Shown one piece after another: positions 1-64,000 of a stretch of DNA of 64,000 bases; positions within the stretch are counted from its first letter, which is position 1; the number at the start of each line of letters is the position of its first letter. Source of the DNA: Sneathiella sp. P13V-1 (GTDB lineage Bacteria; Pseudomonadota; Alphaproteobacteria; Sneathiellales; Sneathiellaceae); contig NZ_WYEU01000003.1 of NCBI RefSeq assembly GCF_015143595.1, positions 1 through 64,000 on the forward strand. Reading direction: 5' to 3'. The notes below the pieces were generated by a model. That model saw only the letters and a list, made by a program, of their open reading frames with translations. It was not told the DNA's origin and made no database searches. Both the position numbers and the translations under genes were made by a program.

Positions 1-233
1 CCCTCCGAAACCCTCTCAGATCCTCGCTCGTAAGCGCTTCCAAGTGACCCCGTCCGGCGGTGTGGAGCGGTTTATAGGCCCATCATCCCAAACCGTCAAA
101 CCCTTTTTTGATCTTTTTTACATAATTCTGCAATTTTTCTGACACATCCATTTCGCATTCGCAAAAAAGGTCAGCAAAACTGCCATTTAACCAGTTCTGT
201 TGACCTTTTGATAATGTGCAAATTAATTGGAAA

Positions 234-1388
234 CTAGTAAGATCTAGGCAGTTCCAACTCATGTTCGGCAATAAAAGACAGGATCAAATTCGTTGAGATA
301 GGTGCAATCTGGTAAAGACGAGTCTCTCTGAACTTTCTTTCCACATCATATTCCTCTGCGAAACCGAATCCGCCATGAGATTGCAAGCATGCCTCGCCTG
401 CCGCCCATGAAGCTTCGGATGCCAACATCTTACACATGTTCGCTTCTGCACCACAGGCTTGCCCCTCGTCATATAGGCTATAGGCCTTCTCAACCATTAA
501 CTTGGCGGCTTGCATCTGAGCATATGATCGTGCGATTGGAAATTGCACCCCTTGATTCTGACCGATAGGACGGCCGAACACATTTCTATCACGCACATAG
601 TTAGAGGCCGTTTCAATAAACCAGCGAGCGTCTCCAATACATTCAGAAGCAATCAGGATACGTTCAGCGTTCATACCGGTAAGAATATATTTAAAGCCTT
701 TACCCTCTTCCCCGATTAAGCTGTCCGCAGGAATTCTGAGATTATCAAAGAAGACTTCTGTGGTTGCATGGTTAATCATGGTGCGTATGGGGCGGATCTC
801 CATCCCATTACCAACAGCCTTTCTCATATCAACCAAAAACACAGACAGCCCTTCAGAGCGCTTTTTCACCTTATCTTTAGCGGTCGTCCGCGCAAGCAAG
901 ATCATCAGGTCAGAATATTCTGCACGAGACGTCCAGACTTTTTGCCCGTTAATGACATACTCATCCCCATCTCGAACCGCCATTGTAGATATACTGGAAG
1001 TATCTGTGCCAGCAGTAGGTTCAGTCACACCGAAAGCCTGAAGACGAAGTTCACCTGTCGCGATCTTGGGAAGATATTCTTTTCTCTGTTCTTCACTACC
1101 GTGACGCAGCAATGTTCCCATGGTGTACATTTGCGCATGACATGCTGCACCATTACAGCCCGCCGCATGTATTTCTTCCAAAATAGCGGAAGCCACAGAA
1201 AGAGGCAGACCCGCGCCGCCATATTCTTCCGGGATGAGCGAAGCAAGCAGTCCCGCCTCAGTCAGGGCATTTACAAATTCAGTTGGATACGCCCGCTCCC
1301 TGTCTTTTTCCTGCCAGTAATTTCCCGGAAACTTTTCACATAGCTGCCGAACTGTCTGGCTTATTTGATCAATGACTTCTTTGTCCAT
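234..1388 (-). CDS. Acyl-CoA dehydrogenase
   Basis: A 384-residue flavoprotein of the acyl-CoA dehydrogenase family, the first oxidation step of acyl-CoA breakdown in the cytoplasm. The N-terminal helical domain, the middle beta domain with FGVTEPTAGTDTS (about 119-131) and the C-terminal helical domain with FGRPIGQNQG (about 271-280) and QSHGGFGFAEEYDVER (about 336-351) are all present. The usual C-terminal catalytic Glu (YEGT motif) is replaced: here the motif reads LYQIAP, with Gln360. A Glu is found at about 242 (MNAERILIA), which is where isovaleryl-CoA dehydrogenase keeps its catalytic base, so an active enzyme on branched or unusual acyl-CoA is likely. It is the last gene of a four-gene minus-strand operon, 28 bp after the nitroreductase gene. 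Exact substrate unknown. Confidence 0.93.
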   Translation of the reverse strand: MDKEVIDQISQTVRQLCEKFPGNYWQEKDRERAYPTEFVNALTEAGLLASLIPEEYGGAGLPLSVASAILEEIHAAGCNGAACHAQMYTMGTLLRHGSEEQRKEYLPKIATGELRLQAFGVTEPTAGTDTSSISTMAVRDGDEYVINGQKVWTSRAEYSDLMILLARTTAKDKVKKRSEGLSVFLVDMRKAVGNGMEIRPIRTMINHATTEVFFDNLRIPADSLIGEEGKGFKYILTGMNAERILIASECIGDARWFIETASNYVRDRNVFGRPIGQNQGVQFPIARSYAQMQAAKLMVEKAYSLYDEGQACGAEANMCKMLASEASWAAGEACLQSHGGFGFAEEYDVERKFRETRLYQIAPISTNLILSFIAEHELELPRSY

Positions 1389-1416
1389 TTTCTAGATCCA
1401 TTTGTTACTTTATTCG

Positions 1417-2091
1417 TTAGTCGGAGAAACCATGGAATTCTACGAATTCCTCAAGGTAAGCTCTTTCGCTTTGAAGATTATTAATTATGGCCTCTTCATC
1501 CATATATCCAAGCGCCATACCGCAAAACACCATCTCATCATCGGGGACATTCAGGAATTCAGCTGTTGTTTTCGGCCACTGAGCCCACGCTTCCTGAGGA
1601 CAGGTATGAAGCCCCTTCTCCCTCGCCATAAGCATGATATTTTGCACAAAGATGCCAAGATCGACATATTGGCCAATTTCCATTTGCCGGTCCATCACAA
1701 AGAATAAGCCGACCGGTGCTCCGAAAAATTCAAAATTTTTGGCCAACTGGCGAAATTTTCCCGGGGTATCCTCTCTTGGGACACCGATGAGATCATATAA
1801 AGCCTGTCCCACAACACGCCGACGTGTCCGGTACGGATCCTTTAGCTCTGGTGGGTAGACATTATATTCTGGACTTTCCATCTGCCCCTTTGCCAGCTTA
1901 CCTTGAACATTCCGAACTAGGTCAGACAAAGGCTCGCCCGTAAGCACCTTCACCTTCCAAGGTTGCAGATTACCACCTGATGCGGCCCACTTTGCAATTT
2001 CAAGAATATCTCGGACGGTTTGCCCATCGACGGGCTTAGATGAAAATTGACGTACTGATTTGCGGCTTCTAATGGCCTCTTCAACCTGCAC
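1417..2091 (-). CDS. Nitroreductase family FMN oxidoreductase
   Basis: A 224-residue protein of the nitroreductase/FMN-dependent fold. It opens with the family signature EAIRSRKSVRQF (about 5-16), whose Arg/Lys residues bind FMN phosphate, followed by AKWAASGGNLQPWKV (about 33-47) and a C-terminal GMALGYMDEEAIIN segment, typical of NADH- or NADPH-dependent nitroreductases of 200-230 residues. It lies 55 bp downstream of the MaoC gene and 28 bp upstream of the acyl-CoA dehydrogenase gene, all on one strand, so it probably belongs to the same acyl-CoA catabolic operon. It may reduce an enoyl or quinone-type intermediate; the physiological substrate cannot be read from sequence. Confidence 0.9.
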   Translation of the reverse strand: MQVEEAIRSRKSVRQFSSKPVDGQTVRDILEIAKWAASGGNLQPWKVKVLTGEPLSDLVRNVQGKLAKGQMESPEYNVYPPELKDPYRTRRRVVGQALYDLIGVPREDTPGKFRQLAKNFEFFGAPVGLFFVMDRQMEIGQYVDLGIFVQNIMLMAREKGLHTCPQEAWAQWPKTTAEFLNVPDDEMVFCGMALGYMDEEAIINNLQSERAYLEEFVEFHGFSD

Positions 2092-2146
2092 AGGCTTACT
2101 CCTTTACTGTAGAAGGAAGGAGGCAGGCGAACCTGCCTCCCGTAAT

Positions 2147-3004
2147 TTACTCTACAATAGCACGCCCATTGTTAAGAACAACAACATCGCGTTCTTTGAC
2201 CTTTGCCCTAAACGAGATTTCGGAACCATCTTTCCACATTTCGGTTACGATTGTCTCACCCGGATATACAGGAGAGGTAAATCGTAGCTTAAGTGATTTA
2301 AAACGAGATGGATCGTAATCACATGTTTCTTTTAAGAGAGCGTGACCCGCTACACCTAGTGTTGCCAAGCCATGCAATATCGGTTTTTCAAAACCGGCAG
2401 CAGTTGCCACCCTTGGATCAGCATGCAGTGGATTGAAATCCCCACTCAAGCGATAGATCAATGCCGCTTGAGGCAGTGTTGGCATTTCCACTGAAGTATC
2501 CGGTGCGCGATCTGGCAAAGTGTGTGGTTTTGGCGCTTCTACCGCCGGCCCACCAAACCCTCCGTCACCACGAGCAAATGTCGTGGACGTCAATGTAGCC
2601 AGTAAGTCACCGGTCGACTTCTCATAGACTTTACGTTCTGAGAAAAGAAGCGCTCCCCGCCCTTCACCTTTATCAATGATTTCGGTGAAGCGATTCTCGC
2701 CAATTACCTTTGCTGCGGCGGGGAGCTGTTTGTGAATCTCAATCCCCTGTTCCCCATGCAACACTTTCACCCAATCCACACCGAACTGCGGGTCTTTCAG
2801 GAAAAAGCCCGGATAGGCGAGAACCACCGCCATGGTCGGTAATGCCAGCTGATCTTCTTCATAAGTAAACCGAAGCTGATCCATATCTAAAGGGTCGGCG
2901 GAAAGGCCCACTCCAAGAGCATATAGAATACTGTCTTTTGACGTATATTCACTTTCAACTGAATCAAACTTCCAGTTCATTAATTTATCATAGTCAATCG
3001 CCAT
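2147..3004 (-). CDS. MaoC-like (R)-specific enoyl-CoA hydratase
   Basis: A 285-residue double-hotdog protein of the MaoC / hydratase-2 type. The hydratase-2 motif is clear: YRLSGDFNPLHADPRVA (about 189-205) supplies the catalytic Asp and His, and GFEKPILHGLATLG follows. The N-terminal hotdog half (ADPLDMDQLRFTYEEDQL) is degenerate, as in eukaryotic MFE-2 hydratase. It adds water to trans-2-enoyl-CoA to form a 3-hydroxyacyl-CoA. The upstream neighbour, 12 bp away, is an SDR resembling the dehydrogenase part of MFE-2, so the pair would do hydration and 3-hydroxyacyl oxidation. AAGGAA lies before the ATG. Confidence 0.9.
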   Translation of the reverse strand: MAIDYDKLMNWKFDSVESEYTSKDSILYALGVGLSADPLDMDQLRFTYEEDQLALPTMAVVLAYPGFFLKDPQFGVDWVKVLHGEQGIEIHKQLPAAAKVIGENRFTEIIDKGEGRGALLFSERKVYEKSTGDLLATLTSTTFARGDGGFGGPAVEAPKPHTLPDRAPDTSVEMPTLPQAALIYRLSGDFNPLHADPRVATAAGFEKPILHGLATLGVAGHALLKETCDYDPSRFKSLKLRFTSPVYPGETIVTEMWKDGSEISFRAKVKERDVVVLNNGRAIVE

Positions 3005-3015
3005 GCTGCCGTTCC

Positions 3016-3936
3016 TTATACTGGATCCCAGCAGAATACATCACCGGAGCGCTCGAGCGGCACCAGGGATGATTCAACGGCAGGGCCAAAGCGCGCGGCA
3101 ACTGTTTCCGGTGTCCAACCTTCTGATGTCTGAATGTTGCGAATTGGGCGGGGCTGGCTCATCAGGCAAATTTCATTGTTACGCACAACAAAGATCTGGC
3201 CCGTAATTGCAGAAGCCTGATCGCTTAAAAGGTAAACCGTCAGGGGAGCAATTTTTTCAGGTGTCATTTGTTGAATTTTCTTCACACGTTCACGCTCTGC
3301 ATCTGTGCCTTGAGGGATGGTGCCGATCAGGCGGGACCACGCAAATGGAGAAACGCAGTTTGAACGCACGTTGAAACGAGACATATCCAGCGCGATAGAG
3401 CGAGACAGACCGGCAATACCCAATTTAGCCGCAGCATAGTTTGCCTGACCAAAGTTACCGATCAATCCAGATGTTGATGTCATATGAACCATAGAACCGC
3501 TTTGCTGCTCTTTCAAATAAGGCGCAGCGGCACGAGCGACATTAAAGCTGCCTTTCAAGTGAACATCGATGACAAGATCAAATTCTTCTTCGCTCATTTT
3601 ATGGAAGATACGATCCCGCAAAATACCCGCATTATTAACAATGCAGTCAATACGACCGAAGTTCTTACGGGCATCTTCAATCATTTCACCCGCAGCATCC
3701 GGATCGGCGACACTGCCAAAGTTGGCGATGGCTTCACCACCAGCATCTTCGATAGATTTTACAACTTCCAATGCAGGAATCTGATCAGCGCCTTCGCCCT
3801 GCTCTGTACCGCCCAAGTCATTGACCACAACCTTCGCACCCTGCGATGCAGCCATCATGGCAATGCCACGACCAATACCCCGACCCGCGCCAGTTACGAC
3901 AACAACCTTACCTTCCAACATATTGCCCTGGGACAT
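3016..3936 (-). CDS. SDR oxidoreductase, 3-hydroxyacyl-CoA dehydrogenase-like
   Basis: A 306-residue classical short-chain dehydrogenase. The cofactor loop TGAGRGIGRG is at about 16-25, NNAGIL at about 100, and the catalytic Ser...Tyr-x-x-x-Lys is seen in STSGLIGNFGQ and YAAAK. The long form with an extra C-terminal segment, and its pairing with a MaoC hydratase 12 bp downstream, resembles the (3R)-hydroxyacyl-CoA dehydrogenase part of peroxisomal multifunctional enzyme type 2. It is the first gene of a minus-strand operon continuing into MaoC, nitroreductase and acyl-CoA dehydrogenase. A GAGGCGAAAG ribosome-binding site precedes the ATG. Substrate chain length and branching are unknown. Confidence 0.9.
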   Translation of the reverse strand: MSQGNMLEGKVVVVTGAGRGIGRGIAMMAASQGAKVVVNDLGGTEQGEGADQIPALEVVKSIEDAGGEAIANFGSVADPDAAGEMIEDARKNFGRIDCIVNNAGILRDRIFHKMSEEEFDLVIDVHLKGSFNVARAAAPYLKEQQSGSMVHMTSTSGLIGNFGQANYAAAKLGIAGLSRSIALDMSRFNVRSNCVSPFAWSRLIGTIPQGTDAERERVKKIQQMTPEKIAPLTVYLLSDQASAITGQIFVVRNNEICLMSQPRPIRNIQTSEGWTPETVAARFGPAVESSLVPLERSGDVFCWDPV

Positions 3937-4072
3937 CTTTCGCCTCTTTCTTTCTTATTTCTTATTGGGACCACCATGATTGGTGAATGTGGTCATATAA
4001 TCATATAAAGACAGGCCTTGCAAAAATTTAATGAGCTTGCGTATCAAATTCGCCGTGATGGGGATTTAAACA

Positions 4073-4104
4073 AAAAGCCCACCACATTTCTGGGGCGGGC
4101 TTTT
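4073..4104 (-). terminator. Rho-independent terminator after the 2-hydroxyacid dehydrogenase gene
   Basis: AAAAGCCC (4073-4080) pairs with GGGCTTTT (4097-4104). Read on the minus strand the hairpin ends in a U-rich run and sits about 20 bp past the stop codon of the dehydrogenase gene. Confidence 0.8.
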
Positions 4105-4125
4105 GTACAAAGATGCATATTGAGT

Positions 4126-5064
4126 TCAGTATCCACTGCTTCTATCAACTGCTCCTGGGACCTCCCCTGTTTTTCTATAGGAGGCGATATTATCAGCCAC
4201 GATAGAGCTTGCAGAATTGATGTCTGACGGAGCCGAAATATGCGGAAGCACAGTCACCGACGGATGAGACCAATAGGGATCCGTTTCGGGCAACGGCTCA
4301 ACTGCGAATACATCAAGCACTGCGTGAGCGATATGCCCTGTATCAAGTAGCATTATGAGATCTTCATCAACAATAATCGGTCCGCGCGCAAAATTGATGA
4401 GGTTAGCCCCTGATTTCAATTGAGAAAGGCGTTCCTTACTTAAAAGTCCACGTGTCTGCGCAGTAAGGGGCAATAGAGAGACCAAAATATCGGTTTTCCC
4501 CAATACCTCTGTTAGGCCATCAGTTCCACAATGGCAGGATATGCCGTCTATTTCTTTCAGGTTTCGAGACCATCCGTTAACTTGAAAGCCTGCTTCTTTA
4601 AGACGTCTCGCGGCCTCCATCCCCAATGCACCAAGCCCAAGTAAGGTGACATTTACCTCCCAAGGATATTTATAGGCATGCTGTATCCACGCTTTATTCT
4701 TCTGTCCGTCTCTGTATTTGGGCATGTCGCGCTGCAGATAATAAGTCCACGCCAGCACCGCTTCCCCCATAACCCGGGAAAGCTCTGGGTCTACAAGGCG
4801 GACGATCGGGACATCAAGATGAGATAGTTCTGCCATCATACGTTCCACCCCTGCCCAGACGCTATGTATCCATTTCAAGTTGGGCAACGCTTCCAGTTTC
4901 GCAGGCTCTGGGTTGGCAACGACAGCAATCTCTATTTCATGCTTGTCGGCTTCGCTTAGATCTTCAAAAGCGCGGATGGTCTCTCCGGGGAGCAAGTCAG
5001 AAAGTCTTTTGATCCAATCATCACGTTCATCTTCCGGGACTTGCCCCACAAAGGAAATTGCCAT
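4126..5064 (-). CDS. D-2-hydroxyacid dehydrogenase, glyoxylate/hydroxypyruvate reductase A-like
   Basis: A 312-residue NAD(P)-dependent D-isomer 2-hydroxyacid dehydrogenase. The Rossmann motif GLGALGMEAARRL (about 163-175), INFARGPIIVDEDLI (about 223-237), and the C-terminal catalytic segment HPSVTVLPHISAPSD with its His are present. The short length and the sequence around KWIHSVWAGVERM fit the GhrA subgroup, which reduces glyoxylate and hydroxypyruvate. The gene lies immediately downstream (3 bp) of malonyl-CoA decarboxylase on the same strand, so the two are probably co-transcribed, and it ends at a strong terminator. A link to glycerate 2-kinase at 31-32 kb is possible at the level of metabolism only. 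Confidence 0.88.
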   Translation of the reverse strand: MAISFVGQVPEDERDDWIKRLSDLLPGETIRAFEDLSEADKHEIEIAVVANPEPAKLEALPNLKWIHSVWAGVERMMAELSHLDVPIVRLVDPELSRVMGEAVLAWTYYLQRDMPKYRDGQKNKAWIQHAYKYPWEVNVTLLGLGALGMEAARRLKEAGFQVNGWSRNLKEIDGISCHCGTDGLTEVLGKTDILVSLLPLTAQTRGLLSKERLSQLKSGANLINFARGPIIVDEDLIMLLDTGHIAHAVLDVFAVEPLPETDPYWSHPSVTVLPHISAPSDINSASSIVADNIASYRKTGEVPGAVDRSSGY

Positions 5065-5067
5065 GTA

Positions 5068-6384
5068 TCAGTTATCCTTAGCCAAACTCAGAATAGACGA
5101 AGACGCAACGACCTGACGGTCATTGATATAGGCTTCGTGATTTCTCTCAATATCTTTCAGGCTATAGTAATAATTCACCAATAGACCTGCTGACTGCTTC
5201 ATACCATTTTCTGAAATATCACCAAGCCAGTTTATGCGCTCCAGCCGCGCTCCATTCCCAAGGTGGAAACGGGACACAGGATCCAGTGGTCGATTTCGCG
5301 ACTTTTCGTTCACGAGATAATGGGCGACAAGTTGCTCCAACGGCTCTTTGATCTTGGAAGATACTTCTTCTTTGTTGAACCAGTCTTTATCAAGCATTTC
5401 TTTTTTTACGTTGTCGATTTCGTCCTTCGATAGGCGGCCGGTCCGGCCTTCAAATTCGGCAAACCACTTCATAAAGCCAGGGATCGGCGAAAGGGTGGAG
5501 AAATGCTTCAAATTTGGAAGCTCCGCGGAAAGTTCTGACACTACCTGCTTAATCAGGAAGTTACCGAAACTAATCCCTTTCAAACCTTCCTGGCAGTTGC
5601 TGATCGAATAGAAAATTGCTGTGTCTGCCTTAGTAGGATCCAACCTTTCCCCTTCGAGATCCAGCAACGGCTGCACCGCCGCAGCCAGCCCCTTTACCAG
5701 AGCCACTTCAACAAAAATTAGAGGCTCTTCTGGCAGGGCAGGATGGAAAAAGGCGAAGCAGCGACGATCCTGATCCAAGCGGCGGCGCAGGTCGTCCCAA
5801 CCCGTAATTTCATGCACCGCCTCATATTTGATCAGTTTTTCCAGAACAACAGCGGGTGTTTTCCAGTTTATTTCTTCAATTTCCAGAAAGCCTCTATTGA
5901 ACCAGCTTACAAGCAAATGCTGCATATCGGCATCAACTGCTCTTAACTCCGGCTTTTTGCGAAGATAAGAGACAAGAAACTTACGCATATCAACAATGGC
6001 GGCGGTCCCACCTGGCGCAAAATTGATACGGCGCATCAATTCCTGACGCGGAGCCTCTAGCGCGGCGGCTAGCGCTCTTCTGTTTTCAAATGATTTGTCA
6101 CTTTCATACGCCTTAACAGCCTCATCCACTTTTTCGGAATCGAGGCTGACCTCTTTCAACAGAAATTCCATAAAAGCCAGCCGCTGATCATCTTCAGCTT
6201 TATGCCACAGGCCAACAACTTCCCGTGCCAGTGCCATACCGGACGCTTCACCCTTTTGTGTCATCAGGTCCCGGCAGACACCTTCAATAGTGTGACTGCG
6301 TGATTTTCCTGCGCCGCGGTCAAGCAACTCACGCCCCGCATCAGCAATAGAATTAAAAAACTGGCCGACAAGTGTCTGTTTCAT
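5068..6384 (-). CDS. Malonyl-CoA decarboxylase
   Basis: A malonyl-CoA decarboxylase of the MLYCD/MatA family, converting malonyl-CoA to acetyl-CoA and CO2. The helical N-terminal domain is followed by the acetyltransferase-like catalytic domain; the catalytic Ser of HFSTLSPIPGF (about 295-305) and the catalytic His of SRFHLGNGARLERINW (about 380) are both there. The longest frame begins at a GTG at 6393, but an ATG at 6384 has AAGGTG seven bases upstream and is the better start (438 residues). It is divergent from the malonyl-CoA synthetase gene; together they convert free malonate to acetyl-CoA. A GntR-type operator lies between them. Confidence 0.93.
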   Translation of the reverse strand: MKQTLVGQFFNSIADAGRELLDRGAGKSRSHTIEGVCRDLMTQKGEASGMALAREVVGLWHKAEDDQRLAFMEFLLKEVSLDSEKVDEAVKAYESDKSFENRRALAAALEAPRQELMRRINFAPGGTAAIVDMRKFLVSYLRKKPELRAVDADMQHLLVSWFNRGFLEIEEINWKTPAVVLEKLIKYEAVHEITGWDDLRRRLDQDRRCFAFFHPALPEEPLIFVEVALVKGLAAAVQPLLDLEGERLDPTKADTAIFYSISNCQEGLKGISFGNFLIKQVVSELSAELPNLKHFSTLSPIPGFMKWFAEFEGRTGRLSKDEIDNVKKEMLDKDWFNKEEVSSKIKEPLEQLVAHYLVNEKSRNRPLDPVSRFHLGNGARLERINWLGDISENGMKQSAGLLVNYYYSLKDIERNHEAYINDRQVVASSSILSLAKDN

Positions 6385-6481
6385 TTTGCGCACCTTTTGT
6401 TAAACACCCTACTACCGGACATAATAATTTTCTGGTCCAGTTTAAGCATCCTTCACAAAATTTATATGACAGTCAAAATTT

Positions 6482-6491
6482 TTGTATACAA
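6482..6491. promoter_or_regulatory. MatR-like GntR operator TTGTATACAA
   Basis: A perfect 10-bp palindrome lies in the 218-bp space between the divergent malonyl-CoA decarboxylase and synthetase genes. Read on the minus strand with its flank it is TTCTTGTATACAA, which matches the core of the site reported for the Rhizobium MatR malonate regulator (TCTTGTATACA...). TNGTNNNACNA-type sites are typical of the FadR branch of GntR regulators. No GntR gene is present in this window. Confidence 0.65.
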
Positions 6492-6602
6492 GAATTGATT
6501 TTACGCACACAAAAGTGCATTTTTCTTTCAAACTTATAGTCAAGAAACCTCAGGCGGCTCTATAGTTGCCTGAAAATCAAATTCCGCCACGGACAATACA
6601 AA

Positions 6603-8108
6603 ATGAGCAAAAACAACCTGTACCACTTGTTTGAACAGCAATTCACTGGACACTCCGGTAAAACAGCCTTCTCTACACCGGCCGGGAATGAGTTCACTTA
6701 CCAACAGGTGATGGATATTAGCAGCCGGATCGCAAACTTGCTTGTGTCGAAAGGTGGAAAACCCGGAGACAGGGTTGCGGTTCAGGTTGATAAGACAGTT
6801 GAAGCTGTTCTTTTGTATCTTGGATGCCTCAAAGCGGGACTTGTCTACCTTCCTCTCAACACCGCATACAAATCGTCTGAAGTTGACTATTTCCTCTCTG
6901 ATGCCACCCCTATCTTTCTGGTTTGCGCACCAGAGAAGCACACAGATCTTGCGGACATTGCAACTGCTGCCGGTGTAAAAGAGATATTTACACTGGATAG
7001 TAAAGGATGCGGTTCACTGATGGATGCTTCCAGCAGCCAAAGTGAAGAATTTCAGACAATACCGCGTAAAAGCGACGATCTTGCTGCCATTCTTTATACT
7101 TCAGGGACAACCGGACGCTCTAAAGGTGCCATGTTGACCCACGAAAATCTGGCAAGCAATGCGCAAACCCTTGTAAAATACTGGGCCTTTGAAGAAAATG
7201 ACGTCCTTCTTCACGCCCTACCGATCTTCCATGTTCATGGTCTTTTCGTGGCCCTTCACTGCGCTTTCCTGAAAGCTAATAAAGTCATCTTCCTGGACAA
7301 GTTCGACCCAGCAGCTGTAATGGAAAACCTGCCTGAAGCAACAGTGTTTATGGGCGTTCCTACTTTCTATGTCAGACTGTTAGACAATCACGAATTTGGC
7401 AAAGAGCATTGCCAAAACATGCGCCTATTTACCGCGGGCTCAGCTCCGCTTTTGGAAGAAACGTTTAATCAATTCACGGATCTGACAGGCCACGTCATTT
7501 TGGAACGTTACGGCATGTCCGAAGCAGGCATGATCACATCCAACCCCTATGACGGGAAACGGATCGCAGGGTCTGTAGGCTTTCCACTGGATAATGAAGT
7601 CAGGATCGCAGACGAAGACGGCAACATCCTGACCGATGGGGAAATCGGCATTCTGGAAATCAAGGGTCCGAATGTCTTCAAAGGCTACTGGAAAATGCCG
7701 GAAAAAACTGCGTCAGAATTTCGGCCTGATGGCTTTTTCATCACAGGAGATATGACCGTCAAAGGTGAAGATGGATACTATCGCATTGTCGGTCGATCCA
7801 AAGACCTGATCATTTCCGGTGGCTACAATGTCTATCCAAAAGAAATTGAAAGTTATCTGGATGAAATGGAAGGCGTCCTTGAAAGTGCCGTAGTCGGTCG
7901 CCCTGACCCTGACTTTGGAGAAGCCGTTGTCGCCTTTATCGTAAAAGATGGCAGCACTGATCTTGGTGATGTTGATGTCATCAGATTTGCAAAAGACAAA
8001 CTCGCCAATTTCAAGGCTCCTAAGGAAGTTCATTTCCTCGACGAACTTCCCAGAAACACCATGGGCAAAGTTCAAAAAAATGAACTTCGAAATATCGCAG
8101 CCAAATAG
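6603..8108 (+). CDS. matB: Malonyl-CoA synthetase
   Basis: A 501-residue ANL-superfamily acid-CoA ligase. The phosphate-binding loop LYTSGTTGRSKGAM (about 162-175), the A5 motif ERYGMSE, the hinge region DGFFITGDM...GRSKDLIISGGYNVYPKEIE, and the C-terminal catalytic Lys in PRNTMGKVQKNEL are all seen. Length, the short N-terminus and the divergent malonyl-CoA decarboxylase neighbour point to MatB, which activates malonate with ATP and CoA. The gene has its own strong terminator. A dicarboxylate carrier (MatC) is not adjacent. Methylmalonate use is possible for this family. Confidence 0.9.
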   Translation: MSKNNLYHLFEQQFTGHSGKTAFSTPAGNEFTYQQVMDISSRIANLLVSKGGKPGDRVAVQVDKTVEAVLLYLGCLKAGLVYLPLNTAYKSSEVDYFLSDATPIFLVCAPEKHTDLADIATAAGVKEIFTLDSKGCGSLMDASSSQSEEFQTIPRKSDDLAAILYTSGTTGRSKGAMLTHENLASNAQTLVKYWAFEENDVLLHALPIFHVHGLFVALHCAFLKANKVIFLDKFDPAAVMENLPEATVFMGVPTFYVRLLDNHEFGKEHCQNMRLFTAGSAPLLEETFNQFTDLTGHVILERYGMSEAGMITSNPYDGKRIAGSVGFPLDNEVRIADEDGNILTDGEIGILEIKGPNVFKGYWKMPEKTASEFRPDGFFITGDMTVKGEDGYYRIVGRSKDLIISGGYNVYPKEIESYLDEMEGVLESAVVGRPDPDFGEAVVAFIVKDGSTDLGDVDVIRFAKDKLANFKAPKEVHFLDELPRNTMGKVQKNELRNIAAK

Positions 8109-8111
8109 TTT

Positions 8112-8137
8112 AAAAGCCGCCTCAAAGGGCGGCTTTT
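8112..8137 (+). terminator. Terminator after matB, shared with the convergent gene
   Basis: AAAAGCCGCC (8112-8121) pairs with GGCGGCTTTT (8128-8137) around a short loop and runs into seven T. The A-rich 5' flank means it can also work on the opposite strand for the convergent CGNR gene, whose stop lies directly beside it. Confidence 0.9.
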
Positions 8138-8138
8138 T

Positions 8139-8774
8139 TTAAGCTTCTTTTCGCTTCAGATAGGCGTTTACCTTAGCGCGATTTCCACATGTCGACATGG
8201 AGCACCAACGCCTGCGACCATTCCTGGACTGGTTTACAAAAAACAGCTCGCAGGTATCACTAGCACAGACACGCGCTTTTTCGACCTGATCAGACGCTAG
8301 AAACACAGCCATATCTTTTAAAATTGGATAAAGTAACTGCTCTGGCCCTTCCTCAACCAAGCTGTTTTTCACTTCATACCCACTGTCGGAGGGAACAAGT
8401 TCAATTTTTGTCTTGTAGGTAGCCAGCAAATCGTTGAGGTCTGCAACGAAATTGGGGTCAATCGGCCAGCCTTCCGAAGCTTGTTTCAGATTTTCTGAAA
8501 AGCGTATTCTCATGTCATGAAGCTTATCCATGACCTGCTGGCACCTCTCCGGGTTTTGGAAGATATACATGTGAAAAGCAGAGGCTTCATCTTCATGCAG
8601 CAATTCCTGCGATTTTAGGAAAGTCAGCAGATCCTCAAGTGAGGCAAGCCCTTCACCGTCACGATCAAATCTTTGAGCGGAATTAGCAAAATCAATGGCT
8701 GTGCGACCACCAACAACATAATACCCTTCGTTATTCACGACCCCGGCTTTCACCAGAGCTTTGAGCTTCGCCAA
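8139..8774 (-). CDS. CGNR zinc-finger (ABATE domain) protein
   Basis: A 211-residue protein with an N-terminal ABATE-type segment (GGRTAIDFANSAQRF, about 22-36) and a C-terminal CGNR treble-clef zinc finger: Cys residues in CASDTCELFF and RRWCSMSTCGNRAKV (about 172-203). CGNR proteins are widely taken to be transcription regulators, although targets are rarely known. The start is a TTG with GGAGAG six bases upstream. It is convergent with matB; whether it controls malonate genes is open, since the operator in that promoter looks like a GntR site instead. Confidence 0.85.
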   Translation of the reverse strand: MAKLKALVKAGVVNNEGYYVVGGRTAIDFANSAQRFDRDGEGLASLEDLLTFLKSQELLHEDEASAFHMYIFQNPERCQQVMDKLHDMRIRFSENLKQASEGWPIDPNFVADLNDLLATYKTKIELVPSDSGYEVKNSLVEEGPEQLLYPILKDMAVFLASDQVEKARVCASDTCELFFVNQSRNGRRRWCSMSTCGNRAKVNAYLKRKEA

Positions 8775-8941
8775 AGCTACTCTCCTACTGCGTAAAATTC
8801 TGTAACAAATTATTCATATCGGGCAAAATGCACTATTTTAAGGCAAGCGCAAGCCAAATCACTACACAAATTCCTATTAAAACACGATAACCGGTAAAAT
8901 AAAATAATACCAGTTACAACTTATCTTATCAAAGGCTTTAC

Positions 8942-8962
8942 CAAGGGGATATTAACCCCTTG
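8942..8962. repeat. Hairpin upstream of the CGNR gene
   Basis: CAAGGGG (8942-8948) and CCCCTTG (8956-8962) form a perfect 7-bp stem with loop ATATTAA followed by TTT. It may be a back-up terminator or an operator in the leader of the CGNR gene. Confidence 0.5.
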
Positions 8963-8983
8963 TTTCAGCACATATTTCAATAA

Positions 8984-9012
8984 AAAAGCCTCCGACTTCA
9001 TCGAAGGCTTTT
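8984..9012 (-). terminator. Terminator after the acid phosphatase gene
   Basis: AAAAGCCT (8984-8991) pairs with AGGCTTTT (9005-9012), with a further CGA/TCG pairing inside. On the minus strand it ends in six T and lies 25 bp after the stop codon of the phosphatase gene. Confidence 0.85.
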
Positions 9013-9036
9013 CCTGAAATAATTCAAGTTCAAGAA

Positions 9037-9894
9037 TTATTTTGGCTCCCAAAAACTCATGGATTCCATTTTCATAGCGCGTTTCTCTTCACCGGATGCT
9101 TTCCAGTTATACCCAAAAGATGCTCCCTCCCAAGATCCGTACATTGGATTTGGAATGGTGATCCATTTTGTGCTCCAGTTCGCAGCATATTTGTTCAGGA
9201 TCTCATTCCGTTCTTCAAGGTTCGCTTTTTTGGCATCAACGAAGTCGCCCAGATTATCCCCCAACAACATGACGATGCGATAGTCTTGAGCAATATGTGC
9301 GCGACGCGTCCCTTTTTCAGATCCCCAGTTCTCACGCTCATTGCGGAGTAATACGGTGTCAATTTTTTCGTTCACAGGATAACCAAGAGCTTTCAGGTTC
9401 TTACGCGTACCTGCCTCACCTGGCGCTTTACGGTTTGAAACGTAGAAAATCTCTACACCTTTGGAGGCAGCGTATTTGATAAATTCCTTTGAGCCTGGAA
9501 TTGCCTTGGAAATTGCTTCGTCAACATATGGCCCCCAAGTTTTGGAGCTGTAGTTCTTGCCTGCTTTGATCAACCAGGCTTCATACTCTGAATTGTCTAA
9601 AACTGTTTCATCGACATCCAGAATTACAGCAGGTGGCTTATTTTGATAATTGTCTCCCTGCTCTAGTGCTGCAGTCCAGTCTTTGTTCTCCAAAGCGCGA
9701 TCCAGCATAATTTCAGCCAGTTTAAAGGCCGCAATGGCATTTGCTTTAAACTCAACAGAAGTTTGAGTCCACAAGGTCGCGTTCATCAAGTCATTTGGCT
9801 TCGATCCATGGCCATCAGCAAATGCAGTACCGACTGCAGTTGTTCCCATCATCAGACCAGCTACGAGTGCCAGAGATTTAGTACCCAGTTTCAT
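9037..9894 (-). CDS. Class C acid phosphatase / 5'-nucleotidase, e(P4)-like, secreted
   Basis: A 285-residue HAD phosphatase. Residues 1-26 form a signal peptide ending AVGTAFA, so the enzyme is exported to the periplasm; there is no lipobox Cys, unlike the Haemophilus e(P4) lipoprotein. The catalytic HAD motif DVDETVLDNSEY is at about 96-107, the Ser/Asn-type motif II in VEIFYVSNRKAP and the acidic motif in IVMLLGDNLGDF. Such enzymes remove phosphate from nucleotides such as NMN or AMP so the nucleoside can be taken up. GGGGAGA precedes the ATG. It appears to be monocistronic. Confidence 0.9.
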   Translation of the reverse strand: MKLGTKSLALVAGLMMGTTAVGTAFADGHGSKPNDLMNATLWTQTSVEFKANAIAAFKLAEIMLDRALENKDWTAALEQGDNYQNKPPAVILDVDETVLDNSEYEAWLIKAGKNYSSKTWGPYVDEAISKAIPGSKEFIKYAASKGVEIFYVSNRKAPGEAGTRKNLKALGYPVNEKIDTVLLRNERENWGSEKGTRRAHIAQDYRIVMLLGDNLGDFVDAKKANLEERNEILNKYAANWSTKWITIPNPMYGSWEGASFGYNWKASGEEKRAMKMESMSFWEPK

Positions 9895-9990
9895 TTACGT
9901 ATCTCCCCGTTTTGAGATTCAATTCCTGATAATTGAACGGTAACTATTCGCTAATTACAAGCAAATTCAACAGTGAATTTGACTAAACGG

Positions 9991-11004
9991 TCAAAAACAA
10001 GCAACCAGCAGAAAGATAAAGAGTGCAATAAAGATTGTCTCAGACACAACAAGGATGACGACTGGCCAGCCAACTTTCGTAATTTCCTTCAATGACGTCT
10101 TCATACCTAGTCCCGCAATCGCAGTAACCAGACACATTCTGGAAAGATCGGTCATATGTTCAATTGCCATGGAAGGCAGATAGCTCATGCTGTTAAGAAA
10201 GACAAAGATCACAAAACCGATCAGAAAAGCGGGAGGCAATATCCCCAAGCTGCTTTCTTCACCTTTTTTCTTTCGGCTGGCACTAAAGATGAAGCTAAAA
10301 ACGAGAACCACAGGCACCAATAGAGTAACACGTAAAAGCTTGACGACAGTACTGACATCACCGGCTTCTTCCGACACACTATACCCTGCACCAACAACTT
10401 GAGCCACATCATGGATGGTTCCGCCAAGGAACACGCCTGCCTCCACATGATCCATCGCGAAATATTCAGTAATCAACGGATACACGACCATAGCAACGGT
10501 GCTTAATGTGGTTACAGCAACAACAGTTACGATGGTATTTCGTTCGGTATATGGCGTTTTTGGCATGACTGCAGATAAGGCCAAAGCCGCCGAGGCGCCA
10601 CAGATAGCTACGGCACCACCTGACAACAAACCCAGAGAAGGCTTTAACTTAAGAACTTGAGCAAGTATCCAGCCAAACAAAATTGTTAACACAAGGCCTG
10701 CTGCAACCCCGGCAATTGTAAGCCCACCAAGATCTGCGATCTGATCAAAAGTGATCCTGACACCGAGCAAAGCGACACCTATACGCAAGATCGTGCGCGC
10801 TGCAAATTCAATACCAGCTTTGCAGGCCCCCTCTTCAGACAAGAAATGAAAAGCCATTCCTAATAAGAGGGCAAAGAGCATTACCGGACCGCCATAGTGG
10901 TCACTTAAAAAACCAGAAGCCATTGCAATTGTTAGGCAAACCAACAATCCTGGGAAGATTGTTTTTGTCTCCCGCGCCATTTGTTCTGCTTGCCTCTTGA
11001 GCAT
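9991..11004 (-). CDS. YeiH-type putative sulfate exporter (UPF0324) membrane protein
   Basis: An integral membrane protein with about ten hydrophobic helices, matching the YeiH / putative sulfate exporter family by features such as SDHYGGPVMLFALLLGMAFHF, RIGVALLGVRITF and the repeated GGAVAICGASAA and GTIHDVAQVVGAGY segments, in which small-residue and Asp/Gln positions recur. The longest frame starts at a GTG (11022), but an ATG at 11004 has GGGGA eight bases upstream and is preferred (337 residues). Transport direction and substrate are predictions from the family name; in enteric bacteria relatives sit beside sulfur or stress genes. It is separated from its neighbours and probably transcribed alone. 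Confidence 0.85.
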   Translation of the reverse strand: MLKRQAEQMARETKTIFPGLLVCLTIAMASGFLSDHYGGPVMLFALLLGMAFHFLSEEGACKAGIEFAARTILRIGVALLGVRITFDQIADLGGLTIAGVAAGLVLTILFGWILAQVLKLKPSLGLLSGGAVAICGASAALALSAVMPKTPYTERNTIVTVVAVTTLSTVAMVVYPLITEYFAMDHVEAGVFLGGTIHDVAQVVGAGYSVSEEAGDVSTVVKLLRVTLLVPVVLVFSFIFSASRKKKGEESSLGILPPAFLIGFVIFVFLNSMSYLPSMAIEHMTDLSRMCLVTAIAGLGMKTSLKEITKVGWPVVILVVSETIFIALFIFLLVACF

Positions 11005-11195
11005 TTTGCGTTTCCCCGCCACAACAATGTTTGAAATACAACAAAGGATTACCTACCATAAATCGAAAGGCTCTCGCAAAGTAATTCCTCTGAATTATAC
11101 TGTAGAATTAGTCTGCTGCGTTAATTGGTTTTTATTGATTTTTCACTAGCTTTCAGTAAGGTGCATGTATTGGGGAGGCGTCTAAGAACTAATAC

Positions 11196-13445
11196 GTGTT
11201 GACCAGCGCCTTATATACCATTTGGGTTAATCGTATGACAGCAGCCAAAAGGCTTATTATATCAATTATAGGGTTTAGTTTTCTGATTACTCTCGTCAGT
11301 ACATCAGTGCAGCTATACATTGATTATAGAGCTGAACTTACGACGATTAATGACCGGTTCCAGGAAATTATCAGTACACGGCTACCAAACCTGACCCATA
11401 ACGTTTGGGTGCTTGATGACGAACAGATAACACTCCACCTGATCAGTTTGGTAAATAGCCCTTATATTGAATATGCTGCCATCAGTACTGAAGGAAATGT
11501 GCGCTGGCTTCATGGTGACATTCAGTCCAAACAGACGCTGGAAAGATCCTATCCGTTGAATTTATCCAATGGGAAACAAACCTTTGATCTTGGAACGTTA
11601 AGGGTTGTGGCTGGTCTTAATCCAGTTTTCAGAAGCCTGAGTGAAAGAGCCTTGATTATCCTCGCGAGCAATGCTGTTGTGATATTCTTTATTGCCGGCT
11701 TCTTCCTGATTTTGTTCCAAATTCAGATTTCACGACACCTCATCACGCTTTCGCACTATGCACGATCATTGAAGTTAGATGGCATGACACCGGCACTTAC
11801 ACTGCAGCGCAAGCAACCTTCGGGAAATCCCGACGAGTTGGATGATGTGGTCTCCGCATTGAATTTCATGAAGAACAACATTGAAACCTCCTATCACGCG
11901 TTGCGCGAGAGTGAGCGTTATAACAGGATGTTGTTTGAACAGTCTCCTATTGGTCTGGCTTTATGCAAACCTGACGGCAAATTTACAGATATTAACCCGG
12001 CTTTCGCCTCGATCATCGGTCACCCTTCAACTGATCCCGAAGGCTTGGACCTTTGGCAAATTATCCCAACAGAAGAACTTGAACTTGAGCGTGAGCGCTT
12101 GAAAGACTTACGCCTTCATTCCCCAAGTCTACATATGGAAAAATCGGTAATAGACCTCAATGGCAATATTATTCCCGTGGATGTTTCCTATCACTTGCTT
12201 GATCGCGCTGGTGACACCTATATCGGGCTTAGTATTCAGGATATTTCAGAACGCAAAGCGTCTGAACTTGCGCTTGCAAAAAGTGAAGAGCAGCTTAGAC
12301 AGTCAGAAAAAATGCGCGCGGTTGGTGAACTTACCGGCGGTGTTGCTCATGACTTTAACAACTTGCTTGCCGTCGTGATGGGCAACGCCGAAATCGTCAA
12401 TGAAAGCCTGCCCGAAGAGAGTGATCAGCGGAAAAGAATGGAAATTCTTATCGCCGCCTGCTTACGAGGCGCTGATCTTACACAACAGCTTCTGGCTTAT
12501 TCCAGAAAACAGGTCCTTAAACCCGTCTATACCGATATGTCCCATCTGGTAGACAAAACAGTGTCTATGTTGACACGTGTGATCGGAGAAGAGATCGAAT
12601 TTCAATCAATCGTGGAGGATGAAATCTGGACCTGCCACGTGGATCAGAGCCTGTTCGAAAATGCGTTGCTCAACCTGATTATCAACGCAAGGGATGCCAT
12701 TCTCGCATCCAGTAATCGTCCTGGAAAAATAATCCTGAATGTCAGCAATGCTTCTGTCGACAGGTCCATGGCAGAACTTCCAACTGACGCGTCGGAAGGG
12801 GATTACATCGTCGTTTCCATTCAGGATAATGGCACAGGGATGCCAAAAGAAATCCAGGACAAAATCTTTGAACCCTTCTTTACAACCAAGCCGGTTGGTG
12901 AAGGAACTGGGTTGGGTTTGAGTATGGCGTATGGGTTTGTTAAACAATCAGGTGGATTTGTGGTAGTATTCAGTAAAGAAAATTATGGTACTAATGTAAA
13001 ACTTTATATACCAAGGCATAGTGGCTCCGCAGTCGGGAAAGAAGACAAAATGGTTGATCAGAAGCTGAAAACCGGGAATGAAAAAATTCTTGTTCTGGAA
13101 GATGATCCAGATGTACGAGAGCTGACAGTACTGCAACTAAAGAGCTTGGGTTATTCTGTTCTACAGGCGCATGACGGCAATTCCGCACTTGATGTTCTGG
13201 AAAAGGAAGGTCCTGTGGACCTTCTCCTATCAGATGTTGTCTTACCTGGAGGAATGCGCGGCCCTGAAGTGGCATTAAAAGCCAAGAAAGATCAACCGAA
13301 CCTGAAAGTTCTATTTATGTCTGGGTATACCCAAAATGCGCTAGAGACGCATTCAGAGCTTGGCGAGACGGCGATGCTCCTCAATAAACCGTTTCGAAAA
13401 AAAGACCTTTCGGAGAAAATTCGCGAAGCTATTGAGCTGAACTGA
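11196..13445 (+). CDS. Membrane hybrid sensor histidine kinase with PAS and receiver domains
   Basis: A 749-residue hybrid kinase. A transmembrane helix at about 18-40, a periplasmic sensor of about 110 residues and a second helix at about 150-175 anchor it. Then follow a linker, a PAS domain (YNRMLFEQSPIGLALC, about 242-257), the HisKA box VAHDFNNLLAVVMGNAE with the phospho-acceptor His (about 383), the HATPase motifs NLIINARDAI, DNGTGMP and GTGLGLSM, and a C-terminal receiver with EDDPDVREL and phospho-acceptor Asp in LLSDVVLPGGMRG (about 676). The start is a GTG with GGGGAGG about 17 bases upstream; an ATG at 11235 is an alternative. No response regulator is adjacent. Confidence 0.92.
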   Translation: MLTSALYTIWVNRMTAAKRLIISIIGFSFLITLVSTSVQLYIDYRAELTTINDRFQEIISTRLPNLTHNVWVLDDEQITLHLISLVNSPYIEYAAISTEGNVRWLHGDIQSKQTLERSYPLNLSNGKQTFDLGTLRVVAGLNPVFRSLSERALIILASNAVVIFFIAGFFLILFQIQISRHLITLSHYARSLKLDGMTPALTLQRKQPSGNPDELDDVVSALNFMKNNIETSYHALRESERYNRMLFEQSPIGLALCKPDGKFTDINPAFASIIGHPSTDPEGLDLWQIIPTEELELERERLKDLRLHSPSLHMEKSVIDLNGNIIPVDVSYHLLDRAGDTYIGLSIQDISERKASELALAKSEEQLRQSEKMRAVGELTGGVAHDFNNLLAVVMGNAEIVNESLPEESDQRKRMEILIAACLRGADLTQQLLAYSRKQVLKPVYTDMSHLVDKTVSMLTRVIGEEIEFQSIVEDEIWTCHVDQSLFENALLNLIINARDAILASSNRPGKIILNVSNASVDRSMAELPTDASEGDYIVVSIQDNGTGMPKEIQDKIFEPFFTTKPVGEGTGLGLSMAYGFVKQSGGFVVVFSKENYGTNVKLYIPRHSGSAVGKEDKMVDQKLKTGNEKILVLEDDPDVRELTVLQLKSLGYSVLQAHDGNSALDVLEKEGPVDLLLSDVVLPGGMRGPEVALKAKKDQPNLKVLFMSGYTQNALETHSELGETAMLLNKPFRKKDLSEKIREAIELN

Positions 13446-13448
13446 CAA

Positions 13449-14456
13449 TCACCAGCTTTCTGACACCAACGGTTGGAGGCATTTTGCTTTAAGCAAAATC
13501 TCCTCTAGTGCGCCTCTCTCCTGAACTGCAGTAAACTTTTGCTTCAGCACATTCAACGAACGGGCGGAATATTTCATCGTATCCTGCTTGAAATCCCGCC
13601 CTTTTAAACAAACCGTAAACTCCGCTTTTTCTTGCTTTAAGGCATGCGCATTTTCAAGTGCCCAAGGAAAATAAAGTTCTGCGATTTGATTTGTAAGAAT
13701 GGGCAACAAAGTCAACTCGAGCGTCCCCCATTCCTCCCATTCACCATTGCTCTCAGGCCTCAGCATCTGTTCGATCCACACTAATATTTCAGGGTATTCT
13801 TTTAGAATAGCGCGGGTTGTTGGTTGCTGTGTGCAGCCATATAGCTGGCCAAACAATCCAAAATCAGCAAGCGATGGTTTTCCCCCAAAAATAAACCGTC
13901 TCTTTGTCAGATGCTTTTCCAACAAATGAAGTAGATCATCCAAGGAGCGCTCGATGGTTTCCTTATTTTGTTCGTTAGATCCAACAAAGCTAAGTCTCGG
14001 CACCATTCTGGTCCTCAATTGCTCCGCAAACAGAGACTGCTCGTCAGGTGAGGCATTAGGGGCAATCGTAGAGGCCAACCCCTCCGAGACTTCAATCTGA
14101 TCGGCCTCTCGCCACCAACGATAGTGGAACATTGGCTTGTTACCCCATTCATCTGCATATTCCTCAATCATCTGGGAGAGAAATTGCAGCTCCTGCGACA
14201 CAGGATTTATGGAGTTTTCGGGAAACAACTGCTCCATTTTTTCAAGGATAGGGGTGCTGTCTTGGAGAACGTCTCCATTCGGACAGATAACAAGGGGGAC
14301 AAGCGGCAGTTTGGCGTGCTTTTGGAAATCCTCTATATTCTCTTTTGTCCGAGGTCTCCATTCGTGAGGAATGTTTTTATACCTAAAATAGGATCTCACC
14401 TTCACCGAAAATGGTGAAAATTCAGATCCATAAATTATATAATGTTCATTTCCCAT
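13449..14456 (-). CDS. Glutathione S-transferase family protein
   Basis: A 335-residue protein with an N-terminal thioredoxin-like GST domain (GSEFSPFSVKVRSYFRYKNIPHEW, in which SPFSVKVR is the glutathione-site loop; DSTPILEKMEQLFP the second contact), and a C-terminal helical domain with KPSLADFGLFGQL, the N-capping SLADF motif of GSTs. The protein is about 100 residues longer than ordinary GSTs; the extra C-terminal part has Lys/Glu-rich helices. Substrate unknown. It is convergent with the hybrid kinase gene, with only 3 bp between the stops. Confidence 0.85.
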   Translation of the reverse strand: MGNEHYIIYGSEFSPFSVKVRSYFRYKNIPHEWRPRTKENIEDFQKHAKLPLVPLVICPNGDVLQDSTPILEKMEQLFPENSINPVSQELQFLSQMIEEYADEWGNKPMFHYRWWREADQIEVSEGLASTIAPNASPDEQSLFAEQLRTRMVPRLSFVGSNEQNKETIERSLDDLLHLLEKHLTKRRFIFGGKPSLADFGLFGQLYGCTQQPTTRAILKEYPEILVWIEQMLRPESNGEWEEWGTLELTLLPILTNQIAELYFPWALENAHALKQEKAEFTVCLKGRDFKQDTMKYSARSLNVLKQKFTAVQERGALEEILLKAKCLQPLVSESW

Positions 14457-14576
14457 CGCCGCGCTCTTTCTTCTTCTTGGTGTCGAGCTTTATGTCACTT
14501 TCTTCAAGTATGTAAAAAAAATCCCACAACAGCAACTGTTTGAGATACAACAAGAGAGGACAAAGGGAGTCGCATA

Positions 14577-15659
14577 ATGAATGTTATTGATAATTTTTCA
14601 GCTACCTATTTAGAAGCTCGAAACAAATTTCTAGACGCCTGTAAAGAAAGAGGAATTGTTGTAGAAAGCAACCTCAATGACAGAGCGAAAGGCGCACAAG
14701 GTGAAGACCTATATATGGATGTCGCGCGTATCGGACCAGAAGGCGCAAAGAAAGTCCTGATCATCAGCTCCGGCACCCATGGCGGGGAAGGCTTTTGCGG
14801 ATCAGGCATCCAGATTAATCTTCTCCGCGGTGGTTTCTTTAAGGAACTTCCTGCCGATACGGCCGTTGTTCTCATCCACGCCATCAATCCATATGGCTTC
14901 TCTCACGTTCGCCGTGTGAACGAAGATAATATCGACCTCAACCGTAATTTCCGTGACTATTCACAACCACTTCCTGAAAACGAACCTTATCGTGAAGTAC
15001 ACGATATGATTGTTCCAATGGATTGGGATGGTGACGCCCGTGCAAAAGCGGAAGAAGAAATTGCTGCCTATATTGAAAAGAACGGCATGGCTCAGTTCCA
15101 AGCTGCGGTAACCGGCGGCCAGCACATTAAGGAAAACGGTATCTTCTTTGGCGGCAAGGAAGCCTCTTGGACAAATGACACGCTCCGTGCTGTTTCAAAG
15201 AAACACGCAGGTGACGCAGAACATCTTGCCTTCCTGGACATTCATACCGGCCTCGGCCCTTACGGATTTGGGGAACTTATCTACGTTGGTGATCTGGGAG
15301 GCCTATCACGCGCCAATGATTGGTATGACAATGAATGTACATCGCCAGAAGATGGCTCTTCAACCTCGGCACCAGTGACAGGTACAATAAACCTTGGTGT
15401 CTGTGAGATGGCGCCGAATGCCACAAACACTTGTGTAGCCATCGAATATGGCACCCTACCAATCATGGAAGTTCTTAACGCTTTGCGTGCTGATAACTGG
15501 TTATACGCATACGGTGATGTGAACAGCGAGCTTGGACGGAAAATTAAAAAAGATGTTCGCGACGCTTTTTACTGTGATGCAGATGACTGGAAAGAAATGG
15601 TCTGGGAACGTGGTCATTCTGTTGTAACCAAGGCGCTAGCTGGACTAGACAAGTCCTAG
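14577..15659 (+). CDS. DUF2817 (M14-like metallopeptidase) protein
   Basis: A 360-residue protein of the DUF2817 group, which resembles zinc carboxypeptidases of family M14. The first metal motif SSGTHGGEGFCGSG (about 65-78) gives the His and Glu, HAINPYGFSHVRRVNEDNIDLNRNFRD (split over about 100-128) the Asn-Arg substrate clamp, and DIHTGLGPYG (about 221) the third metal His. EYGT near the C-terminus carries a candidate catalytic Glu. No signal peptide is seen, so it is cytosolic. It faces the peptide ABC operon across a shared terminator, which suggests hydrolysis of an imported peptide or acylated amino acid. Confidence 0.85.
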   Translation: MNVIDNFSATYLEARNKFLDACKERGIVVESNLNDRAKGAQGEDLYMDVARIGPEGAKKVLIISSGTHGGEGFCGSGIQINLLRGGFFKELPADTAVVLIHAINPYGFSHVRRVNEDNIDLNRNFRDYSQPLPENEPYREVHDMIVPMDWDGDARAKAEEEIAAYIEKNGMAQFQAAVTGGQHIKENGIFFGGKEASWTNDTLRAVSKKHAGDAEHLAFLDIHTGLGPYGFGELIYVGDLGGLSRANDWYDNECTSPEDGSSTSAPVTGTINLGVCEMAPNATNTCVAIEYGTLPIMEVLNALRADNWLYAYGDVNSELGRKIKKDVRDAFYCDADDWKEMVWERGHSVVTKALAGLDKS

Positions 15660-15673
15660 AACCCAAATAGACC

Positions 15674-15709
15674 AAAATAAAAGGGGCCTCAAAAGGCCCC
15701 TTTTATTTT
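15674..15709. terminator. Bidirectional terminator
   Basis: A 15-bp perfect stem: AAAATAAAAGGGGCC (15674-15688) and GGCCCCTTTTATTTT (15695-15709) with loop TCAAAA. It ends both the DUF2817 gene and the convergent peptide-transport operon. Confidence 0.93.
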
Positions 15710-15727
15710 GTCGGAAAAAGCGAAAAC

Positions 15728-17452
15728 CTATCCTTCGACTTCCAATCCACGATGGGACAGCTTGTCCAATTTCGGCATCAGCGACAGAAGTTCCTGCGTA
15801 TAAGGTGCTTGAGGGTCCTTAAACACATCTTCTGTTGCAGCAACTTCCACCAATTGCCCCATCTTCATCACACCGACACGATCGCACATTTGGCGGATCA
15901 CTGGAAGGTCATGACTGATGAACAACATTGTCAGTCCCAGCTCTTCCTGAAGATCTTTCAGCAAGTTAAGGATCTGCGCCTGAATAGACACATCGAGCGC
16001 GGAAGTCGGCTCATCACAGATCAGAAAGCGCGGACGTGTTGCAAGCGCACGCGCAATGGAAATACGCTGACGCTGACCACCTGAGAACTCATGCGGGTAA
16101 CGAAGCGCCGCCTGGCGGCCCAGTCCCACATGTTCCAGAAGATCTGTCACAATAGTTTCCGTCTCGTGGTTGCTGTTGGTCAGTTTATGGAACCGAATTG
16201 GCTCAGCCACGATATCCATTACCCGCATGCGTCCGTTCAATGATGAGAAAGGATCCTGGAAGATCATCTGCATCTGTTTACGGTAATAATCCATTTCTTT
16301 CTGTGATTTGATCTTTGTCAGATCATCGCCACCAAAGAAAATTGACCCGCTTGCAGGTGTGTAGAGGCCGGAAATCATACGGGCCACCGTTGACTTCCCT
16401 GAGCCACTTTCACCCACCAGACCGAATACTTCACCCTGTTTAATGTCGAAAGAAACATTATCTACAGCTGTGAACATCTTCCGGTTCTTCTTCAGGATTG
16501 CCGACTTTGCAATAAACTGCATAACCAGATTTTCGACAGCAACCAATGGTCCATCAACCGCGTCGAAGTCACGCGCCTGTCCTAACCAGTGAGTAGAGAT
16601 ATCGAAGTCCTGCTTACGGTCTTCTTCTTTCTCAATATAGTTCACCATAGGGAAACGTTTCAGACGCACATCTGGACGTGGCACAGCGCTGATCAGGCTC
16701 TTCGTATATGGATGATCAGGATCGCCAAGAATTTTCTCGGTCGTCCCCTCTTCCACCAAATCACCACGATACATCACCGCAACGCGATCGGTAATGTCAG
16801 CGATTACACCCATATCATGGGTAATAATCAACATACCAACTTGTTTTTCGCGGCAAAGTTTGCGCATCAAATCCAGGATTTGCGCCTGAATTGAAACGTC
16901 CAGAGCCGTTGTTGGCTCGTCCGCGATGATAACTTCGGGTTCCGCACACAGAGCGAGTGCAATAACCACGCGCTGACGCATACCACCAGAGAACTGGTGA
17001 GGGTAATGCTTGATCCGCTCTTCCGGGTTTGGAATACCAACCTGATCCAAAAGATCAATAGCACGTTCCAACGATTTCTTTTCACCAAGTTTCAGATGCA
17101 GATCAATTGTTTCAACAAGCTGTTGTTCAATTGTCTGAAGAGGATCCAATGATGTCAAAGGATCCTGGAAAATCATACCGATGCGACGGCCGCGAATTTT
17201 CCGCTTCTCTTCTGATGACAGCTCATCAATCTGCTCACCTTTCAGGTAAACTTTACCACCCGACACACGCCCTGGAGGTTCAAGCAACCCAATGACGGCA
17301 TTACCAATTGTTGATTTACCTGCACCAGACTCACCGACAACACCCAGAACTTCGCCTGGTTGCACCGTCAAAGTAACATCCTTCACCGCTTTTACAGTAC
17401 CACGGCGACTTGGGAACTCGATCTCGAGATTATTAATATTCAACAAATCCAT
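15728..17452 (-). CDS. Peptide ABC transporter, fused double ATPase subunit (DppD-DppF type)
   Basis: A 574-residue protein with two complete ABC ATPase domains, corresponding to separate DppD and DppF subunits elsewhere. Domain one has Walker A GESGAGKST (about 38-46), signature FSGGMRQRV and Walker B VIIADEPTTALD; domain two has Walker A GESGSGKST (about 344), signature FSGGQRQRI and Walker B FLICDEPTSALD. Each half ends with the oligopeptide C-terminal extension (DPDHPYTKSLISAVP and DPQAPYTQELLSLMP). It energises import through the two permeases encoded just upstream and is the last gene of the operon. Confidence 0.95.
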   Translation of the reverse strand: MDLLNINNLEIEFPSRRGTVKAVKDVTLTVQPGEVLGVVGESGAGKSTIGNAVIGLLEPPGRVSGGKVYLKGEQIDELSSEEKRKIRGRRIGMIFQDPLTSLDPLQTIEQQLVETIDLHLKLGEKKSLERAIDLLDQVGIPNPEERIKHYPHQFSGGMRQRVVIALALCAEPEVIIADEPTTALDVSIQAQILDLMRKLCREKQVGMLIITHDMGVIADITDRVAVMYRGDLVEEGTTEKILGDPDHPYTKSLISAVPRPDVRLKRFPMVNYIEKEEDRKQDFDISTHWLGQARDFDAVDGPLVAVENLVMQFIAKSAILKKNRKMFTAVDNVSFDIKQGEVFGLVGESGSGKSTVARMISGLYTPASGSIFFGGDDLTKIKSQKEMDYYRKQMQMIFQDPFSSLNGRMRVMDIVAEPIRFHKLTNSNHETETIVTDLLEHVGLGRQAALRYPHEFSGGQRQRISIARALATRPRFLICDEPTSALDVSIQAQILNLLKDLQEELGLTMLFISHDLPVIRQMCDRVGVMKMGQLVEVAATEDVFKDPQAPYTQELLSLMPKLDKLSHRGLEVEG

Positions 17453-17463
17453 CTCAGATCTCC

Positions 17464-18402
17464 TTAGCGCAGTTTCGGGTTCATGGCGTCACGTAGCCAG
17501 TCACCAAGTAAGTTCACTGCAAGCACCAGAATAACCAGTGCAGCGCCTGGGAAGATAGTAATCCACCATTCACCAGAGAAGAGATACTCATTGCCAATAC
17601 GGATCAAAGTACCAAGAGATGGCGTGGTTGGCGGAACACCCACACCGAGGAAGGAAAGGGTCGCCTCAGTAATAACCGCAATCGCCAAGTGAATGGTTGC
17701 GATAACCATTACCGGCCCCATGACGTTTGGAAGAACGTGACGGCGCAAGATTGTACCCGGACGAATACCAATGACCTGAGCAGCCTGAACATATTCCTTG
17801 CCCTTCTCAACGAGAGTAGAGCCACGAACTGTACGGGCATATTGGACCCAACCGGAAATGCCAATGGCGAAGATCAGAACGTAGATCGCCAGCTCTTCAT
17901 GCAATTCTTTTGGTACAAGACCACGGGCAACACCATCAACCAACAGGGCAATCAAAATCGCGGGGAATGAGAGCTGAATGTCAGCGACACGCATGATAAA
18001 CGCATCCACACGACCACCAGCATAACCGCTGATCAAACCAAGTGTAATCCCAACTACCATCGAGAAAATAACTGAGGCGAAACCAACCAATAGGGAAATT
18101 CGCGCACCATATATAATGGTTGAGAAAATATCACGTCCCTGATCATCCGTTCCGAGAAGGAAGCGAGTTTCACCATCCTCCATCCACGCAGGTGGAAGGC
18201 TGGAATCCATCAGGTCAATTGAAGCGAGATCAAAAGGATTGTGCGGGGAAACCAACGGAGCAAAAACTGCTGCCAATAGGAAAATCACCGTAACTATGAA
18301 CGCGATAATCGCAACGGGGCTCTTTTTGAAGCTGTGCCAGACATCGCCATCCAAGAAACGCTCAAGGCGCGTTGTTTCAACTGTTTTATCCATTTTCATC
18401 AC
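17464..18402 (-). CDS. Peptide ABC transporter permease, DppC-like
   Basis: A 312-residue inner-membrane permease with an N-terminal OppC-type segment (WHSFKKSPVAIIAFIV, first helix at about 28-52), five further helices and the EAA-loop region REYVQAAQVIGIRPGTILRRHVLPN. DDQGRDIFSTIIYGARISL is the hallmark of DppC/OppC. The start overlaps the end of the upstream permease gene by 4 bases, so the two are translationally coupled. With DppB it forms the channel for di- or oligopeptides. Confidence 0.94.
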   Translation of the reverse strand: MMKMDKTVETTRLERFLDGDVWHSFKKSPVAIIAFIVTVIFLLAAVFAPLVSPHNPFDLASIDLMDSSLPPAWMEDGETRFLLGTDDQGRDIFSTIIYGARISLLVGFASVIFSMVVGITLGLISGYAGGRVDAFIMRVADIQLSFPAILIALLVDGVARGLVPKELHEELAIYVLIFAIGISGWVQYARTVRGSTLVEKGKEYVQAAQVIGIRPGTILRRHVLPNVMGPVMVIATIHLAIAVITEATLSFLGVGVPPTTPSLGTLIRIGNEYLFSGEWWITIFPGAALVILVLAVNLLGDWLRDAMNPKLR

Positions 18403-19370
18403 CCGTCGCTAGAGCGTAGTCGTGGATCAACAGCGTAGTACAAAATATCCACAATCATATTGATCAAAACAAAAAAGAAAGCAATTAGAACAAGATAGGC
18501 CGCCATAATAGGAATATCCACGTCAGCAACCGCTTGAATAAAGAGAAGGCCCATACCAGGCCACTGGAACACACTTTCTGTAATGATCGCAAAAGCAATC
18601 AAAGAACCAAGCTGCAAACCAGTAATGGTAATAACAGGCACCAATGTATTTTTAAGGGCGTGTTTAAAATGAACAGAACGATCAGGCAGGCCGCGTGCGC
18701 GTGCAAATTTCACAAAATCTGTCCGAAGTACCTCAAGCATTTCAGCCCGAACGAGGCGCATAATCAAGGTCAACTGGAACAACGCCAATGTAAAAGATGG
18801 CAGGATCAGAGATTTCAGGCCGGAAGCGGTTAAGAAACCCGTGGTCCATGTTCCGATTTCAATGACGTCACCGCGACCAAATGTTGGCAGCCAACGAAGG
18901 ACCACGCCAAACAGCAAAATCAGCAAAATACCTGTCAGGAAGGTCGGTAATGACACACCTACCAAAGAGGTCGTCATAATAAACTTGGAAATAATGCCGT
19001 TACGCTTCAACGCCGTATACACCCCAAGCGGGATACCCAACACCAGCGCTAAGATCGCTGAAACAAAAGCCAACTCCAGGGTAGCAGGCATACGCTCAAA
19101 AATGAGATCGCTTACAGGTGTTTTGTATTTGTAGGAAATTCCAAAATCCCCTTGGGCAGCGTTTAACGCAAACCGACCAAACTGGACGATAAATGGATCA
19201 TTGAGACCCAAATTCTCGCGCAATTGTTCGCGCTCTTCCTGGGTCGTATCCTGACCCACCATGTTGTTAATCGGATCACCGACAAACTGGAACATGGCGA
19301 AGGCGATGAGAGCCACTGTAAACATCACAACGACGGATTGCAGCAGTCTCTTTAGCAAAAATGAAACCAT
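18399..19370 (-). CDS. Peptide ABC transporter permease, DppB-like
   Basis: A permease of the DppB/OppB family with six helices; the N-terminal MVSFLLKRLLQSVVVMFTV is the usual start of the family and QFVGDPINNMVGQDTTQEE with RENLGLNDPFIVQF follows. The EAA loop is TDFVKFARARGLPDRSVHFKHALKN. The reading frame is open to 19415, but those extra codons run through the terminator hairpin at 19403-19428, so the ATG at 19370 is chosen (323 residues). It follows the binding-protein gene and overlaps the DppC-like gene by 4 bases. Confidence 0.93.
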   Translation of the reverse strand: MVSFLLKRLLQSVVVMFTVALIAFAMFQFVGDPINNMVGQDTTQEEREQLRENLGLNDPFIVQFGRFALNAAQGDFGISYKYKTPVSDLIFERMPATLELAFVSAILALVLGIPLGVYTALKRNGIISKFIMTTSLVGVSLPTFLTGILLILLFGVVLRWLPTFGRGDVIEIGTWTTGFLTASGLKSLILPSFTLALFQLTLIMRLVRAEMLEVLRTDFVKFARARGLPDRSVHFKHALKNTLVPVITITGLQLGSLIAFAIITESVFQWPGMGLLFIQAVADVDIPIMAAYLVLIAFFFVLINMIVDILYYAVDPRLRSSDG

Positions 19371-19402
19371 GGCATATATTATAAAAAGAGAATAAAAAAA
19401 AA

Positions 19403-19428
19403 TCAGGGCCCGCACATGCAGGCCCTGA
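19403..19428 (-). terminator. Partial terminator between binding protein and permease genes
   Basis: TCAGGGCC (19403-19410) pairs with GGCCCTGA (19421-19428); on the minus strand it runs into nine T. It lies just after the stop of the substrate-binding-protein gene inside the operon, so it probably lets the binding protein be made in excess over the membrane subunits. Confidence 0.85.
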
Positions 19429-19440
19429 GGAAAAGTCGTA

Positions 19441-21036
19441 TTACTTGTTTACGACTACATAGCGGAAGTCCAGGCTGTTGTCTGGACGTTGAACAACAGA
19501 CACACGGTCGCTCGCACCCCAAGACAGTGGCTGCTGGTGGATAGGCAAGTAACCAACTTCTTCCTGAACTGTCTTGAACACTTCAGCAATCATAGCGTTA
19601 CGTTTTGCCTGATCTGTTTCAGAGCCAATTTTCGCGGAAAGTTCGTCAACTTTAGGGTTACAGTAGTTACCCAGATTGAACATACCTTTCTTTGTTTCTT
19701 TGTTCTGACACATCAGCAGTGAAGAAAGAACGTTTTCCGTGTCCATAGTACCTGGTGTCCAGCCGAGGAGGTAGAAGCTAGTGTCGTAGCCACCTGTCGC
19801 CAGAACTTTACCGAAGTATTTGGATTTTGGCTGTGCCAGCAGATCAACTTTAACACCTACTTTAGCCAGCATGGATACAACAGCCTGACAGATTTTCTCG
19901 TCATTTACATAACGGTTGTTCGGGCAGTCCATAGTAACTTCGAAACCATCAGCGTAGCCAGCAGCTGCCAGCAACTCTTTGGATTTTGCCGGATCGTAAG
20001 CGTATGGAGTGTTCAGCTCTTTGGACCAGCCATTAATCTGAGGCGCAACCATCAGACCTGATGGAGTTGCAGCGTTACGCATAACTTTCTTCTTGATCGC
20101 ATCCAGATTCAAAGCGTGAGCAAATGCCTGACGAACACGAACATCTTTGAAAGGGTTTTTGCCTTTGATGTTGGAGTGCAGCAATTCATCACGGCCTTGG
20201 TCCATACCAAGGAAAATTGTACGTGCTTCTGGACCAGCAAGTGGCTTAACGCCTTGAGCTTCTTCCAGACGTTTCCAGTCTTGAACAGGAACTGGGTATA
20301 CCAGATCAAGCTCACCGGAGATCAGAGCAGCAACACGTGTCGCAGCTTCTTTAATTGGAGTAAATTCAACGCGTGTAACGTTGGATTTCATGTTGCCCCA
20401 ATAGTTGCCGTTACGCTCGTAAACAGTTTTAACGTCAGGCTTATGTTCTTTCACGATGAAAGGGCCAGTGCCGTTGGCGTTCAGGTTCGCGTAGTTAGCT
20501 GAGTTTGCATCTGACGCGCTTGTTGCTGTCACAGTTTTGTTCTTCTCGGACCATGTTTTGTCCATGATGAAGATGTAAACCAGATCAGATGTCAGAATTG
20601 GGTTTGGAGCTGGTGTTTCAACGATGATCGTGTGGTCATCAACAATTTCGATGCCTTTGATCTTTGAAGCACGTGCAATCTGGTCAGAACCTTCTGCCAG
20701 TGCGCGCTGCCAAGAGAAGACTACGTCTTCAGCAGTAAAGTCGCTGCCGTCATGGAATTTTACGCCTTTACGAAGGTTAAATTTCCATTTTGTTGGCTCA
20801 ACTGTTTCCCAGGATTCAGCAAGACCAGGTGACGCAGCAAGGTTTTCATCATAAATGACGAGACCTTCATATACGTTATTCAAAGAACCAAGCAGGAATG
20901 TTTCGTTCAATGAATGCGGGTCCAAGGAACTGAGGTTACCCTGGAACGCAAATTTAAAAGTTTCGGCTTGAGCCAGCGGAGATACTGCCAAAGTGGCAGC
21001 CGCTGCTGCAGCCATAAGTCCATGACGCAATTTCAT
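19441..21036 (-). CDS. Peptide ABC transporter substrate-binding protein (SBP_bac_5)
   Basis: A periplasmic binding protein of the DppA/OppA family. The signal peptide is MKLRHGLMAAAAAATLAVSPLAQA, which fixes the start at the ATG at 21036 (531 residues) and not at the longer frame to 21075; AGGGAGA lies nine bases before it. Family features include SLDPHSLNETFLLGSLNNVYEGLV, the LRKGVKFHDGSDFTAEDVVFSWQRA block (about 95-120 of the frame), and NGTGPFIVKEHKPD. It captures peptides or related solutes and delivers them to the permease pair. Ligand specificity is not readable; the ArgE-type deacylase next door hints at acylated or modified amino-acid compounds. Confidence 0.94.
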   Translation of the reverse strand: MKLRHGLMAAAAAATLAVSPLAQAETFKFAFQGNLSSLDPHSLNETFLLGSLNNVYEGLVIYDENLAASPGLAESWETVEPTKWKFNLRKGVKFHDGSDFTAEDVVFSWQRALAEGSDQIARASKIKGIEIVDDHTIIVETPAPNPILTSDLVYIFIMDKTWSEKNKTVTATSASDANSANYANLNANGTGPFIVKEHKPDVKTVYERNGNYWGNMKSNVTRVEFTPIKEAATRVAALISGELDLVYPVPVQDWKRLEEAQGVKPLAGPEARTIFLGMDQGRDELLHSNIKGKNPFKDVRVRQAFAHALNLDAIKKKVMRNAATPSGLMVAPQINGWSKELNTPYAYDPAKSKELLAAAGYADGFEVTMDCPNNRYVNDEKICQAVVSMLAKVGVKVDLLAQPKSKYFGKVLATGGYDTSFYLLGWTPGTMDTENVLSSLLMCQNKETKKGMFNLGNYCNPKVDELSAKIGSETDQAKRNAMIAEVFKTVQEEVGYLPIHQQPLSWGASDRVSVVQRPDNSLDFRYVVVNK

Positions 21037-21197
21037 TTTATAGAATCTCCCTATGTTCATGGTTACTAATATCAAGTGGCAATCTAATTAAATAAACCGC
21101 CATTTTTGCCCTTACCTCTCCCAGTATCAGGGCAATCTACTAAAGACACTAAACAATAGTTATACATCTGTCTATGCCATCTGTACTGGCATATGAG

Positions 21198-22373
21198 TTA
21201 AGACAGTTCCTTAATAAGTTTCTTAAAGAAATCAACTGACTGATTTACTTGATCCAATTCAATATATTCATTTGGCTGATGCGCGATTCCAATTGAGCCA
21301 GGCCCACAGATGACGGTGGACATGCCTGCTTCCTGAAACTGCCCAGCTTCAGCAGCGTATGACACAAAAGTCGTACTATTTTTACCTGTCAGCGATTTAC
21401 ACAGCATTTCTGCTTCACCATTTTCTTCTGGTTGAAGCGCAGGTGTACCAGAGCGTAATGTTGTTTCGATGTTACAAACTGGTGAGACGGCTTTCATCGC
21501 CGGAAGAAGTTCTTCCTGACAATATTTTTCAAAGCGATCAATGTAATCTTGAGGATCTTCTCCCGCCACATACCGGATATCCCATACAAACTCACATTCG
21601 CGGGAAATAATATTCATGGCTGTGCCGCCATTTATCACCCCAACATGCAGTGTTGTGTAGTTTGGTGATGGAAGATACAGGCTATTAGGGTCAGCTTTTG
21701 CCTTATTTTCCGCCATCATGTCGCCAATGAAGTTCACCAGCTTCGCGGCAGTCATTACCGCACTCACCCCATCTTCAACAAGGCTGGAATGCGCTTCAAG
21801 GCCTGTGACTTTTGTCATCAATCCGACAATGCCTTTATGGGCGGTCACGATTTCCATCATTGTCGGCTCACCAACCACAACAGCACGTGGCTTTGGGTGT
21901 TTTTCGACAATCTGGTCAATCATACGAGGAGAGCCGAGGCAGCCGATTTCCTCGTCATAAGACAGTGCAAAATGCATCGGTTTCTTCAATCCGGCTTCCA
22001 ACATTTCTGGAACCAGAGACAAACCGATGGCTGAGAAACTCTTCATATCCGCAGTTCCGCGGCCATAAAGTTTACCGTCTTTTTCTACAACAGTGAAAGG
22101 ATCTGTATCCCAAGGCTGGCCGTCAACAGGCACAACATCTGTGTGCCCAGAGAGGACAATACCGCCTTCTACATTCGGTCCAACGGTTGCAAAGAGATTG
22201 GCTTTCGTTCCATCGTCGTTATAGATTTTCTCAGACGGGATGTCATATTCAGCCAGATAGTCAGCTACGAAGTCGATCAATTCCAAGTTAGAATTTCTTG
22301 AAACAGTGTCAAAGGACACCAATTTTTCGATCATTTCCACCGGGGTATATCGGGAAGCCAACAGTCTCTCCAT
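21198..22373 (-). CDS. argE: Acetylornithine deacetylase-type M20 peptidase
   Basis: A 391-residue di-zinc M20 amidohydrolase. Metal-binding and catalytic residues are visible in LSGHTDVVPVDGQPW (His and the base Asp), GRGTADMKSF (bridging Asp), SYDEEIGCLGS (catalytic Glu, metal Glu) and the C-terminal CGPGSIGIAHQPNEYI (last metal His). Length and sequence fit ArgE, which hydrolyses N2-acetyl-L-ornithine. However it precedes a peptide import operon on the same strand, so a role in cleaving imported N-acyl amino acids is equally possible; many alphaproteobacteria use ArgJ for arginine synthesis. The gap to the binding-protein gene is 161 bp. Confidence 0.85.
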   Translation of the reverse strand: MERLLASRYTPVEMIEKLVSFDTVSRNSNLELIDFVADYLAEYDIPSEKIYNDDGTKANLFATVGPNVEGGIVLSGHTDVVPVDGQPWDTDPFTVVEKDGKLYGRGTADMKSFSAIGLSLVPEMLEAGLKKPMHFALSYDEEIGCLGSPRMIDQIVEKHPKPRAVVVGEPTMMEIVTAHKGIVGLMTKVTGLEAHSSLVEDGVSAVMTAAKLVNFIGDMMAENKAKADPNSLYLPSPNYTTLHVGVINGGTAMNIISRECEFVWDIRYVAGEDPQDYIDRFEKYCQEELLPAMKAVSPVCNIETTLRSGTPALQPEENGEAEMLCKSLTGKNSTTFVSYAAEAGQFQEAGMSTVICGPGSIGIAHQPNEYIELDQVNQSVDFFKKLIKELS

Positions 22374-22489
22374 TTGTTTGAACTCAACGTGGTTGCAAAC
22401 ATTAACAGCCTAAGTTGCCGAGTAAAGACAATTTGACGCACCCCACCCAAAAAGTGACCAGATTCTTACAACACTATGAAATTATTGCG

Positions 22490-23395
22490 TCAGAAGGGCA
22501 GAACAAGAAATAGTATTCCAACAGCGATCAACATGACCCCGGCGAACTCCACCAGAGTCGTTCTTTCCTTGAAGACGAAATAGGAGATGGCGAAGGTGAA
22601 AATCAATTCGATCTGTCCAACAGCACGAACATAGGCTGCATTTTGTAGTGTCATGGCCGTAAACCAACCAATAGAGCCCAGCAAGCTAAAAACACCTACC
22701 CAAATCGCAACGCGCCATGCTTTCAGCGATGCCATGAACTGTGCTCGTTCCACAATCAGGATATATGCTGTCATGATCAGTGATTGAAAGGACAAAACCC
22801 AGACAATCGAAGTTGCCGCCTGCATGATGGCCCCTTCACCACCAAGCGACAATCCAGCGCCACGGTAACAAACTGCGCACACGCCAAACAAGCCACCTGA
22901 CAACAACCCGTATAATGCTGGCTTTCCTGTCCAACCGAGCATCACTTCTTTTAATGTGAGCTTCCCGCCCGAGACGGAGATCAGCATTATCCCAACAAAA
23001 CTAACTGCAATGGCAATGATCGCTGGGATACTGAGGCTGTCCCCCAACAGCACCAGTCCGATAAATGCCGCCTGCACAGTTTCTGTCTTTGAATAAGTAG
23101 TTCCTACAGCAAAATTCCGAAGGCTGAATAATTTTACAAGAAAGGCGGTGGCCAGAATTTGGGTCGTTCCACCAATTATGACATAGGTAAAAAACTCCAG
23201 ATTTGGCGTGTAAAACGGGAAGTTCCCAACTTCATGAAGACCGAAAATATAGATAAACGCAAAAGGAACACCGTATAGAAAGCGAATATAGGTAGCCCCG
23301 CCTGTCGTCAGGTTCTTGGCCAAATGCTTTTGAAGTGCGGTTCTGACATTTTGGAAAAATGCGGCCGCAATAGTGATCGGTATCCAGAGTTCCAT
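22490..23395 (-). CDS. EamA/DMT-superfamily transporter
   Basis: A 301-residue membrane protein with about ten hydrophobic helices arranged as two EamA repeats, each of five: the first starts at WIPITIAAAFFQNVRTALQKHL and the second after GWTGKPALYGLLSGGLFGV. The last helices (AISYFVFKERTTLVEFAGVMLIAVGI) show the typical Phe-Lys-Glu motif. Such proteins export metabolites or take up solutes. It is 94 bp upstream of the end of ArgE's promoter region and on the same strand, so it might be part of a longer transcription unit, but no substrate can be assigned. Confidence 0.88.
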   Translation of the reverse strand: MELWIPITIAAAFFQNVRTALQKHLAKNLTTGGATYIRFLYGVPFAFIYIFGLHEVGNFPFYTPNLEFFTYVIIGGTTQILATAFLVKLFSLRNFAVGTTYSKTETVQAAFIGLVLLGDSLSIPAIIAIAVSFVGIMLISVSGGKLTLKEVMLGWTGKPALYGLLSGGLFGVCAVCYRGAGLSLGGEGAIMQAATSIVWVLSFQSLIMTAYILIVERAQFMASLKAWRVAIWVGVFSLLGSIGWFTAMTLQNAAYVRAVGQIELIFTFAISYFVFKERTTLVEFAGVMLIAVGILFLVLPF

Positions 23396-23503
23396 ATGAC
23401 TTTCTTTATTTTTCTACGGGCCGCCAGTAGGGCGTCACATGGAAAATTAGTCAAATGCTGCTTTGGAATACCCCTTATGCATTCTACTGGATTTTAGTGT
23501 GAT

Positions 23504-24943
23504 TTAGATATCAAGGCCGTAATGATAGATGTGAAACTCATCATCCATCACACCCCTCTGCAATGCCGCTCCATCTTCACTAATGAGATAGGTCGCTTCA
23601 GATCCATTAAGGTTCGTTGACAAAGAAACCGGATGACGCCAGAGACTGTAGAGATGTTCTAGGGTTTTTTCGGCATAATTCGCTTCCAGTTCCCGACCGT
23701 CATACTCATGCTCTAAATATAATGTGTTTGTTGAGCTCGTATTCATATCCGTAATAAATATACGTGGAATTGACCCCAGCCCTACAGAGTTCGCCAGCAA
23801 ACCTCTTATTTCTTTCCACTCGTCATCACGGGCAATCTTTGTCACGATCCAATCGCTATCTTGGGGTTCGGCTACAAACAGATCCAACTTCTCCAGCGTT
23901 TCCCGATCCATAAAGCGCCTGATAAATGAAGCGTCTCGATCAACCTCACGAATTTCAAAGAGTTTTTCACGGACTTCAGGCGAGATAGGTTCTTCCGCGT
24001 GACGCCTTGCATAGCCCAGCTCTTTTTCTTCGATCCGGTCCCAAAGCGTCAGTCCAATATTATACGGGTTCAGGTCTCCCGGAATTGGCCTAACCACCTG
24101 ATTATGTCTTACAAGAAATTCCAGATAAATTTCATCTGGCAAATCCAGACTGTTTAGAATTTCACGATGCCAAAAGCAGGCCCAGCCTTCATTGATGATC
24201 TTTGTTTCCATTTGCGGCTGGAAATATAGCGCTTCTTCATGGACGATTGTCAGGATGTCTTTTTCCCACTCCAACAATGCAGAGTTGTTGTCACGAATAA
24301 ACATAAGGATGTTTTCGTCAGGCTCGACAACCAACTGCTCGTGCAACCTTCCAAGATCCTCATCTGTCAAAAGGCTGCTTTTGATTTTACGTTCTTTTTG
24401 CTCCTGCAATCCTAAACGCTTGATCTGTTGGTTCCGATTGCACTGAAAAGACAGAGCATGCGCTGCATCCAATATACGCTCCACCCCGGAAGCACCTATG
24501 GATGGATCCTCTACATATGACCTGATCCGATCCGCATGCGCTTTGAAACGGGCCACGACATGTTCCGCTTGGGTATGTGCAAATGTAATGTTGTTTTTGA
24601 AGAAATCGTTATGCCCATAGACATGGGCCATGGTCAAAATTTGCAGTGCAAGGGAGTTGTCACGCATCAAGCCTGCGATACAAGGATTACTATTTATAAC
24701 CATTTCATATGGAATACCCTGCACCCCGTAATCATAAAGTGTTCTGGTTTTCTCAAACGATTTTCCAAAAGACCAGTGCGGGTAATGGGCTGGCATCCCG
24801 TGATATGTCATCATCCCGAGCATTTGAACGTGGTCACAGATTTCAAACTCCTGCGGATAACAATCCAGCTCGAACTCCGCCACCTGTTCAGAAACAAGCG
24901 CTTCCCACCTCTCAAGGTCTTTCAGGTCATAATGTATCGCCAT
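23504..24943 (-). CDS. SpoVR family protein (YcgB-like)
   Basis: A 479-residue soluble protein of the SpoVR/YcgB family. Family blocks include the N-terminal CYPQEFEICDHVQMLGMMTYHGMP (about 28-51), HWSFGKSFE, AHVYGHNDFFKNN and IINEGWACFWHREIL (about 247-261), with conserved His and Glu residues. Its biochemical role is unknown: in Bacillus it affects spore cortex formation, in enterobacteria ycgB is in the stationary-phase regulon. It is the last gene of a three-gene operon with the kinase and VWA-type genes, 2 bp downstream of the latter; the three proteins occur together widely. Confidence 0.95.
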   Translation of the reverse strand: MAIHYDLKDLERWEALVSEQVAEFELDCYPQEFEICDHVQMLGMMTYHGMPAHYPHWSFGKSFEKTRTLYDYGVQGIPYEMVINSNPCIAGLMRDNSLALQILTMAHVYGHNDFFKNNITFAHTQAEHVVARFKAHADRIRSYVEDPSIGASGVERILDAAHALSFQCNRNQQIKRLGLQEQKERKIKSSLLTDEDLGRLHEQLVVEPDENILMFIRDNNSALLEWEKDILTIVHEEALYFQPQMETKIINEGWACFWHREILNSLDLPDEIYLEFLVRHNQVVRPIPGDLNPYNIGLTLWDRIEEKELGYARRHAEEPISPEVREKLFEIREVDRDASFIRRFMDRETLEKLDLFVAEPQDSDWIVTKIARDDEWKEIRGLLANSVGLGSIPRIFITDMNTSSTNTLYLEHEYDGRELEANYAEKTLEHLYSLWRHPVSLSTNLNGSEATYLISEDGAALQRGVMDDEFHIYHYGLDI

Positions 24944-24945
24944 CC

Positions 24946-26145
24946 TTACCCCTCCTCTAACTCAAGCGGTTCTCTTTCTTTTGATAAGAACGCTTTGAAT
25001 TTGGGCCAGATATCGGATTTAGAGGTAATCTGTAACGTCACAAAATTGTCGGATGTCAGCTTTTCAAAGTTCTTGGACATGGAAACACCCCAGGATGTCA
25101 CACCTCCGGGCTTTATTTCCCCATATCCAAAGAGGTTGGACTTCTTACACAGCTCTTCTGCCAATTTTAAAGTGAGCGGCACGTCTTCTGAGAAATTATC
25201 TCCATCAGAACAATGAAACGCGTAGATGTTCCAAAGAGTTGGATGGAACCTCTCTTCAATAATTTCGAGCGCCTTCTTGTATCCGGACGAGATTTTAGTC
25301 CCGCCAGCTTCCCCTTTGTGGAAGAAGCTGTCTTCATCAACCTCTTTAGCGATTGTATCGTGGGCCACAAAAACGATTTCTGTCTGGCGATATTTCAAGC
25401 GGACAAATTGGTAGAGAAGAAAGAAAAAGGATCTGGCCAGATACTTCTTCATCACCGTCATGGACCCAGACGTATCCATAATACAAAGCACAACGGCGTT
25501 TGACTGATATTTGATATCGGGTTTTCTGCGGTGGTATCTGAAGTCCCGTTTATCAAAAGAAAAGCTCTCCTCTTCCCCAGGATCGATTGGTGTTTCCTGC
25601 TGCCTATCCCGAATGAGTTTCCTGCGAAGCCTGTTCTTTGCGGTTTTCTTTTTATCAAGGTGCGCTCTCACCCCCGCTCTTTTGGTGCCTGCTCTTTTCC
25701 GTGCGCCTAATGTTTCCAAGACACGCAACGGCTTTTTCTCCAGATCTGGCAATTCTAAATCTTCAAACATGATCTCGACCAGCTCTTCTAAAGTCACATC
25801 AGTTTCGAAGTAATCTTCGCCAGGTTGATCACCCACAGGCCCTTCTTCTCCTTGTCCCTCTTTTTTGATCTTACCGACTTGATCGCCCGGTTCAGTATCA
25901 CCATTGCCTTGTGCGACGCGTGGTTGGTTCTGACCATAAACAAACCGGTATTCTTTTATGCCTCGGATCGGGACTTTGACAATGCTGTCCGGGCCGCGAC
26001 CAATGATGGACTGTTCGGAAATTACATCAGCGATATTTTCCTTTAAGGCCTCCCGCAGCTTTTCACGATGCCGCTGTCGATCACCGGAGGAGCGATCTGA
26101 TTGCTGGCTATCTGACGGGGAATAAGGTCGGAAAATGGCACTCAT
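24946..26145 (-). CDS. YeaH/YhbH family (DUF444) VWA-like protein
   Basis: A DUF444 protein. Its C-terminal half carries a von Willebrand A-like fold with the MIDAS motif CIMDTSGSM (about 223-231); the N-terminal half is charged and basic, with RRKLIRDRQQETPIDPGEEE. The ATG at 26145 is chosen because AAGGAGAGGG lies directly upstream (399 residues); the frame is open to 26169, which would overlap the kinase gene by 13 bases. YeaH acts with the PrkA-type kinase YeaG in nitrogen-starvation and stationary-phase responses in E. coli. Middle gene of the operon. Confidence 0.94.
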   Translation of the reverse strand: MSAIFRPYSPSDSQQSDRSSGDRQRHREKLREALKENIADVISEQSIIGRGPDSIVKVPIRGIKEYRFVYGQNQPRVAQGNGDTEPGDQVGKIKKEGQGEEGPVGDQPGEDYFETDVTLEELVEIMFEDLELPDLEKKPLRVLETLGARKRAGTKRAGVRAHLDKKKTAKNRLRRKLIRDRQQETPIDPGEEESFSFDKRDFRYHRRKPDIKYQSNAVVLCIMDTSGSMTVMKKYLARSFFFLLYQFVRLKYRQTEIVFVAHDTIAKEVDEDSFFHKGEAGGTKISSGYKKALEIIEERFHPTLWNIYAFHCSDGDNFSEDVPLTLKLAEELCKKSNLFGYGEIKPGGVTSWGVSMSKNFEKLTSDNFVTLQITSKSDIWPKFKAFLSKEREPLELEEG

Positions 26146-26156
26146 TTCCCTCTCCT

Positions 26157-28091
26157 TTAATCCTTCCACAGATGGTTTGCTGCGTATTTAAGAACAACAT
26201 CCGCGGAATACTCATTATATCCACGGTCCAGCATGTTGCTCACCAGATCCCCAAATTTTTGCCGCTGATCCTCATCACGGGTACGGGCTTTTGTAATGAT
26301 GCGGCTGATATCCCGAACGGATTCCATCAGTTTCTTTTCAATAGCTTCGCGAAGTGGATCATAGCTTTTGTAATTCACTTTTTTCCCGCGGCGACCTATG
26401 GCCCAAAGATAAGAGATAACCTCCTGACGGAAGCCATCCACAGACGATCCAATAATCGCGATCTGCTCCTCGATATTTTTAAGGAAATCCTCATCGGGCT
26501 CCATGTCTTCGCTGCTATCGCGGTCTTTCAAAGTCGTTTTATTGACATAGGCTTCAGCGTGATCAAGGTAGTTATGGAACAGTGTTTCAGCCTGTTCTTC
26601 ATAGGCATACACAAAGGCCTTGGTGATTTCTTTCTCCAAAATCTCCAGATATGCTTTATGAATCGTATCTTGCAGAAGTTCCAAATAGTATTTGCGAATA
26701 TCATCCGCAAAATCCATTTCCTTCACCATACGGATCATCACATCACGAATATGGATAGGGGTAATGCCTTCCTGACTGTCCGTCAGAGCACTATCAATGG
26801 CTTTCATGATAAAGCGTGGTGAAATTCCACTCATACCTTCGAACGGCGCATCTTCTTTGAGCTCCATAAGGTCGATTTTCTTGGTGCGACCTTTCTCAAC
26901 GACATCCTCACCGTTATAAAGTCGCATCTTGGTGATCACATCGCATTTAGGCGATTTATGCAGCCTGCTCATCACAGCAAACATGGCGGCGACCTTGAGG
27001 GTATGAGGCGCAATATGAGACTTAAACCCAGAGCGCCCTAGCATTTTCTCATAAATCTGGATTTCTTCATCAAGACGAAGATTATATGGCACCTTAACGG
27101 TGACAATACGGTCCAGAATGGCCTCATTTGTATGATCAGCCCTGAACCTTCGCCATTCCGCTTCATTTGAATGGGCCAGGATGACAGCATCCACATATAT
27201 TGTCCCATGACGACCGGGGGCTGGGACAAATTTCTCCTGTGTTGCCGTGATAATGGAATGCAGATATTCCGTTTCGTTCTTGAACACCTCAATGAACTCA
27301 ACAATACCGCGGTTACCAACATTGAAGGCACCGTTCAGGTCAAGAACCCTTGGATCCCCTTCGGAATATTTATCCAGTTTCGAAATATCTTCCGATCCAA
27401 TCAGGACGGACGTATCCTGATTATTGGGATCAACTGGCGGGACCACCGCAATACCTCGGCGATGCACTCTTGAAAAAGTGCTGGTGGTTACCGGGAATTT
27501 CTCGTATTTCCCCTCAAATTCATGTTCTAACCGATGGCGGCAAACCGGACAAAGCTCTCCTTCGATTTGGACTTCCAACATTTCATTGAATTTCTCGCGA
27601 AGAGATCGCGGAACCAAATGCAATGGTTCTTCGCGGATAGGGCACCCGTCAATCACAAAAATTGGATCGGCTTCTGTTAGCTTGCGTTTTAGATGTTCGG
27701 AAATGGAACTTTTACCTGCCCCAACCGGACCCATGAGGTAGAGGACTTGGCGGCTCTCCTCTCCTTTCATGGCGGCGGCATGGAAGTAGCGGACGATTTT
27801 TTCCAATGCCGGCTCTATTCCAAAGAACTCCCCTTTGAAGAAATTGTAAACTCTAGGCGGTGTATCCCCCCAGAGCTTCAAGGATCTCGCTGAGTTATCC
27901 TTTTCCTCCTCAGGAATTTCTCCTGCTTGGCTGATTACTTCATACATGTGACGATGCGCCAATGCGAAAGTTTCCGGCTTTTCCCGGACAAGCTCCAGAT
28001 AATCCAGAAACGTTCCGCTCCACACTTTACTCTGCTGTTCAGCCTGATCCTTCTCTATAATTTTTCGAAAATCATCATTTATTCTACTCAT
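26157..28091 (-). CDS. PrkA family serine protein kinase (YeaG-like)
   Basis: A large AAA-type kinase of the PrkA family. The AAA domain holds Walker A GPVGAGKSSISEHLKRKL (about 126-143), a Cys-rich insert with CPVCRHRLEHEF (about 190) and a Walker B-like segment; the C-terminal PrkA domain is kinase-like. The length (644 or 649 residues) is normal. The ATG at 28091 has GGAGA eight bases upstream and is preferred over the one at 28106. YeaG responds to nutrient stress and supports metabolic dormancy. First gene of the PrkA-DUF444-SpoVR operon; an AT-rich region with a palindrome lies before it. Confidence 0.95.
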   Translation of the reverse strand: MSRINDDFRKIIEKDQAEQQSKVWSGTFLDYLELVREKPETFALAHRHMYEVISQAGEIPEEEKDNSARSLKLWGDTPPRVYNFFKGEFFGIEPALEKIVRYFHAAAMKGEESRQVLYLMGPVGAGKSSISEHLKRKLTEADPIFVIDGCPIREEPLHLVPRSLREKFNEMLEVQIEGELCPVCRHRLEHEFEGKYEKFPVTTSTFSRVHRRGIAVVPPVDPNNQDTSVLIGSEDISKLDKYSEGDPRVLDLNGAFNVGNRGIVEFIEVFKNETEYLHSIITATQEKFVPAPGRHGTIYVDAVILAHSNEAEWRRFRADHTNEAILDRIVTVKVPYNLRLDEEIQIYEKMLGRSGFKSHIAPHTLKVAAMFAVMSRLHKSPKCDVITKMRLYNGEDVVEKGRTKKIDLMELKEDAPFEGMSGISPRFIMKAIDSALTDSQEGITPIHIRDVMIRMVKEMDFADDIRKYYLELLQDTIHKAYLEILEKEITKAFVYAYEEQAETLFHNYLDHAEAYVNKTTLKDRDSSEDMEPDEDFLKNIEEQIAIIGSSVDGFRQEVISYLWAIGRRGKKVNYKSYDPLREAIEKKLMESVRDISRIITKARTRDEDQRQKFGDLVSNMLDRGYNEYSADVVLKYAANHLWKD

Positions 28092-28213
28092 AAGCGAAGT
28101 CTCCATCTTGAATGCCGCCTTTCAAGCATCCGGAGTGAAAGGCCCTCTTATTCAAATTGGTCTTCTTCGCCCATACATCAAGAAAAAATAATATATATTT
28201 ACACGTATAAATA

Positions 28214-28247
28214 AATAATAATCTATTGAATATAATAGCTTATTATT
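28214..28247. repeat. AT-rich palindrome between kbl and the PrkA-type gene
   Basis: An imperfect dyad: AATAATAA (28214-28221) with TTATTATT (28240-28247) and inside it CTATT (28223-28227) with AATAG (28234-28238), one mismatch in 14 positions. On the minus strand it follows kbl by 45 bp and precedes the kinase gene by about 125 bp. It may be a weak terminator for kbl, a promoter upstream element, or a binding site for a nucleoid protein. Confidence 0.5.
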
Positions 28248-28292
28248 ATTTCAAGAATATATGATTTTCTTAAAAGGGGCTGATCTGATATT

Positions 28293-29507
28293 CTATTTTC
28301 TAGCTATTGCCTGAACATCCTCTGGTAGTGTTTTGATGATCGATGCCAGAGTGTCCGCAGCTTGTTTCAGGTCCTCCTCATTATGCAGGTAAGAGACCTG
28401 GAATCTGACACGAGCCTCACCCTCTGGCACCACGGGGAAACCAAACCCCGTTACAAAGATCCCTTTCTCCAGCATCTTGCTGGCAACTTCGATCGCCGTG
28501 GCCGTTTGCCCTAAGATCACAGGAACAATCGCACTCTCACCAACGAGAGGCTTTAAGCCTAAATCCTGAAGGTAACTTCTGAACCAATTTGCTTTTTTCT
28601 GCAACACAGCGACTCTTTGTGGATCATCTTGCAATAATTGAATGGAAGTTGATCCAGCCGCCGCAACACTTGGTGGCAACGCATTCGAAAACAGGTGTGG
28701 TCTGGATTTTTGAATAAGTGTTTCACGTACAGATGAAGGACAGGCAACAAAACCACCTGTTCCGGCCCCAAGCGCCTTACCCAAGGTACCTGTGAAAATG
28801 TCAATCTGATCCAATACTCCGTAATGTTCAGCGACACCCAATCCGTGTTGACCCATTACCCCAAGACCATGAGAGTCATCCAAAACAATCAACGCATCAT
28901 ACTTGTCTGCAAGCTCAACGATCTGATCAAGTGGCGCAATATCACCTTCCATAGAGAAAACGCCATCAGTTACGATAATGCGCGCAGGTGCCAATATCGC
29001 CGCTTCAAGTTTTTCTTCCAGATCCGCCATGTCTGAATGTTTATAGACTTGCTTTTGAACACCTTTACCAGCCACACGAATGCCATCAATCAGGCTTGCG
29101 TGATTAAGTTCATCAGAAAGGATCACATCCCCTTCCCCGCATATAGCGGAAAAAAGACCCGTATTTGCAGCCCAGCACGAAGAATAGGTAAGCGCAGCCT
29201 CTGTCCCATGAAGACTTGCCAGATCTTTCTCCAGCTTTTCATGAACTGTTTGGGTACCGCAGATGAAGCGAACAGACGCCGTACTCGCACCGAAGTGATC
29301 CAGCGCCTGTTTTGCGGCGCTTACCACAATGGGATCATTTGCAAATCCTAAATAGTCGTTGGAACAAAAAAGAGTAACTTGCCCTTGTCCTTCCAGCTCA
29401 ACACGGGCACCAATGGCGCTTTCTAACGATCGCAGGTGCTTATAGGTTCCGTTCTCTTCGGCTTTCTGCAACTGGCCAGCCAAACGCTCTAATAGCTTCT
29501 TGCTCAT
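28293..29507 (-). CDS. kbl: 2-amino-3-ketobutyrate CoA ligase (glycine C-acetyltransferase)
   Basis: A 404-residue PLP enzyme of the alpha-oxoamine synthase family. The cofactor contacts DDSHGLGVMGQHG (about 211-223) and the Schiff-base Lys in TGTLGKALGAGTGG (about 241-254) are clear, and the N-terminal FCSNDYLGFANDP is typical. It splits 2-amino-3-oxobutyrate with CoA into glycine and acetyl-CoA. The related enzyme 5-aminolevulinate synthase is excluded mainly by the neighbour: the threonine dehydrogenase gene overlaps its start by 4 bases, giving the complete tdh-kbl threonine degradation pair. Confidence 0.93.
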   Translation of the reverse strand: MSKKLLERLAGQLQKAEENGTYKHLRSLESAIGARVELEGQGQVTLFCSNDYLGFANDPIVVSAAKQALDHFGASTASVRFICGTQTVHEKLEKDLASLHGTEAALTYSSCWAANTGLFSAICGEGDVILSDELNHASLIDGIRVAGKGVQKQVYKHSDMADLEEKLEAAILAPARIIVTDGVFSMEGDIAPLDQIVELADKYDALIVLDDSHGLGVMGQHGLGVAEHYGVLDQIDIFTGTLGKALGAGTGGFVACPSSVRETLIQKSRPHLFSNALPPSVAAAGSTSIQLLQDDPQRVAVLQKKANWFRSYLQDLGLKPLVGESAIVPVILGQTATAIEVASKMLEKGIFVTGFGFPVVPEGEARVRFQVSYLHNEEDLKQAADTLASIIKTLPEDVQAIARK

Positions 29508-30562
29508 GCAACTTCTCCCAACGCACCGTGACCAAATTCCAAAACAACCTTCCCGCAGGCGCCTTCATCCATTAGATGAAACCCTTTTTCAAACTGCCGC
29601 GCGGGCAGACGGTGTGTGATCACCTTTTCTATGAGATCTGGGTTTTTCAGCATAAACGCCTCAACCTGAAACCAGGTTTCATACATACGGCGGCCTGTTA
29701 CCCCGAGAAGCCGGATCCCTTTCATGACAACTTTACCGCCAAGATCCAATTCAACAGGTCCTCCCGGAATACCGAGGAGAGCAACAGTTGCGCCTGGCGC
29801 GGCAATATCCAACGCTGCATTTAGCGCTGCACCGTTACCGCTTACTTCGAGAACAGCATCTGGCCCCCGTCCATCCGTCAGATCCAGTATATCGGATTTA
29901 CTGTTTTCATGACGCGGATTAACAACCAGATCCAAATCCAACTCAGACGCAATGGCTGCACGCGCCTGGTTAGGTTCCTGCAAGGTGACCGTGCGCGCGC
30001 CATGAGATTTCGCAATGGCCGCCGCAAACAACCCAATTGGGCCACCGCCAACAATCAAAACATTCTTTGCACGTACATCTGCGCTTGCAACCATGTGCAT
30101 GGCATTGCCAACAGGGTCAAAGACAGCTGCATGGTGATCAGGAATGGCGTCAGGGACTTTCCAAAGGTTACTTGCCGGAATGATCGCTTTTTCGGCAAAA
30201 ATGCCAGGACGATCTACACCGATAATTTCTGTTTTCTCACAAATATGGGCGTTACCGCTTCGGCAGAGGGCACAAGTTCCGCAGGCAATATGGCATTCGG
30301 CGGAGACACGCTCCCCGATCTCATAGCCCTCAACCCCATCACCGATCGCCGAAATCACGCCAACAAATTCATGACCGATCACCATAGGTGTTTTAATTCG
30401 CCCTGAAGACCACTGATCCCAACTGTAAATATGATAATCAGTTCCGCAGATCCCGGCCGCAATAACATCTACCATCACCATACCAGGCTCAGGCTTTTGT
30501 AGTTCTGGTTCGTCAACGGACCACACCCCCCGCTCAGCTTTTGATTTAGCAATGGCAAACAT
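29504..30562 (-). CDS. tdh: L-threonine 3-dehydrogenase
   Basis: A zinc-dependent medium-chain dehydrogenase that oxidises L-threonine to 2-amino-3-oxobutyrate with NAD. Catalytic zinc ligands lie in AAGICGTDYHIYSWD and GHEFVG; the structural zinc Cys residues are in CHIACGTCALCRSGNAHIC (about 98-116); the cofactor loop is VGGGPIGLFAAAIAK. The ATG at 30562 has AGAGGAAA eight bases upstream and begins the usual MFAIAKSKAERG sequence (352 residues), so the longer frame to 30580 is rejected. It overlaps kbl by 4 bases. The divergent XRE-cupin gene is the likely regulator. Confidence 0.95.
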   Translation of the reverse strand: MFAIAKSKAERGVWSVDEPELQKPEPGMVMVDVIAAGICGTDYHIYSWDQWSSGRIKTPMVIGHEFVGVISAIGDGVEGYEIGERVSAECHIACGTCALCRSGNAHICEKTEIIGVDRPGIFAEKAIIPASNLWKVPDAIPDHHAAVFDPVGNAMHMVASADVRAKNVLIVGGGPIGLFAAAIAKSHGARTVTLQEPNQARAAIASELDLDLVVNPRHENSKSDILDLTDGRGPDAVLEVSGNGAALNAALDIAAPGATVALLGIPGGPVELDLGGKVVMKGIRLLGVTGRRMYETWFQVEAFMLKNPDLIEKVITHRLPARQFEKGFHLMDEGACGKVVLEFGHGALGEVA

Positions 30563-30653
30563 GTGTATTTCCTCTATCAATTGGAAAAAAGTTCGATATA
30601 ATGGATCAATGTCGCGTACAATATATTGGATTTAATTCCTGTCAACTGAAAAT

Positions 30654-31226
30654 ATGAATAAGATCGCTTTGAAAACTCCGACCGTTGGAAAGACCGTAAA
30701 TCGACTTCGCAAACAGAAACAACTGACGTTGGATCAGTTGGCGAACCAGTGCGGCATGTCAAAATCCATGTTATCTCAGATAGAGCGGAACGAGACCAAC
30801 CCAACTCTCGCCATCGTATGGCGCCTTGCTGAGGCATTAGGGCAGAGTATTGATGATCTGGTGAGGGGGGAGGAAAACCCCGGCAGCCTTCAGGTGGTCC
30901 CCGCCAATTCCATCCCTGTGCTTCATGATCCGGACGGCAATTATACCTTAAAAATTTTGGGACCGGCCGATCTGGTCAATCAGATTGAATGGTATGAGCT
31001 AACCATTAATCCGGGCGCGTCTTTGGTTTCCGAACCTCATGAAAGAAGAACGATGGAGCACCTCACCATTTTGGAAGGGGAAGTAGAAATCGAAGCTGGT
31101 GACGAACATAACACCGCCAAAGCGGGTGAAACCGTTCGTTATGGGTCCGATCGTCCACACGCAATCCATAACCGCACCGGTAAAGAAGCACGGCTGATTA
31201 TGGTCATGCTATTGGGCGGAGGTTAA
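30654..31226 (+). CDS. XRE-family regulator with cupin domain
   Basis: A 190-residue transcription factor. Residues about 12-65 form a helix-turn-helix of the XRE/Cro type (LTLDQLANQCGMSKSMLSQIE is the recognition unit; NETNPTLAIVWRLAEALG follows) and residues about 110-185 a cupin_2 ligand-binding barrel (HERRTMEHLTILEGEVEI...AHAIHN-like block). This architecture (PuuR/HipB-cupin type) often senses amino-acid-related ligands. It is divergent from tdh-kbl with a 91-bp shared promoter region, so control of threonine breakdown is the natural guess. It is convergent with the glycerate 2-kinase gene, stop against stop. Confidence 0.93.
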   Translation: MNKIALKTPTVGKTVNRLRKQKQLTLDQLANQCGMSKSMLSQIERNETNPTLAIVWRLAEALGQSIDDLVRGEENPGSLQVVPANSIPVLHDPDGNYTLKILGPADLVNQIEWYELTINPGASLVSEPHERRTMEHLTILEGEVEIEAGDEHNTAKAGETVRYGSDRPHAIHNRTGKEARLIMVMLLGGG

Positions 31227-32501
31227 TTACAAGATCAGGATCGCCCTGAAATCATTAACATTTGTTCTTGTGGGGCCCGTTTTTACAAGATCCCCCAGCG
31301 CATCAAAGAAACTATAGGCATCATGTCGCGCCAGATATTCGGCTGCACTGATGCCTTTTTTATGGGCACGTGCGATTGTATCCGGTCGCATGATGGCACC
31401 CGCGTTATCTTCGGTCCCGTCAATTCCATCTGTATCCGCGGCAATGGCATAAACCCCTTCCATCCCATCCAACTCTTTGGTCAATGACAGCAGAAATTCT
31501 GCATTTCGTCCGCCACGCCCAGTCTCTCCAGCATCAGATTTGACGGTCACGGTTGTCTCCCCGCCTGAGATAATCAAACATGGTTTGGCCACAGGCAGAT
31601 CACGTTCCTTCACATAGCGGGTAATTCCAGCCATTACACGGGCGACCTCTGCAGCCTCCCCTTCGATGCTATCCCCCAATGACACGACGGATAACCCTGC
31701 TTCTTCTGCTTTTTTAGTCACCGCAACAAGGGATTGATGAGGAGTGGCAATCATATGCACCGCCCCTGCCTTAAAAGCTGGATGGTCCACGTCAGGTGTT
31801 TCCGCAGCTGCCGTTTCAAGGAAAGTGCTTACATCTTCAGGCGGTGTGATCCCATATTTCAACAACACAGCTTTCGCATCAGCAGAGGTCGTCTCATCAG
31901 GAACGGTAGGCCCCGATGCAATCACCGACTGATCATCCCCCGGAACATCTGAAATAAGATATGTCATCATTTTAGCGGGCCATGCTGCGACGGCAAGACG
32001 ACCACCTTTGACCGCAGACAGCTTTTTTCGAACCGTGTTAATCTCAGAAATGCTCGCCCCAGACTTTAGAAGCGATTTATTCACCGTCTGCTTGGATGAT
32101 AGGGACACACCGTCTGCTGGTAAGGACAAAAGGGCGGATCCCCCGCCTGAAATCAAGCAAATAACTTGATCATCTTCTCCAAGAGAAGAAACCAGTTTTA
32201 AAATCTCCTCTGCGGCTTCTTTACCTGCGCTGTCAGGAACCGGATGTCCGGCTTCGATGACACGAATTTTCTTTAAATTCAGGCCGTGCTGATAACGGGT
32301 GATAACAATCCCACCAAGGTCTCCACCTTGCCAATTGTCTTCAACAACCTTCGCCATTGCAGCCGCGCCTTTTCCAGCACCAATGACAATAGTTTTCCCT
32401 TTGGCTGGCTCAGGAAGCGGCATGGCATCAATTGAAGGCATTGCTGCGGCAACAGCAACATCGAACAGGGAGGCAAGAAACTCAGATGGGTTATCTAACA
32501 T
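31227..32501 (-). CDS. Glycerate 2-kinase (DUF4147/MOFRL family)
   Basis: A 424-residue class II glycerate kinase, also annotated as hydroxypyruvate reductase TtuD in older work. The N-terminal half has VIGAGKGAAAMAKVVEDNW (about 36-54) and LISGGGSALLSLPADG (about 117-132); the C-terminal MOFRL domain carries LISGGETTVTVKSDAGETGRGGRNAEF, split over about 303-329, and AADTDGIDGTEDNAGA. It makes 2-phosphoglycerate from D-glycerate and ATP. Together with the GhrA-like reductase at 4-5 kb it would complete glyoxylate or hydroxypyruvate assimilation. It ends base-to-base with the convergent regulator gene, without an obvious terminator. Confidence 0.92.
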   Translation of the reverse strand: MLDNPSEFLASLFDVAVAAAMPSIDAMPLPEPAKGKTIVIGAGKGAAAMAKVVEDNWQGGDLGGIVITRYQHGLNLKKIRVIEAGHPVPDSAGKEAAEEILKLVSSLGEDDQVICLISGGGSALLSLPADGVSLSSKQTVNKSLLKSGASISEINTVRKKLSAVKGGRLAVAAWPAKMMTYLISDVPGDDQSVIASGPTVPDETTSADAKAVLLKYGITPPEDVSTFLETAAAETPDVDHPAFKAGAVHMIATPHQSLVAVTKKAEEAGLSVVSLGDSIEGEAAEVARVMAGITRYVKERDLPVAKPCLIISGGETTVTVKSDAGETGRGGRNAEFLLSLTKELDGMEGVYAIAADTDGIDGTEDNAGAIMRPDTIARAHKKGISAAEYLARHDAYSFFDALGDLVKTGPTRTNVNDFRAILIL

Positions 32502-32599
32502 GAAGATCTATTCTGAAATAAAGGACGATACGGCATTATCACAAAAATAAAGGGGCCTGACTAGATCAAGTCCACTCTATTTCGCGATATGAAAGACAG

Positions 32600-33091
32600 T
32601 TATTTTTTGCCAACATTGCCGCCGATTTCTTCAATATCGTCTTGGTCAACCAGATTCCAGCCGACACTTTTCTGCCTAAAGATACGTTTCTTCAGTCGGG
32701 TGTAATCCGCTATGTCATGCTCGTTGCGCTCCCCCACAACGATACAACGGAAAAGCACATCGCCAGTATTCTTTAAAGAATGGGATAAACCACCTTTGCG
32801 GTAGCCAATAAAATCTCCGGGACCTATTTCAAAGTTCTCCTCTCCCACATAGGCGGTAGCAGTCCCTTCCAGTACATAGACGCACTCATCTTCGTGATAA
32901 TGCACGTGATGCTCCGTTGTCTCATCACCGGGTTGAACTTCAACAATATGAAATCCAAACCCGGTAAGGCCTGTCAAATCACCAAGCGATTTGTTGACCC
33001 TGATGGCTTTATCGTTCAGGAAATGAACTTTCTTCACGCCTTCAAATTCTGAAATCTGCTTCGCGGTAACGAGGTATTTATCTACGGACAT
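32600..33091 (-). CDS. Cupin domain protein
   Basis: A 163-residue single-domain cupin. The metal-binding motif 1 is in TEHHVHYHEDECVYVLEG (about 59-76: His, His, Glu) and motif 2 in GDFIGYRKGGLSHSLKN (about 92-108: His). Such proteins bind small acids or serve as isomerases or sensors; the function here is not known. It starts 14 bp downstream of the molybdopterin oxidoreductase gene on the same strand, with AAGGA before the ATG, so the two are one transcription unit. Confidence 0.85.
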   Translation of the reverse strand: MSVDKYLVTAKQISEFEGVKKVHFLNDKAIRVNKSLGDLTGLTGFGFHIVEVQPGDETTEHHVHYHEDECVYVLEGTATAYVGEENFEIGPGDFIGYRKGGLSHSLKNTGDVLFRCIVVGERNEHDIADYTRLKKRIFRQKSVGWNLVDQDDIEEIGGNVGKK

Positions 33092-33105
33092 TCGGCATCC
33101 TTTGC

Positions 33106-35133
33106 TTAATTGACACCCTCCACTTCTACACGCGCATCATTATAGCACGCTCCTTCACACAAGTCGGCTTTTGTCGTCGGAGCCAGAGCAGATACCGTCT
33201 GATCGTTATCTGTTGTCTTAAACCAGAAGCCTTTTGGTGAACAAAGAACGCCTGGGCGCACAGCTTCCGTCACCTCAAGTTCAAGGAATACTTCGCCTAG
33301 TTCGTTATGCACCCGTACCTTGTCACCAGACGACAATTCACGCGCCTTTGCATCCAACGGGTGCATTTCCAAGGTTGGCGCTGCATCATTTTGCTTCAAT
33401 CCACCAAAAGTAGATGTAATGAGCTTATTTGAGGATGGGGAAATTAATGTCAGCGGATATTCACTCTTGAGAGGGTTATAGCTGATTTTTCTCTGCCCAA
33501 ACTTCTCCCCCAATTCGTCGGACAGAAGTTCAATCTTGCCCGAAGGTGTTTTTGGAAAAACGTTTTTGAACAAAATCACTTCGCCCAATTCCTTTTCCAT
33601 ACTAATTGCAGTGCCCACCGGAATTTGGCTTGGGCGCACGCCCTCAAACCTTGGATCAGCGCCATCCAGCGCCTCATCCATCAACTCTTCATCTGTTGCT
33701 TTGAACGGCGCTTCGTTAAAGCCAAAACGATCCGCGAGACGCCTGAAAATCTCTGTGTTGGGCAACGATTGTCCAACAGGAGAAATCACGGCATCGGCCC
33801 GTTGCACATAGGGCTGCCCATAAGCGCAAAAGATATCATCATGTTCAAAATGCGTGGAAGCTGGCAGCACAATATCAGCGTAACGCATGCTGTCTGTCAT
33901 CACCACGTCAGATCCAACGATAAACAGATCTTCCCGTGACAAAGCCCGTTTCATTTGGTTCTGGTCAGGCGCAACAATCACCGGATTGTGGTTATAGATA
34001 AACACCCCTTTGAGCGGAGTATCCAAATCATCTTCATCCAGATGCCGCCCCACGTCCAAGATATTGAGCGTGCGAGTTTCTTTCGGTAGGAGGTCAGGTC
34101 GGGTGAGCTTTTCAGATGTTTTAGGGAACAGATTTCCTGCCCCGCCAATAACACCACCGCCGCGCACACCAAACTTGCCCGCGATAGCAGGAAGCCCGAG
34201 AATGGCCCTGACCCCGTTTCCGCCATTTTGGTTCCGCTCCAACCCGTTGCCCATTGCAATAACGGCGGGATTGGTTGATGCATAAAGCTCAGCAACTGAT
34301 TGAATATCTTGGACCGAAATTCCGCAAATGTCAGACGCTTCCTCTATAGTTAGCTCACGAGCTGCTGACAGATACTCATCCGCTCCTTTCACATGTTCAG
34401 CCATAAACGCTTCATCCAGCGCGCCTATCCGTTCAAGCTCCGCTGCAATCGCAAAGGCCAAAACAACGTCAGTGCCCGGTTTTACCGGAAGATACATATC
34501 GGCCTGATCCGCGATTTTGATCTTCTTTGGGTCCACGACGATCAGTTTGGCACCCTTTTTCTTTGCTTCCTTGATGAGGGGCGCAAGATGAAGGTTGGAA
34601 AAGGTGACGTTATTCCCCCAAACAATGATCAATTTTGAATGGACGATCTGCTCCGGCTGCATCGCCCCGACAGGTCCAAGCGTTGCCTTAAATGCTGTAC
34701 TTTTAATCCCGCCGCACATGGCACTTCTATGAAGACGGCTCGCCCCCAACCTGTGGAAAAACCGCATATCCATGGACCCACCGGCCAACATGCCATGGGG
34801 TCCTGCGTAGTTAAGCGGTAATATGGCTTCGGAACCAAATTCATCGATGATATCGGTAAACCGTTCCCTCACTGCATCCAGCGCTTCATCCCACGTAATT
34901 TCGACAAATTCGCCTTTCCCGCGGGGACCAACACGCTTTAGAGGCGTCAGGATGCGGCCATCGCCATGAACAAATTCAGGATAAGAACGAGATACCTTAT
35001 TACAAATGACACCACGCGTAATCGGGTTCGCAGTGGATCCGCGAACCTTAACAACCTTGTTATCTTCAACAGTTACGTCGAAGCTGCACGTATCTGGACA
35101 ATCCAACGGGCAAACACTTGGAACGATAGTCAT
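33106..35133 (-). CDS. Molybdopterin oxidoreductase, DMSO-reductase family
   Basis: A molybdopterin-guanine dinucleotide enzyme. The N-terminal CPLDCPDTC plus a later Cys in RGVICNKV form a 4Fe-4S site (about 7-56); the molybdopterin domain carries GSMDMRFFHRLGAS, RSAMCGG, VWGNNVTFSNLH and the C-terminal cofactor-dinucleotide binding domain LISPSSNKLITSTFGG. The residue after the RSAMCGG block suggests Ser/Cys-type ligation but this cannot be settled by eye. The true start is the ATG at 35133 with GGAGAGAG upstream (675 residues); no Tat signal is seen, so the enzyme is cytoplasmic. Substrate unknown; the cupin gene follows in the operon. Confidence 0.9.
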   Translation of the reverse strand: MTIVPSVCPLDCPDTCSFDVTVEDNKVVKVRGSTANPITRGVICNKVSRSYPEFVHGDGRILTPLKRVGPRGKGEFVEITWDEALDAVRERFTDIIDEFGSEAILPLNYAGPHGMLAGGSMDMRFFHRLGASRLHRSAMCGGIKSTAFKATLGPVGAMQPEQIVHSKLIIVWGNNVTFSNLHLAPLIKEAKKKGAKLIVVDPKKIKIADQADMYLPVKPGTDVVLAFAIAAELERIGALDEAFMAEHVKGADEYLSAARELTIEEASDICGISVQDIQSVAELYASTNPAVIAMGNGLERNQNGGNGVRAILGLPAIAGKFGVRGGGVIGGAGNLFPKTSEKLTRPDLLPKETRTLNILDVGRHLDEDDLDTPLKGVFIYNHNPVIVAPDQNQMKRALSREDLFIVGSDVVMTDSMRYADIVLPASTHFEHDDIFCAYGQPYVQRADAVISPVGQSLPNTEIFRRLADRFGFNEAPFKATDEELMDEALDGADPRFEGVRPSQIPVGTAISMEKELGEVILFKNVFPKTPSGKIELLSDELGEKFGQRKISYNPLKSEYPLTLISPSSNKLITSTFGGLKQNDAAPTLEMHPLDAKARELSSGDKVRVHNELGEVFLELEVTEAVRPGVLCSPKGFWFKTTDNDQTVSALAPTTKADLCEGACYNDARVEVEGVN

Positions 35134-35280
35134 TTCTCTCTCCACTTTTAAAGTGGACTTATTTGAAACTCTGAATGAAAAAAGTAAAAGAACCAATTCC
35201 AAATTTACTATGGCATCAATTTACCAGTTAAACATTTTTTTAGACTTTCCGTACTTTAATAGATCAATGTATAGCGTATT

Positions 35281-36009
35281 TTGGGTGCCCCAGTGAATTA
35301 CCTCCGAATCTTGTCCACAGTATTGGTACTTCTTTTGCCAGCTACTGTAGCGGCTGACTGCCTTAAGGTGCGAATATCTGGCCCCCCGCTTTGGCCCCCG
35401 TTTATCAATCAAGTAGATAAGGCAGGTCGTGAAGGTCCTGCATTTGATTTTTTGATTGATTTTATTCAATCAGAAGGGCTGCAAGCAGTTGTTGAGGATA
35501 CAAAACCCTGGCCAAGGGTTTTAAGAGATCTCGAGATCGGGGAACTTGATTTCGTCGTTGCAATTCTGAAGACCGAAGAACGCGAACGAAAATATATTTA
35601 TACAGACCGGTGGAATGTCGATAGATATGGTGTTGTGACACTGAAAGACAGTCAATTCGAGTTTTCGGATCTAAATAACCTGAGTGACAAAACCGGCGCT
35701 TTTTTTAGAGGAGTAGCCTTTCCGCCTCCCTACGCGGCTTTTATTAAATCGAACAAAAAGCTCACAGGGACCAGTAATGTTGCCTCTTTATACAGTCTCT
35801 TGAACAAAAAACGCGTTAATTACCTTCTCGTGTCTGTTGACTCGTTTTTAGCCCTTTTACCAAAAAAGCAGCGTGAGACCGATTATGCGATCATTGAAAG
35901 CTCTGTTGTGAATGTTCCCGTGTACATGGCCGCATCGAAACTGTCAGAATGCAAATATCTAGTTCCTAAATTAAACACCTACATTCAATCGCAACTCTAT
36001 TCAAAATAA
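35281..36009 (+). CDS. Periplasmic solute-binding-like protein (SBP_bac_3)
   Basis: A 242-residue protein with a hydrophobic N-terminus (LRILSTVLVLLLPATVAA, cut about residue 25), followed by a family 3 solute-binding domain: GPPLWPPFINQVDKAGREGPAFDFLIDFI, then TKPWPRVLRDLEIGELDFVVAILKTEERE. Such proteins bind amino acids for ABC importers, but no permease or ATPase gene is near, so it may be an orphan sensor-type binding protein. The start is uncertain: TTG at 35281 or GTG at 35293, neither with a good ribosome-binding site. Confidence 0.8.
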   Translation: MGAPVNYLRILSTVLVLLLPATVAADCLKVRISGPPLWPPFINQVDKAGREGPAFDFLIDFIQSEGLQAVVEDTKPWPRVLRDLEIGELDFVVAILKTEERERKYIYTDRWNVDRYGVVTLKDSQFEFSDLNNLSDKTGAFFRGVAFPPPYAAFIKSNKKLTGTSNVASLYSLLNKKRVNYLLVSVDSFLALLPKKQRETDYAIIESSVVNVPVYMAASKLSECKYLVPKLNTYIQSQLYSK

Positions 36010-36016
36010 TAGAATT

Positions 36017-37264
36017 TCAAAATCTATTTGCACGGTATGGCCACATTTCACGGCTGCCCATTTCGTCGTTCAGCATTTCTTTTACAAGGCGCGCTGTTGT
36101 AGGGCCAAGGGTCATTCCCAAATGCTGATGGCCAAACGCAAATATCACACGATTTGATTCTGGAGACGGCCCGATAATTGGCAGGGAATCCGGCAGCGAC
36201 GGGCGATACCCTAACCACACATCCTGCTCGTCTGTTTTCAAGGATGGGAGCATTTTCTGTGCGTAAGGCAGTAATTTACGCACCCGCCGGAAATCTGGGC
36301 CTCGTTCCAAGCCAGCAAACTCCACCTGACTGGTGAGCCGGATGCCCCGCTCCATCGGCGCGAGAACAAAGGACTTCTCCCCATAAACAATCGGTCGCCC
36401 AATGCCTTTTTCTTCTACAGCAGGCATCATCAAATGATACCCGCGCTCAGTATCCAGCGGAATGTCAGCACCCAATTGTCTGGCTAACTTCTTGGACCAC
36501 GCTCCAGTACACAGAACCAGTTTATCTGCACTTACATTGCCATGACTGCCTATGGCTGTAACGGCATTCTCTTCTGCTCTCAGTGTATGAATATCAGAAA
36601 TGACAATATCGCCGCCTTCTTGCTTGAAAGCGTCGGCAATTCCGTGAACCACTTTCTCAGGGTTCAGCAAAAACCTTGATTTATTGTGATAAATTCCATG
36701 TTTGAAGATATGGCTAAGATTGGGTTCCAGATCCCTTAGATCGCCAATGCCAAGCACTTCAAATGGGCTGCCATGTCGCAACATAAGATCACGCATAGCA
36801 TGTGTCTCTTGAAATCCTTCCTCACTATCATAAACCTTCAACCACCCCTCATCGCGGATGAGATGCTGGAGGCCCGTATTTTCCATCATCACCTGCCAAT
36901 CAGATGACGCTGACGAGGTCAGTGCTCCCAAATACTTTGCATTATGCTCAACCCGCTCAGCGCGTGTTTCTTGCACGAAACGCAGTAGCCAAGGTGTTAT
37001 TTTATGCAAATACGACCAGCGAATGGTGAGCGGGCCTGTTGGATCCAGCAACATGGATGGCACAGATTTTAAGATGCCCGGCAAGGCGTTGGGCACACAG
37101 CTATCTACAATGGCCCCGGCATTCCCATAGGAACTTCCAGCGCATGGCCCAATACGGTCGATCAAAGTAACCCGGTAACCTGCTTTTTGCAGCGTATATG
37201 CGGTACTTGTTCCAACAATACCTGCACCAACAACCAATACTGTTTGATCTGTATTTCCTGTCAC
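36017..37264 (-). CDS. D-amino-acid dehydrogenase-like FAD oxidoreductase (DadA family)
   Basis: A FAD-dependent amino-acid oxidoreductase. The dinucleotide loop VLVVGAGIVGTSTAYTLQKAGYRVTLID is at the N-terminus, GSSYGNAGAIV contacts the flavin, and the C-terminal GYRPSLPDSLPIIGPS and GHQHLGMTLGPTT close the FAD site. It matches DadA, which oxidises D-amino acids to keto acids. The start is the GTG at 37264, with GAGGAG upstream, giving 415 residues; the frame is open to 37552 but that extension runs through the terminator of the upstream metallo-hydrolase gene. No alanine racemase gene is adjacent; substrate could be another imino or D-amino acid. Confidence 0.88.
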   Translation of the reverse strand: MTGNTDQTVLVVGAGIVGTSTAYTLQKAGYRVTLIDRIGPCAGSSYGNAGAIVDSCVPNALPGILKSVPSMLLDPTGPLTIRWSYLHKITPWLLRFVQETRAERVEHNAKYLGALTSSASSDWQVMMENTGLQHLIRDEGWLKVYDSEEGFQETHAMRDLMLRHGSPFEVLGIGDLRDLEPNLSHIFKHGIYHNKSRFLLNPEKVVHGIADAFKQEGGDIVISDIHTLRAEENAVTAIGSHGNVSADKLVLCTGAWSKKLARQLGADIPLDTERGYHLMMPAVEEKGIGRPIVYGEKSFVLAPMERGIRLTSQVEFAGLERGPDFRRVRKLLPYAQKMLPSLKTDEQDVWLGYRPSLPDSLPIIGPSPESNRVIFAFGHQHLGMTLGPTTARLVKEMLNDEMGSREMWPYRANRF

Positions 37265-37335
37265 ATGTGCCTCCTCAATTATTAATTGGAGTGTGGGTAT
37301 GAATGTCGGAAAAATCAATCCTGTTACACATAAAA

Positions 37336-37359
37336 AAGCCGCCTTTTCCAAGGCGGCTT
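37336..37359 (-). terminator. Terminator after the metallo-hydrolase gene
   Basis: AAGCCGCCTT (37336-37345) pairs with AAGGCGGCTT (37350-37359) around TTCC; on the minus strand it is followed by TTTTT. It lies about 25 bp past the stop codon at 37383. Confidence 0.9.
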
Positions 37360-37382
37360 CTAAATATACAGTAACGCTGAAT

Positions 37383-38345
37383 TTAGTCTTGGAGTTGATC
37401 CCAAACTTCGCGGTCGCGCTCATCCGTCCAGATGCGCGGCCAATCAATGCCTTCAAACTCATCCCAGAGGCGCTGAACGTCAAATGGCAGACAATGTTCA
37501 AAAATTGGCCACATGCCAAATTTTGGCTCAAGATGTTCATGTGTTGCTTCAAACGCTTCTTTCAATGTTCCGCCGCGCTTGTGCACTTCACCCACTTTTT
37601 CGATCATGCCATTGAGGAAACCACGTGTCTGCTCAATCGCGGCATCCACTTCATCGCGGCCGCGTGCAACTGCACCGCGCCCCCCGATAAGAATTTCAGC
37701 GTTATAGGATTTCACTTTATCCAGCGTTTCAGACGCCCAATCGAAATGGAACGCATCGCCTGTGTAAAGGGCTGCCGCAGCTTCCACAAGATCACCTGCA
37801 AACAGGATCTTGTGCTTTGGCAACCATGCGATGATATCACCGGCGGTATGACCACGACCGCAATATTCAAGAACCAGATCGCCACGATCACCGCCGAGTG
37901 GAATTGTCAGGCGGTCATTGAAAGTAATGTCTGGATGGGTTAGACCCGGAATACCTTCCGGTTCACGGAACAGGCGCGGCATACGCCCATATTCGCTGTC
38001 CCAGTCCTGCTTGCCACGCTCTTCAATCAGAAACTTGGTTTTTTCATGTGTGATAATGCTTTCCGCATTGAAGGCACTGGCACCCAACACACGAACCGCA
38101 TGGTAATGAGACAGGATCAGATATTTGACTGGCTTGTCAGTATGTTCCCGCAGTTTTTCGAGCCAGTCGTTGGCTGCTTTTGGTGTCGCGCGCGCTTCAA
38201 ACGCAATGATGTAATCTTCCGCTTCGATCGCACCGACGTTCGGGTCACCTTCTGCTGTAAGGGCAAAAACGCCATCTGCCAGCACCTCTAAGGTTTCAAG
38301 TTTTTCTTCAGTGTCTGCAGAAGACGCAAAAGGTTTTTTCGCCAT
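37383..38345 (-). CDS. Metallo-beta-lactamase-fold hydrolase
   Basis: An MBL-fold hydrolase of about 320 residues. The zinc motif appears as SHYHAVRVLGA, in which the usual HxHxDH is reduced to H-x-H-A-V-R, so the second metal position differs from classical family members; later ligands are in CGRGHTAGDIIAWLP (His) and KILFAGDLVE (Asp). The ATG at 38345 is preferred because AGGTGA lies upstream and because the longer frame to 38423 would run over an operator-like repeat. It is divergent from the aromatic monooxygenase and homogentisate genes, and probably belongs to the same regulon, perhaps cleaving a thioester or lactone intermediate. Confidence 0.85.
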   Translation of the reverse strand: MAKKPFASSADTEEKLETLEVLADGVFALTAEGDPNVGAIEAEDYIIAFEARATPKAANDWLEKLREHTDKPVKYLILSHYHAVRVLGASAFNAESIITHEKTKFLIEERGKQDWDSEYGRMPRLFREPEGIPGLTHPDITFNDRLTIPLGGDRGDLVLEYCGRGHTAGDIIAWLPKHKILFAGDLVEAAAALYTGDAFHFDWASETLDKVKSYNAEILIGGRGAVARGRDEVDAAIEQTRGFLNGMIEKVGEVHKRGGTLKEAFEATHEHLEPKFGMWPIFEHCLPFDVQRLWDEFEGIDWPRIWTDERDREVWDQLQD

Positions 38346-38415
38346 ATTCATCACCTGTTTAATTAATACTTCACCCATTGGGTGGTCACCATATACCGGA
38401 ATAGATAACACAACT

Positions 38416-38433
38416 AGTTTCAAAAGTAACTAT
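38416..38433. promoter_or_regulatory. Operator-like repeat, copy 1
   Basis: AGTTTCAAAAGTAACTAT, 15 of 18 bases identical to copy 2 at 38468-38485 in the same orientation. The AGTTnC..GnAACT arms form a half-perfect dyad of the kind bound by MarR-type regulators. It lies about 70 bp upstream of the metallo-hydrolase start. Confidence 0.65.
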
Positions 38434-38467
38434 TTATGTTGCGTTTTCAAGTCCGGGCAGGTAAGTT

Positions 38468-38485
38468 AATTTCATATGTAACTAT
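38468..38485. promoter_or_regulatory. Operator-like repeat, copy 2
   Basis: AATTTCATATGTAACTAT, centred on CATATG with flanking TTTCATATGTAA. It lies 57 bp upstream of the monooxygenase start, and the two copies are 52 bp apart, about five turns of the helix. One regulator could thus control both divergent promoters. Confidence 0.65.
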
Positions 38486-38542
38486 CTACTGTCTGCGGCC
38501 TGCATGTTGCAACAGCTATCTGGTCAATAAGGGTAACTGGCG

Positions 38543-40174
38543 ATGCTAAAAACATACACCAACCCGGAATATGATTATATTCCGTCCTCTGATCTCACCG
38601 CAAATAATCCGGTTCATCATCCTGTGATTATCATTGGCGCTGGCCCTTGTGGTTTGGCCGCAGCCCTTGACCTTGCTGTACAGGGTATCAAATCCGTTGT
38701 GCTGGACGACAACAACACGGTAAGTGTTGGATCACGCGCCATTTGTTTTTCAAAACGGACATTGGAAATTCTGGATCGTTATGGCTGCGCGGCACCGATG
38801 ATTGAGAAAGGTGTCACCTGGAAGAAAGGTAAAGTCTTCTTCAAGGAAAAGCAGATCTATGATTTTGATTTGCTGGCAGAAGATGGTCATAAGTTGCCCG
38901 CCTTTATCAATCTGCAACAATACTATTTCGAAGAATATATGGTCGATCGTGCCATGGAGTTTTCCGAAATTGACCTTCGCTGGAAAAGTAAGGTGACTTC
39001 TGTAGAAACCAATGCAGATGTCACGATGATTGAGGTGGAAACACCCGACGGCAGCTATACTTTAACCTGCGACTACCTGCTGGTTGCAGATGGCGCCAAC
39101 AGCAGTATTCGCACGATGCTGGGTCTGGAAAGCAAGGGACAGGAATTCCACGACCGCTTCCTCATTGCCGATGTAGTGATGAAGGCGGACTTCCCAACAG
39201 AACGTTGGTTCTGGTTCGACCCTCCTTTCCACCCAAATCAATCTGTTCTTCTGCACAAACAAGCCGATAATGTATGGCGCATTGACTTCCAGCTAGGCTG
39301 GGACGCGGATCCGGAAGAAGAGAAAAAAGAAGAGAATATCCGCCCACGCATTCAACAGATGCTGGGGGAAGATGTCGAGTTTGAACTGGAATGGGCCAGC
39401 GTCTACACCTTCAAATGCCGCCGAATGGATAACTTTATTCAAGATCGCGTGATCTTTATGGGTGACGCAGCTCATCAGGTATCCCCGTTTGGTGCCCGAG
39501 GTGCAAATGGCGGTATTCAGGCTGTAGAAAACCTCGCCTGGAAACTTGCGAGGGTTCTGAAAGACGAAGCTCCAGCTTCATTGCTTGAAACCTACAATAC
39601 GGAACGTGTTCATGGCGCGGCTGAAAACATTCTGAACTCAACCCGTGCCACTGATTTCATCACGCCAAAGAACGATATTAGCCGGACTTTCCGCGATGAA
39701 ACACTTCGCCTTGCGGAGAAATATCCATTTGCCCGTAGTTTGGTAAATAGTGGACGCTTAAGCCTGCCTTGCGATTACCTGACATCTGACCTGATCATTC
39801 ATGCAGAAACAGATGGGGCTGCGCCGGGATTTGTCGCACCAGACGCCCCTGTTAAAGTGGATGGTAACGATACCTGGCTTATGGATATCTTGGGCAACCG
39901 CTTTGTGGCCCTTATCAATCCAGAAGGAATGACTGACGCACAAATCGACGCCTACAAGAACCTGTCCTCTGACATGGATGTTCTTGAGGTTCGAGGCAGT
40001 GCCACCGGCGATAACATCATCAATGATGAAAAAGGCTTTATGACCGATCGGTATGACCTGAAACCGGGTGCTGTTTATCTCATCCGCCCAGACCAATATA
40101 TCGCCGCCTATTTTGTAAACCCTGAAGTATCAGAGCTTGAAGGTGCCCTCAAACATTCACTGGGTATTCAGTAG
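38543..40174 (+). CDS. FAD-dependent aromatic monooxygenase (MhpA/PheA-like)
   Basis: A 543-residue flavoprotein hydroxylase. The FAD loop IIIGAGPCGLAAALDLAVQG is at about 29-48, the DG motif CDYLLVADGANSSIRTMLG at about 175-193, and the FAD-ribityl motif RVIFMGDAAHQVSPFGARGANGGIQ (about 302-326, given here as its key residues GD and P) follows; a thioredoxin-like tail (about 435-543) is typical of phenol hydroxylase-like enzymes. It adds one oxygen to a phenolic ring. First gene of the plus-strand homogentisate operon, followed 11 bp later by a DUF2783 gene and then hmgA, so its product may be homogentisate. Confidence 0.9.
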   Translation: MLKTYTNPEYDYIPSSDLTANNPVHHPVIIIGAGPCGLAAALDLAVQGIKSVVLDDNNTVSVGSRAICFSKRTLEILDRYGCAAPMIEKGVTWKKGKVFFKEKQIYDFDLLAEDGHKLPAFINLQQYYFEEYMVDRAMEFSEIDLRWKSKVTSVETNADVTMIEVETPDGSYTLTCDYLLVADGANSSIRTMLGLESKGQEFHDRFLIADVVMKADFPTERWFWFDPPFHPNQSVLLHKQADNVWRIDFQLGWDADPEEEKKEENIRPRIQQMLGEDVEFELEWASVYTFKCRRMDNFIQDRVIFMGDAAHQVSPFGARGANGGIQAVENLAWKLARVLKDEAPASLLETYNTERVHGAAENILNSTRATDFITPKNDISRTFRDETLRLAEKYPFARSLVNSGRLSLPCDYLTSDLIIHAETDGAAPGFVAPDAPVKVDGNDTWLMDILGNRFVALINPEGMTDAQIDAYKNLSSDMDVLEVRGSATGDNIINDEKGFMTDRYDLKPGAVYLIRPDQYIAAYFVNPEVSELEGALKHSLGIQ

Positions 40175-40185
40175 GAGAATAAGTC

Positions 40186-40392
40186 ATGAGCACAGAATTT
40201 CTGAATACAGAACCAAATTTCGAAGATGCGGATGCTTTTTATGCGGCTCTGACCGAAGCCCACAGAACGCTGAATACGCAAGACAGTGAGCGGTTAAACG
40301 CACGGCTTGTTTTGCTATTGGCAAATCATATCGGTGACGGAAAAACCTTGTCGGAAGCCATCGAAATTGCTTCCGACCTGGAGAAACTCTAG
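40186..40392 (+). CDS. DUF2783 small protein
   Basis: A 68-residue acidic protein (FEDADAFYAALTEAHRTLN at about 12-30, ARLVLLLANHIGD at about 43-55, predicted two or three helices). It resembles DUF2783 proteins, which are typically encoded directly after a phenol-type FAD monooxygenase as here (11 bp gap, AGGAG before the ATG). It may be a small partner or stabiliser of the monooxygenase. Function unknown. Confidence 0.8.
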   Translation: MSTEFLNTEPNFEDADAFYAALTEAHRTLNTQDSERLNARLVLLLANHIGDGKTLSEAIEIASDLEKL

Positions 40393-40425
40393 ATCAGTAT
40401 CAAATAACCAACGAGTATCAAGGTG

Positions 40426-41721
40426 ATGGATAATACTCTGGAATATATGAACGGTTTCGACAATGAGCACGAAACCGAGGCTTTGCCGGGCGCCCTTCCT
40501 GTAGGGCAGTTCAGCCCGCAAAAAGTGGCCTATGGATTATATGCTGAACAGTTCAGCAGCACCGCCTTTACGGCGCCAAGGGCCAAAAACCGGCGGACAT
40601 GGATGTACCGGATCCGTCCTTCTGTCTCGCAAGGGGCGTATCAGCTTTACAATGGCAATGCCTCCATCCGGACGGCACCAATTACGGAGGCTGTTACTCC
40701 GCCAGATATGATGCGGTGGGATGCGCAAGATCTTCCCGAAGGGGATGTGGATTTTGTGGATGGTCTGGTTACCATTGCTGCAAATGGCAGCGCCGATGGG
40801 CAATCAGGTCTCGGTATTCATATCTATCGCGCCACTGCAAGCATGGGCAACCGACACTTCACGACAGCGGACGGAGAGCTTCTCATCATCCCGGAAATGG
40901 GATCCCTTGCTGTTAAGACCGAGTGCGGTCAGTTAAATATTCAATCTGGCGAAATCTGTGTCATTCCGCGCGGCATGAAATTCCGCGTTGATCTGCTTGA
41001 TGGCCCTGCGCGTGGTTATGTTGCTGAGAATTACGGTGCACTGCTTGAGCTGCCAGAGCGTGGACCCGTTGGTGCAAATGGTTATGCAAATGATCGGGAT
41101 TTCCAGTATCCGGTTGCAGCCTATGAAGATGCAGAAGGTGAGTATGAACTGATCACCAAGTTTGGTGGCAATCTATACAGTTGCGAACTGGATCATTCAC
41201 CACTGGATGTAGTGGCGTGGGTGGGGAACTCCGCCCCTTACAAATATGATCTTTCCCGCTTCAATGTGATGAACACGGTGAGCTACGATCATCCGGATCC
41301 TTCAATCTTCACAGTGCTAACCTCTCCTTCAGGTGAGATTGGTGTTGCTAATCTGGATTTCGTGATCTTCCCACCGCGCTGGATGGTGGCTGAAGATACT
41401 TTCCGCCCACCTTATTACCATCGCAACGTGATGAGCGAATTCATGGGCCTCATTGAAGGCACATATGATGCGAAAGAAGAAGGTTTCGTCCCAGGTGGAT
41501 GTAGTCTACACAATGCCATGTCCCCACACGGTCCTGAGGCAGCTGTTTTTGAAAAAGCAAGCAACGCAGAATTGGGCCCTGAGCGGTACAAGGACACCAT
41601 GGCCTTTATGCTGGAATCCCGTTACGCCTATAAACTTTCTGAATATGCGCTTAATTCTGACACTCGCCAGCTTGGATATTCATCCTGTTGGGACGGCCTC
41701 AAAAAACACTTCAAACCATAG
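40426..41721 (+). CDS. hmgA: Homogentisate 1,2-dioxygenase
   Basis: A 431-residue ring-cleavage dioxygenase that opens homogentisate to 4-maleylacetoacetate with non-haem Fe(II). The N-terminal GFDNEHETEALPGALPVGQ (about 10-28) is diagnostic; the iron ligands are in FRPPYYHRNVMSEFMGL (His, Glu; about 327-343) and CSLHNAMSPHGPEA (His, about 363). The start is the ATG at 40426 (a GTG lies one codon before it). It is followed 12 bp later by fahA, so ring cleavage and product hydrolysis are co-expressed. Confidence 0.96.
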   Translation: MDNTLEYMNGFDNEHETEALPGALPVGQFSPQKVAYGLYAEQFSSTAFTAPRAKNRRTWMYRIRPSVSQGAYQLYNGNASIRTAPITEAVTPPDMMRWDAQDLPEGDVDFVDGLVTIAANGSADGQSGLGIHIYRATASMGNRHFTTADGELLIIPEMGSLAVKTECGQLNIQSGEICVIPRGMKFRVDLLDGPARGYVAENYGALLELPERGPVGANGYANDRDFQYPVAAYEDAEGEYELITKFGGNLYSCELDHSPLDVVAWVGNSAPYKYDLSRFNVMNTVSYDHPDPSIFTVLTSPSGEIGVANLDFVIFPPRWMVAEDTFRPPYYHRNVMSEFMGLIEGTYDAKEEGFVPGGCSLHNAMSPHGPEAAVFEKASNAELGPERYKDTMAFMLESRYAYKLSEYALNSDTRQLGYSSCWDGLKKHFKP

Positions 41722-41733
41722 AAGATACCCAAA

Positions 41734-43053
41734 ATGACACAAAGCACACTTAATGAAACTCACAACCCTTCATTAAAAAGTTGGGTACAATCTGCAAATG
41801 ATGGAAAGACTGACTTTCCTATTCAAAACCTGCCTTTTGCCAGCTTCAACGAAACAACAGGTGGTAAAGGTTTCCGTGGCGGCGTCGCCATTGGTGATCA
41901 AATCGTTGACCTGAAAGCTGTCTCAGAAGCCGGCTTGTTTGACGGTTTGGCGAAAGACGCTGTTGATGCCGCTGCAAATGAAAAACTAAACACCTTCATG
42001 GCAATGGGTAAAGAAGCGTGGTCAGCCCTTCGCGCGGCATTGTCTGGCGCCTTGGCTGAAGGTTCGGAACAGCAAACCGCTATGGAAGCCTGTCTGGTGG
42101 CGCAAAGTGATGTTGAATATGGAAATCCGTGTCACATCCCTGACTACACAGATTTCTATGCGTCTGTTCACCACGCGACAAATATCGGCGCGCTATTCCG
42201 CCCGGACAATCCACTTCTTCCAAACTACAAATGGATCCCAATTGGATATCATGGTCGGTCGTCTTCCATTGGTGTATCCGGTCAATCATTCCCGCGTCCA
42301 AAAGGACAGACCAAAGCACCAGATGCTGCGGAACCGTCTTTTGGGCCATGTAAGCGCCTTGATTTCGAATTGGAAATGGGAGCTTTCGTCGGTAAAGGCA
42401 ATGATATTGGTGAAAGTGTCAGCATTGAAGACGCAGAAGACCATGTATTCGGCATGTGCCTTTTCAATGACTGGTCCGCTCGCGACATCCAAGGTTGGGA
42501 ATATCAGCCACTTGGACCGTTTCTTGCCAAAAACTTCGCCTCAACCATCTCACCTTGGATTGTGACAATGGAAGCGCTGGCACCCTATCGTGTTGCCTTC
42601 TCTCATCCTGCAGATGACCCACAACCATTGCCTTATCTGACATCAGATGAGAATTCTGCAAAAGGTGGCCTGGATATCGAGCTGGAAGTTCTTCTTCAAA
42701 CCGAGAAAATGAGAAATGCAGGAGAAGCTGCGGTCTCTCTTGCCACCTCCAACATGAAATACAGCTACTGGACTATTGCGCAGATGATGACACACCACAC
42801 AGTTGGTGGCTGCAACATGCAGGCGGGTGACTTGATGGCAACAGGTACAATGTCTGGCCCAGATGCAAGTGAAGCCTGCGCTATGATTGAACTTACAAGC
42901 GGCGGTAAAAACCCGATCACATTACCAAATGGCGAAACTCGCACTTTCCTCGAAGACGGTGACACGGTTGTTGTGAAGGGTTTCTGTAAATCTGATCAAC
43001 CGGTTCGTATTGGCTTTGGTGAATGTGCAGGCACGGTTCTACCAGCGAAATAA
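41734..43053 (+). CDS. fahA: Fumarylacetoacetase
   Basis: A 439-residue fumarylacetoacetate hydrolase. The N-terminal SH3-like domain is followed by the catalytic domain with DFYASVHHATNIG (about 134), PIGYHGRSSSIGVSG (about 169-183), the metal and substrate motif DFELEMGAFVGKGN, FNDWSARDIQGWEYQPLGPF, and GTMSGPDASEACAMIEL. It hydrolyses fumarylacetoacetate to fumarate and acetoacetate, the last step of tyrosine and phenylalanine breakdown. Located between hmgA and maiA in one operon. Confidence 0.96.
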   Translation: MTQSTLNETHNPSLKSWVQSANDGKTDFPIQNLPFASFNETTGGKGFRGGVAIGDQIVDLKAVSEAGLFDGLAKDAVDAAANEKLNTFMAMGKEAWSALRAALSGALAEGSEQQTAMEACLVAQSDVEYGNPCHIPDYTDFYASVHHATNIGALFRPDNPLLPNYKWIPIGYHGRSSSIGVSGQSFPRPKGQTKAPDAAEPSFGPCKRLDFELEMGAFVGKGNDIGESVSIEDAEDHVFGMCLFNDWSARDIQGWEYQPLGPFLAKNFASTISPWIVTMEALAPYRVAFSHPADDPQPLPYLTSDENSAKGGLDIELEVLLQTEKMRNAGEAAVSLATSNMKYSYWTIAQMMTHHTVGGCNMQAGDLMATGTMSGPDASEACAMIELTSGGKNPITLPNGETRTFLEDGDTVVVKGFCKSDQPVRIGFGECAGTVLPAK

Positions 43054-43059
43054 ATAACA

Positions 43060-43081
43060 AGGGTGCCTTTCGGGGCACCCT
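43060..43081 (+). terminator. Hairpin between fahA and maiA
   Basis: AGGGTGCC (43060-43067) pairs with GGCACCCT (43074-43081) over a 6-base loop, 6 bp after the fahA stop. It lacks a long T tract, so it may only partly terminate or may protect the upstream mRNA. Confidence 0.6.
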
Positions 43082-43101
43082 ATTGATAAATGGGGATATT
43101 A

Positions 43102-43728
43102 ATGGAACTTTTCACTTATTTTCGATCTTCCGCGGCTTATCGCGTCCGTATTGCACTGAACTTAAAAGAAATTCCCCATAAGCTGACAACAGTTAATCTG
43201 CTGAAGGCAGAGCATAAAAGTGATGCATACCTGAAGCTAAATCCCCAAGGATTGGTTCCTTCCCTAAAACTGGATGATGGACGGGTTATTAATCAATCTA
43301 CTGCCATGCTGGAATATCTGGAAGCAACCAGTGACAGCTATCCGCTTCTCCCCTCTAATCCATATGATGCTGCAACCGTGCGTGAATGGTGCAATATCAT
43401 TGGAAATGACATCCACCCTGTAGATAACCTCCGTATCTTGAAATATCTAACGGGTACTTTGGGCGTATCAGAAGACGAAAAGATGACATGGTATCATCAT
43501 TGGATTCATGAAGGCTTTAAAGCTTTGGAATCGCAGGTAAAGGCCACCCCGTATTGTTTTGGCAACCAAATCACGCTTGCTGATTTATATCTGGTGCCGC
43601 AAGTTTATAATGCGCTGCGGTTTGATTTGGATATGGCTAACTACCCAAAGATCAGAAGCATATATGACGCCTGCAACAAGCTCGAAGCCTTCATAAATGC
43701 AGCCCCTGAAAATCAACCGCAAGAATAG
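43102..43728 (+). CDS. maiA: Maleylacetoacetate isomerase (zeta-class GST)
   Basis: A zeta-class glutathione transferase of 208 residues. The family signature RSSAAYRVRIALNLK is at about 7-21, with the second glutathione contact NPQGLVPSLKLDDG and NQSTAMLEYLE; ITLADLYLVPQVYNA is the C-terminal GST motif. It isomerises 4-maleylacetoacetate to 4-fumarylacetoacetate using glutathione, completing the three-step homogentisate route with hmgA and fahA. The ATG at 43102 has GGGGA about six bases upstream; the frame also permits 43090. Confidence 0.94.
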   Translation: MELFTYFRSSAAYRVRIALNLKEIPHKLTTVNLLKAEHKSDAYLKLNPQGLVPSLKLDDGRVINQSTAMLEYLEATSDSYPLLPSNPYDAATVREWCNIIGNDIHPVDNLRILKYLTGTLGVSEDEKMTWYHHWIHEGFKALESQVKATPYCFGNQITLADLYLVPQVYNALRFDLDMANYPKIRSIYDACNKLEAFINAAPENQPQE

Positions 43729-43749
43729 CAATTAAAACTAATATATTTT

Positions 43750-43762
43750 TGACCGACGGTCA
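43750..43762. promoter_or_regulatory. TetR-type operator upstream of the GMC oxidoreductase
   Basis: TGACCGACGGTCA is a perfect 13-bp palindrome (centre A) of the type bound by TetR-family regulators. It lies 138 bp before the GMC start codon. A second dyad, GGTTAC (43791-43796) with GTAACC (43804-43809), follows. Confidence 0.6.
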
Positions 43763-43900
43763 TTTTTTACTTTCTAAGGTAGAAAGCTTTGGTTACCCTT
43801 TTTGTAACCGGTAGTGATTACCTGCAGAAATTAAAATAAGAACTGCGTCCAGTAATGCTCCCGGACCAATACTTGTATTGGAAAATAAGGGAGGAACATC

Positions 43901-45505
43901 ATGTACGATTATATTGTCGTAGGGGGCGGATCTGGCGGATCCGTGGTAGCTAGTCGTCTATCGGAAAATCCAGACCACACCGTTTGTCTGCTTGAAGCGG
44001 GCGGACCTGACAAAAGCATTCTGATCCACGTCCCGTTGGGAATGGCAGCCATGCTTCCGAGAAAAATCAATAACTGGGCGTTTGAAACAGTCCCACAAAA
44101 AGGCCTAAACGGTCGCAAAGGATATCAACCCAGAGGGAAAACCCTAGGGGGGTCTAGTTCTATCAACGCCATGCTATATGTCCGTGGACATAAGTGGGAT
44201 TATGATCATTGGGCCTCTCTTGGCAATGAAGGCTGGTCCTATGATGACGTCCTGCCTTTGTTCAAAAAGGCCGAAAATAACGAGCGCGGTGGGGATGATT
44301 TTCATGGATCAGGCGGCCCTTTGAATGTTGCAGACCTGCGATCACCTATGGGGATCAACAACACCTTTCTGGAAGCTGCGCGCCAGTTACAATTGCCCAT
44401 GAACGATGATTTCAATGGTGCTACTCAGGAAGGCGTTGGATATTATCAAACGACGCAAAAAAATGGTGAAAGGTGGAGTGCCGCGAAAGGCTATCTAACT
44501 CCGAACCTTGATCGTCAAAACCTTGATGTCATTACCAAAGCACCTGCAACCAAAATCATTATAGAAGGCAAGCGAGCCGTTGGCATTCAATTCAAACATA
44601 ATGGCAAAATAAAAGAGATCCGCGCACGTAAGGAAATCATTCTGGCGGGCGGTGCTTTTGCGACACCGCAACTCCTATTGCTCTCAGGTATCGGCGCAGC
44701 GAAAGACATCCAACCTCATGGCATTGAAGTTGTGCATGAACTGCCCGGTGTTGGGGAGAACTTGCAGGATCATATCGACTATGTATCTGCTTATCGCTCC
44801 CCTTCCAAAGAGACGATGGGGATTTCCCTCGGTGGTGCTGTCGACATATTCAAGGCAATCGGCCAATGGCGTAAAGAACGCACGGGTATGCTTACCTCAA
44901 CCGCAGCGGAGACAGGGGCTTTTTTGAAATCTGACCCCAATCTGGAAATTCCAGACTATCAACTTCACTTTGTAATCGGCATGCTGGACGACCATGCGCG
45001 CAAAACCAATCTTGGATATGGCTTTAGCTGCCATGCTTGCGTACTTCGCCCAAAAAGCCGTGGTACGGTAAAACTCAATTCAGCCAATCCTTCGGATGCG
45101 CCGCGTATTGATCCAAATTTTCTGGATCATGAGGATGATGTTCAAGTTCTGCTAAAAGGCGTTAAAGAAATGGAACGCATTTTACGCGCCCCTGCTTTCG
45201 AAGGCATTCGTGGTAAAGCACTGTATGAGATGGATCTGGACTCAGATGAGGCCATTATCGAAATGCTCAGAAACCGTGCGGATACGGTATACCACCCGGT
45301 TGGCAGCTGTAAGATGGGAACTGATGAGATGGCCGTCGTCGATCCACAACTTAAGGTGCGGGGATTGGAAGGGCTTCGTATTGCAGACGCCTCCATTATG
45401 CCAACGCTTATTGGCGGCAATACAAACGCCCCAACTATTATGATCGGCGAAAAAGCCGCAGAAATGATTTCCACTGACGCGCAGCAACAACTTGAAATGG
45501 CTTAA
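43901..45505 (+). CDS. GMC-family oxidoreductase (choline dehydrogenase-like)
   Basis: A 534-residue flavoprotein of the glucose-methanol-choline family. The FAD loop VVGGGSGGSVVASRLSE is at about 6-22, GMC signature 1 in PRGKTLGGSSSINAMLYVRG (about 76-95) and the C-terminal catalytic His in VYHPVGSCKMG (about 463-473) with the second active-site residue in GGNTNAPTIMIGEKAA. It oxidises an alcohol to an aldehyde; choline is the textbook substrate but many paralogues act on aliphatic or aromatic alcohols. No betaine-aldehyde dehydrogenase gene is adjacent, so choline use is unproven. AGGGAGGA precedes the ATG; a TetR-type dyad is upstream. Confidence 0.92.
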   Translation: MYDYIVVGGGSGGSVVASRLSENPDHTVCLLEAGGPDKSILIHVPLGMAAMLPRKINNWAFETVPQKGLNGRKGYQPRGKTLGGSSSINAMLYVRGHKWDYDHWASLGNEGWSYDDVLPLFKKAENNERGGDDFHGSGGPLNVADLRSPMGINNTFLEAARQLQLPMNDDFNGATQEGVGYYQTTQKNGERWSAAKGYLTPNLDRQNLDVITKAPATKIIIEGKRAVGIQFKHNGKIKEIRARKEIILAGGAFATPQLLLLSGIGAAKDIQPHGIEVVHELPGVGENLQDHIDYVSAYRSPSKETMGISLGGAVDIFKAIGQWRKERTGMLTSTAAETGAFLKSDPNLEIPDYQLHFVIGMLDDHARKTNLGYGFSCHACVLRPKSRGTVKLNSANPSDAPRIDPNFLDHEDDVQVLLKGVKEMERILRAPAFEGIRGKALYEMDLDSDEAIIEMLRNRADTVYHPVGSCKMGTDEMAVVDPQLKVRGLEGLRIADASIMPTLIGGNTNAPTIMIGEKAAEMISTDAQQQLEMA

Positions 45506-45514
45506 AAAACAACG

Positions 45515-45538
45515 TGCCGGAAGGTTGACCTTCCGGCA
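45515..45538 (+). terminator. Terminator after the GMC gene
   Basis: TGCCGGAAGG (45515-45524) pairs perfectly with CCTTCCGGCA (45529-45538) around TTGA, then TTTTA. It is 9 bp after the stop codon. Confidence 0.93.
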
Positions 45539-45585
45539 TTTTACCTATCTTATCAATGTAGAATAACCATCAAAGGCGCTTCTAC

Positions 45586-46050
45586 ATGCTCGTTCAACTC
45601 ATTGCTGGAACTGCGATAATTATTCTGTGCGTAATTAATCACGCATTGTGTCTCGAGCTATTGCTTCGACGGTTAAAACAAAGCGGCCCCAGATGGGACC
45701 TCAAGTTCCCTAAGGTGGGACATGTTTTTATCATGATTGTTGTTGTGCTGGGTCTTTTTATGGCGCACACAATTGAAGCATGGATCTGGGCAATGTTCTT
45801 CTATCTGGCAGGTGAACATACTGAGTTTTCAGAAGCTGTTTATTTCTCTACAGTGACTTTTACAACCCTTGGCTATGGCGATGTTACCTTATCGGAAAAG
45901 TGGCGCCTAACTGCCGCCCTGCAAGCCGTGAGCGGCATTATGCTATTTGGCTGGAGCACAGCCTTCCTTGTTAATGTACGAGCGTTCTTCTGGCGCAAAC
46001 ATGGCATCATCCATACGCCCCCCCATTTTGACGAAGAGCATCAACCATAA
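45586..46050 (+). CDS. Two-helix potassium channel protein
   Basis: A 154-residue membrane protein with three hydrophobic segments: an N-terminal helix (LIAGTAIIILCVINHALCLELL), a second (VFIMIVVVLGLFMAHTIEAWIWAMFFYL) and a pore helix plus final helix after the selectivity filter. The filter TFTTLGYGDVTL (about 93-104) holds the TLGYGD signature of potassium channels. The fold is that of the Ion_trans_2 group. No cytoplasmic regulatory domain is present. It lies back to back with MscS across a bidirectional terminator, so the pair may serve ion and pressure balance, though they are not co-transcribed. Confidence 0.9.
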   Translation: MLVQLIAGTAIIILCVINHALCLELLLRRLKQSGPRWDLKFPKVGHVFIMIVVVLGLFMAHTIEAWIWAMFFYLAGEHTEFSEAVYFSTVTFTTLGYGDVTLSEKWRLTAALQAVSGIMLFGWSTAFLVNVRAFFWRKHGIIHTPPHFDEEHQP

Positions 46051-46051
46051 A

Positions 46052-46077
46052 AAAAGGCCTCCATTGGGAGGCCTTTT
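46052..46077. terminator. Bidirectional terminator
   Basis: AAAAGGCCTCC (46052-46062) pairs perfectly with GGAGGCCTTTT (46067-46077) over ATTG. It separates the potassium-channel gene from the convergent MscS gene and can serve both. Confidence 0.93.
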
Positions 46078-46095
46078 CGTTCACTAAAACTGCAA

Positions 46096-46920
46096 TTAGT
46101 CTTTGACCATTTGCACATGTGGATAAGGGATGCTGATCTTCTCTTTGTCGAACTCTTCCTTGAAGGCTTTCGTCAAATCGAACTTCACTCCCCAATAGTC
46201 GCCTGACTTACACCAAACGCGCACAGTGATGTTCACCGAACTGTCTCCCAACTCTGACACAACAACCACAGGAGCCGGGTCTTTAAGGCTACGCTCATCA
46301 GCTTCAACGAGACGGCGCAAAACCTCCATGGCTTTGTTGATGTCGTCGTTGTAGGAAATCCCCATCAGGAAATCTACGCGGCGTGTATCATGGAAGCTGA
46401 AGTTCTTGATCGCGCTTCCCCACACTGTGGCATTTGGAAGAATGATCTGAATATTATCGCCAGTGGCCATTTCAGTTGTGAACAGGTTGACGGCTTTTAC
46501 AGTTCCCGCATGCCCCGCAACCTCCACGAAATCTCCTACGCGGATCGGACGGAAGAACAATAACATCACACCGCCCGCAACATTGGACAAAGTGCCCTGC
46601 AATGCCAAACCAATTGCCAAGCCCGCGGCACCAAGAACCGCAATCAAACTTGCTGTTTGAACACCGAACTGTGCAAGTACCAAAAGCAGCGTGATAATTA
46701 GAATTGTCATCTTGGTCAGAGATCCAAGGAAATTGACAACAGTTACGTCAACACCGCGTTTGTTGAGCATTTTAGTCAATGAATTCGGAATGATCTTGGA
46801 AATGATATTACCGATAATCAGGATGATGATGGCACCGACCACATCAAGACCATAGGTCGTCAGTACCGTCATCAGTTGTTGAGCAAGTTCCTCAACATTC
46901 AGGTTTTCCATAAAACCCAT
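46096..46920 (-). CDS. mscS: Small-conductance mechanosensitive channel (MscS)
   Basis: A 274-residue MscS channel. Three hydrophobic segments precede the pore-lining helix GAAGLAIGLALQGTLSNVAGGVML (about 95-118), whose Ala/Gly pattern is the MscS hallmark, followed by the beta domain FFRPIRVGDFVEVAGHAGTVKAV and the cytoplasmic vestibule. It releases solutes upon membrane tension and protects against osmotic downshock. GGGGAGA precedes the ATG. Length is that of E. coli MscS (286). Confidence 0.94.
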   Translation of the reverse strand: MGFMENLNVEELAQQLMTVLTTYGLDVVGAIIILIIGNIISKIIPNSLTKMLNKRGVDVTVVNFLGSLTKMTILIITLLLVLAQFGVQTASLIAVLGAAGLAIGLALQGTLSNVAGGVMLLFFRPIRVGDFVEVAGHAGTVKAVNLFTTEMATGDNIQIILPNATVWGSAIKNFSFHDTRRVDFLMGISYNDDINKAMEVLRRLVEADERSLKDPAPVVVVSELGDSSVNITVRVWCKSGDYWGVKFDLTKAFKEEFDKEKISIPYPHVQMVKD

Positions 46921-46963
46921 TTAAAGTCTCCCCAATAGCTGAGTGCGCATTTATGCATATGAA

Positions 46964-47016
46964 TACTTGCCTAATATTTCAGGAACAACTTTGTTTGTCC
47001 ATAAATTAGGCAAGTA
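46964..47016. repeat. Long-loop inverted repeat after the SulP gene
   Basis: TACTTGCCTAAT (46964-46975) and ATTAGGCAAGTA (47005-47016) are perfect 12-bp arms with a 29-base loop. The element follows the SulP stop codon by 9 bp and precedes the MscS gene on the same strand. It lacks a T tract; it might stabilise the SulP mRNA or act as a binding site. Confidence 0.6.
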
Positions 47017-47024
47017 AATATTAT

Positions 47025-48578
47025 TTACTTCTCGTAGTCTGCTGCCACGCCGTAACGCGGGTCTTCAAGTACAGAGATCTCGACCATATTCCGCGCTTTA
47101 TGCAATAGATCACGGCAATCTTTACTTAAGTGGCGAATATGAAGCTGCTTACCTGCATTGCTATATTTCTCAGCGAGACTGTCAATTGCCTGAAGGCCTG
47201 AATGATCCACAACACGAGAGTTTTGGAAGTCGATAATAATATCGTCCGGATCGTTTCGAAGATCAAAAATCTCCTGAAAGCTGGTGACCGATCCAAAGAA
47301 TAACGGGCCTTCAATGTTGTAAACCTTAGAGCCCGTTTGGGTAATTTCAGTGCGCGCATGTATTTTCTTCGCACTTTCCCATGCGAAAACCAATGCGGAC
47401 ACAATAACACCCACAATAACAGCAATCGCCAAGTCACTAATAACCGTAACGCCAGATACAAGGATCAATACAAACGCGTCAGTCCGTGGGATTTTATTGA
47501 GGATACGTAAGCTGGACCAAGCAAAGGTTGCGATCACCACCATAAACATCACACCGACAAGCGCCGCAAGCGGGATCTGCTCAATAAGTGGAGCTCCAAA
47601 CAGAATGAAAACCAGAAGGAACAGGGCTGCAGAAATACCAGAAAGGCGCTCGCGGCCACCAGAAGTCACGTTAATCATGCTTTGACCAATCATGGCGCAA
47701 CCGCCCATACCACCAAAGAAACCGGTCACAGTATTGGCGACACCTTGCGCCACGCATTCTTTACTCGCACCGCCGCTTGTGTCAGTCATTTCACAAACAA
47801 GGTTCAGTGTCAGCAGGCTTTCAATCAAACCAATCGCCGCCAAGATCACGGCATAAGGCAAAATGATCCAAAGTGTTTCAAGATTTACAGGAACTGAAGG
47901 AATATGAAACTCCGGAAGGCCACCAGCGATCGAAGCCATATCTCCAACGGTTCTTGCATCAAGTCCCAGCCAGATCACTAATATGGAGACGACACCGATG
48001 CCCACCAACGGAGCTGGAATCGCTTTAGTTATTTTTGGAGTAATAAAAATGATGGCCATGGTAAGCGCAATCAAACCAAGCATCATATAAAGGCTGCTTC
48101 CCTGCATCCATTCCAGCGCACCATCTGTGCCCTGCACTTTAAACTGTCCGATTTGAGCAAGGAAAATAACGATCGCCAGACCGTTCACAAAGCCAAGCAT
48201 CACAGGGTGTGGAACCATTCTGATAAACTTACCCAGTTTGAAAACGCCCGCCAGAATCTGCAAAATGCCCATCAAAACTACAGTAGCAAACAGATATTCA
48301 ACACCATGAACAGCCACAAGGCTTACCATCACAACTGCAAGAGCACCTGTCGCACCTGAAATCATGCCTGGCCTACCACCAATTAACGCTGTGATTAAAC
48401 CGACCAAAAAGGCGGCATATAGACCAACTAGAGGGTGAACACCTGCAACAAACGCAAATGCAACTGCTTCAGGGACCAGAGCTAGCGCTACTGTCAATCC
48501 TGACAACAGCTCGGTTTTTAGCCGCGTAGGTGTAAAACGATCTGCGACGGAACTGAGTGAGTTTGAATTTGCCTTCAA
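47025..48578 (-). CDS. SulP-family anion transporter with STAS domain
   Basis: A 517-residue inner-membrane transporter. The N-terminal sulfate-transporter domain has about 11-12 helices, beginning with [32 protein letters not shown], and the C-terminal STAS domain (about 415-510) has the conserved [16 protein letters not shown] loop. Such proteins move sulfate, bicarbonate or dicarboxylates. The start is a TTG (48578) in TTG-AAG-GCA; no closer ATG precedes the first helix. Bicarbonate or sulfate cannot be decided. Confidence 0.92.
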
Positions 48579-48900
48579 AAGTTTACCCTACCTACTTCAA
48601 TGAAACACTTATTGTGCAATGCACCAATTTGGCTACTTACATGAATTTGACCAAATATTCCAGTTTTATTCATGGGAAGCAGCCCCGCGCCTAACGCATA
48701 GTTGCATAAGGTGGTTTTTATATTTTAATTTCAGCAAGTTAAAATATGCGCAACAAACAAGAAAAAACAAAACAGATTTCTCTATAAGGCCCGTGTTGCA
48801 TCATGCTGCAATTGCGAATTCCGTTTACCACGAGAATTGCCAATTGAAACGAGTGCCAAAGCACGTCATCATTTCCTAATGACAAGAAGGTGAAATCGAC
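48579..48900. other. 322-bp intergenic region between SulP and DUF1801 genes
   Basis: The space between two divergent genes. It holds the imperfect dyad TTGTGCAATGCACCAA at about 48611-48626 and a ribosome-binding site AAGGTG before the downstream ATG. No gene or RNA is supported; both divergent promoters must lie here. Confidence 0.6.
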
Positions 48901-49293
48901 ATGGACAGTGATATCTCAGCCGTATTTGGAAAAATGCCGGAATTTGCAGCAAATAATCTGCTTAAAATCCGAGATTTGATCTTGCAAATCTCCGATGAGC
49001 AACCCTCAGTTGGAAAAATCACTGAATGCCTGAAATGGGGAGAGCCAAGTTATGTTACTCACTCCCCGAGAACCGGAACAACCGTCCGCCTTGCCTGGAA
49101 AGAAAAAGACCAGAAATATGGGATTTATGTTCCATGCCAAACCACACTCATTGAAGACTTTAAGGTCGCTCACGAAACTGACCTAACCTTTGACAAAAAT
49201 AGAGGTATTCTTTTCAAAAAAGGCGAGAGTATTCCAATGGATCTAATTTCTTCTTTTCTATTTCACGCACTCACCTATCACGTTAAGAAGTAG
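48901..49293 (+). CDS. DUF1801 domain protein
   Basis: A 130-residue protein of the DUF1801 (YdhG-like) family, with KITECLKWGEPSYVTH (about 40-55) and GIYVPCQTTLIEDFK (about 82-96). This fold resembles steroid-ligand and START-like proteins, and the function is unknown. AAGGTG precedes the ATG. It is transcribed toward the R-body region and ends 5 bp before the convergent sigma-factor gene; nothing ties it to R-bodies. Confidence 0.8.
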   Translation: MDSDISAVFGKMPEFAANNLLKIRDLILQISDEQPSVGKITECLKWGEPSYVTHSPRTGTTVRLAWKEKDQKYGIYVPCQTTLIEDFKVAHETDLTFDKNRGILFKKGESIPMDLISSFLFHALTYHVKK

Positions 49294-49298
49294 TCCTA

Positions 49299-49919
49299 CT
49301 ATCTGAGCGACCCCAATTGGCGCCGCAATATGGAGCGCGCTTGCTGGACACGCTTTCTTGCATTGTCATTACTGATATTGAGCCTTTCTGCGATTACTTT
49401 GTAATCGTCCCCCTCTATTAATCTCATAACCAAGGGGGCTTGTAGGTTAGCAGGTAGCTTATCAATTGCGAGCAATATGGCTTTGCCAAGCTCGGTATTC
49501 ATCAACTCCCCTTCCGGGGAAAGCTCCACATTCTCCAAGGGGCTGTTATCAATCTCAACAACCTCCTTCACTTTCTCCTTTAGCCGAAATCTACGCTTGT
49601 TGGATCGGTGCAAATCAATACAGATATTGTGAAGAAGCCTCGCAAACCAGGCACGCTCATTCTTTATGTTTTCAGCATGTTCTGCGTATTTCTCATGGGC
49701 TCGCAATGTTGCCAGACTTAAGGCATCCTCGGCATCCATATGACTTACATTCATCCACATCAGGCTTAACCGCCTCAAATAATCCCGATGCTCATTCCAA
49801 GCTGCCCAGAAAGCACGGCTTTGTTCTTTTTCAGATACAATCGCACGAATAGGAGCATTTTCATTTTCCGAAATAAACACATCTTGAGTTACAGATGTCT
49901 CCCGCTTAACGTTCCGCAA
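49299..49919 (-). CDS. ECF-type sigma-70 family RNA polymerase sigma factor
   Basis: A sigma-70 family protein of about 206 residues. A sigma region 2-like segment (DYLRRLSLMWMNVSHMDAEDALSLATLRAHEKY, key residues around DAEDA) and a region 4 helix-turn-helix at the C-terminus (LPANLQAPLVMRLIEGDDYKVIAERLNISNDNARKRVQQAR, with ISNDNARKRVQ the recognition helix) are present. The frame is open to an ATG at 49943 without a ribosome-binding site, but a TTG at 49919 has GGAGGG six bases before it and is preferred. It is divergent from the first reb gene with 232 bp between, and is the natural candidate to drive the R-body genes; sigma factors occur beside reb clusters elsewhere. Confidence 0.85.
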   Translation of the reverse strand: MRNVKRETSVTQDVFISENENAPIRAIVSEKEQSRAFWAAWNEHRDYLRRLSLMWMNVSHMDAEDALSLATLRAHEKYAEHAENIKNERAWFARLLHNICIDLHRSNKRRFRLKEKVKEVVEIDNSPLENVELSPEGELMNTELGKAILLAIDKLPANLQAPLVMRLIEGDDYKVIAERLNISNDNARKRVQQARSILRRQLGSLR

Positions 49920-50150
49920 TGTGCACCCTCCCGCAAACACCATATTGGCGTAATTAAAAATTCTATGTGTTATTTAGGTTGCATATTTCCCCTTTAAAGT
50001 GTTTTTTTATATTTTTCTTCTCTTAGTAGGATATATAAATCTCACTAGGAAGATTTCTAAATCTCATTTCCGTTACTTGGGCTCACTATCATAGTCGGAT
50101 CGCCAGAACGTCCTTTATCTGTATTTTTTACAGGAATGAAGGACATCAAA

Positions 50151-50531
50151 ATGCCTGATAAAAGCACAACTAAGTACACGGACCCGATTACGGAATCTGT
50201 TGTAAATGTAAATCAAATTGTTCTAGGAAGCGCTGCGGCGACGGCTATGGCCGCCATGTATGTCACTCTGGCCCAAGCTGCTGGCGTGGGTGCACAAAAC
50301 TCTGTCACCTCGCAAAACCACCTCAATATACTGGGGAACGCCGCGATCGGTGCAGGCACAGGTAATCTGTTGTGGGAAGGCCTCAACAGGCAAGTTGAAA
50401 ATCTCACGATGAATGACCGGTTAAAATACTGGGAACAGATGATGGCAATCAGCAAGGGGCAGCCTACGGAACAAACACCTGCTGCCGACACCACATCCCA
50501 GAATACATCTACTGACACACCGTCGGCTTAA
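50151..50531 (+). CDS. Divergent Reb-type R-body protein (Reb1)
   Basis: A 126-residue protein aligned with the RebB family over about residues 14-66: DPITESVVNVNQIVLGSAAATAM replaces the NSQITDxVTQxN...APAxSM core and MYVTLAQAAGVGAQNSVTSQNHLN matches xYQxLAQxxGxSxQNxVxNQQ. It lacks the NSQ motif and has a longer C-terminus with a Thr/Ala/Pro-rich tail. The ATG at 50151 has GAAGGA seven bases upstream, better than the one at 50136. First gene of the R-body cluster, directly after the sigma-factor promoter region and 14 bp before the next reb gene. Confidence 0.8.
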   Translation: MPDKSTTKYTDPITESVVNVNQIVLGSAAATAMAAMYVTLAQAAGVGAQNSVTSQNHLNILGNAAIGAGTGNLLWEGLNRQVENLTMNDRLKYWEQMMAISKGQPTEQTPAADTTSQNTSTDTPSA

Positions 50532-50545
50532 AGATTGGATAGTGT

Positions 50546-51001
50546 ATGAGCGATAAAAAAACACCAGACGCTGCACAAAACATGAAAGCTGCGATGGGAA
50601 ATGTAGAAGAATCCCCTTCCTTTGCAATGGGCCTTTTATACCAGTTTGCTGCCCATTCTTCTGGACTCGCCTTAAACAACGCGACAGTAAATTCCAACGT
50701 TCTCAACAGCGTTAACAGCGCAAATGGAACTGTTCTCACAGCCCTCAAAAACGCTGAAGCAGCTGTCTTAAGCGCCCAGAAAACTACGATAGGCGAGAGT
50801 TACAACGCCCAAACAGCGACTATTACTGAAGCGTTAAACTCTCAGACAACCGCAGCGGTTACTGGTCTCAACTCTGTCACCAATGCCGGAGCGACTGCCC
50901 TCACCGCGCAAACCAGCCAGGAAATCGCCGGTATTACAGCAGATGCAATTGCTGCCACCGCTGTTGCCATGGACAGTATCGTGAAAAAAATGGGGGGTTA
51001 A
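50546..51001 (+). CDS. Long Reb-type protein with Ala/Thr-rich tail (Reb2)
   Basis: A 151-residue protein whose residues 20-50 (EESPSFAMGLLYQFAAHSSG, then LALNNATVNSN) align with EAPAEAVGILYQQMAHSIGLALQNVIAQQQ of the last Reb paralogue. The rest is a helical, Ala/Thr/Asn/Gln-rich tract (about 55-145) with repeated NAQT, SQTT, AQTSQE and ADAIAAT units, likely an amphipathic fibre-forming segment. No NSQITD motif is found. It follows Reb1 by 14 bp and is probably co-translated. It could be the ribbon-stacking or length-determining subunit; that is inference. Confidence 0.75.
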   Translation: MSDKKTPDAAQNMKAAMGNVEESPSFAMGLLYQFAAHSSGLALNNATVNSNVLNSVNSANGTVLTALKNAEAAVLSAQKTTIGESYNAQTATITEALNSQTTAAVTGLNSVTNAGATALTAQTSQEIAGITADAIAATAVAMDSIVKKMGG

Positions 51002-51007
51002 CCCAGT

Positions 51008-51745
51008 TCAAGTAACGATGATGGGCGCGCCTTTGGTGATGATCAACGTGTGCTCATATTGAGCAGACGGGGACCCATCCCAAGTCAGCAAAGTCCACCC
51101 ATCATCGCTTTCTTTGTAGCGCCCAACCCCTTTGGTCAGAAATGGCTCAATGGTTATCACCAGTCCTTCTACCAAAGGAGAGCGCAGGTTGGGCATAAAA
51201 CGATTATGAACATCTGGCGGCTCATGAATATTGCTGCCAACACCATGACCTACCAGCCCGTCAATAATCCGATAGCCCCGTTTGGTCGCTAGGCCCTCTA
51301 CTGCCCGGCCAATCATGTTAAGAGCATTCCCAGCACGGGCTGCATTAATGCCTGCATCCAGTGCCTTCTTCGTCGCGTCACATAGATCTGTTAAGTGACT
51401 CGCAACACGCCCTACAGGCATGGATCGGCCGGAATCAGCCCAATACCCGCCTTTTTCAGCTGACACATCAATATTGACCAACTGTCCTTCTTCAAGAACG
51501 CGATCCCCGGGAATACCATGGGCGGCTTCATTGTGGACACTGATGCAGGTGTATCCCGGAAAGTCATAAGCAAGTTTCGGTGCGGACGTAGCCCCAAGAT
51601 CAGAAAACATACGGCCGGCAATTTCGTCTAAATCGCGAGTTGTAATACCAGGACGAACAGCTTGTTCCATCTCGTCAAGGACCTGACGAATAATCCCACC
51701 GATTTCTTTCAAGCCTTCAATATCTTCGTCTGTTTTCGCAATCAT
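51008..51745 (-). CDS. map: Type I methionine aminopeptidase
   Basis: A 245-residue methionine aminopeptidase. The five metal ligands are visible: Asp and Asp in LVNIDVSAEKGGYWADSGRSM (about 90-108), His in GLVGHGVGSNIHEPP (about 162-176), Glu in ITIEPF and Glu in QYEHTLII. AHGIPG near residue 76 holds the catalytic-pocket His. It removes the initiator Met when residue 2 is small. It sits inside the reb cluster on the opposite strand, 6 bp after Reb2. Every Reb protein here has a small second residue (Pro, Ser, Ala, Thr), so all are expected substrates. It may be a second copy beside the housekeeping map gene. Confidence 0.93.
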   Translation of the reverse strand: MIAKTDEDIEGLKEIGGIIRQVLDEMEQAVRPGITTRDLDEIAGRMFSDLGATSAPKLAYDFPGYTCISVHNEAAHGIPGDRVLEEGQLVNIDVSAEKGGYWADSGRSMPVGRVASHLTDLCDATKKALDAGINAARAGNALNMIGRAVEGLATKRGYRIIDGLVGHGVGSNIHEPPDVHNRFMPNLRSPLVEGLVITIEPFLTKGVGRYKESDDGWTLLTWDGSPSAQYEHTLIITKGAPIIVT

Positions 51746-51812
51746 CTCTTCTCACCCTGCACCGATTGAAGCCAACTGTATGTTTTTTATATGTTTTTTG
51801 TCAAATTTGTTC

Positions 51813-51835
51813 TGCGAAAAATGAGATGTTTCGCA
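51813..51835. promoter_or_regulatory. Inverted repeat TGCGAAA/TTTCGCA upstream of the second reb block
   Basis: TGCGAAA (51813-51819) and TTTCGCA (51829-51835) are perfect arms with a 9-bp spacer, in the 206-bp space between map and the RebB-like genes. It is a candidate operator. Confidence 0.5.
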
Positions 51836-51842
51836 AGACATA

Positions 51843-51857
51843 GATGGGATTCCCATC
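51843..51857. promoter_or_regulatory. 15-bp palindrome GATGGGA-T-TCCCATC
   Basis: Perfect 7-bp arms flanking one base, 95 bp upstream of the third reb gene and 98 bp upstream of the map start. Being between divergent transcripts, it may be an operator for either or both. Confidence 0.55.
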
Positions 51858-51951
51858 ATTTTTTTTCACACAGTCTCAAAGGCTTCCGTCTTTCCGCTGT
51901 CGAATTGAACACATGATGATGTTCACTTTCATGAAAAGACGGAGGACCCCT

Positions 51952-52302
51952 ATGGCAAAAGATACGCCGGTGAACAGTCAAATTACAGATGCGGTTACGC
52001 AATCCAATATGGCTGTGCTGGGCAATGCACCAGCCCAATCCATGGCAACGGCTTATCAGTTGCTGGCTCAATCAGTTGGTGTTTCCATGCAAAATGCTGT
52101 GGCCAATCAGCAGAACATGAACACGATCGATAGCGCCATTCTTTCCCAAGGGATCAGCCTTCTTTTTAATCTGGATGCGGCAGCTGATGCCAGTTCTGTG
52201 AAGGATATGCTCGTGGATGAGAGCAACAACGAAGTTCTTTCGACACTACAGGCGATTGTCAGTGAATTGAAATCGTCACAAGCAGAAGACAAGGATGATT
52301 AA
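51952..52302 (+). CDS. RebB-like R-body protein (Reb3)
   Basis: A 116-residue RebB-family protein. It carries the core VNSQITDAVTQSNMAVLG (about 6-23), APAQSMATAYQLLAQ (about 25-39) and VSMQNAVANQQNMNTID (about 43-59), the region thought to build the R-body ribbon, and an acidic C-terminus. The ATG at 51952 has GGAGGA upstream; the frame is open to 51844 but those codons have no homology. It is the first of five RebB-like genes in a row; R-bodies are polymers of such proteins. Confidence 0.9.
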   Translation: MAKDTPVNSQITDAVTQSNMAVLGNAPAQSMATAYQLLAQSVGVSMQNAVANQQNMNTIDSAILSQGISLLFNLDAAADASSVKDMLVDESNNEVLSTLQAIVSELKSSQAEDKDD

Positions 52303-52344
52303 CCATCCTTCCCTAGCCCATAACGCTTATTAAGGAGTTACATT

Positions 52345-52665
52345 ATGCCAGGCGATACCCCGGTAAATTCACAGATTACAGATTCAATCACACAAGCCAA
52401 CGTCAGTAACCTGGCCGAGGCCCCTGCCGTTTCCATGGCCAATACCTATCAGGTATTTGGTCAGGTTGTCGGTGCCAGCATGCAAAATGCTGTTTCTAAC
52501 CAGCAAAGTGCTGCCACCATTGATCTGGCAGTAGCTACACAAGGTACAAGTGTACTTTATAACCTGTCTGCATCAACAGCAGCGAAAGCCACATCGGAAG
52601 TTCTTTCTGGCAATCCGGTTGCTGAGTCCTTAAGCGCGCTGCAGGCAGCGGCAAACGGTTTTTAA
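52345..52665 (+). CDS. RebB-like R-body protein (Reb4)
   Basis: A 106-residue RebB-family protein: VNSQITDSITQANVSNLAEAPA (about 6-27), YQVFGQVVGASMQNAVSNQQ (about 35-54), then VLYNLSASTAAKATSEVLSG and an Ala-rich end. AAGGAG lies before the ATG, and the gene is 42 bp after Reb3. The predominance of small and polar residues with few charged ones fits assembly into an SDS-insoluble ribbon. Compact length is that of canonical Caedibacter RebB (about 105). Confidence 0.92.
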   Translation: MPGDTPVNSQITDSITQANVSNLAEAPAVSMANTYQVFGQVVGASMQNAVSNQQSAATIDLAVATQGTSVLYNLSASTAAKATSEVLSGNPVAESLSALQAAANGF

Positions 52666-52712
52666 TCTAACAGCCTAACAGCACATTCTTCATTACATAA
52701 AGGAGGGCCATT

Positions 52713-53069
52713 ATGGCTGAAAATACTTGGATGAACAGTCAGATCACTGACAGTGTGACACAATCAAACGTAAAAGTACTGGGTGATGCACCCGCAGAAT
52801 CCATGGGTATGCTCTATCAGATGCTGGCACAAAGCACAGGTATGAGTATGCAGAATATGGTTGCTAACCAGCAGCATAAAAACTCAATCGACAGCGCGGT
52901 AGTCACAGGTGCTGTAACTGTACTTTACACATTGGATACTGCAACAACAGGAAAAGCGACACAGGAAATCCTGAGCGGTAATCCGATCGCAGAATCCATG
53001 GCCTCCCTAAAAGGTGTTATGGCAGCGTTCAACCGTGAAAATCCAAACACACCGCGCTTCGGCGGCTAA
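52713..53069 (+). CDS. RebB-like R-body protein (Reb5)
   Basis: A 118-residue RebB-family protein: MNSQITDSVTQSNVKVLG (about 6-23), APAESMGMLYQMLAQSTGMSMQNMVANQQ (about 25-53; key repeats), and VLYTLDTATTGKATQEILSGNPIAESM, sharing AKATxEIL and GNPxAES with Reb4. A strong AAAGGAGGG site precedes the ATG. The last ten residues are Asn/Pro/Arg-rich. Probably a main structural subunit together with Reb4. Confidence 0.92.
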   Translation: MAENTWMNSQITDSVTQSNVKVLGDAPAESMGMLYQMLAQSTGMSMQNMVANQQHKNSIDSAVVTGAVTVLYTLDTATTGKATQEILSGNPIAESMASLKGVMAAFNRENPNTPRFGG

Positions 53070-53075
53070 ACCAAA

Positions 53076-53106
53076 TATCCCCTGATTTGCCCGTCAGATC
53101 AGGGAT
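53076..53106. repeat. Stem-loop between Reb5 and Reb6 genes, first
   Basis: TATCCCCTGAT (53076-53086) pairs with ATCAGGGATA (53097-53106) with one bulged C. It is 6 bp after the Reb5 stop and has no T tract. Confidence 0.6.
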
Positions 53107-53109
53107 ACG

Positions 53110-53161
53110 CCTGAACCTCACACTTCCCCTGGGTAGCCCGTCTTTACCTGTGAGGTTCAGG
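53110..53161. repeat. Stem-loop between Reb5 and Reb6 genes, second
   Basis: CCTGAACCTCACA (53110-53122) and TGTGAGGTTCAGG (53149-53161) are perfect 13-bp arms with a 26-base loop. With the preceding stem it lies in the 120-bp gap within the reb series, suggesting transcript attenuation or mRNA protection between Reb5 and Reb6. Confidence 0.75.
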
Positions 53162-53189
53162 TATTCAACCATTTCAAACGGAGTTAGAA

Positions 53190-53558
53190 ATGACCAAAGA
53201 CGACAGCAATAGTTATAAACAGGTGAAATCTGTTAACAGCCAAATCACGGATGCGGTTACGCAGTCAAATATGGTACTCACCGGTCTTGCACCTGCCCAC
53301 TCCATGGGAACTTTGTATCAGACCATGGCGCACACGGTCGGTACCTCCTGGCAAAATGCTGTTTCTAACCAACAGAATGTCAACACCGTCAATCTGGCGG
53401 CTCTTGCCCAGAATTTGCAGCTCATTTTACAACCACAGCAGAGGCGCCGCGAAATCCAGCTACCACCAATAATTGTACAGCCGACAGTTGTCAAAACCGC
53501 AAGTCAGAACAGGGAAAGTGATGACGACACTTCGTCACGTCGTTCAAAAAGCAAATAA
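53190..53558 (+). CDS. RebB-like protein with divergent basic C-terminus (Reb6)
   Basis: A 122-residue protein. The N-terminal two thirds are a normal RebB core: VNSQITDAVTQSNMVLTG (about 11-28), APAHSMGTLYQTMAHTVG and TSWQNAVSNQQNVNTVNL. After about residue 75 the sequence becomes QRRREIQLPPIIVQPTVVK and ends in DDDTSSRRSKSK, unlike all neighbours, so the usual AKATxEILxG part is missing. A CGGAGTT site precedes the ATG. This could be a capping, anchoring or nucleating subunit. Confidence 0.87.
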   Translation: MTKDDSNSYKQVKSVNSQITDAVTQSNMVLTGLAPAHSMGTLYQTMAHTVGTSWQNAVSNQQNVNTVNLAALAQNLQLILQPQQRRREIQLPPIIVQPTVVKTASQNRESDDDTSSRRSKSK

Positions 53559-53602
53559 CCAACTCGTTCCCACATCCATCTAAATGAGTCAGGAGCAACG
53601 GC

Positions 53603-53947
53603 ATGTCCGAAGAATCCTATGTAAACAGCCAAATCACAGATGCCATAGCGCAGACCAGCATGAAGGTTATAGGCGAAGCCCCTGCGGAAGCTGTTGGCAT
53701 CCTATACCAGCAAATGGCCCACAGCATAGGTCTGGCTCTGCAAAATGTGATTGCTCAACAGCAACACAGTTACACCATACATAACGCAGTTACTCTCGCG
53801 GCATCAAGACAGTTACTCACCACGGACCCAGCCGCAGCGGCTAAAGCCTCACAAGAGCTTATTGCGGGAAGTTCAATCACAGATAATTTAGTAGCATTGC
53901 AATCTGTTGTCTCCGAAATGGGAAAGAAGCCTGATAATCAATCTTAA
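53603..53947 (+). CDS. RebB-like R-body protein (Reb7)
   Basis: A 114-residue RebB-family protein: VNSQITDAIAQTSMKVIGEAPAEAVGILYQ (about 6-35), AHSIGLALQNVIAQQQHSY (about 38-56), and TDPAAAAKASQELIAGSSITDNLVALQSVV matching the AKATxEILxG...AESLxAL tail. It is slightly more divergent than Reb3-Reb5 (NVIAQQQ in place of NAVSNQQ). AGGAGCAACGGC precedes the ATG. Last reb gene of the cluster; a small helix-turn-helix gene follows 28 bp later. Confidence 0.9.
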   Translation: MSEESYVNSQITDAIAQTSMKVIGEAPAEAVGILYQQMAHSIGLALQNVIAQQQHSYTIHNAVTLAASRQLLTTDPAAAAKASQELIAGSSITDNLVALQSVVSEMGKKPDNQS

Positions 53948-53975
53948 TGAACCGAGTAGTTGAGCACAAAGTGAT

Positions 53976-54245
53976 ATGGAAAAACGACACCACTCCAACG
54001 AAGAAATTGAAGAGATCCTTCAAGAACTGGAAAATGGGCTCACCATTGACGAAATTACCTTTGAATACGGGATTTCGCGTGCAACTCTTTACAGGTGGCG
54101 AAAGCGCGCCCGCAATTCCTTCGACCGGGATATCAACCGCCTTCGGCAAGCGGATGAAGAAAATGCGAGACTGAGAAACCTTCTGGCGGATGCAGTGTTG
54201 GAAATTCACGCTTTGAAGGAAAAACTGGAACAAATTGAAAAATAG
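53976..54245 (+). CDS. Small IS3-OrfA-like helix-turn-helix protein
   Basis: An 89-residue protein with a transposase OrfA-type helix-turn-helix (HSNEEIEEILQELENGLTIDEITFEYGISRATLYRWRKRA, key residues ISRATLYRW at about 32-40) followed by a leucine-rich coiled coil (ENARLRNLLADAVLEIHALKEKLEQI, about 61-86). There is no OrfB catalytic partner, and no terminal inverted repeats or duplicated target were noticed, so it is not an intact insertion sequence. Its place directly after the last reb gene makes it a candidate regulator of the cluster, perhaps a domesticated transposase part. Function unproven. Confidence 0.75.
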   Translation: MEKRHHSNEEIEEILQELENGLTIDEITFEYGISRATLYRWRKRARNSFDRDINRLRQADEENARLRNLLADAVLEIHALKEKLEQIEK

Positions 54246-54290
54246 AGTCTGCACGATTGCGGGATCAATAAGAACCGCTATAACTACGGT

Positions 54291-56096
54291 ATGAGTGACA
54301 CACCAAGACAAGTTCTTCAATCCATCTTTGGATACCCCGATTTCCGTGGCCATCAGGAAGATATTATAAACCACAGCCTAAGTGGTAGAGATGCCCTTGT
54401 CTTAATGCCAACTGGGGGTGGTAAATCCCTGTGCTATCAGATCCCTGCTTTGTGTATGGAGGGGACAACTGTTGTTATCTCCCCCCTTATTGCCTTGATG
54501 CAAAATCAGGTAGACGCTCTTCAAGCATTGGAGATCCCATCAGCAGCCCTAAATTCCAACTGCCCACCAGAAGAACAGGCCCAAATTTTCTCAGCGCTGA
54601 AAGAAGGACGCATCAAACTTCTATATATCGCCCCTGAACGTTTATCAGCCCCGGGTTTTATCGACTTTTTGACCACCCTGAATATAAGCCTGTTCGCGAT
54701 TGATGAGGCCCATTGCGTATCACATTGGGGGCATGATTTCAGACCTGAATATCTTAAACTGGAACAGTTGAAAGAGAGATTTCCACGTGTTCCCCGCCTG
54801 GCGCTAACCGCCACAGCCGATGAGCGCACAGAAAAAGACATCATCCAGAGACTAGGGCTTCAATATGGTGCTGTGTTCAGGTCCAGTTTTGACCGCCCCA
54901 ACATAGCTTACTATGTAAGCAGCAAATCCAATCCGATGACCCAATTGGTAGGTTTCATCAAAAGCAAACATAGCGGTGAAGCGGGAATTGTTTATTGCAT
55001 GTCCCGAAAGCGGGTCGAGACGATTACCGCAAAACTCTGTGAGTTGGGTTTTGACGCCCTCCCCTATCACGCCGGGCTAACCTCTACAGAACGATCCAGA
55101 AACCAATCCCATTTCCTCAAAGAAGAAGGGGTGATTATGGTCGCCACTATTGCGTTCGGGATGGGCATTGATAAACCCAATGTGCGCTTTGTCGCCCATC
55201 TGGACCTTCCTAAAAATATGGAAGCCTATTATCAGGAAACAGGACGTGCAGGACGTGACGGCCTCCCGGCAAATGTCTGGATGATTTATGGGCAGCAGGA
55301 TATTGTCCGCACAAGGATGTTGCTGAGCGAAAACCCCTCTTATGAGCAACGCATTCAAGATCTTCAGAAATTTGACGCCTTGCTCGGCTACTGCGAAGAA
55401 CTCACATGCCGCCGACAGATATTGCTGTCTTATTTTAATGAACATTCTGAACCTTGCGGCAACTGCGATAACTGCCTAACCCCTCCCGATATTCAGGACG
55501 TCACAACGGATGTACAGCTCGCTCTATCAGGGATCTATAGAACCGGACAACGTTTTGGCGCCGGTCACATCATCAATGTTCTTATCGGAAACGAAAGCGA
55601 TAAGGTCGTAGAATGTGGTCACGACCAATTGCCACTTTTTTCGAAAGGAAAACACCGCAGCCGTTCTGAATGGCAGCTCATCATTCGAAGCCTGCTTGCC
55701 AGAAACCTGATCCATCAGGATTTAGAAGGATATGGCGCGCTTTCGCTTAAAGAAGAATGCCGCCCTTACTTAAAAGGGGAGGTCAAATTCTCTATACGGA
55801 TTGAAGATAAAAAGAGCGGGAAAGCACGCGTTTCACCTAAAATTCTTGAGAATGGAGATGATCAGAAGCTCTTTGATGAATTGAAGCGCGTCCGACTAGA
55901 ACTGGCACGCGAGGCGGATGTTCCGCCCTACATTATCTTCTTTGATCGCACATTATTAGAAATGGTCCACAAGAAGCCTGATACAGTGTCAGCTCTTTCC
56001 AACATTTCAGGGATCGGCGCTACCAAACAAGAAAAATATGGCCCCCAGTTTTTAGAGGCCATTGGAAATTTCATCGCAAAACAAACAGTGGACTAA
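54291..56096 (+). CDS. recQ: ATP-dependent DNA helicase RecQ
   Basis: A 601-residue RecQ helicase. Helicase motifs include [15 protein letters not shown] (motif I, about 35-49), [19 protein letters not shown] (motif II), [11 protein letters not shown] (motif III), and [15 protein letters not shown] (motif VI). The zinc-binding RQC part has [23 protein letters not shown] (about 372-394) and a C-terminal HRDC domain ends the protein. It unwinds DNA in recombination and repair. Transcribed from the same strand as the reb genes but 45 bp past the HTH gene and apparently independent. Confidence 0.95.
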
Positions 56097-57067
56097 CCGC
56101 TAAAAGCATCAATTGCACGAAGGACGGCAGGTCCAATCAACACGATAAATAGCGCTGGCAGGATAAAAACAATCATTGGCACTGTCATAATTGCAGGCAA
56201 TCGCGCTGCTTTTTCTTCTGCTCTCATCAGACGCTCATCCCGCATTTCTGCAGATAAGACGCGAAGGGCAACAGCCAATGGCGTACCATATTTCTCTGTT
56301 TGAAGAAGCGTATTTACAAGGGTGTTCATCGCTTGAAAATCAACACGAGCTGACAAGTTCATCAAGGCTTCTTTACGATCTGCCAGAAAGCCCAACTCAA
56401 TGGAAGTGAGACCAAACTCATCTGCAAGTTCAGGCGATGAATTTGAAATTTCACGGCAAACACGGTCCAATCCACTATCCAGATTGAGGCCAGCTTCGGT
56501 ACAAATCACCAAAAGATCCAGTGCATCGGGCAGTGATTTCTGCATCTCTTTATATCGTTTGGAAATCTGATTTTTCACCAGAACTCCCGGAAGGGCATAG
56601 CCAACCACTGCCATACCAATAGCCCCGGCGATGCCACCTGCAAGAGGCCATTCAAACGGGTTTTGAACGATGAAATAGATAACACCGAACGTTCCCAGAA
56701 ACAGCGGAAGTGAAATACGGGCAAAAAGGTAGGTCACCAAAGCATCTTTTGACCGCCACCCGGCCTGCGCCAAATGAGCGGAAATCTGCCGGGCTCCTTC
56801 ACCCTTCATCAATCGCAGTTTCTTGACGATGCGGTGCATCAGTGTTTCATTGGCGATCAGAGCGCTTCGCTGCCGCTTCTCATTAACGATATCGTCTTTG
56901 AGTTTTGTACGGCGCTTTTCAAGGCTCTTAATGCGATCTGGTAAATTGTCTTTCACCAGCAATGCATTCCAAATCATCAAGAAGGACACCATGGCCGCGA
57001 CACCAGCCACCATCGCCATAATATCTTCCGATTTCATCCAGTCGGGGAGAAGTGTTGTAATATCCAT
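56093..57067 (-). CDS. tadC: Flp pilus inner-membrane platform protein TadC
   Basis: A 324-residue type II secretion F-family protein. Hydrophobic helices lie at about 18-40 and after residue 120, with the cytoplasmic GspF domain between ([31 protein letters not shown], about 186-216). Ends in a helix pair [21 protein letters not shown]. TadC pairs with TadB to form the platform below the secretin. It is the last gene of the operon and overlaps recQ by 4 bases, convergent. AAGGAGAAGAGG precedes the ATG. Confidence 0.93.
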
Positions 57068-57078
57068 ACCTCTTCTCC

Positions 57079-58071
57079 TTAAATCTCGAACCGGACCATC
57101 TTGAACATGACGGCTACCCCCGTCCCGATCATGAAGAGGCCTGCGCCAATCATATAGATACCGCGCGGATCATCGATGAGCATGGAGATATATTCATCAT
57201 TAGCCAGCCAGAGAAGGAAGAACATGATGAACGGCAGGGATCCGATAATCCAGGCACTCGCGCGCGCCTCAGATGACATCGCCTTAATCTTCAACTTGAT
57301 CTGACGGCGTTTACGCAACGTATTTGCAAGTCCCGCCAGTGTCTCAGCCAAATTACCACCTGTTTCTCGCTGAATGGAAATGGCGATAATCAGGAATTTA
57401 AAATCAGGCGGATCAATCCGCTTTGCAACATCCCAAAGCCCTTCTTCCACACCTTTACCAATGCGAATGGCATCAGCGACACCGCGAAACTCTGTTGCAA
57501 TCGGCTCAGGCGCATCTTTTCCGATGGTGACAATGGCTTCACTGATCGGCAGACCCGCCCTGAGGCCGCGAACCAAAAGCTCAATGGCTTCCGGAAAATG
57601 CTTCATAAATTTATTAACGCGCCACTTGCCCATAAACCCAACTGTCCAATGGGGCAGCCACAACCCGGCAACGAGCCCCACAGAGATGGTCAACATCCAA
57701 CCAAAGCCAAATGTGAAACGCATGACAACCCAGGCAAATGCGACAACTACCAGACACATTAGGGAATATTCACCAATGGTGATTTTCCGACCTGTCTTTT
57801 CAAGACGACTTCTCAGTTCAGCTGGCTTTGGAACCAGTTTGCGGACCAATGTATCTACTATTTTAATGCCGCTGGCATCATCCTGCCGACGGGCAGTATT
57901 TCGCTGAGTGGGTTTCGGGCCAACAGGACCGTGGCCACTACCAACTTCAGCAAGGCGTCTTTTGGTACTGGCAGTATTACTATCGCCGCCCACTAGCGCA
58001 AATCCGAGGATAAGTGTCACAAGAAGGGTTGCCCCTCCTACAACGAGTGCCAGAAGTAATTGATCGTCCAT
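57079..58071 (-). CDS. tadB: Flp pilus inner-membrane platform protein TadB
   Basis: A 330-residue membrane protein. An N-terminal helix (ALVVGGATLLVTLILGFALVGG) is followed by a disordered Arg/Gly-rich stretch, two helices at about 105-150 and the GspF domain with FPEAIELLVRGLRAGLPISEAI (about 165-186) and ISIQRETGGNLAETLAGLANTLRKRRQIK, the usual TadB block. The ATG overlaps the stop of the ATPase gene by one base, so they are translationally coupled. Confidence 0.93.
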   Translation of the reverse strand: MDDQLLLALVVGGATLLVTLILGFALVGGDSNTASTKRRLAEVGSGHGPVGPKPTQRNTARRQDDASGIKIVDTLVRKLVPKPAELRSRLEKTGRKITIGEYSLMCLVVVAFAWVVMRFTFGFGWMLTISVGLVAGLWLPHWTVGFMGKWRVNKFMKHFPEAIELLVRGLRAGLPISEAIVTIGKDAPEPIATEFRGVADAIRIGKGVEEGLWDVAKRIDPPDFKFLIIAISIQRETGGNLAETLAGLANTLRKRRQIKLKIKAMSSEARASAWIIGSLPFIMFFLLWLANDEYISMLIDDPRGIYMIGAGLFMIGTGVAVMFKMVRFEI

Positions 58072-59969
58072 TACATCGCTCCCAATAACATCTTATCCAA
58101 ACCAAAATAAGCAGCCCGCGGTGTAAAGTGCGGCCGTAATCCGGAAGACTTGAAGTCACCCAACAGGCGCCCCCCTTTGTCTTCCCCTTTATATTCGTAC
58201 CAGAAGAGATCCTGCATGGTGATCACCTCTTCTTCCATGCCAACCACTTCGGAAATATAGGTAATTCGCCGCACACCATCGCGCATACGACTGACCTGAA
58301 TAATCAGGTCAATAGCTGATGAAATCTGTTGGCGTACCGCTTTTGCAGGCAAATTCACACCGGACATACCCACCATATTTTCAAGCCTTGTCAACGCTTC
58401 ACGGGGTCTGTTGGCGTGAATTGTAGACAAAGAACCATCGTGACCCGTGTTCATCGCCTGAAGCATATCAATGGCTTCTCCGCCACGGATCTCACCCAGA
58501 ATAATACGATCAGGGCGCATACGTAGGGAGTTCTTCAACAAATCCCTCATGGTTATCTCACCGCCGCCTTCAAGATTGGCCGACCTGGTTTCAAGACGCA
58601 CAACATGAGGCTGCTGCATCTGCAGTTCCGCCGCATCCTCAATGGTGACAATACGCTCGCCTGGATCAATCAATTGAGAGATCGCGTTCAGCATTGTCGT
58701 TTTACCAGAGCCCGTACCACCTGAAATCAGGATATTAAGTCGGCAACGGCCTGCAACCCTGAGAACGGTTGCCGCAGAAGGAGACAGGTTGCCTTGTCTT
58801 TCCATCACATCAAGGGTGATTTTCTGTTTGGCAAACTTACGAATTGAGATGCTTGGTCCGTCAATAGCAAGCGGTGGAATAATAATATTCACACGACTAC
58901 CGTCCGCGAGGCGTGCATCCACCAACGGATTGGACTCGTCCACACGTCGGCCCACATGACTTACAATCCGGCTCGCAATGCTCATCACATGAGCGTCATC
59001 CCTGAACTGACATTCAGAAAGAACCAACTTACCTTTTTTCTCAACATAAACCTGCTTCGCACCATTGACCATGATATCGGTTACGGCTTCGTCCGCGAGC
59101 AAAGGCTCAAGTGGACCAAGGCCGAGCATATCATGCATAAGTCGCTCAATAAGCTCACGCTGCTCCCGTTGATTGAGCTGAATACGCTCTTCCATCAGGA
59201 TGTCGCCTACGATATCCGAGATATCGCGGGCCAGATCCAAGCGATCCATGGACACGGCTGCGCTAATGTCAATCCGTTCAAGGAGGAGCGGCTGAACTTT
59301 TTCTTTGGTAACCTCAATCTGTGTCGCTGCGCGTGGCGTGTAACCTTCCGTTACAGGCTCCAGTTTGAACGCGTTGCTATTCTCTTCTGGCTCTGGTTCC
59401 GGTTTTTGTTCAGCGGCTTCCAGGCTATCGCTTGCAAGTGGGACAACAGGTTCTTCAAGAAATTCATCTTCTTCGGAAATCGTGGTTTCCTGAAGCGGAA
59501 TACTCTCGGGAATTTCAAATTGCGCTTTCACCTCAACAGGAGCTTCAGCATCCATTCCAAAGACAGTCACGCCTTCCTCAATAATCTGAGTAACGCTTGG
59601 TGTCGTGGTTTCAGGAGGGAGATCAGTCGCATTTTGATGCACCGGTACATCTGGTGGTACATCCTGCAGCAGAAGTTCTATTTCGTTCCAAATGCGCGAG
59701 GCAACAGCTGTCGTCAGGTTACGCTGGTCCAGAACATTAAGATTAATCCGGTCTTCGCCAAGTTTTTCCCGAACAAATAACTTAACAGTTGTCAGAACAT
59801 CAGAACGCCTGGCATCCCGATCAATCTCAGCCATAAGACGTTCTTTTGCCAGCGTAAAATAGCGCTCCTCCAGTTCCGAACTACCCTGCTGACCTGCAGC
59901 GTGAGAGGGATTGGTACTGTCAGAACGGCGATTTTTATCAGCACTTGATGAAGAACGCCACAAACTCAC
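58071..59969 (-). CDS. cpaF: Flp pilus assembly ATPase CpaF/TadA
   Basis: A 632-residue secretion ATPase of the type IV pilus-like GspE family. The catalytic region has Walker A SGGTGSGKTTMLNAI (about 411-425), the Asp box VTIEDAAELQMQQP, Walker B DRIILGEIRGGEAIDML and the His box TGHDGSLSTIHANRP. Between about residues 110 and 250 lies an acidic low-complexity linker (many EEP, PEPE stretches) not present in shorter family members, making the protein about 100-150 residues longer than usual. The start is a GTG. It powers Flp pilin polymerisation at the inner membrane. Confidence 0.94.
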   Translation of the reverse strand: MSLWRSSSSADKNRRSDSTNPSHAAGQQGSSELEERYFTLAKERLMAEIDRDARRSDVLTTVKLFVREKLGEDRINLNVLDQRNLTTAVASRIWNEIELLLQDVPPDVPVHQNATDLPPETTTPSVTQIIEEGVTVFGMDAEAPVEVKAQFEIPESIPLQETTISEEDEFLEEPVVPLASDSLEAAEQKPEPEPEENSNAFKLEPVTEGYTPRAATQIEVTKEKVQPLLLERIDISAAVSMDRLDLARDISDIVGDILMEERIQLNQREQRELIERLMHDMLGLGPLEPLLADEAVTDIMVNGAKQVYVEKKGKLVLSECQFRDDAHVMSIASRIVSHVGRRVDESNPLVDARLADGSRVNIIIPPLAIDGPSISIRKFAKQKITLDVMERQGNLSPSAATVLRVAGRCRLNILISGGTGSGKTTMLNAISQLIDPGERIVTIEDAAELQMQQPHVVRLETRSANLEGGGEITMRDLLKNSLRMRPDRIILGEIRGGEAIDMLQAMNTGHDGSLSTIHANRPREALTRLENMVGMSGVNLPAKAVRQQISSAIDLIIQVSRMRDGVRRITYISEVVGMEEEVITMQDLFWYEYKGEDKGGRLLGDFKSSGLRPHFTPRAAYFGLDKMLLGAM

Positions 59970-59975
59970 TCTCTA

Positions 59976-61208
59976 CTATCCTTTCGACGCTTTCTTGGAT
60001 CCCAGAACCAGCCCGAAAAGCCCCTTCTTCTTAGGAGGGTGATAATCCGACAAATCCGCAGCCATAGTCCGCAGAATTTTGGTCAGATTGCCTTTTTCTG
60101 ATACGCTTGGAATTGATTTTCCGGCATTGGCGCAAACAGTCAGAGTTTTTGCATCTTCCGGCACAAAATAATCAACCGGCTCTTCCATTGCTTTTTGGAA
60201 GTCCGCTTTTGAAACCTGAGCCGCTCTTTCACCGCCGACACGGCTAACAACCCTTACAATACGCCCTTTTGTGGAAAGAGACGTCATGGCCTGCGTAATC
60301 CTATTGACGTCGCGAATACCTGCAAGCGTCTGATCTGAAACAAGAATAACCGTATCAGCCGCCGCAAGCAGGGCTCCTTGTGTTGGAAGTAAATGCCGTG
60401 GAAGATCGACCACGATTTGACTGTAATCCTGACTGATTTCTCCGATAAGGGCATCAATTGAATCAGGGTTTACGTCTACAAACTCTTCAATCGGCTCTTC
60501 AGTCCCCAGAATGACGAGCTTATCGCCAGCGCGGGTCATTGCACTATCAAGAAACAGTTTATCCAGACGATGCGGGTTCTCCAGTGCTTCGCGGAAACCA
60601 CCCCCGCTTTCCACATCGAGCGACAAGGTTGAAGTTCCAAAATGTAGATCCAGATCCAGCAACGCCGTAGACAGATTCTCCTCATTCGCCATAATCCAGG
60701 CAAGGTTGGTCGCCAATGTAGATGCGCCTACGCCCCCACGAACACCGACGAGCACTGTTAATCGGCCTAATTGATTGGCACCTGCCGACTCAGATTGTTT
60801 ATCCAATCCCGACAACGCATCGTCAAACAATTCAGGTGTTAAAGGTTTTACGAGATAGTCACTTGCTCCCAAGGAGACCATGCGCCGGTAAACACTCACA
60901 TCATTTGAAGTTCCAAGTACAATAAGGGAATTAGAAGGACCCATTTTGCGAACCAAGCGTGTGATATCCCCTTCAGGGTCCAGACTATGGCTGATATCCG
61001 CAAGCACCACTTTCGGGCTGTGGCCTGTATCTATGCGCTGTAACGCCTGCGTGATACCGCCATCCTGCACTGCTTCTTGCGGCAAGCTGCGATCTGCGAC
61101 CACCTCACGTGCCGCGGCGAGTGTTTGCTCATCGTCCACGAAAGCCATGAGTTCTTCACAGACTTGGGTGCCAAACAATGTACTCAGGTTTGATGCTGCA
61201 TTTGCCAT
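59976..61208 (-). CDS. cpaE: Flp pilus ATPase CpaE/TadZ
   Basis: A 410-residue protein with an N-terminal atypical receiver domain (RIDTGHSPKVVLADISHSLDPEGD...GASDYLVKPLTPELFDDAL) and a MinD/ParA-type ATPase. The ATPase loop is GVRGGVGASTLATNLAW (about 152-168; Arg in place of the usual Lys in the deviant Walker A), followed by TALLDLDLHFGT and SQIVVDLPRHLLPTQG. CpaE positions the pilus machine at the pole. The receiver lacks an obvious phospho-accepting Asp triad. It lies 6 bp upstream of cpaF. Confidence 0.92.
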   Translation of the reverse strand: MANAASNLSTLFGTQVCEELMAFVDDEQTLAAAREVVADRSLPQEAVQDGGITQALQRIDTGHSPKVVLADISHSLDPEGDITRLVRKMGPSNSLIVLGTSNDVSVYRRMVSLGASDYLVKPLTPELFDDALSGLDKQSESAGANQLGRLTVLVGVRGGVGASTLATNLAWIMANEENLSTALLDLDLHFGTSTLSLDVESGGGFREALENPHRLDKLFLDSAMTRAGDKLVILGTEEPIEEFVDVNPDSIDALIGEISQDYSQIVVDLPRHLLPTQGALLAAADTVILVSDQTLAGIRDVNRITQAMTSLSTKGRIVRVVSRVGGERAAQVSKADFQKAMEEPVDYFVPEDAKTLTVCANAGKSIPSVSEKGNLTKILRTMAADLSDYHPPKKKGLFGLVLGSKKASKG

Positions 61209-61237
61209 ATCTTTAAACCCTATTACTCAAACGGAAA

Positions 61238-61927
61238 TTAGTTTCCTTCGCTGGAAGAACCACCTGTAGAAGTCGTTCCCCGCTTGCGGTAGTTAGAGAT
61301 GGAAAGCGCCGCGCGCTCACCGTCGGTACCGCGAATACCCTCGGGTTCAACCAAATCCTTCGGTTTCACCACCATACGTGCCAAAGCTGAGGCGGTTGCA
61401 CATCCCATATGAGGAAGAGGCAGGTTTTCGAACCGATTTCCATCCGGCTCAGTCCAGTTTCCATTACAGGATGGATCAACCGTCGCCACATATTTAATGT
61501 GATAAACACGCAGGGAATTCTGAAGGCCGTCTTTCACCACTTTCGGTGTTACGACAAAACCCAGATCCTCCAGGAAAGCGCCGATAGCCCCATAGCGGGC
61601 TTCATTGACACGTTCCGGATCATCAAATTCAGGAAGCTCAACCTGCATTTCGGATCCATAAGGCGCTTTCTGGGCATCCATAAATCCCAGAATACGGCCT
61701 TTTTCCATATCGCTCAACTCACCCTGAGCCTGTTTGAAATTCACCACCAGAACGGGCGTCAAACGATCCACATGAATTTTTTTGGACATTTGGGAGTTAT
61801 ATGGGTTTGCCCGAAGACGTTCTTCACCAGTCTCTGGGTCAATCGCTCCACAACCGCTCAACGCCATTGCCGATGCAACAAGACCAATGCCTGCAAGATT
61901 TTGAGTATTTTTCCATAACTTCATCAT
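61238..61927 (-). CDS. cpaD: Pilus assembly lipoprotein CpaD
   Basis: A 229-residue lipoprotein of the CpaD family. The signal peptide from MMKLWKNTQNLAGIGLVASAMALSGCG ends in the lipobox LSGC, giving a lipidated Cys. The conserved regions KDGLQNSLRVYHIKYVATVDPSCNGNW and NLPLPHMGCATASALARMV (about 165-185) identify it. The start is the ATG at 61927, with GGAG upstream; the frame is open to 61960. It lies in the periplasm or outer membrane and supports the secretin; 4 bp downstream of cpaC. Confidence 0.9.
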   Translation of the reverse strand: MMKLWKNTQNLAGIGLVASAMALSGCGAIDPETGEERLRANPYNSQMSKKIHVDRLTPVLVVNFKQAQGELSDMEKGRILGFMDAQKAPYGSEMQVELPEFDDPERVNEARYGAIGAFLEDLGFVVTPKVVKDGLQNSLRVYHIKYVATVDPSCNGNWTEPDGNRFENLPLPHMGCATASALARMVVKPKDLVEPEGIRGTDGERAALSISNYRKRGTTSTGGSSSEGN

Positions 61928-61931
61928 GTCA

Positions 61932-63338
61932 CTACTCCATAATAAATCCGGCAGGGCCAATCAGTTTAACCGCCTGATCTGGGGCTGGTTTTGCTGTATC
62001 TGTCGGCGCTGGCGTATTTTGCTGTCCGGTGGTTTCTTCTGTTGGACGGAAGGTATCACCGCTACCAAACAAATTTCTGTCGTTAGGTGGAACATAGCCG
62101 TCTGTTGGAAGGGCGATTTCAGAATTCACCGGCTTCACCAGATACGGCGTCACAATGATGATCAATTCCGTTTCGTTACGTTGGAACGCTGTTGAGCGGA
62201 ACAAAGCACCAATAATCGGAAGTTCAGCCAAAAGTGGGGTGCGGGAAACGTTATTATCTGAATCGCTGTTCAGAAGGCCGCCAAGAACAAAACTCTGACC
62301 ACTGGCTAGCTCAACCGTTGTATCCGCACGGCGTGTCAGCAAGGATTGAATAAAAATGCCGCCCACATTAATTGCAGAAGCAGATGAAAGCTGACTAACT
62401 TCTGGCCGTACTTTCAAGTTAATGCGGTTGTTGCCAACAAGTGTTGGTGTAAAATCAAGCGAAACACCAAATTCCTTATATTCAATACTGATGGCACCGT
62501 CTTCTTGTGGCACAGGAATTGGAAATTCACCACCAGCCAGGAAACTGGCGCTTTCTCCTGATAAGGCTGTCAAGTTTGGCTCAGCTAATACAGTAATCAG
62601 GCCATCGTCTTCTAACGCCTGAACCATACCATTAATACCGACATTGCCATCATTAAAGCCAAAGAACAGGCTCTTGACCGCACTATTGAAAAGAATGTTT
62701 CCGTCATCTGAGATGGTTTCTGGTCCGGCAAAGTTACCAACCGTAAACTTACCGAAATTTGAAATATTTTCCCAGTTCACACCAAGCTGTTTGGTAACCG
62801 AACGGGAAACCTCTGCGACACGTACGCGCAAATTAACCTGCTGCGCTCCCTCTACGACCATCCGATTGATGATGTTAGTTGCTGGTGCATATAACTCTGC
62901 GAGGCGGCGCGCGTCCTCAGCCATATTTGACGTGGGCACGCGCCCTGTCAGAATAATACCCTCTTTCATGGAGATGGCTTTAATTGTCCGTTTAGGATCA
63001 ATATCCTGAAGGGCCTGCTGTAAAGACGCGATGTCATGCCGGATTGTTACCGGCGAATTTAACAACACCTGCCCATTTTTATCCAATGCAAACAGGTTTG
63101 TTTTGCCAGGTTTTTTGGCAAAAACATAGATCACTGTTGGGCTTTGAACCTGAACATCTGCAAGTTCAGGGTTACCCACAAACACTGAGTTTGCTGCGTC
63201 ATCCAACCGGATCAACTTGCCTGAATTCAACGTAATGTCGATCGGATCACCAATATCATTAATGACCGTGGCCGCGCTAACAATGCCTGAGAACAGGAGA
63301 CTGAAGCAAAGTCCAATACTTAAGATTATCTTTTTCAT
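61932..63338 (-). CDS. cpaC: Flp pilus secretin CpaC/RcpA
   Basis: A 468-residue outer-membrane secretin. A signal peptide (MKKIILSIGLCFSLLFSGIVSA) precedes the N0-like and BON domains (GILRQRVPT-like KEGIILTGRVPTSNMAEDARRLAEL, about 120-146) and the C-terminal secretin core with the signature VLAEPNLTALSGESASFLAGGEFPIPV, VPQEDGAISIEYKEFGVSLDFTPTLV and RNETELIIIVTPYLVKPV. It forms the gated channel for the Flp pilus. The C-terminal tail is Pro/Thr-rich. AGGGG precedes the ATG. Confidence 0.94.
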   Translation of the reverse strand: MKKIILSIGLCFSLLFSGIVSAATVINDIGDPIDITLNSGKLIRLDDAANSVFVGNPELADVQVQSPTVIYVFAKKPGKTNLFALDKNGQVLLNSPVTIRHDIASLQQALQDIDPKRTIKAISMKEGIILTGRVPTSNMAEDARRLAELYAPATNIINRMVVEGAQQVNLRVRVAEVSRSVTKQLGVNWENISNFGKFTVGNFAGPETISDDGNILFNSAVKSLFFGFNDGNVGINGMVQALEDDGLITVLAEPNLTALSGESASFLAGGEFPIPVPQEDGAISIEYKEFGVSLDFTPTLVGNNRINLKVRPEVSQLSSASAINVGGIFIQSLLTRRADTTVELASGQSFVLGGLLNSDSDNNVSRTPLLAELPIIGALFRSTAFQRNETELIIIVTPYLVKPVNSEIALPTDGYVPPNDRNLFGSGDTFRPTEETTGQQNTPAPTDTAKPAPDQAVKLIGPAGFIME

Positions 63339-63347
63339 TTCAAACCC

Positions 63348-64000
63348 CTACTTGAACTCTTTACTCTGAGAGTCACCGCCGCGGATCACCATAACCTTAT
63401 CCGCAGCTTTCCCGCTTGCTGCTGGTTTTGCGATCAACGAACTTGCATCACTGTCCCACGTAAACCCTCCGGTCTCGCCGCTATCTCCGCTCGTTGCGAT
63501 ACTGCGAAGAGACAGCGACAAACGTCCAAGTGCACGGGACACTGAAATTTTTTCGACTTGTTTTGGAGTAACTTCCAATGTTGCAATTCGACGAACAACA
63601 ACCTGTTGCTCCTGATCGTCAGTGCTCTGATCCATTGCAACAACACGCACATTGCTCAGGATGGTCTCACTTGCGTGGCGCGGGCGGGAGCTTTCGGTAT
63701 TTTCCTGAATGATCTCAAGCGTCAAGATCACATCCACGCGGTCACCTGGAAAAATAAATCCCGCAACGCCAGTTGTTTCATCAACTTGTATGGAAACAGC
63801 TCTTTTGCCAGGCTTCAACACAGCGGCAAGAAAACCCTGCTGACCCGGCTTCACCATACGACTATCTGTGATAGGTTCTCCTGCAGAAAGTCCGCTACGA
63901 ACAACAGTACCATAGAACTCATCTACTGGTCGGGAGTTTTCAACCACATATTGCTCTTCCAGACCGTCAGTTTCAGGCCATTCCTGCCATTTCACATGAT
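63348..64000 (-). CDS. cpaB: Pilus assembly protein CpaB (partial)
   Basis: At least 215 residues of CpaB, with the N-terminus beyond the right edge of the window; the frame stays open to the last base. A SAF domain (LEEQYVVENSRPVDEFYGTVVRSGLSAGEPITDSRMVKPG) is followed by the RcpC/CpaB domain (KRAVSIQVDETTGVAGFIFPGDRVDVILT). The 9-bp gap to cpaC shows one operon. CpaB is a periplasmic component that helps secretin function. The signal-anchor and any earlier genes (pilin, prepilin peptidase) are not in this window. Confidence 0.9.
   Translation of the reverse strand, partial: HVKWQEWPETDGLEEQYVVENSRPVDEFYGTVVRSGLSAGEPITDSRMVKPGQQGFLAAVLKPGKRAVSIQVDETTGVAGFIFPGDRVDVILTLEIIQENTESSRPRHASETILSNVRVVAMDQSTDDQEQQVVVRRIATLEVTPKQVEKISVSRALGRLSLSLRSIATSGDSGETGGFTWDSDASSLIAKPAASGKAADKVMVIRGGDSQSKEFK

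What the first reader, a model, noticed from the sequence alone, without database searches (positions are those of the whole stretch)
49299..54245. Complete R-body (refractile body) gene locus with seven Reb-type proteins and its own sigma factor
Five genes encode RebB-family proteins sharing the core VNSQITDxVTQxN...APAxSM...YQ...QNxVxNQQ, and two more (Reb1, Reb2) are divergent members. R-bodies are SDS-resistant protein ribbons, coiled in the cell, that extend explosively under a trigger such as low pH. They are known from the killer symbiont Caedibacter and from few other bacteria; reb homologues are reported to be widespread in Proteobacteria but mostly uncharacterised. Here all paralogues, a divergent sigma-70 family gene and a small DNA-binding protein are packed in 5 kb. 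The Reb set should be structurally differentiated: three short canonical forms, one with a basic tail, one with an Ala/Thr tract.
Basis: partly seen in the sequence, partly recalled or inferred. Interest (0 to 1): 0.9.

Follow-up and report, generated by a model that had tools for sequence, protein, structure and literature searches.

The report
R-body gene cluster with own sigma
A bacterium of the genus Sneathiella carries seven genes for R-bodies (coiled protein ribbons that can spring open), next to a switch protein that, by DNA comparison, probably turns the main ones on through a start signal also found at R-body genes of other bacteria.

Summary
All seven proteins pass Pfam's RebB cut-off. 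The genome is Sneathiella by its nearest relatives; 21 of 23 same-genus relatives carry reb genes. R-body clusters, also with a sigma factor beside them, are known (PMC3583457, PMC8322103).

New here, in silico: a promoter TCAC(A/G)-N16-CGTC before reb3, in 23 of 23 loci of the genus. Elsewhere TCAC(A/G)-N15/16-CGT(C/T) precedes reb genes in 17 of 17 clusters whose genome has a related sigma nearby and in 2 of 28 where none was found. CGTT was admitted after seeing Pseudomonas; CGTC alone gives 9 of 17 against 2 of 28. Best reading: this sigma drives reb operons, as genetics shows for FecI2 in P. aeruginosa.

The small DNA-binding protein is a lone IS3 OrfA-like protein with a predicted long zipper-like helix; no Crp/Fnr gene is in the cluster. 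Its role is inferred. A conserved RNA hairpin separates reb5 and reb6. R-body formation, expression and toxicity are untested.

The parts
49299..49943 (-). ECF-type sigma factor (214 aa), divergent from reb1
   Evidence: Sigma70_r4_2 37.5 bits, Sigma70_r2 23.8 bits (just under its cut-off of 24); TIGR02937 sigma70-ECF 61 bits over cut-off 42.9; found in 23 of 60 genomes, all of them reb carriers
49989..50001 (.). palindrome CACTTTTAAAGTG-like in the sigma-reb1 gap (2 mismatches here), candidate operator
   Evidence: alignment; 0-2 mismatches in 18 of 19 loci of the genus with the gap, 3 in L053r
50136..50531 (+). reb1, divergent RebB-family protein (start may be 50151)
   Evidence: PF11747 50.2 bits
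50546..51001 (+). reb2, divergent RebB-family protein with Ala/Thr-rich tail; strongly conserved in the genus
   Evidence: PF11747 27.5 bits; 70-90% identity in the genus; median pN/pS 0.17
51008..51745 (-). second type I methionine aminopeptidase gene, inside the cluster in only part of the genus; membership of the system uncertain
   Evidence: TIGR00500 242.6 bits; another copy at G000:C2:649215-649946, 314.6 bits; present in 12 of the 21 loci of the genus that cover the reb2-reb3 interval
51822..51835 (.). operator-like palindrome TGAGATGTTTCGCA, 5-N4-5 geometry
   Evidence: TGMGA-N4-TCKCA with 0 mismatches in 21 of 23 loci of the genus, 128-137 bp upstream of reb3
51866..51892 (+). predicted ECF promoter of reb3 and the genes after it: TCACA-N16-CGTCTT
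   Evidence: TCAC(A/G)-N16-CGTC in 23 of 23 loci of the genus and in G024; extended motif once in the own genome
51952..52302 (+). reb3, canonical RebB-family protein (ORF opens at 51844)
   Evidence: PF11747 83.5 bits; homologues start here
52345..52665 (+). reb4, canonical RebB-family protein
   Evidence: PF11747 71.5 bits
52713..53069 (+). reb5, canonical RebB-family protein
   Evidence: PF11747 89.9 bits
53109..53162 (+). 14-bp-stem RNA hairpin in the reb5-reb6 gap, with a smaller hairpin before it (53080-53104)
   Evidence: stretch 53066-53189: -43.1 kcal/mol, z -4.76 against 200 shuffles; 6 of 14 pairs with changes on both sides in at least one of 9 sequences; another hairpin at the same place in the other subclade
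53118..53142 (+). second TCACA-N16-CGTC site before reb6, inside the hairpin
   Evidence: TCAC(A/G)-N15/16-CGTC in 8 of 11 loci grouped with the aminopeptidase carriers, 0 of 11 of the other loci of the genus
53190..53558 (+). reb6, RebB-family protein with basic tail
   Evidence: PF11747 72.7 bits
53603..53947 (+). reb7, RebB-family protein
   Evidence: PF11747 69.5 bits
53976..54245 (+). lone IS3 OrfA-like protein: helix-turn-helix plus long zipper-like helix, no orfB
   Evidence: HTH_Tnp_1 49.3 bits; AlphaFold2 pLDDT 90.8, helices 8-19, 24-31, 35-88; beside the reb genes in 19 of 21 reb-carrying same-genus genomes, the own genome and G024

Best explanation
This is an R-body locus. Reb3, Reb4 and Reb5 are most likely the bulk ribbon subunits, with Reb6, Reb7, Reb1 and Reb2 as minor or assembly-shaping members (inferred from conservation and gene order). 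Their transcription is switched on by the linked ECF sigma factor at a promoter TCACA-N16-CGTC 86 bp before reb3, and in part of the genus at a second such site before reb6. A regulator bound at the palindrome TGMGA-N4-TCKCA just upstream, either an unlinked Crp/Fnr protein or the lone OrfA-like protein at the end of the cluster, works with it. The hairpin after reb5 lets reb3-reb5 mRNA accumulate above reb6-reb7. Shown here: the genes, their conservation, the motif and its association with the sigma, and the conserved paired element. Inferred: that this sigma binds the motif, what the regulators and the hairpin do, and that ribbons form.
For: Seven PF11747 matches over cut-off. Order sigma, reb1-reb7, HTH, recQ kept across the genus. 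Sigma in 23 of 60 genomes, all reb carriers. reb3 promoter in 23 of 23 loci of the genus, 85-95 bp before reb3. Outside the genus, with CGT(C/T): 17 of 17 sigma-carrying clusters (40 of 81 reb domains have a site within 200 bp) against 2 of 28 without a sigma in the stretch (2 of 93 domains); in the first set 37 domains at spacer 15, 3 at 16, none at 10-14 and 17-19, one each at 20 and 21; 0 of 600 letter-permuted motifs reach 40, the best, a near variant, reaching 23. Within Pseudomonas 8 of 8 sigma-linked and 0 of 10 other clusters. Reb-linked sigmas separate from nine other ECF sigmas with support 99/97. In P. aeruginosa, deletion of fecI2 or rcgA abolishes rebP1 promoter activity (PMC8322103, passages). 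Hairpin.
Against: No expression, binding or microscopy data for any Sneathiella; the held library has no paper with both words. CGTT was allowed only after the Pseudomonas alignments; strict CGTC gives 9 of 17 against 2 of 28, p 9.6e-4. Five of the nine non-Pseudomonas positives had been looked at before the test; four are fresh. Clusters are not independent: 8 Pseudomonas, 3 Ruegeria, 3 of one genus. 'No sigma' means none of this type (E under 1e-18) in stretches of 3.6 to 19 kb; in G052, counted as positive, the sigma lies about 17 kb from reb; L193 and L194 have a weaker sigma match, taken as another ECF. L143 and L146 have the motif without a sigma on their short contigs. In the genus the reb1-reb2 unit and the sigma gene lack the motif in 18 of 19 loci. 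Two extended-motif sites of unknown use lie elsewhere in two relatives. An unlinked ECF41-type sigma could read a similar site.
Confidence: 0.8

Rival explanations
1. The promoter is read by another ECF sigma of the cell, such as an ECF41-type factor, and the linked sigma controls something else.
For: ECF41 promoters are TGTCACA-n16-CGTC (PMC3426412, passages), very close to the motif here. Motif identity does not prove which sigma binds. Whether the own genome has an ECF41 sigma was not searched.
Against: The motif follows the presence of the linked sigma (17 of 17 against 2 of 28; within Pseudomonas 8 of 8 against 0 of 10). The linked sigma lacks the roughly 100-residue ECF41 extension: region 4 ends at residue 204-207 of 214. 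FecI2 is needed for the rebP1 promoter in P. aeruginosa (PMC8322103).
Confidence: 0.1
2. The cluster is real but no longer makes R-bodies; the Reb proteins form another structure or are kept for another use.
For: No paper in the held library has both Sneathiella and R-bodies; reb2 matches only part of the RebB profile, positions 12-52 of 68.
Against: Purifying selection on reb5 and reb2 (median pN/pS 0.14 and 0.17, synonymous sites near saturation); the canonical core is intact in reb3-reb7; 21 of 23 same-genus genomes keep reb genes.
Confidence: 0.1
3. The OrfA-like gene is a chance remnant of an insertion sequence and takes no part.
For: Its family is the IS3 transposase OrfA; an IS3 copy with orfB exists in a relative. 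G022 has the cluster without it.
Against: Same place in 19 of 21 reb-carrying same-genus genomes (one of the other two is cut by its contig end), the own genome and G024; purifying selection (median pN/pS 0.37; closest pairs dN/dS 0.08-0.16); no orfB beside it in the window.
Confidence: 0.2
4. The reb5-reb6 hairpin and the TCACA...CGTC inside it form a DNA operator and promoter rather than an RNA element.
For: A palindrome gives paired changes in DNA too; the promoter-like site sits in it in 8 of 11 loci of one group.
Against: G-U pairs are kept at several positions; the other group has a different hairpin and no promoter-like site, at the same place.
Confidence: 0.3

Closest known systems
Pseudomonas aeruginosa PA14 reb cluster (rebP1P2, rebD, rapA, rcgA, fecI2)
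   Same: RebB-family genes beside an ECF sigma; sigma needed for reb expression (PMC8322103, passages read). Eight other Pseudomonas clusters have TTCACA-N15-CGTT before the rebD-like and rebP1-like genes.
   Different: No Crp-family rcgA in the Sneathiella cluster; instead a lone OrfA-like protein; seven Reb genes instead of three; spacer 16 instead of 15. The PA14 DNA itself was not available here.
Group 2 synteny of Raymann et al. 2013 (HP2.1, HP2.2, HP2.3 sigma, HP2.4 cyclic-nucleotide-binding regulator); compared here with the Ruegeria pomeroyi megaplasmid
   Same: Linked sigma; in Ruegeria TCACG-N15-CGTC 62 bp before both reb units.
   Different: No HP2.4-like regulator and no 205-220 aa hypothetical protein inside the window's cluster.
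Azorhizobium caulinodans reb operon (PraR, RebR)
   Same: RebR is a Crp-Fnr protein with a 5-N4-5 palindrome in the reb promoter (PMC5527310, passages), the same geometry as TGMGA-N4-TCKCA here.
   Different: Different palindrome letters; the word sigma does not occur in that paper's main text.
Caedibacter taeniospiralis pKAP298 reb locus
   Same: RebB-family proteins (42.6% identity to reb5 over the aligned part).
   Different: No sigma of this type and no such promoter motif in the 8.9 kb examined; RebC was not searched for here.
ECF41 sigma factors
   Same: Promoter TGTCACA-n16-CGTC shares the TCACA and CGTC cores (PMC3426412, passages).
   Different: The window sigma has no C-terminal extension; the TG before TCACA is not conserved.

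Membership tests
RebB family (Pfam PF11747) | profile score over the curated cut-off | tested here: met
   7 of 7 proteins, 27.5 to 89.9 bits against 24
R-body locus | three or more clustered reb genes | tested here: met
   seven within 50136-53947
R-body locus | coiled SDS-resistant ribbons that extend on a trigger | not testable with these tools
   needs microscopy and expression
R-body locus | helical Reb subunit fold | tested here: inconclusive
   all-helical monomer model of reb5 but pLDDT 61.7, pTM 0.23; no related solved structure by sequence
Raymann Group 2 synteny | linked sigma factor HP2.3 | tested here: met
   linked sigma lies with the Ruegeria, Pseudomonas and other reb-linked sigmas, apart from nine other ECFs, 99/97; the paper's own HP2.3 sequences were not held
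Raymann Group 2 synteny | linked Crp-type regulator HP2.4 | tested here: not met
   none among the cluster's genes; 0 of 40 genomes match the Ruegeria Crp at E 1e-15, a strict limit
Raymann Group 2 synteny | HP2.1 and HP2.2 proteins of 205-220 aa | tested here: not met
   no such ORF from 49299 to 54245 other than the sigma itself; the rest of the genome was not searched for them
ECF41 sigma factor | C-terminal extension of about 100 aa | tested here: not met
   region 4 ends at 204-207 of 214 residues
ECF41 sigma factor | target promoter TGTCACA-n16-CGTC | tested here: inconclusive
   TCACA and CGTC with N16, without the fixed TG
IS3 family transposase | OrfA with HTH_Tnp_1 domain | tested here: met
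   49.3 bits against cut-off 24.1
IS3 family transposase | adjacent orfB with the catalytic domain | tested here: not met
   next gene is recQ; a LysR-like gene in L027; an IS3 copy in G012 has orfB
Type I methionine aminopeptidase | TIGR00500 over cut-off | tested here: met
   242.6 bits against 171.35

The most novel reading that the evidence does not exclude
Reb-linked ECF sigma factors and a TCAC(A/G)-N15/16-CGT(C/T) promoter form one dedicated R-body regulation module shared by Alpha-, Beta- and Gammaproteobacteria, and in Sneathiella its Crp/Fnr co-regulator was replaced by a recruited insertion-sequence protein (OrfA) that binds palindromes at the reb3 and sigma promoters.
Probability: 0.3. 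Interest if true: 0.65.

Novelty: new variant of a known kind. Interest (0 to 1): 0.5.

Why it matters
What switches R-bodies on is largely unknown, and in P. aeruginosa only 0.26% of cells in liquid culture showed rebP1 expression (PMC8322103, passage). A short promoter signature tied to a linked sigma factor would let reb regulons be read from sequence in uncultured bacteria, would separate sigma-driven clusters from the others, and gives direct tests (one gene deletion, one promoter mutation). It also points to a genus with named type strains in which R-body production can be looked for.

Tried and rejected
Considered and rejected or left open. (1) Chance ORFs: rejected by Pfam scores and genus-wide conservation. 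(2) Aminopeptidase as a core part of the system: absent in 9 of 21 loci and in G024. Every Reb start listed has a small second residue, which would make the proteins substrates of any methionine aminopeptidase; kept only as a lead. (3) Crp/Fnr partner in Sneathiella: search with the Ruegeria protein gave nothing at 1e-15 in 40 genomes; a distant one is not excluded. (4) P. aeruginosa DNA as a direct check: one Pseudomonas-like genus had 0 of 25 genomes with reb, so another genus of that family, 28 of 398 with reb, was used. (5) Rfam: no match in 49000-54500 at gathering threshold. (6) Fold search with the OrfA-like model: no match with E under 0.001, only general helix-turn-helix matches. (7) Link between loss of the OrfA-like gene and decay of the two palindromes: the one cluster seen to lack it (G022, L053) has the worst copies in the genus, but its reb genes are also diverged, and G024 has the gene without the palindromes; a weak hint. 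(8) The FecI2 motif of PMC4362757 is a logo in a figure that is not held, so I could not compare letters; the Pseudomonas part of the motif may already be in print. Searches for print.

Papers: PMC3583457 abstract, passages and parts 1 and 2 of 3 of Results; PMC13430693 abstract, Results, part 1 of 2 of Discussion; PMC8322103, PMC4362757, PMC5527310, PMC3377617, PMC3426412 passages only. All others in the search listings were seen as listings only.
Full report
What is there. The window lies in a 3.7 Mb genome whose closest relatives for reb5 are Sneathiella records (95, 93, 96, 93 and 91% for the first five listed, two of them not named to genus). Seven ORFs between 50136 and 53947 match Pfam RebB above its cut-off, and the whole-genome search finds exactly these seven. 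An ECF-type sigma gene runs divergently (49299-49943), a type I methionine aminopeptidase gene (51008-51745, minus strand) sits between reb2 and reb3, and an 89-residue helix-turn-helix protein follows reb7.

Conservation. Of 23 same-genus genomes searched, 21 have RebB matches; the two without are 65-66% complete. I compared 23 loci of the genus, own included (one, L031, is titled only Sneathiellales). The order sigma, reb1 to reb7, HTH, recQ is kept where the contig reaches, with these differences: the aminopeptidase is present in 12 and absent in 9 of the 21 loci that cover its place; G022 (L053) lacks the HTH gene; L027 and L032 have extra DNA before recQ; reb1 was not matched in L038. A genus of the same family (G024) has sigma, eight RebB matches and the HTH gene without the aminopeptidase. 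The genome holds a second, higher-scoring type I aminopeptidase elsewhere.

Sigma and reb go together. Among 60 genomes (own included) the sigma was found in 23 at E up to 1e-10; all 23 have reb genes. Two of the 25 reb-carrying genomes lack it: G008, whose reb contig starts just before reb3, and G059. Four same-genus genomes also have a second, distant ECF match (29-30% identity). In a tree of 45 ECF sigmas, nine other ECFs, chosen among weaker matches of the same profile, split off with support 99/97 and the reb-linked ones lie on the other side; several branches are long and the inner order is unsure.

Promoter. Alignment of the DNA before reb3 showed TCACA, 16 bases, CGTCTT in otherwise diverged sequence. 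TCAC(A/G)-N16-CGTC is present in 23 of 23 loci of the genus, 85-95 bp before reb3 (in L040 at 93 bp, with a second match further up), and in G024. The extended form TCACANNNTCTCAN8CGTCTT, up to one mismatch, occurs once in the own genome, at 51866; 11 of 24 genomes searched had it, 2 of these with one further site elsewhere; G005 and G014 did not reach it. A second TCAC(A/G)-N15/16-CGTC lies before reb6 (53118 here) in 8 of 11 loci grouped with the aminopeptidase carriers and in 0 of 11 of the rest, two of which (L036, L037) were grouped by sequence because their contigs do not cover the aminopeptidase place. The sigma-reb1 gap has no such site in 18 of 19 loci.

Test outside the genus. I collected 27 reb stretches. 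TCAC(A/G)-N15/16-CGTC within 200 bp before a reb domain: 9 of 9 stretches with the sigma, 2 of 18 without, p 1.2e-5. It precedes 23 reb domains in the first set, 20 at N15 and 3 at N16, with one each at N20 and N21 and none at the other spacers from 10 to 22. Five of the nine (three Ruegeria, G024, G052) and two of the 18 had been seen when the idea arose; of the fresh ones 4 of 4 (three genomes of one genus and a Burkholderia plasmid) and 2 of 16 have it. G052 was counted as sigma-positive although its sigma lies about 17 kb away. The two exceptions, L143 and L146, are contigs of 6.4 and 12.7 kb in which a sigma could be missing. I then added 18 of the 28 Pseudomonas-type genomes with reb matches. 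There the strict motif lies before the Crp-family gene in the 5 loci where such a gene was recognised (in L185 the gene's start is unclear), not before reb; the alignments show TTCACA-N15-CGTT before both the rebD-like and the rebP1-like gene in 8 of 8 sigma-linked loci. Allowing CGT(C/T), a choice made after seeing this, gives 17 of 17 against 2 of 28 (40 of 81 reb domains against 2 of 93), p 1.6e-10; 0 of 600 permuted motifs are as frequent, the closest being near variants of the motif itself. The strict form gives 9 of 17 against 2 of 28, p 9.6e-4. The clusters are related to each other, so the p-values overstate. Ten Pseudomonas clusters without the sigma have none within 200 bp; L196 has one 358 bp before reb, and L193 and L194 carry a weaker sigma match that I took as another ECF. 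For most 'without' clusters only the fetched stretch was examined. In P. aeruginosa PA14 both FecI2 and RcgA are required for rebP1 promoter activity (PMC8322103, passages); I did not have PA14 DNA. In P. fluorescens Pf-5 two reb genes rise under iron limitation (log2 0.91 to 1.31; PMC3377617, passages); whether that holds for Sneathiella is unknown.

Second regulator. Just upstream of the reb3 promoter lies TGMGA-N4-TCKCA, without mismatch in 21 of 23 loci, 128-137 bp before reb3. Its 5-N4-5 geometry equals that of the RebR (Crp-Fnr) site in Azorhizobium, GT(A/G)(A/C)C-N4-G(T/G)(T/C)AC (PMC5527310, passages). The Sneathiella cluster has no Crp gene. It has the HTH protein instead: HTH_Tnp_1 family, predicted with high confidence as three helices, the last 54 residues long (pLDDT 90.8), with invariant residues in the recognition helix and the zipper part, purifying selection, and no orfB beside it, whereas an IS3 copy in G012 has orfB and the own-genome copy has a shortened one. 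No HTH match was found in the non-family reb stretches searched. I infer a recruited OrfA acting as regulator. The evidence that it binds these palindromes is weak.

RNA element. The reb5-reb6 gap folds into hairpins, -43.1 kcal/mol, z -4.76. In nine loci of one group 6 of 14 pairs have at least one sequence with both sides changed and the pair kept; in eleven loci of the other group 6 of the 13 pairs of the main stem and 2 of the 5 of a smaller stem do; several G-U pairs occur, and some pairs are broken in some sequences. The two groups have unrelated stem sequences at the same place. No T-run follows in the window. I infer a transcript stabiliser or leaky terminator that raises reb3-reb5 above reb6-reb7.

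Known and new. Reb clusters are reported from 671 unique taxa (PMC13430693), and sigma linkage in 2013 (PMC3583457). In the listings of my searches of the held library and the passages read I found no statement of a shared promoter for reb-linked sigmas, of the OrfA-like protein or of the hairpin, and no paper with both Sneathiella and R-bodies. A FecI2 logo exists in PMC4362757 but its letters are not in the text seen, so part of the motif may be in print. Verdict: a typical R-body gene set with a regulatory arrangement that differs from those described and is directly testable.

Noticed in passing
51008-51745 (-): A second type I methionine aminopeptidase gene inside the reb cluster, kept in part of the genus; the Reb starts listed all have a small second residue, so they would be its substrates.
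   Followed up: partly
53070-53189: Two hairpins in the reb5-reb6 gap; the other Sneathiella subclade has an unrelated hairpin at the same place.
   Followed up: yes
49944-50135: AT-rich sigma-reb1 gap with a conserved CACTTTTAAAGTG palindrome of unknown role; in one subclade a TAATACG-GTGTATG stretch follows it.
   Followed up: partly
52713-53069 (+) and 50136-50531 (+): reb5 and reb1 match a phage protein family of unknown function, phrog_32040 (8.4e-24 and 1.6e-9), so a RebB relative occurs in phage genomes.
   Followed up: no
L207 (G000:C1:578500-581600): An IS3-type copy in the own genome with orfA and a shortened orfB, beside a gene pair resembling a nucleotidyltransferase toxin-antitoxin system (by eye, not searched).
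   Followed up: no
56093-58071 (-): Two membrane proteins that look like TadC and TadB of a pilus system (recalled resemblance, not searched) next to recQ.
   Followed up: no
L183-L190, before rebP1-like genes: A conserved inverted repeat (ACACGGAA, then CCGTGT) between the predicted promoter and the start codon of the rebP1-like gene in Pseudomonas-type clusters.
   Followed up: no
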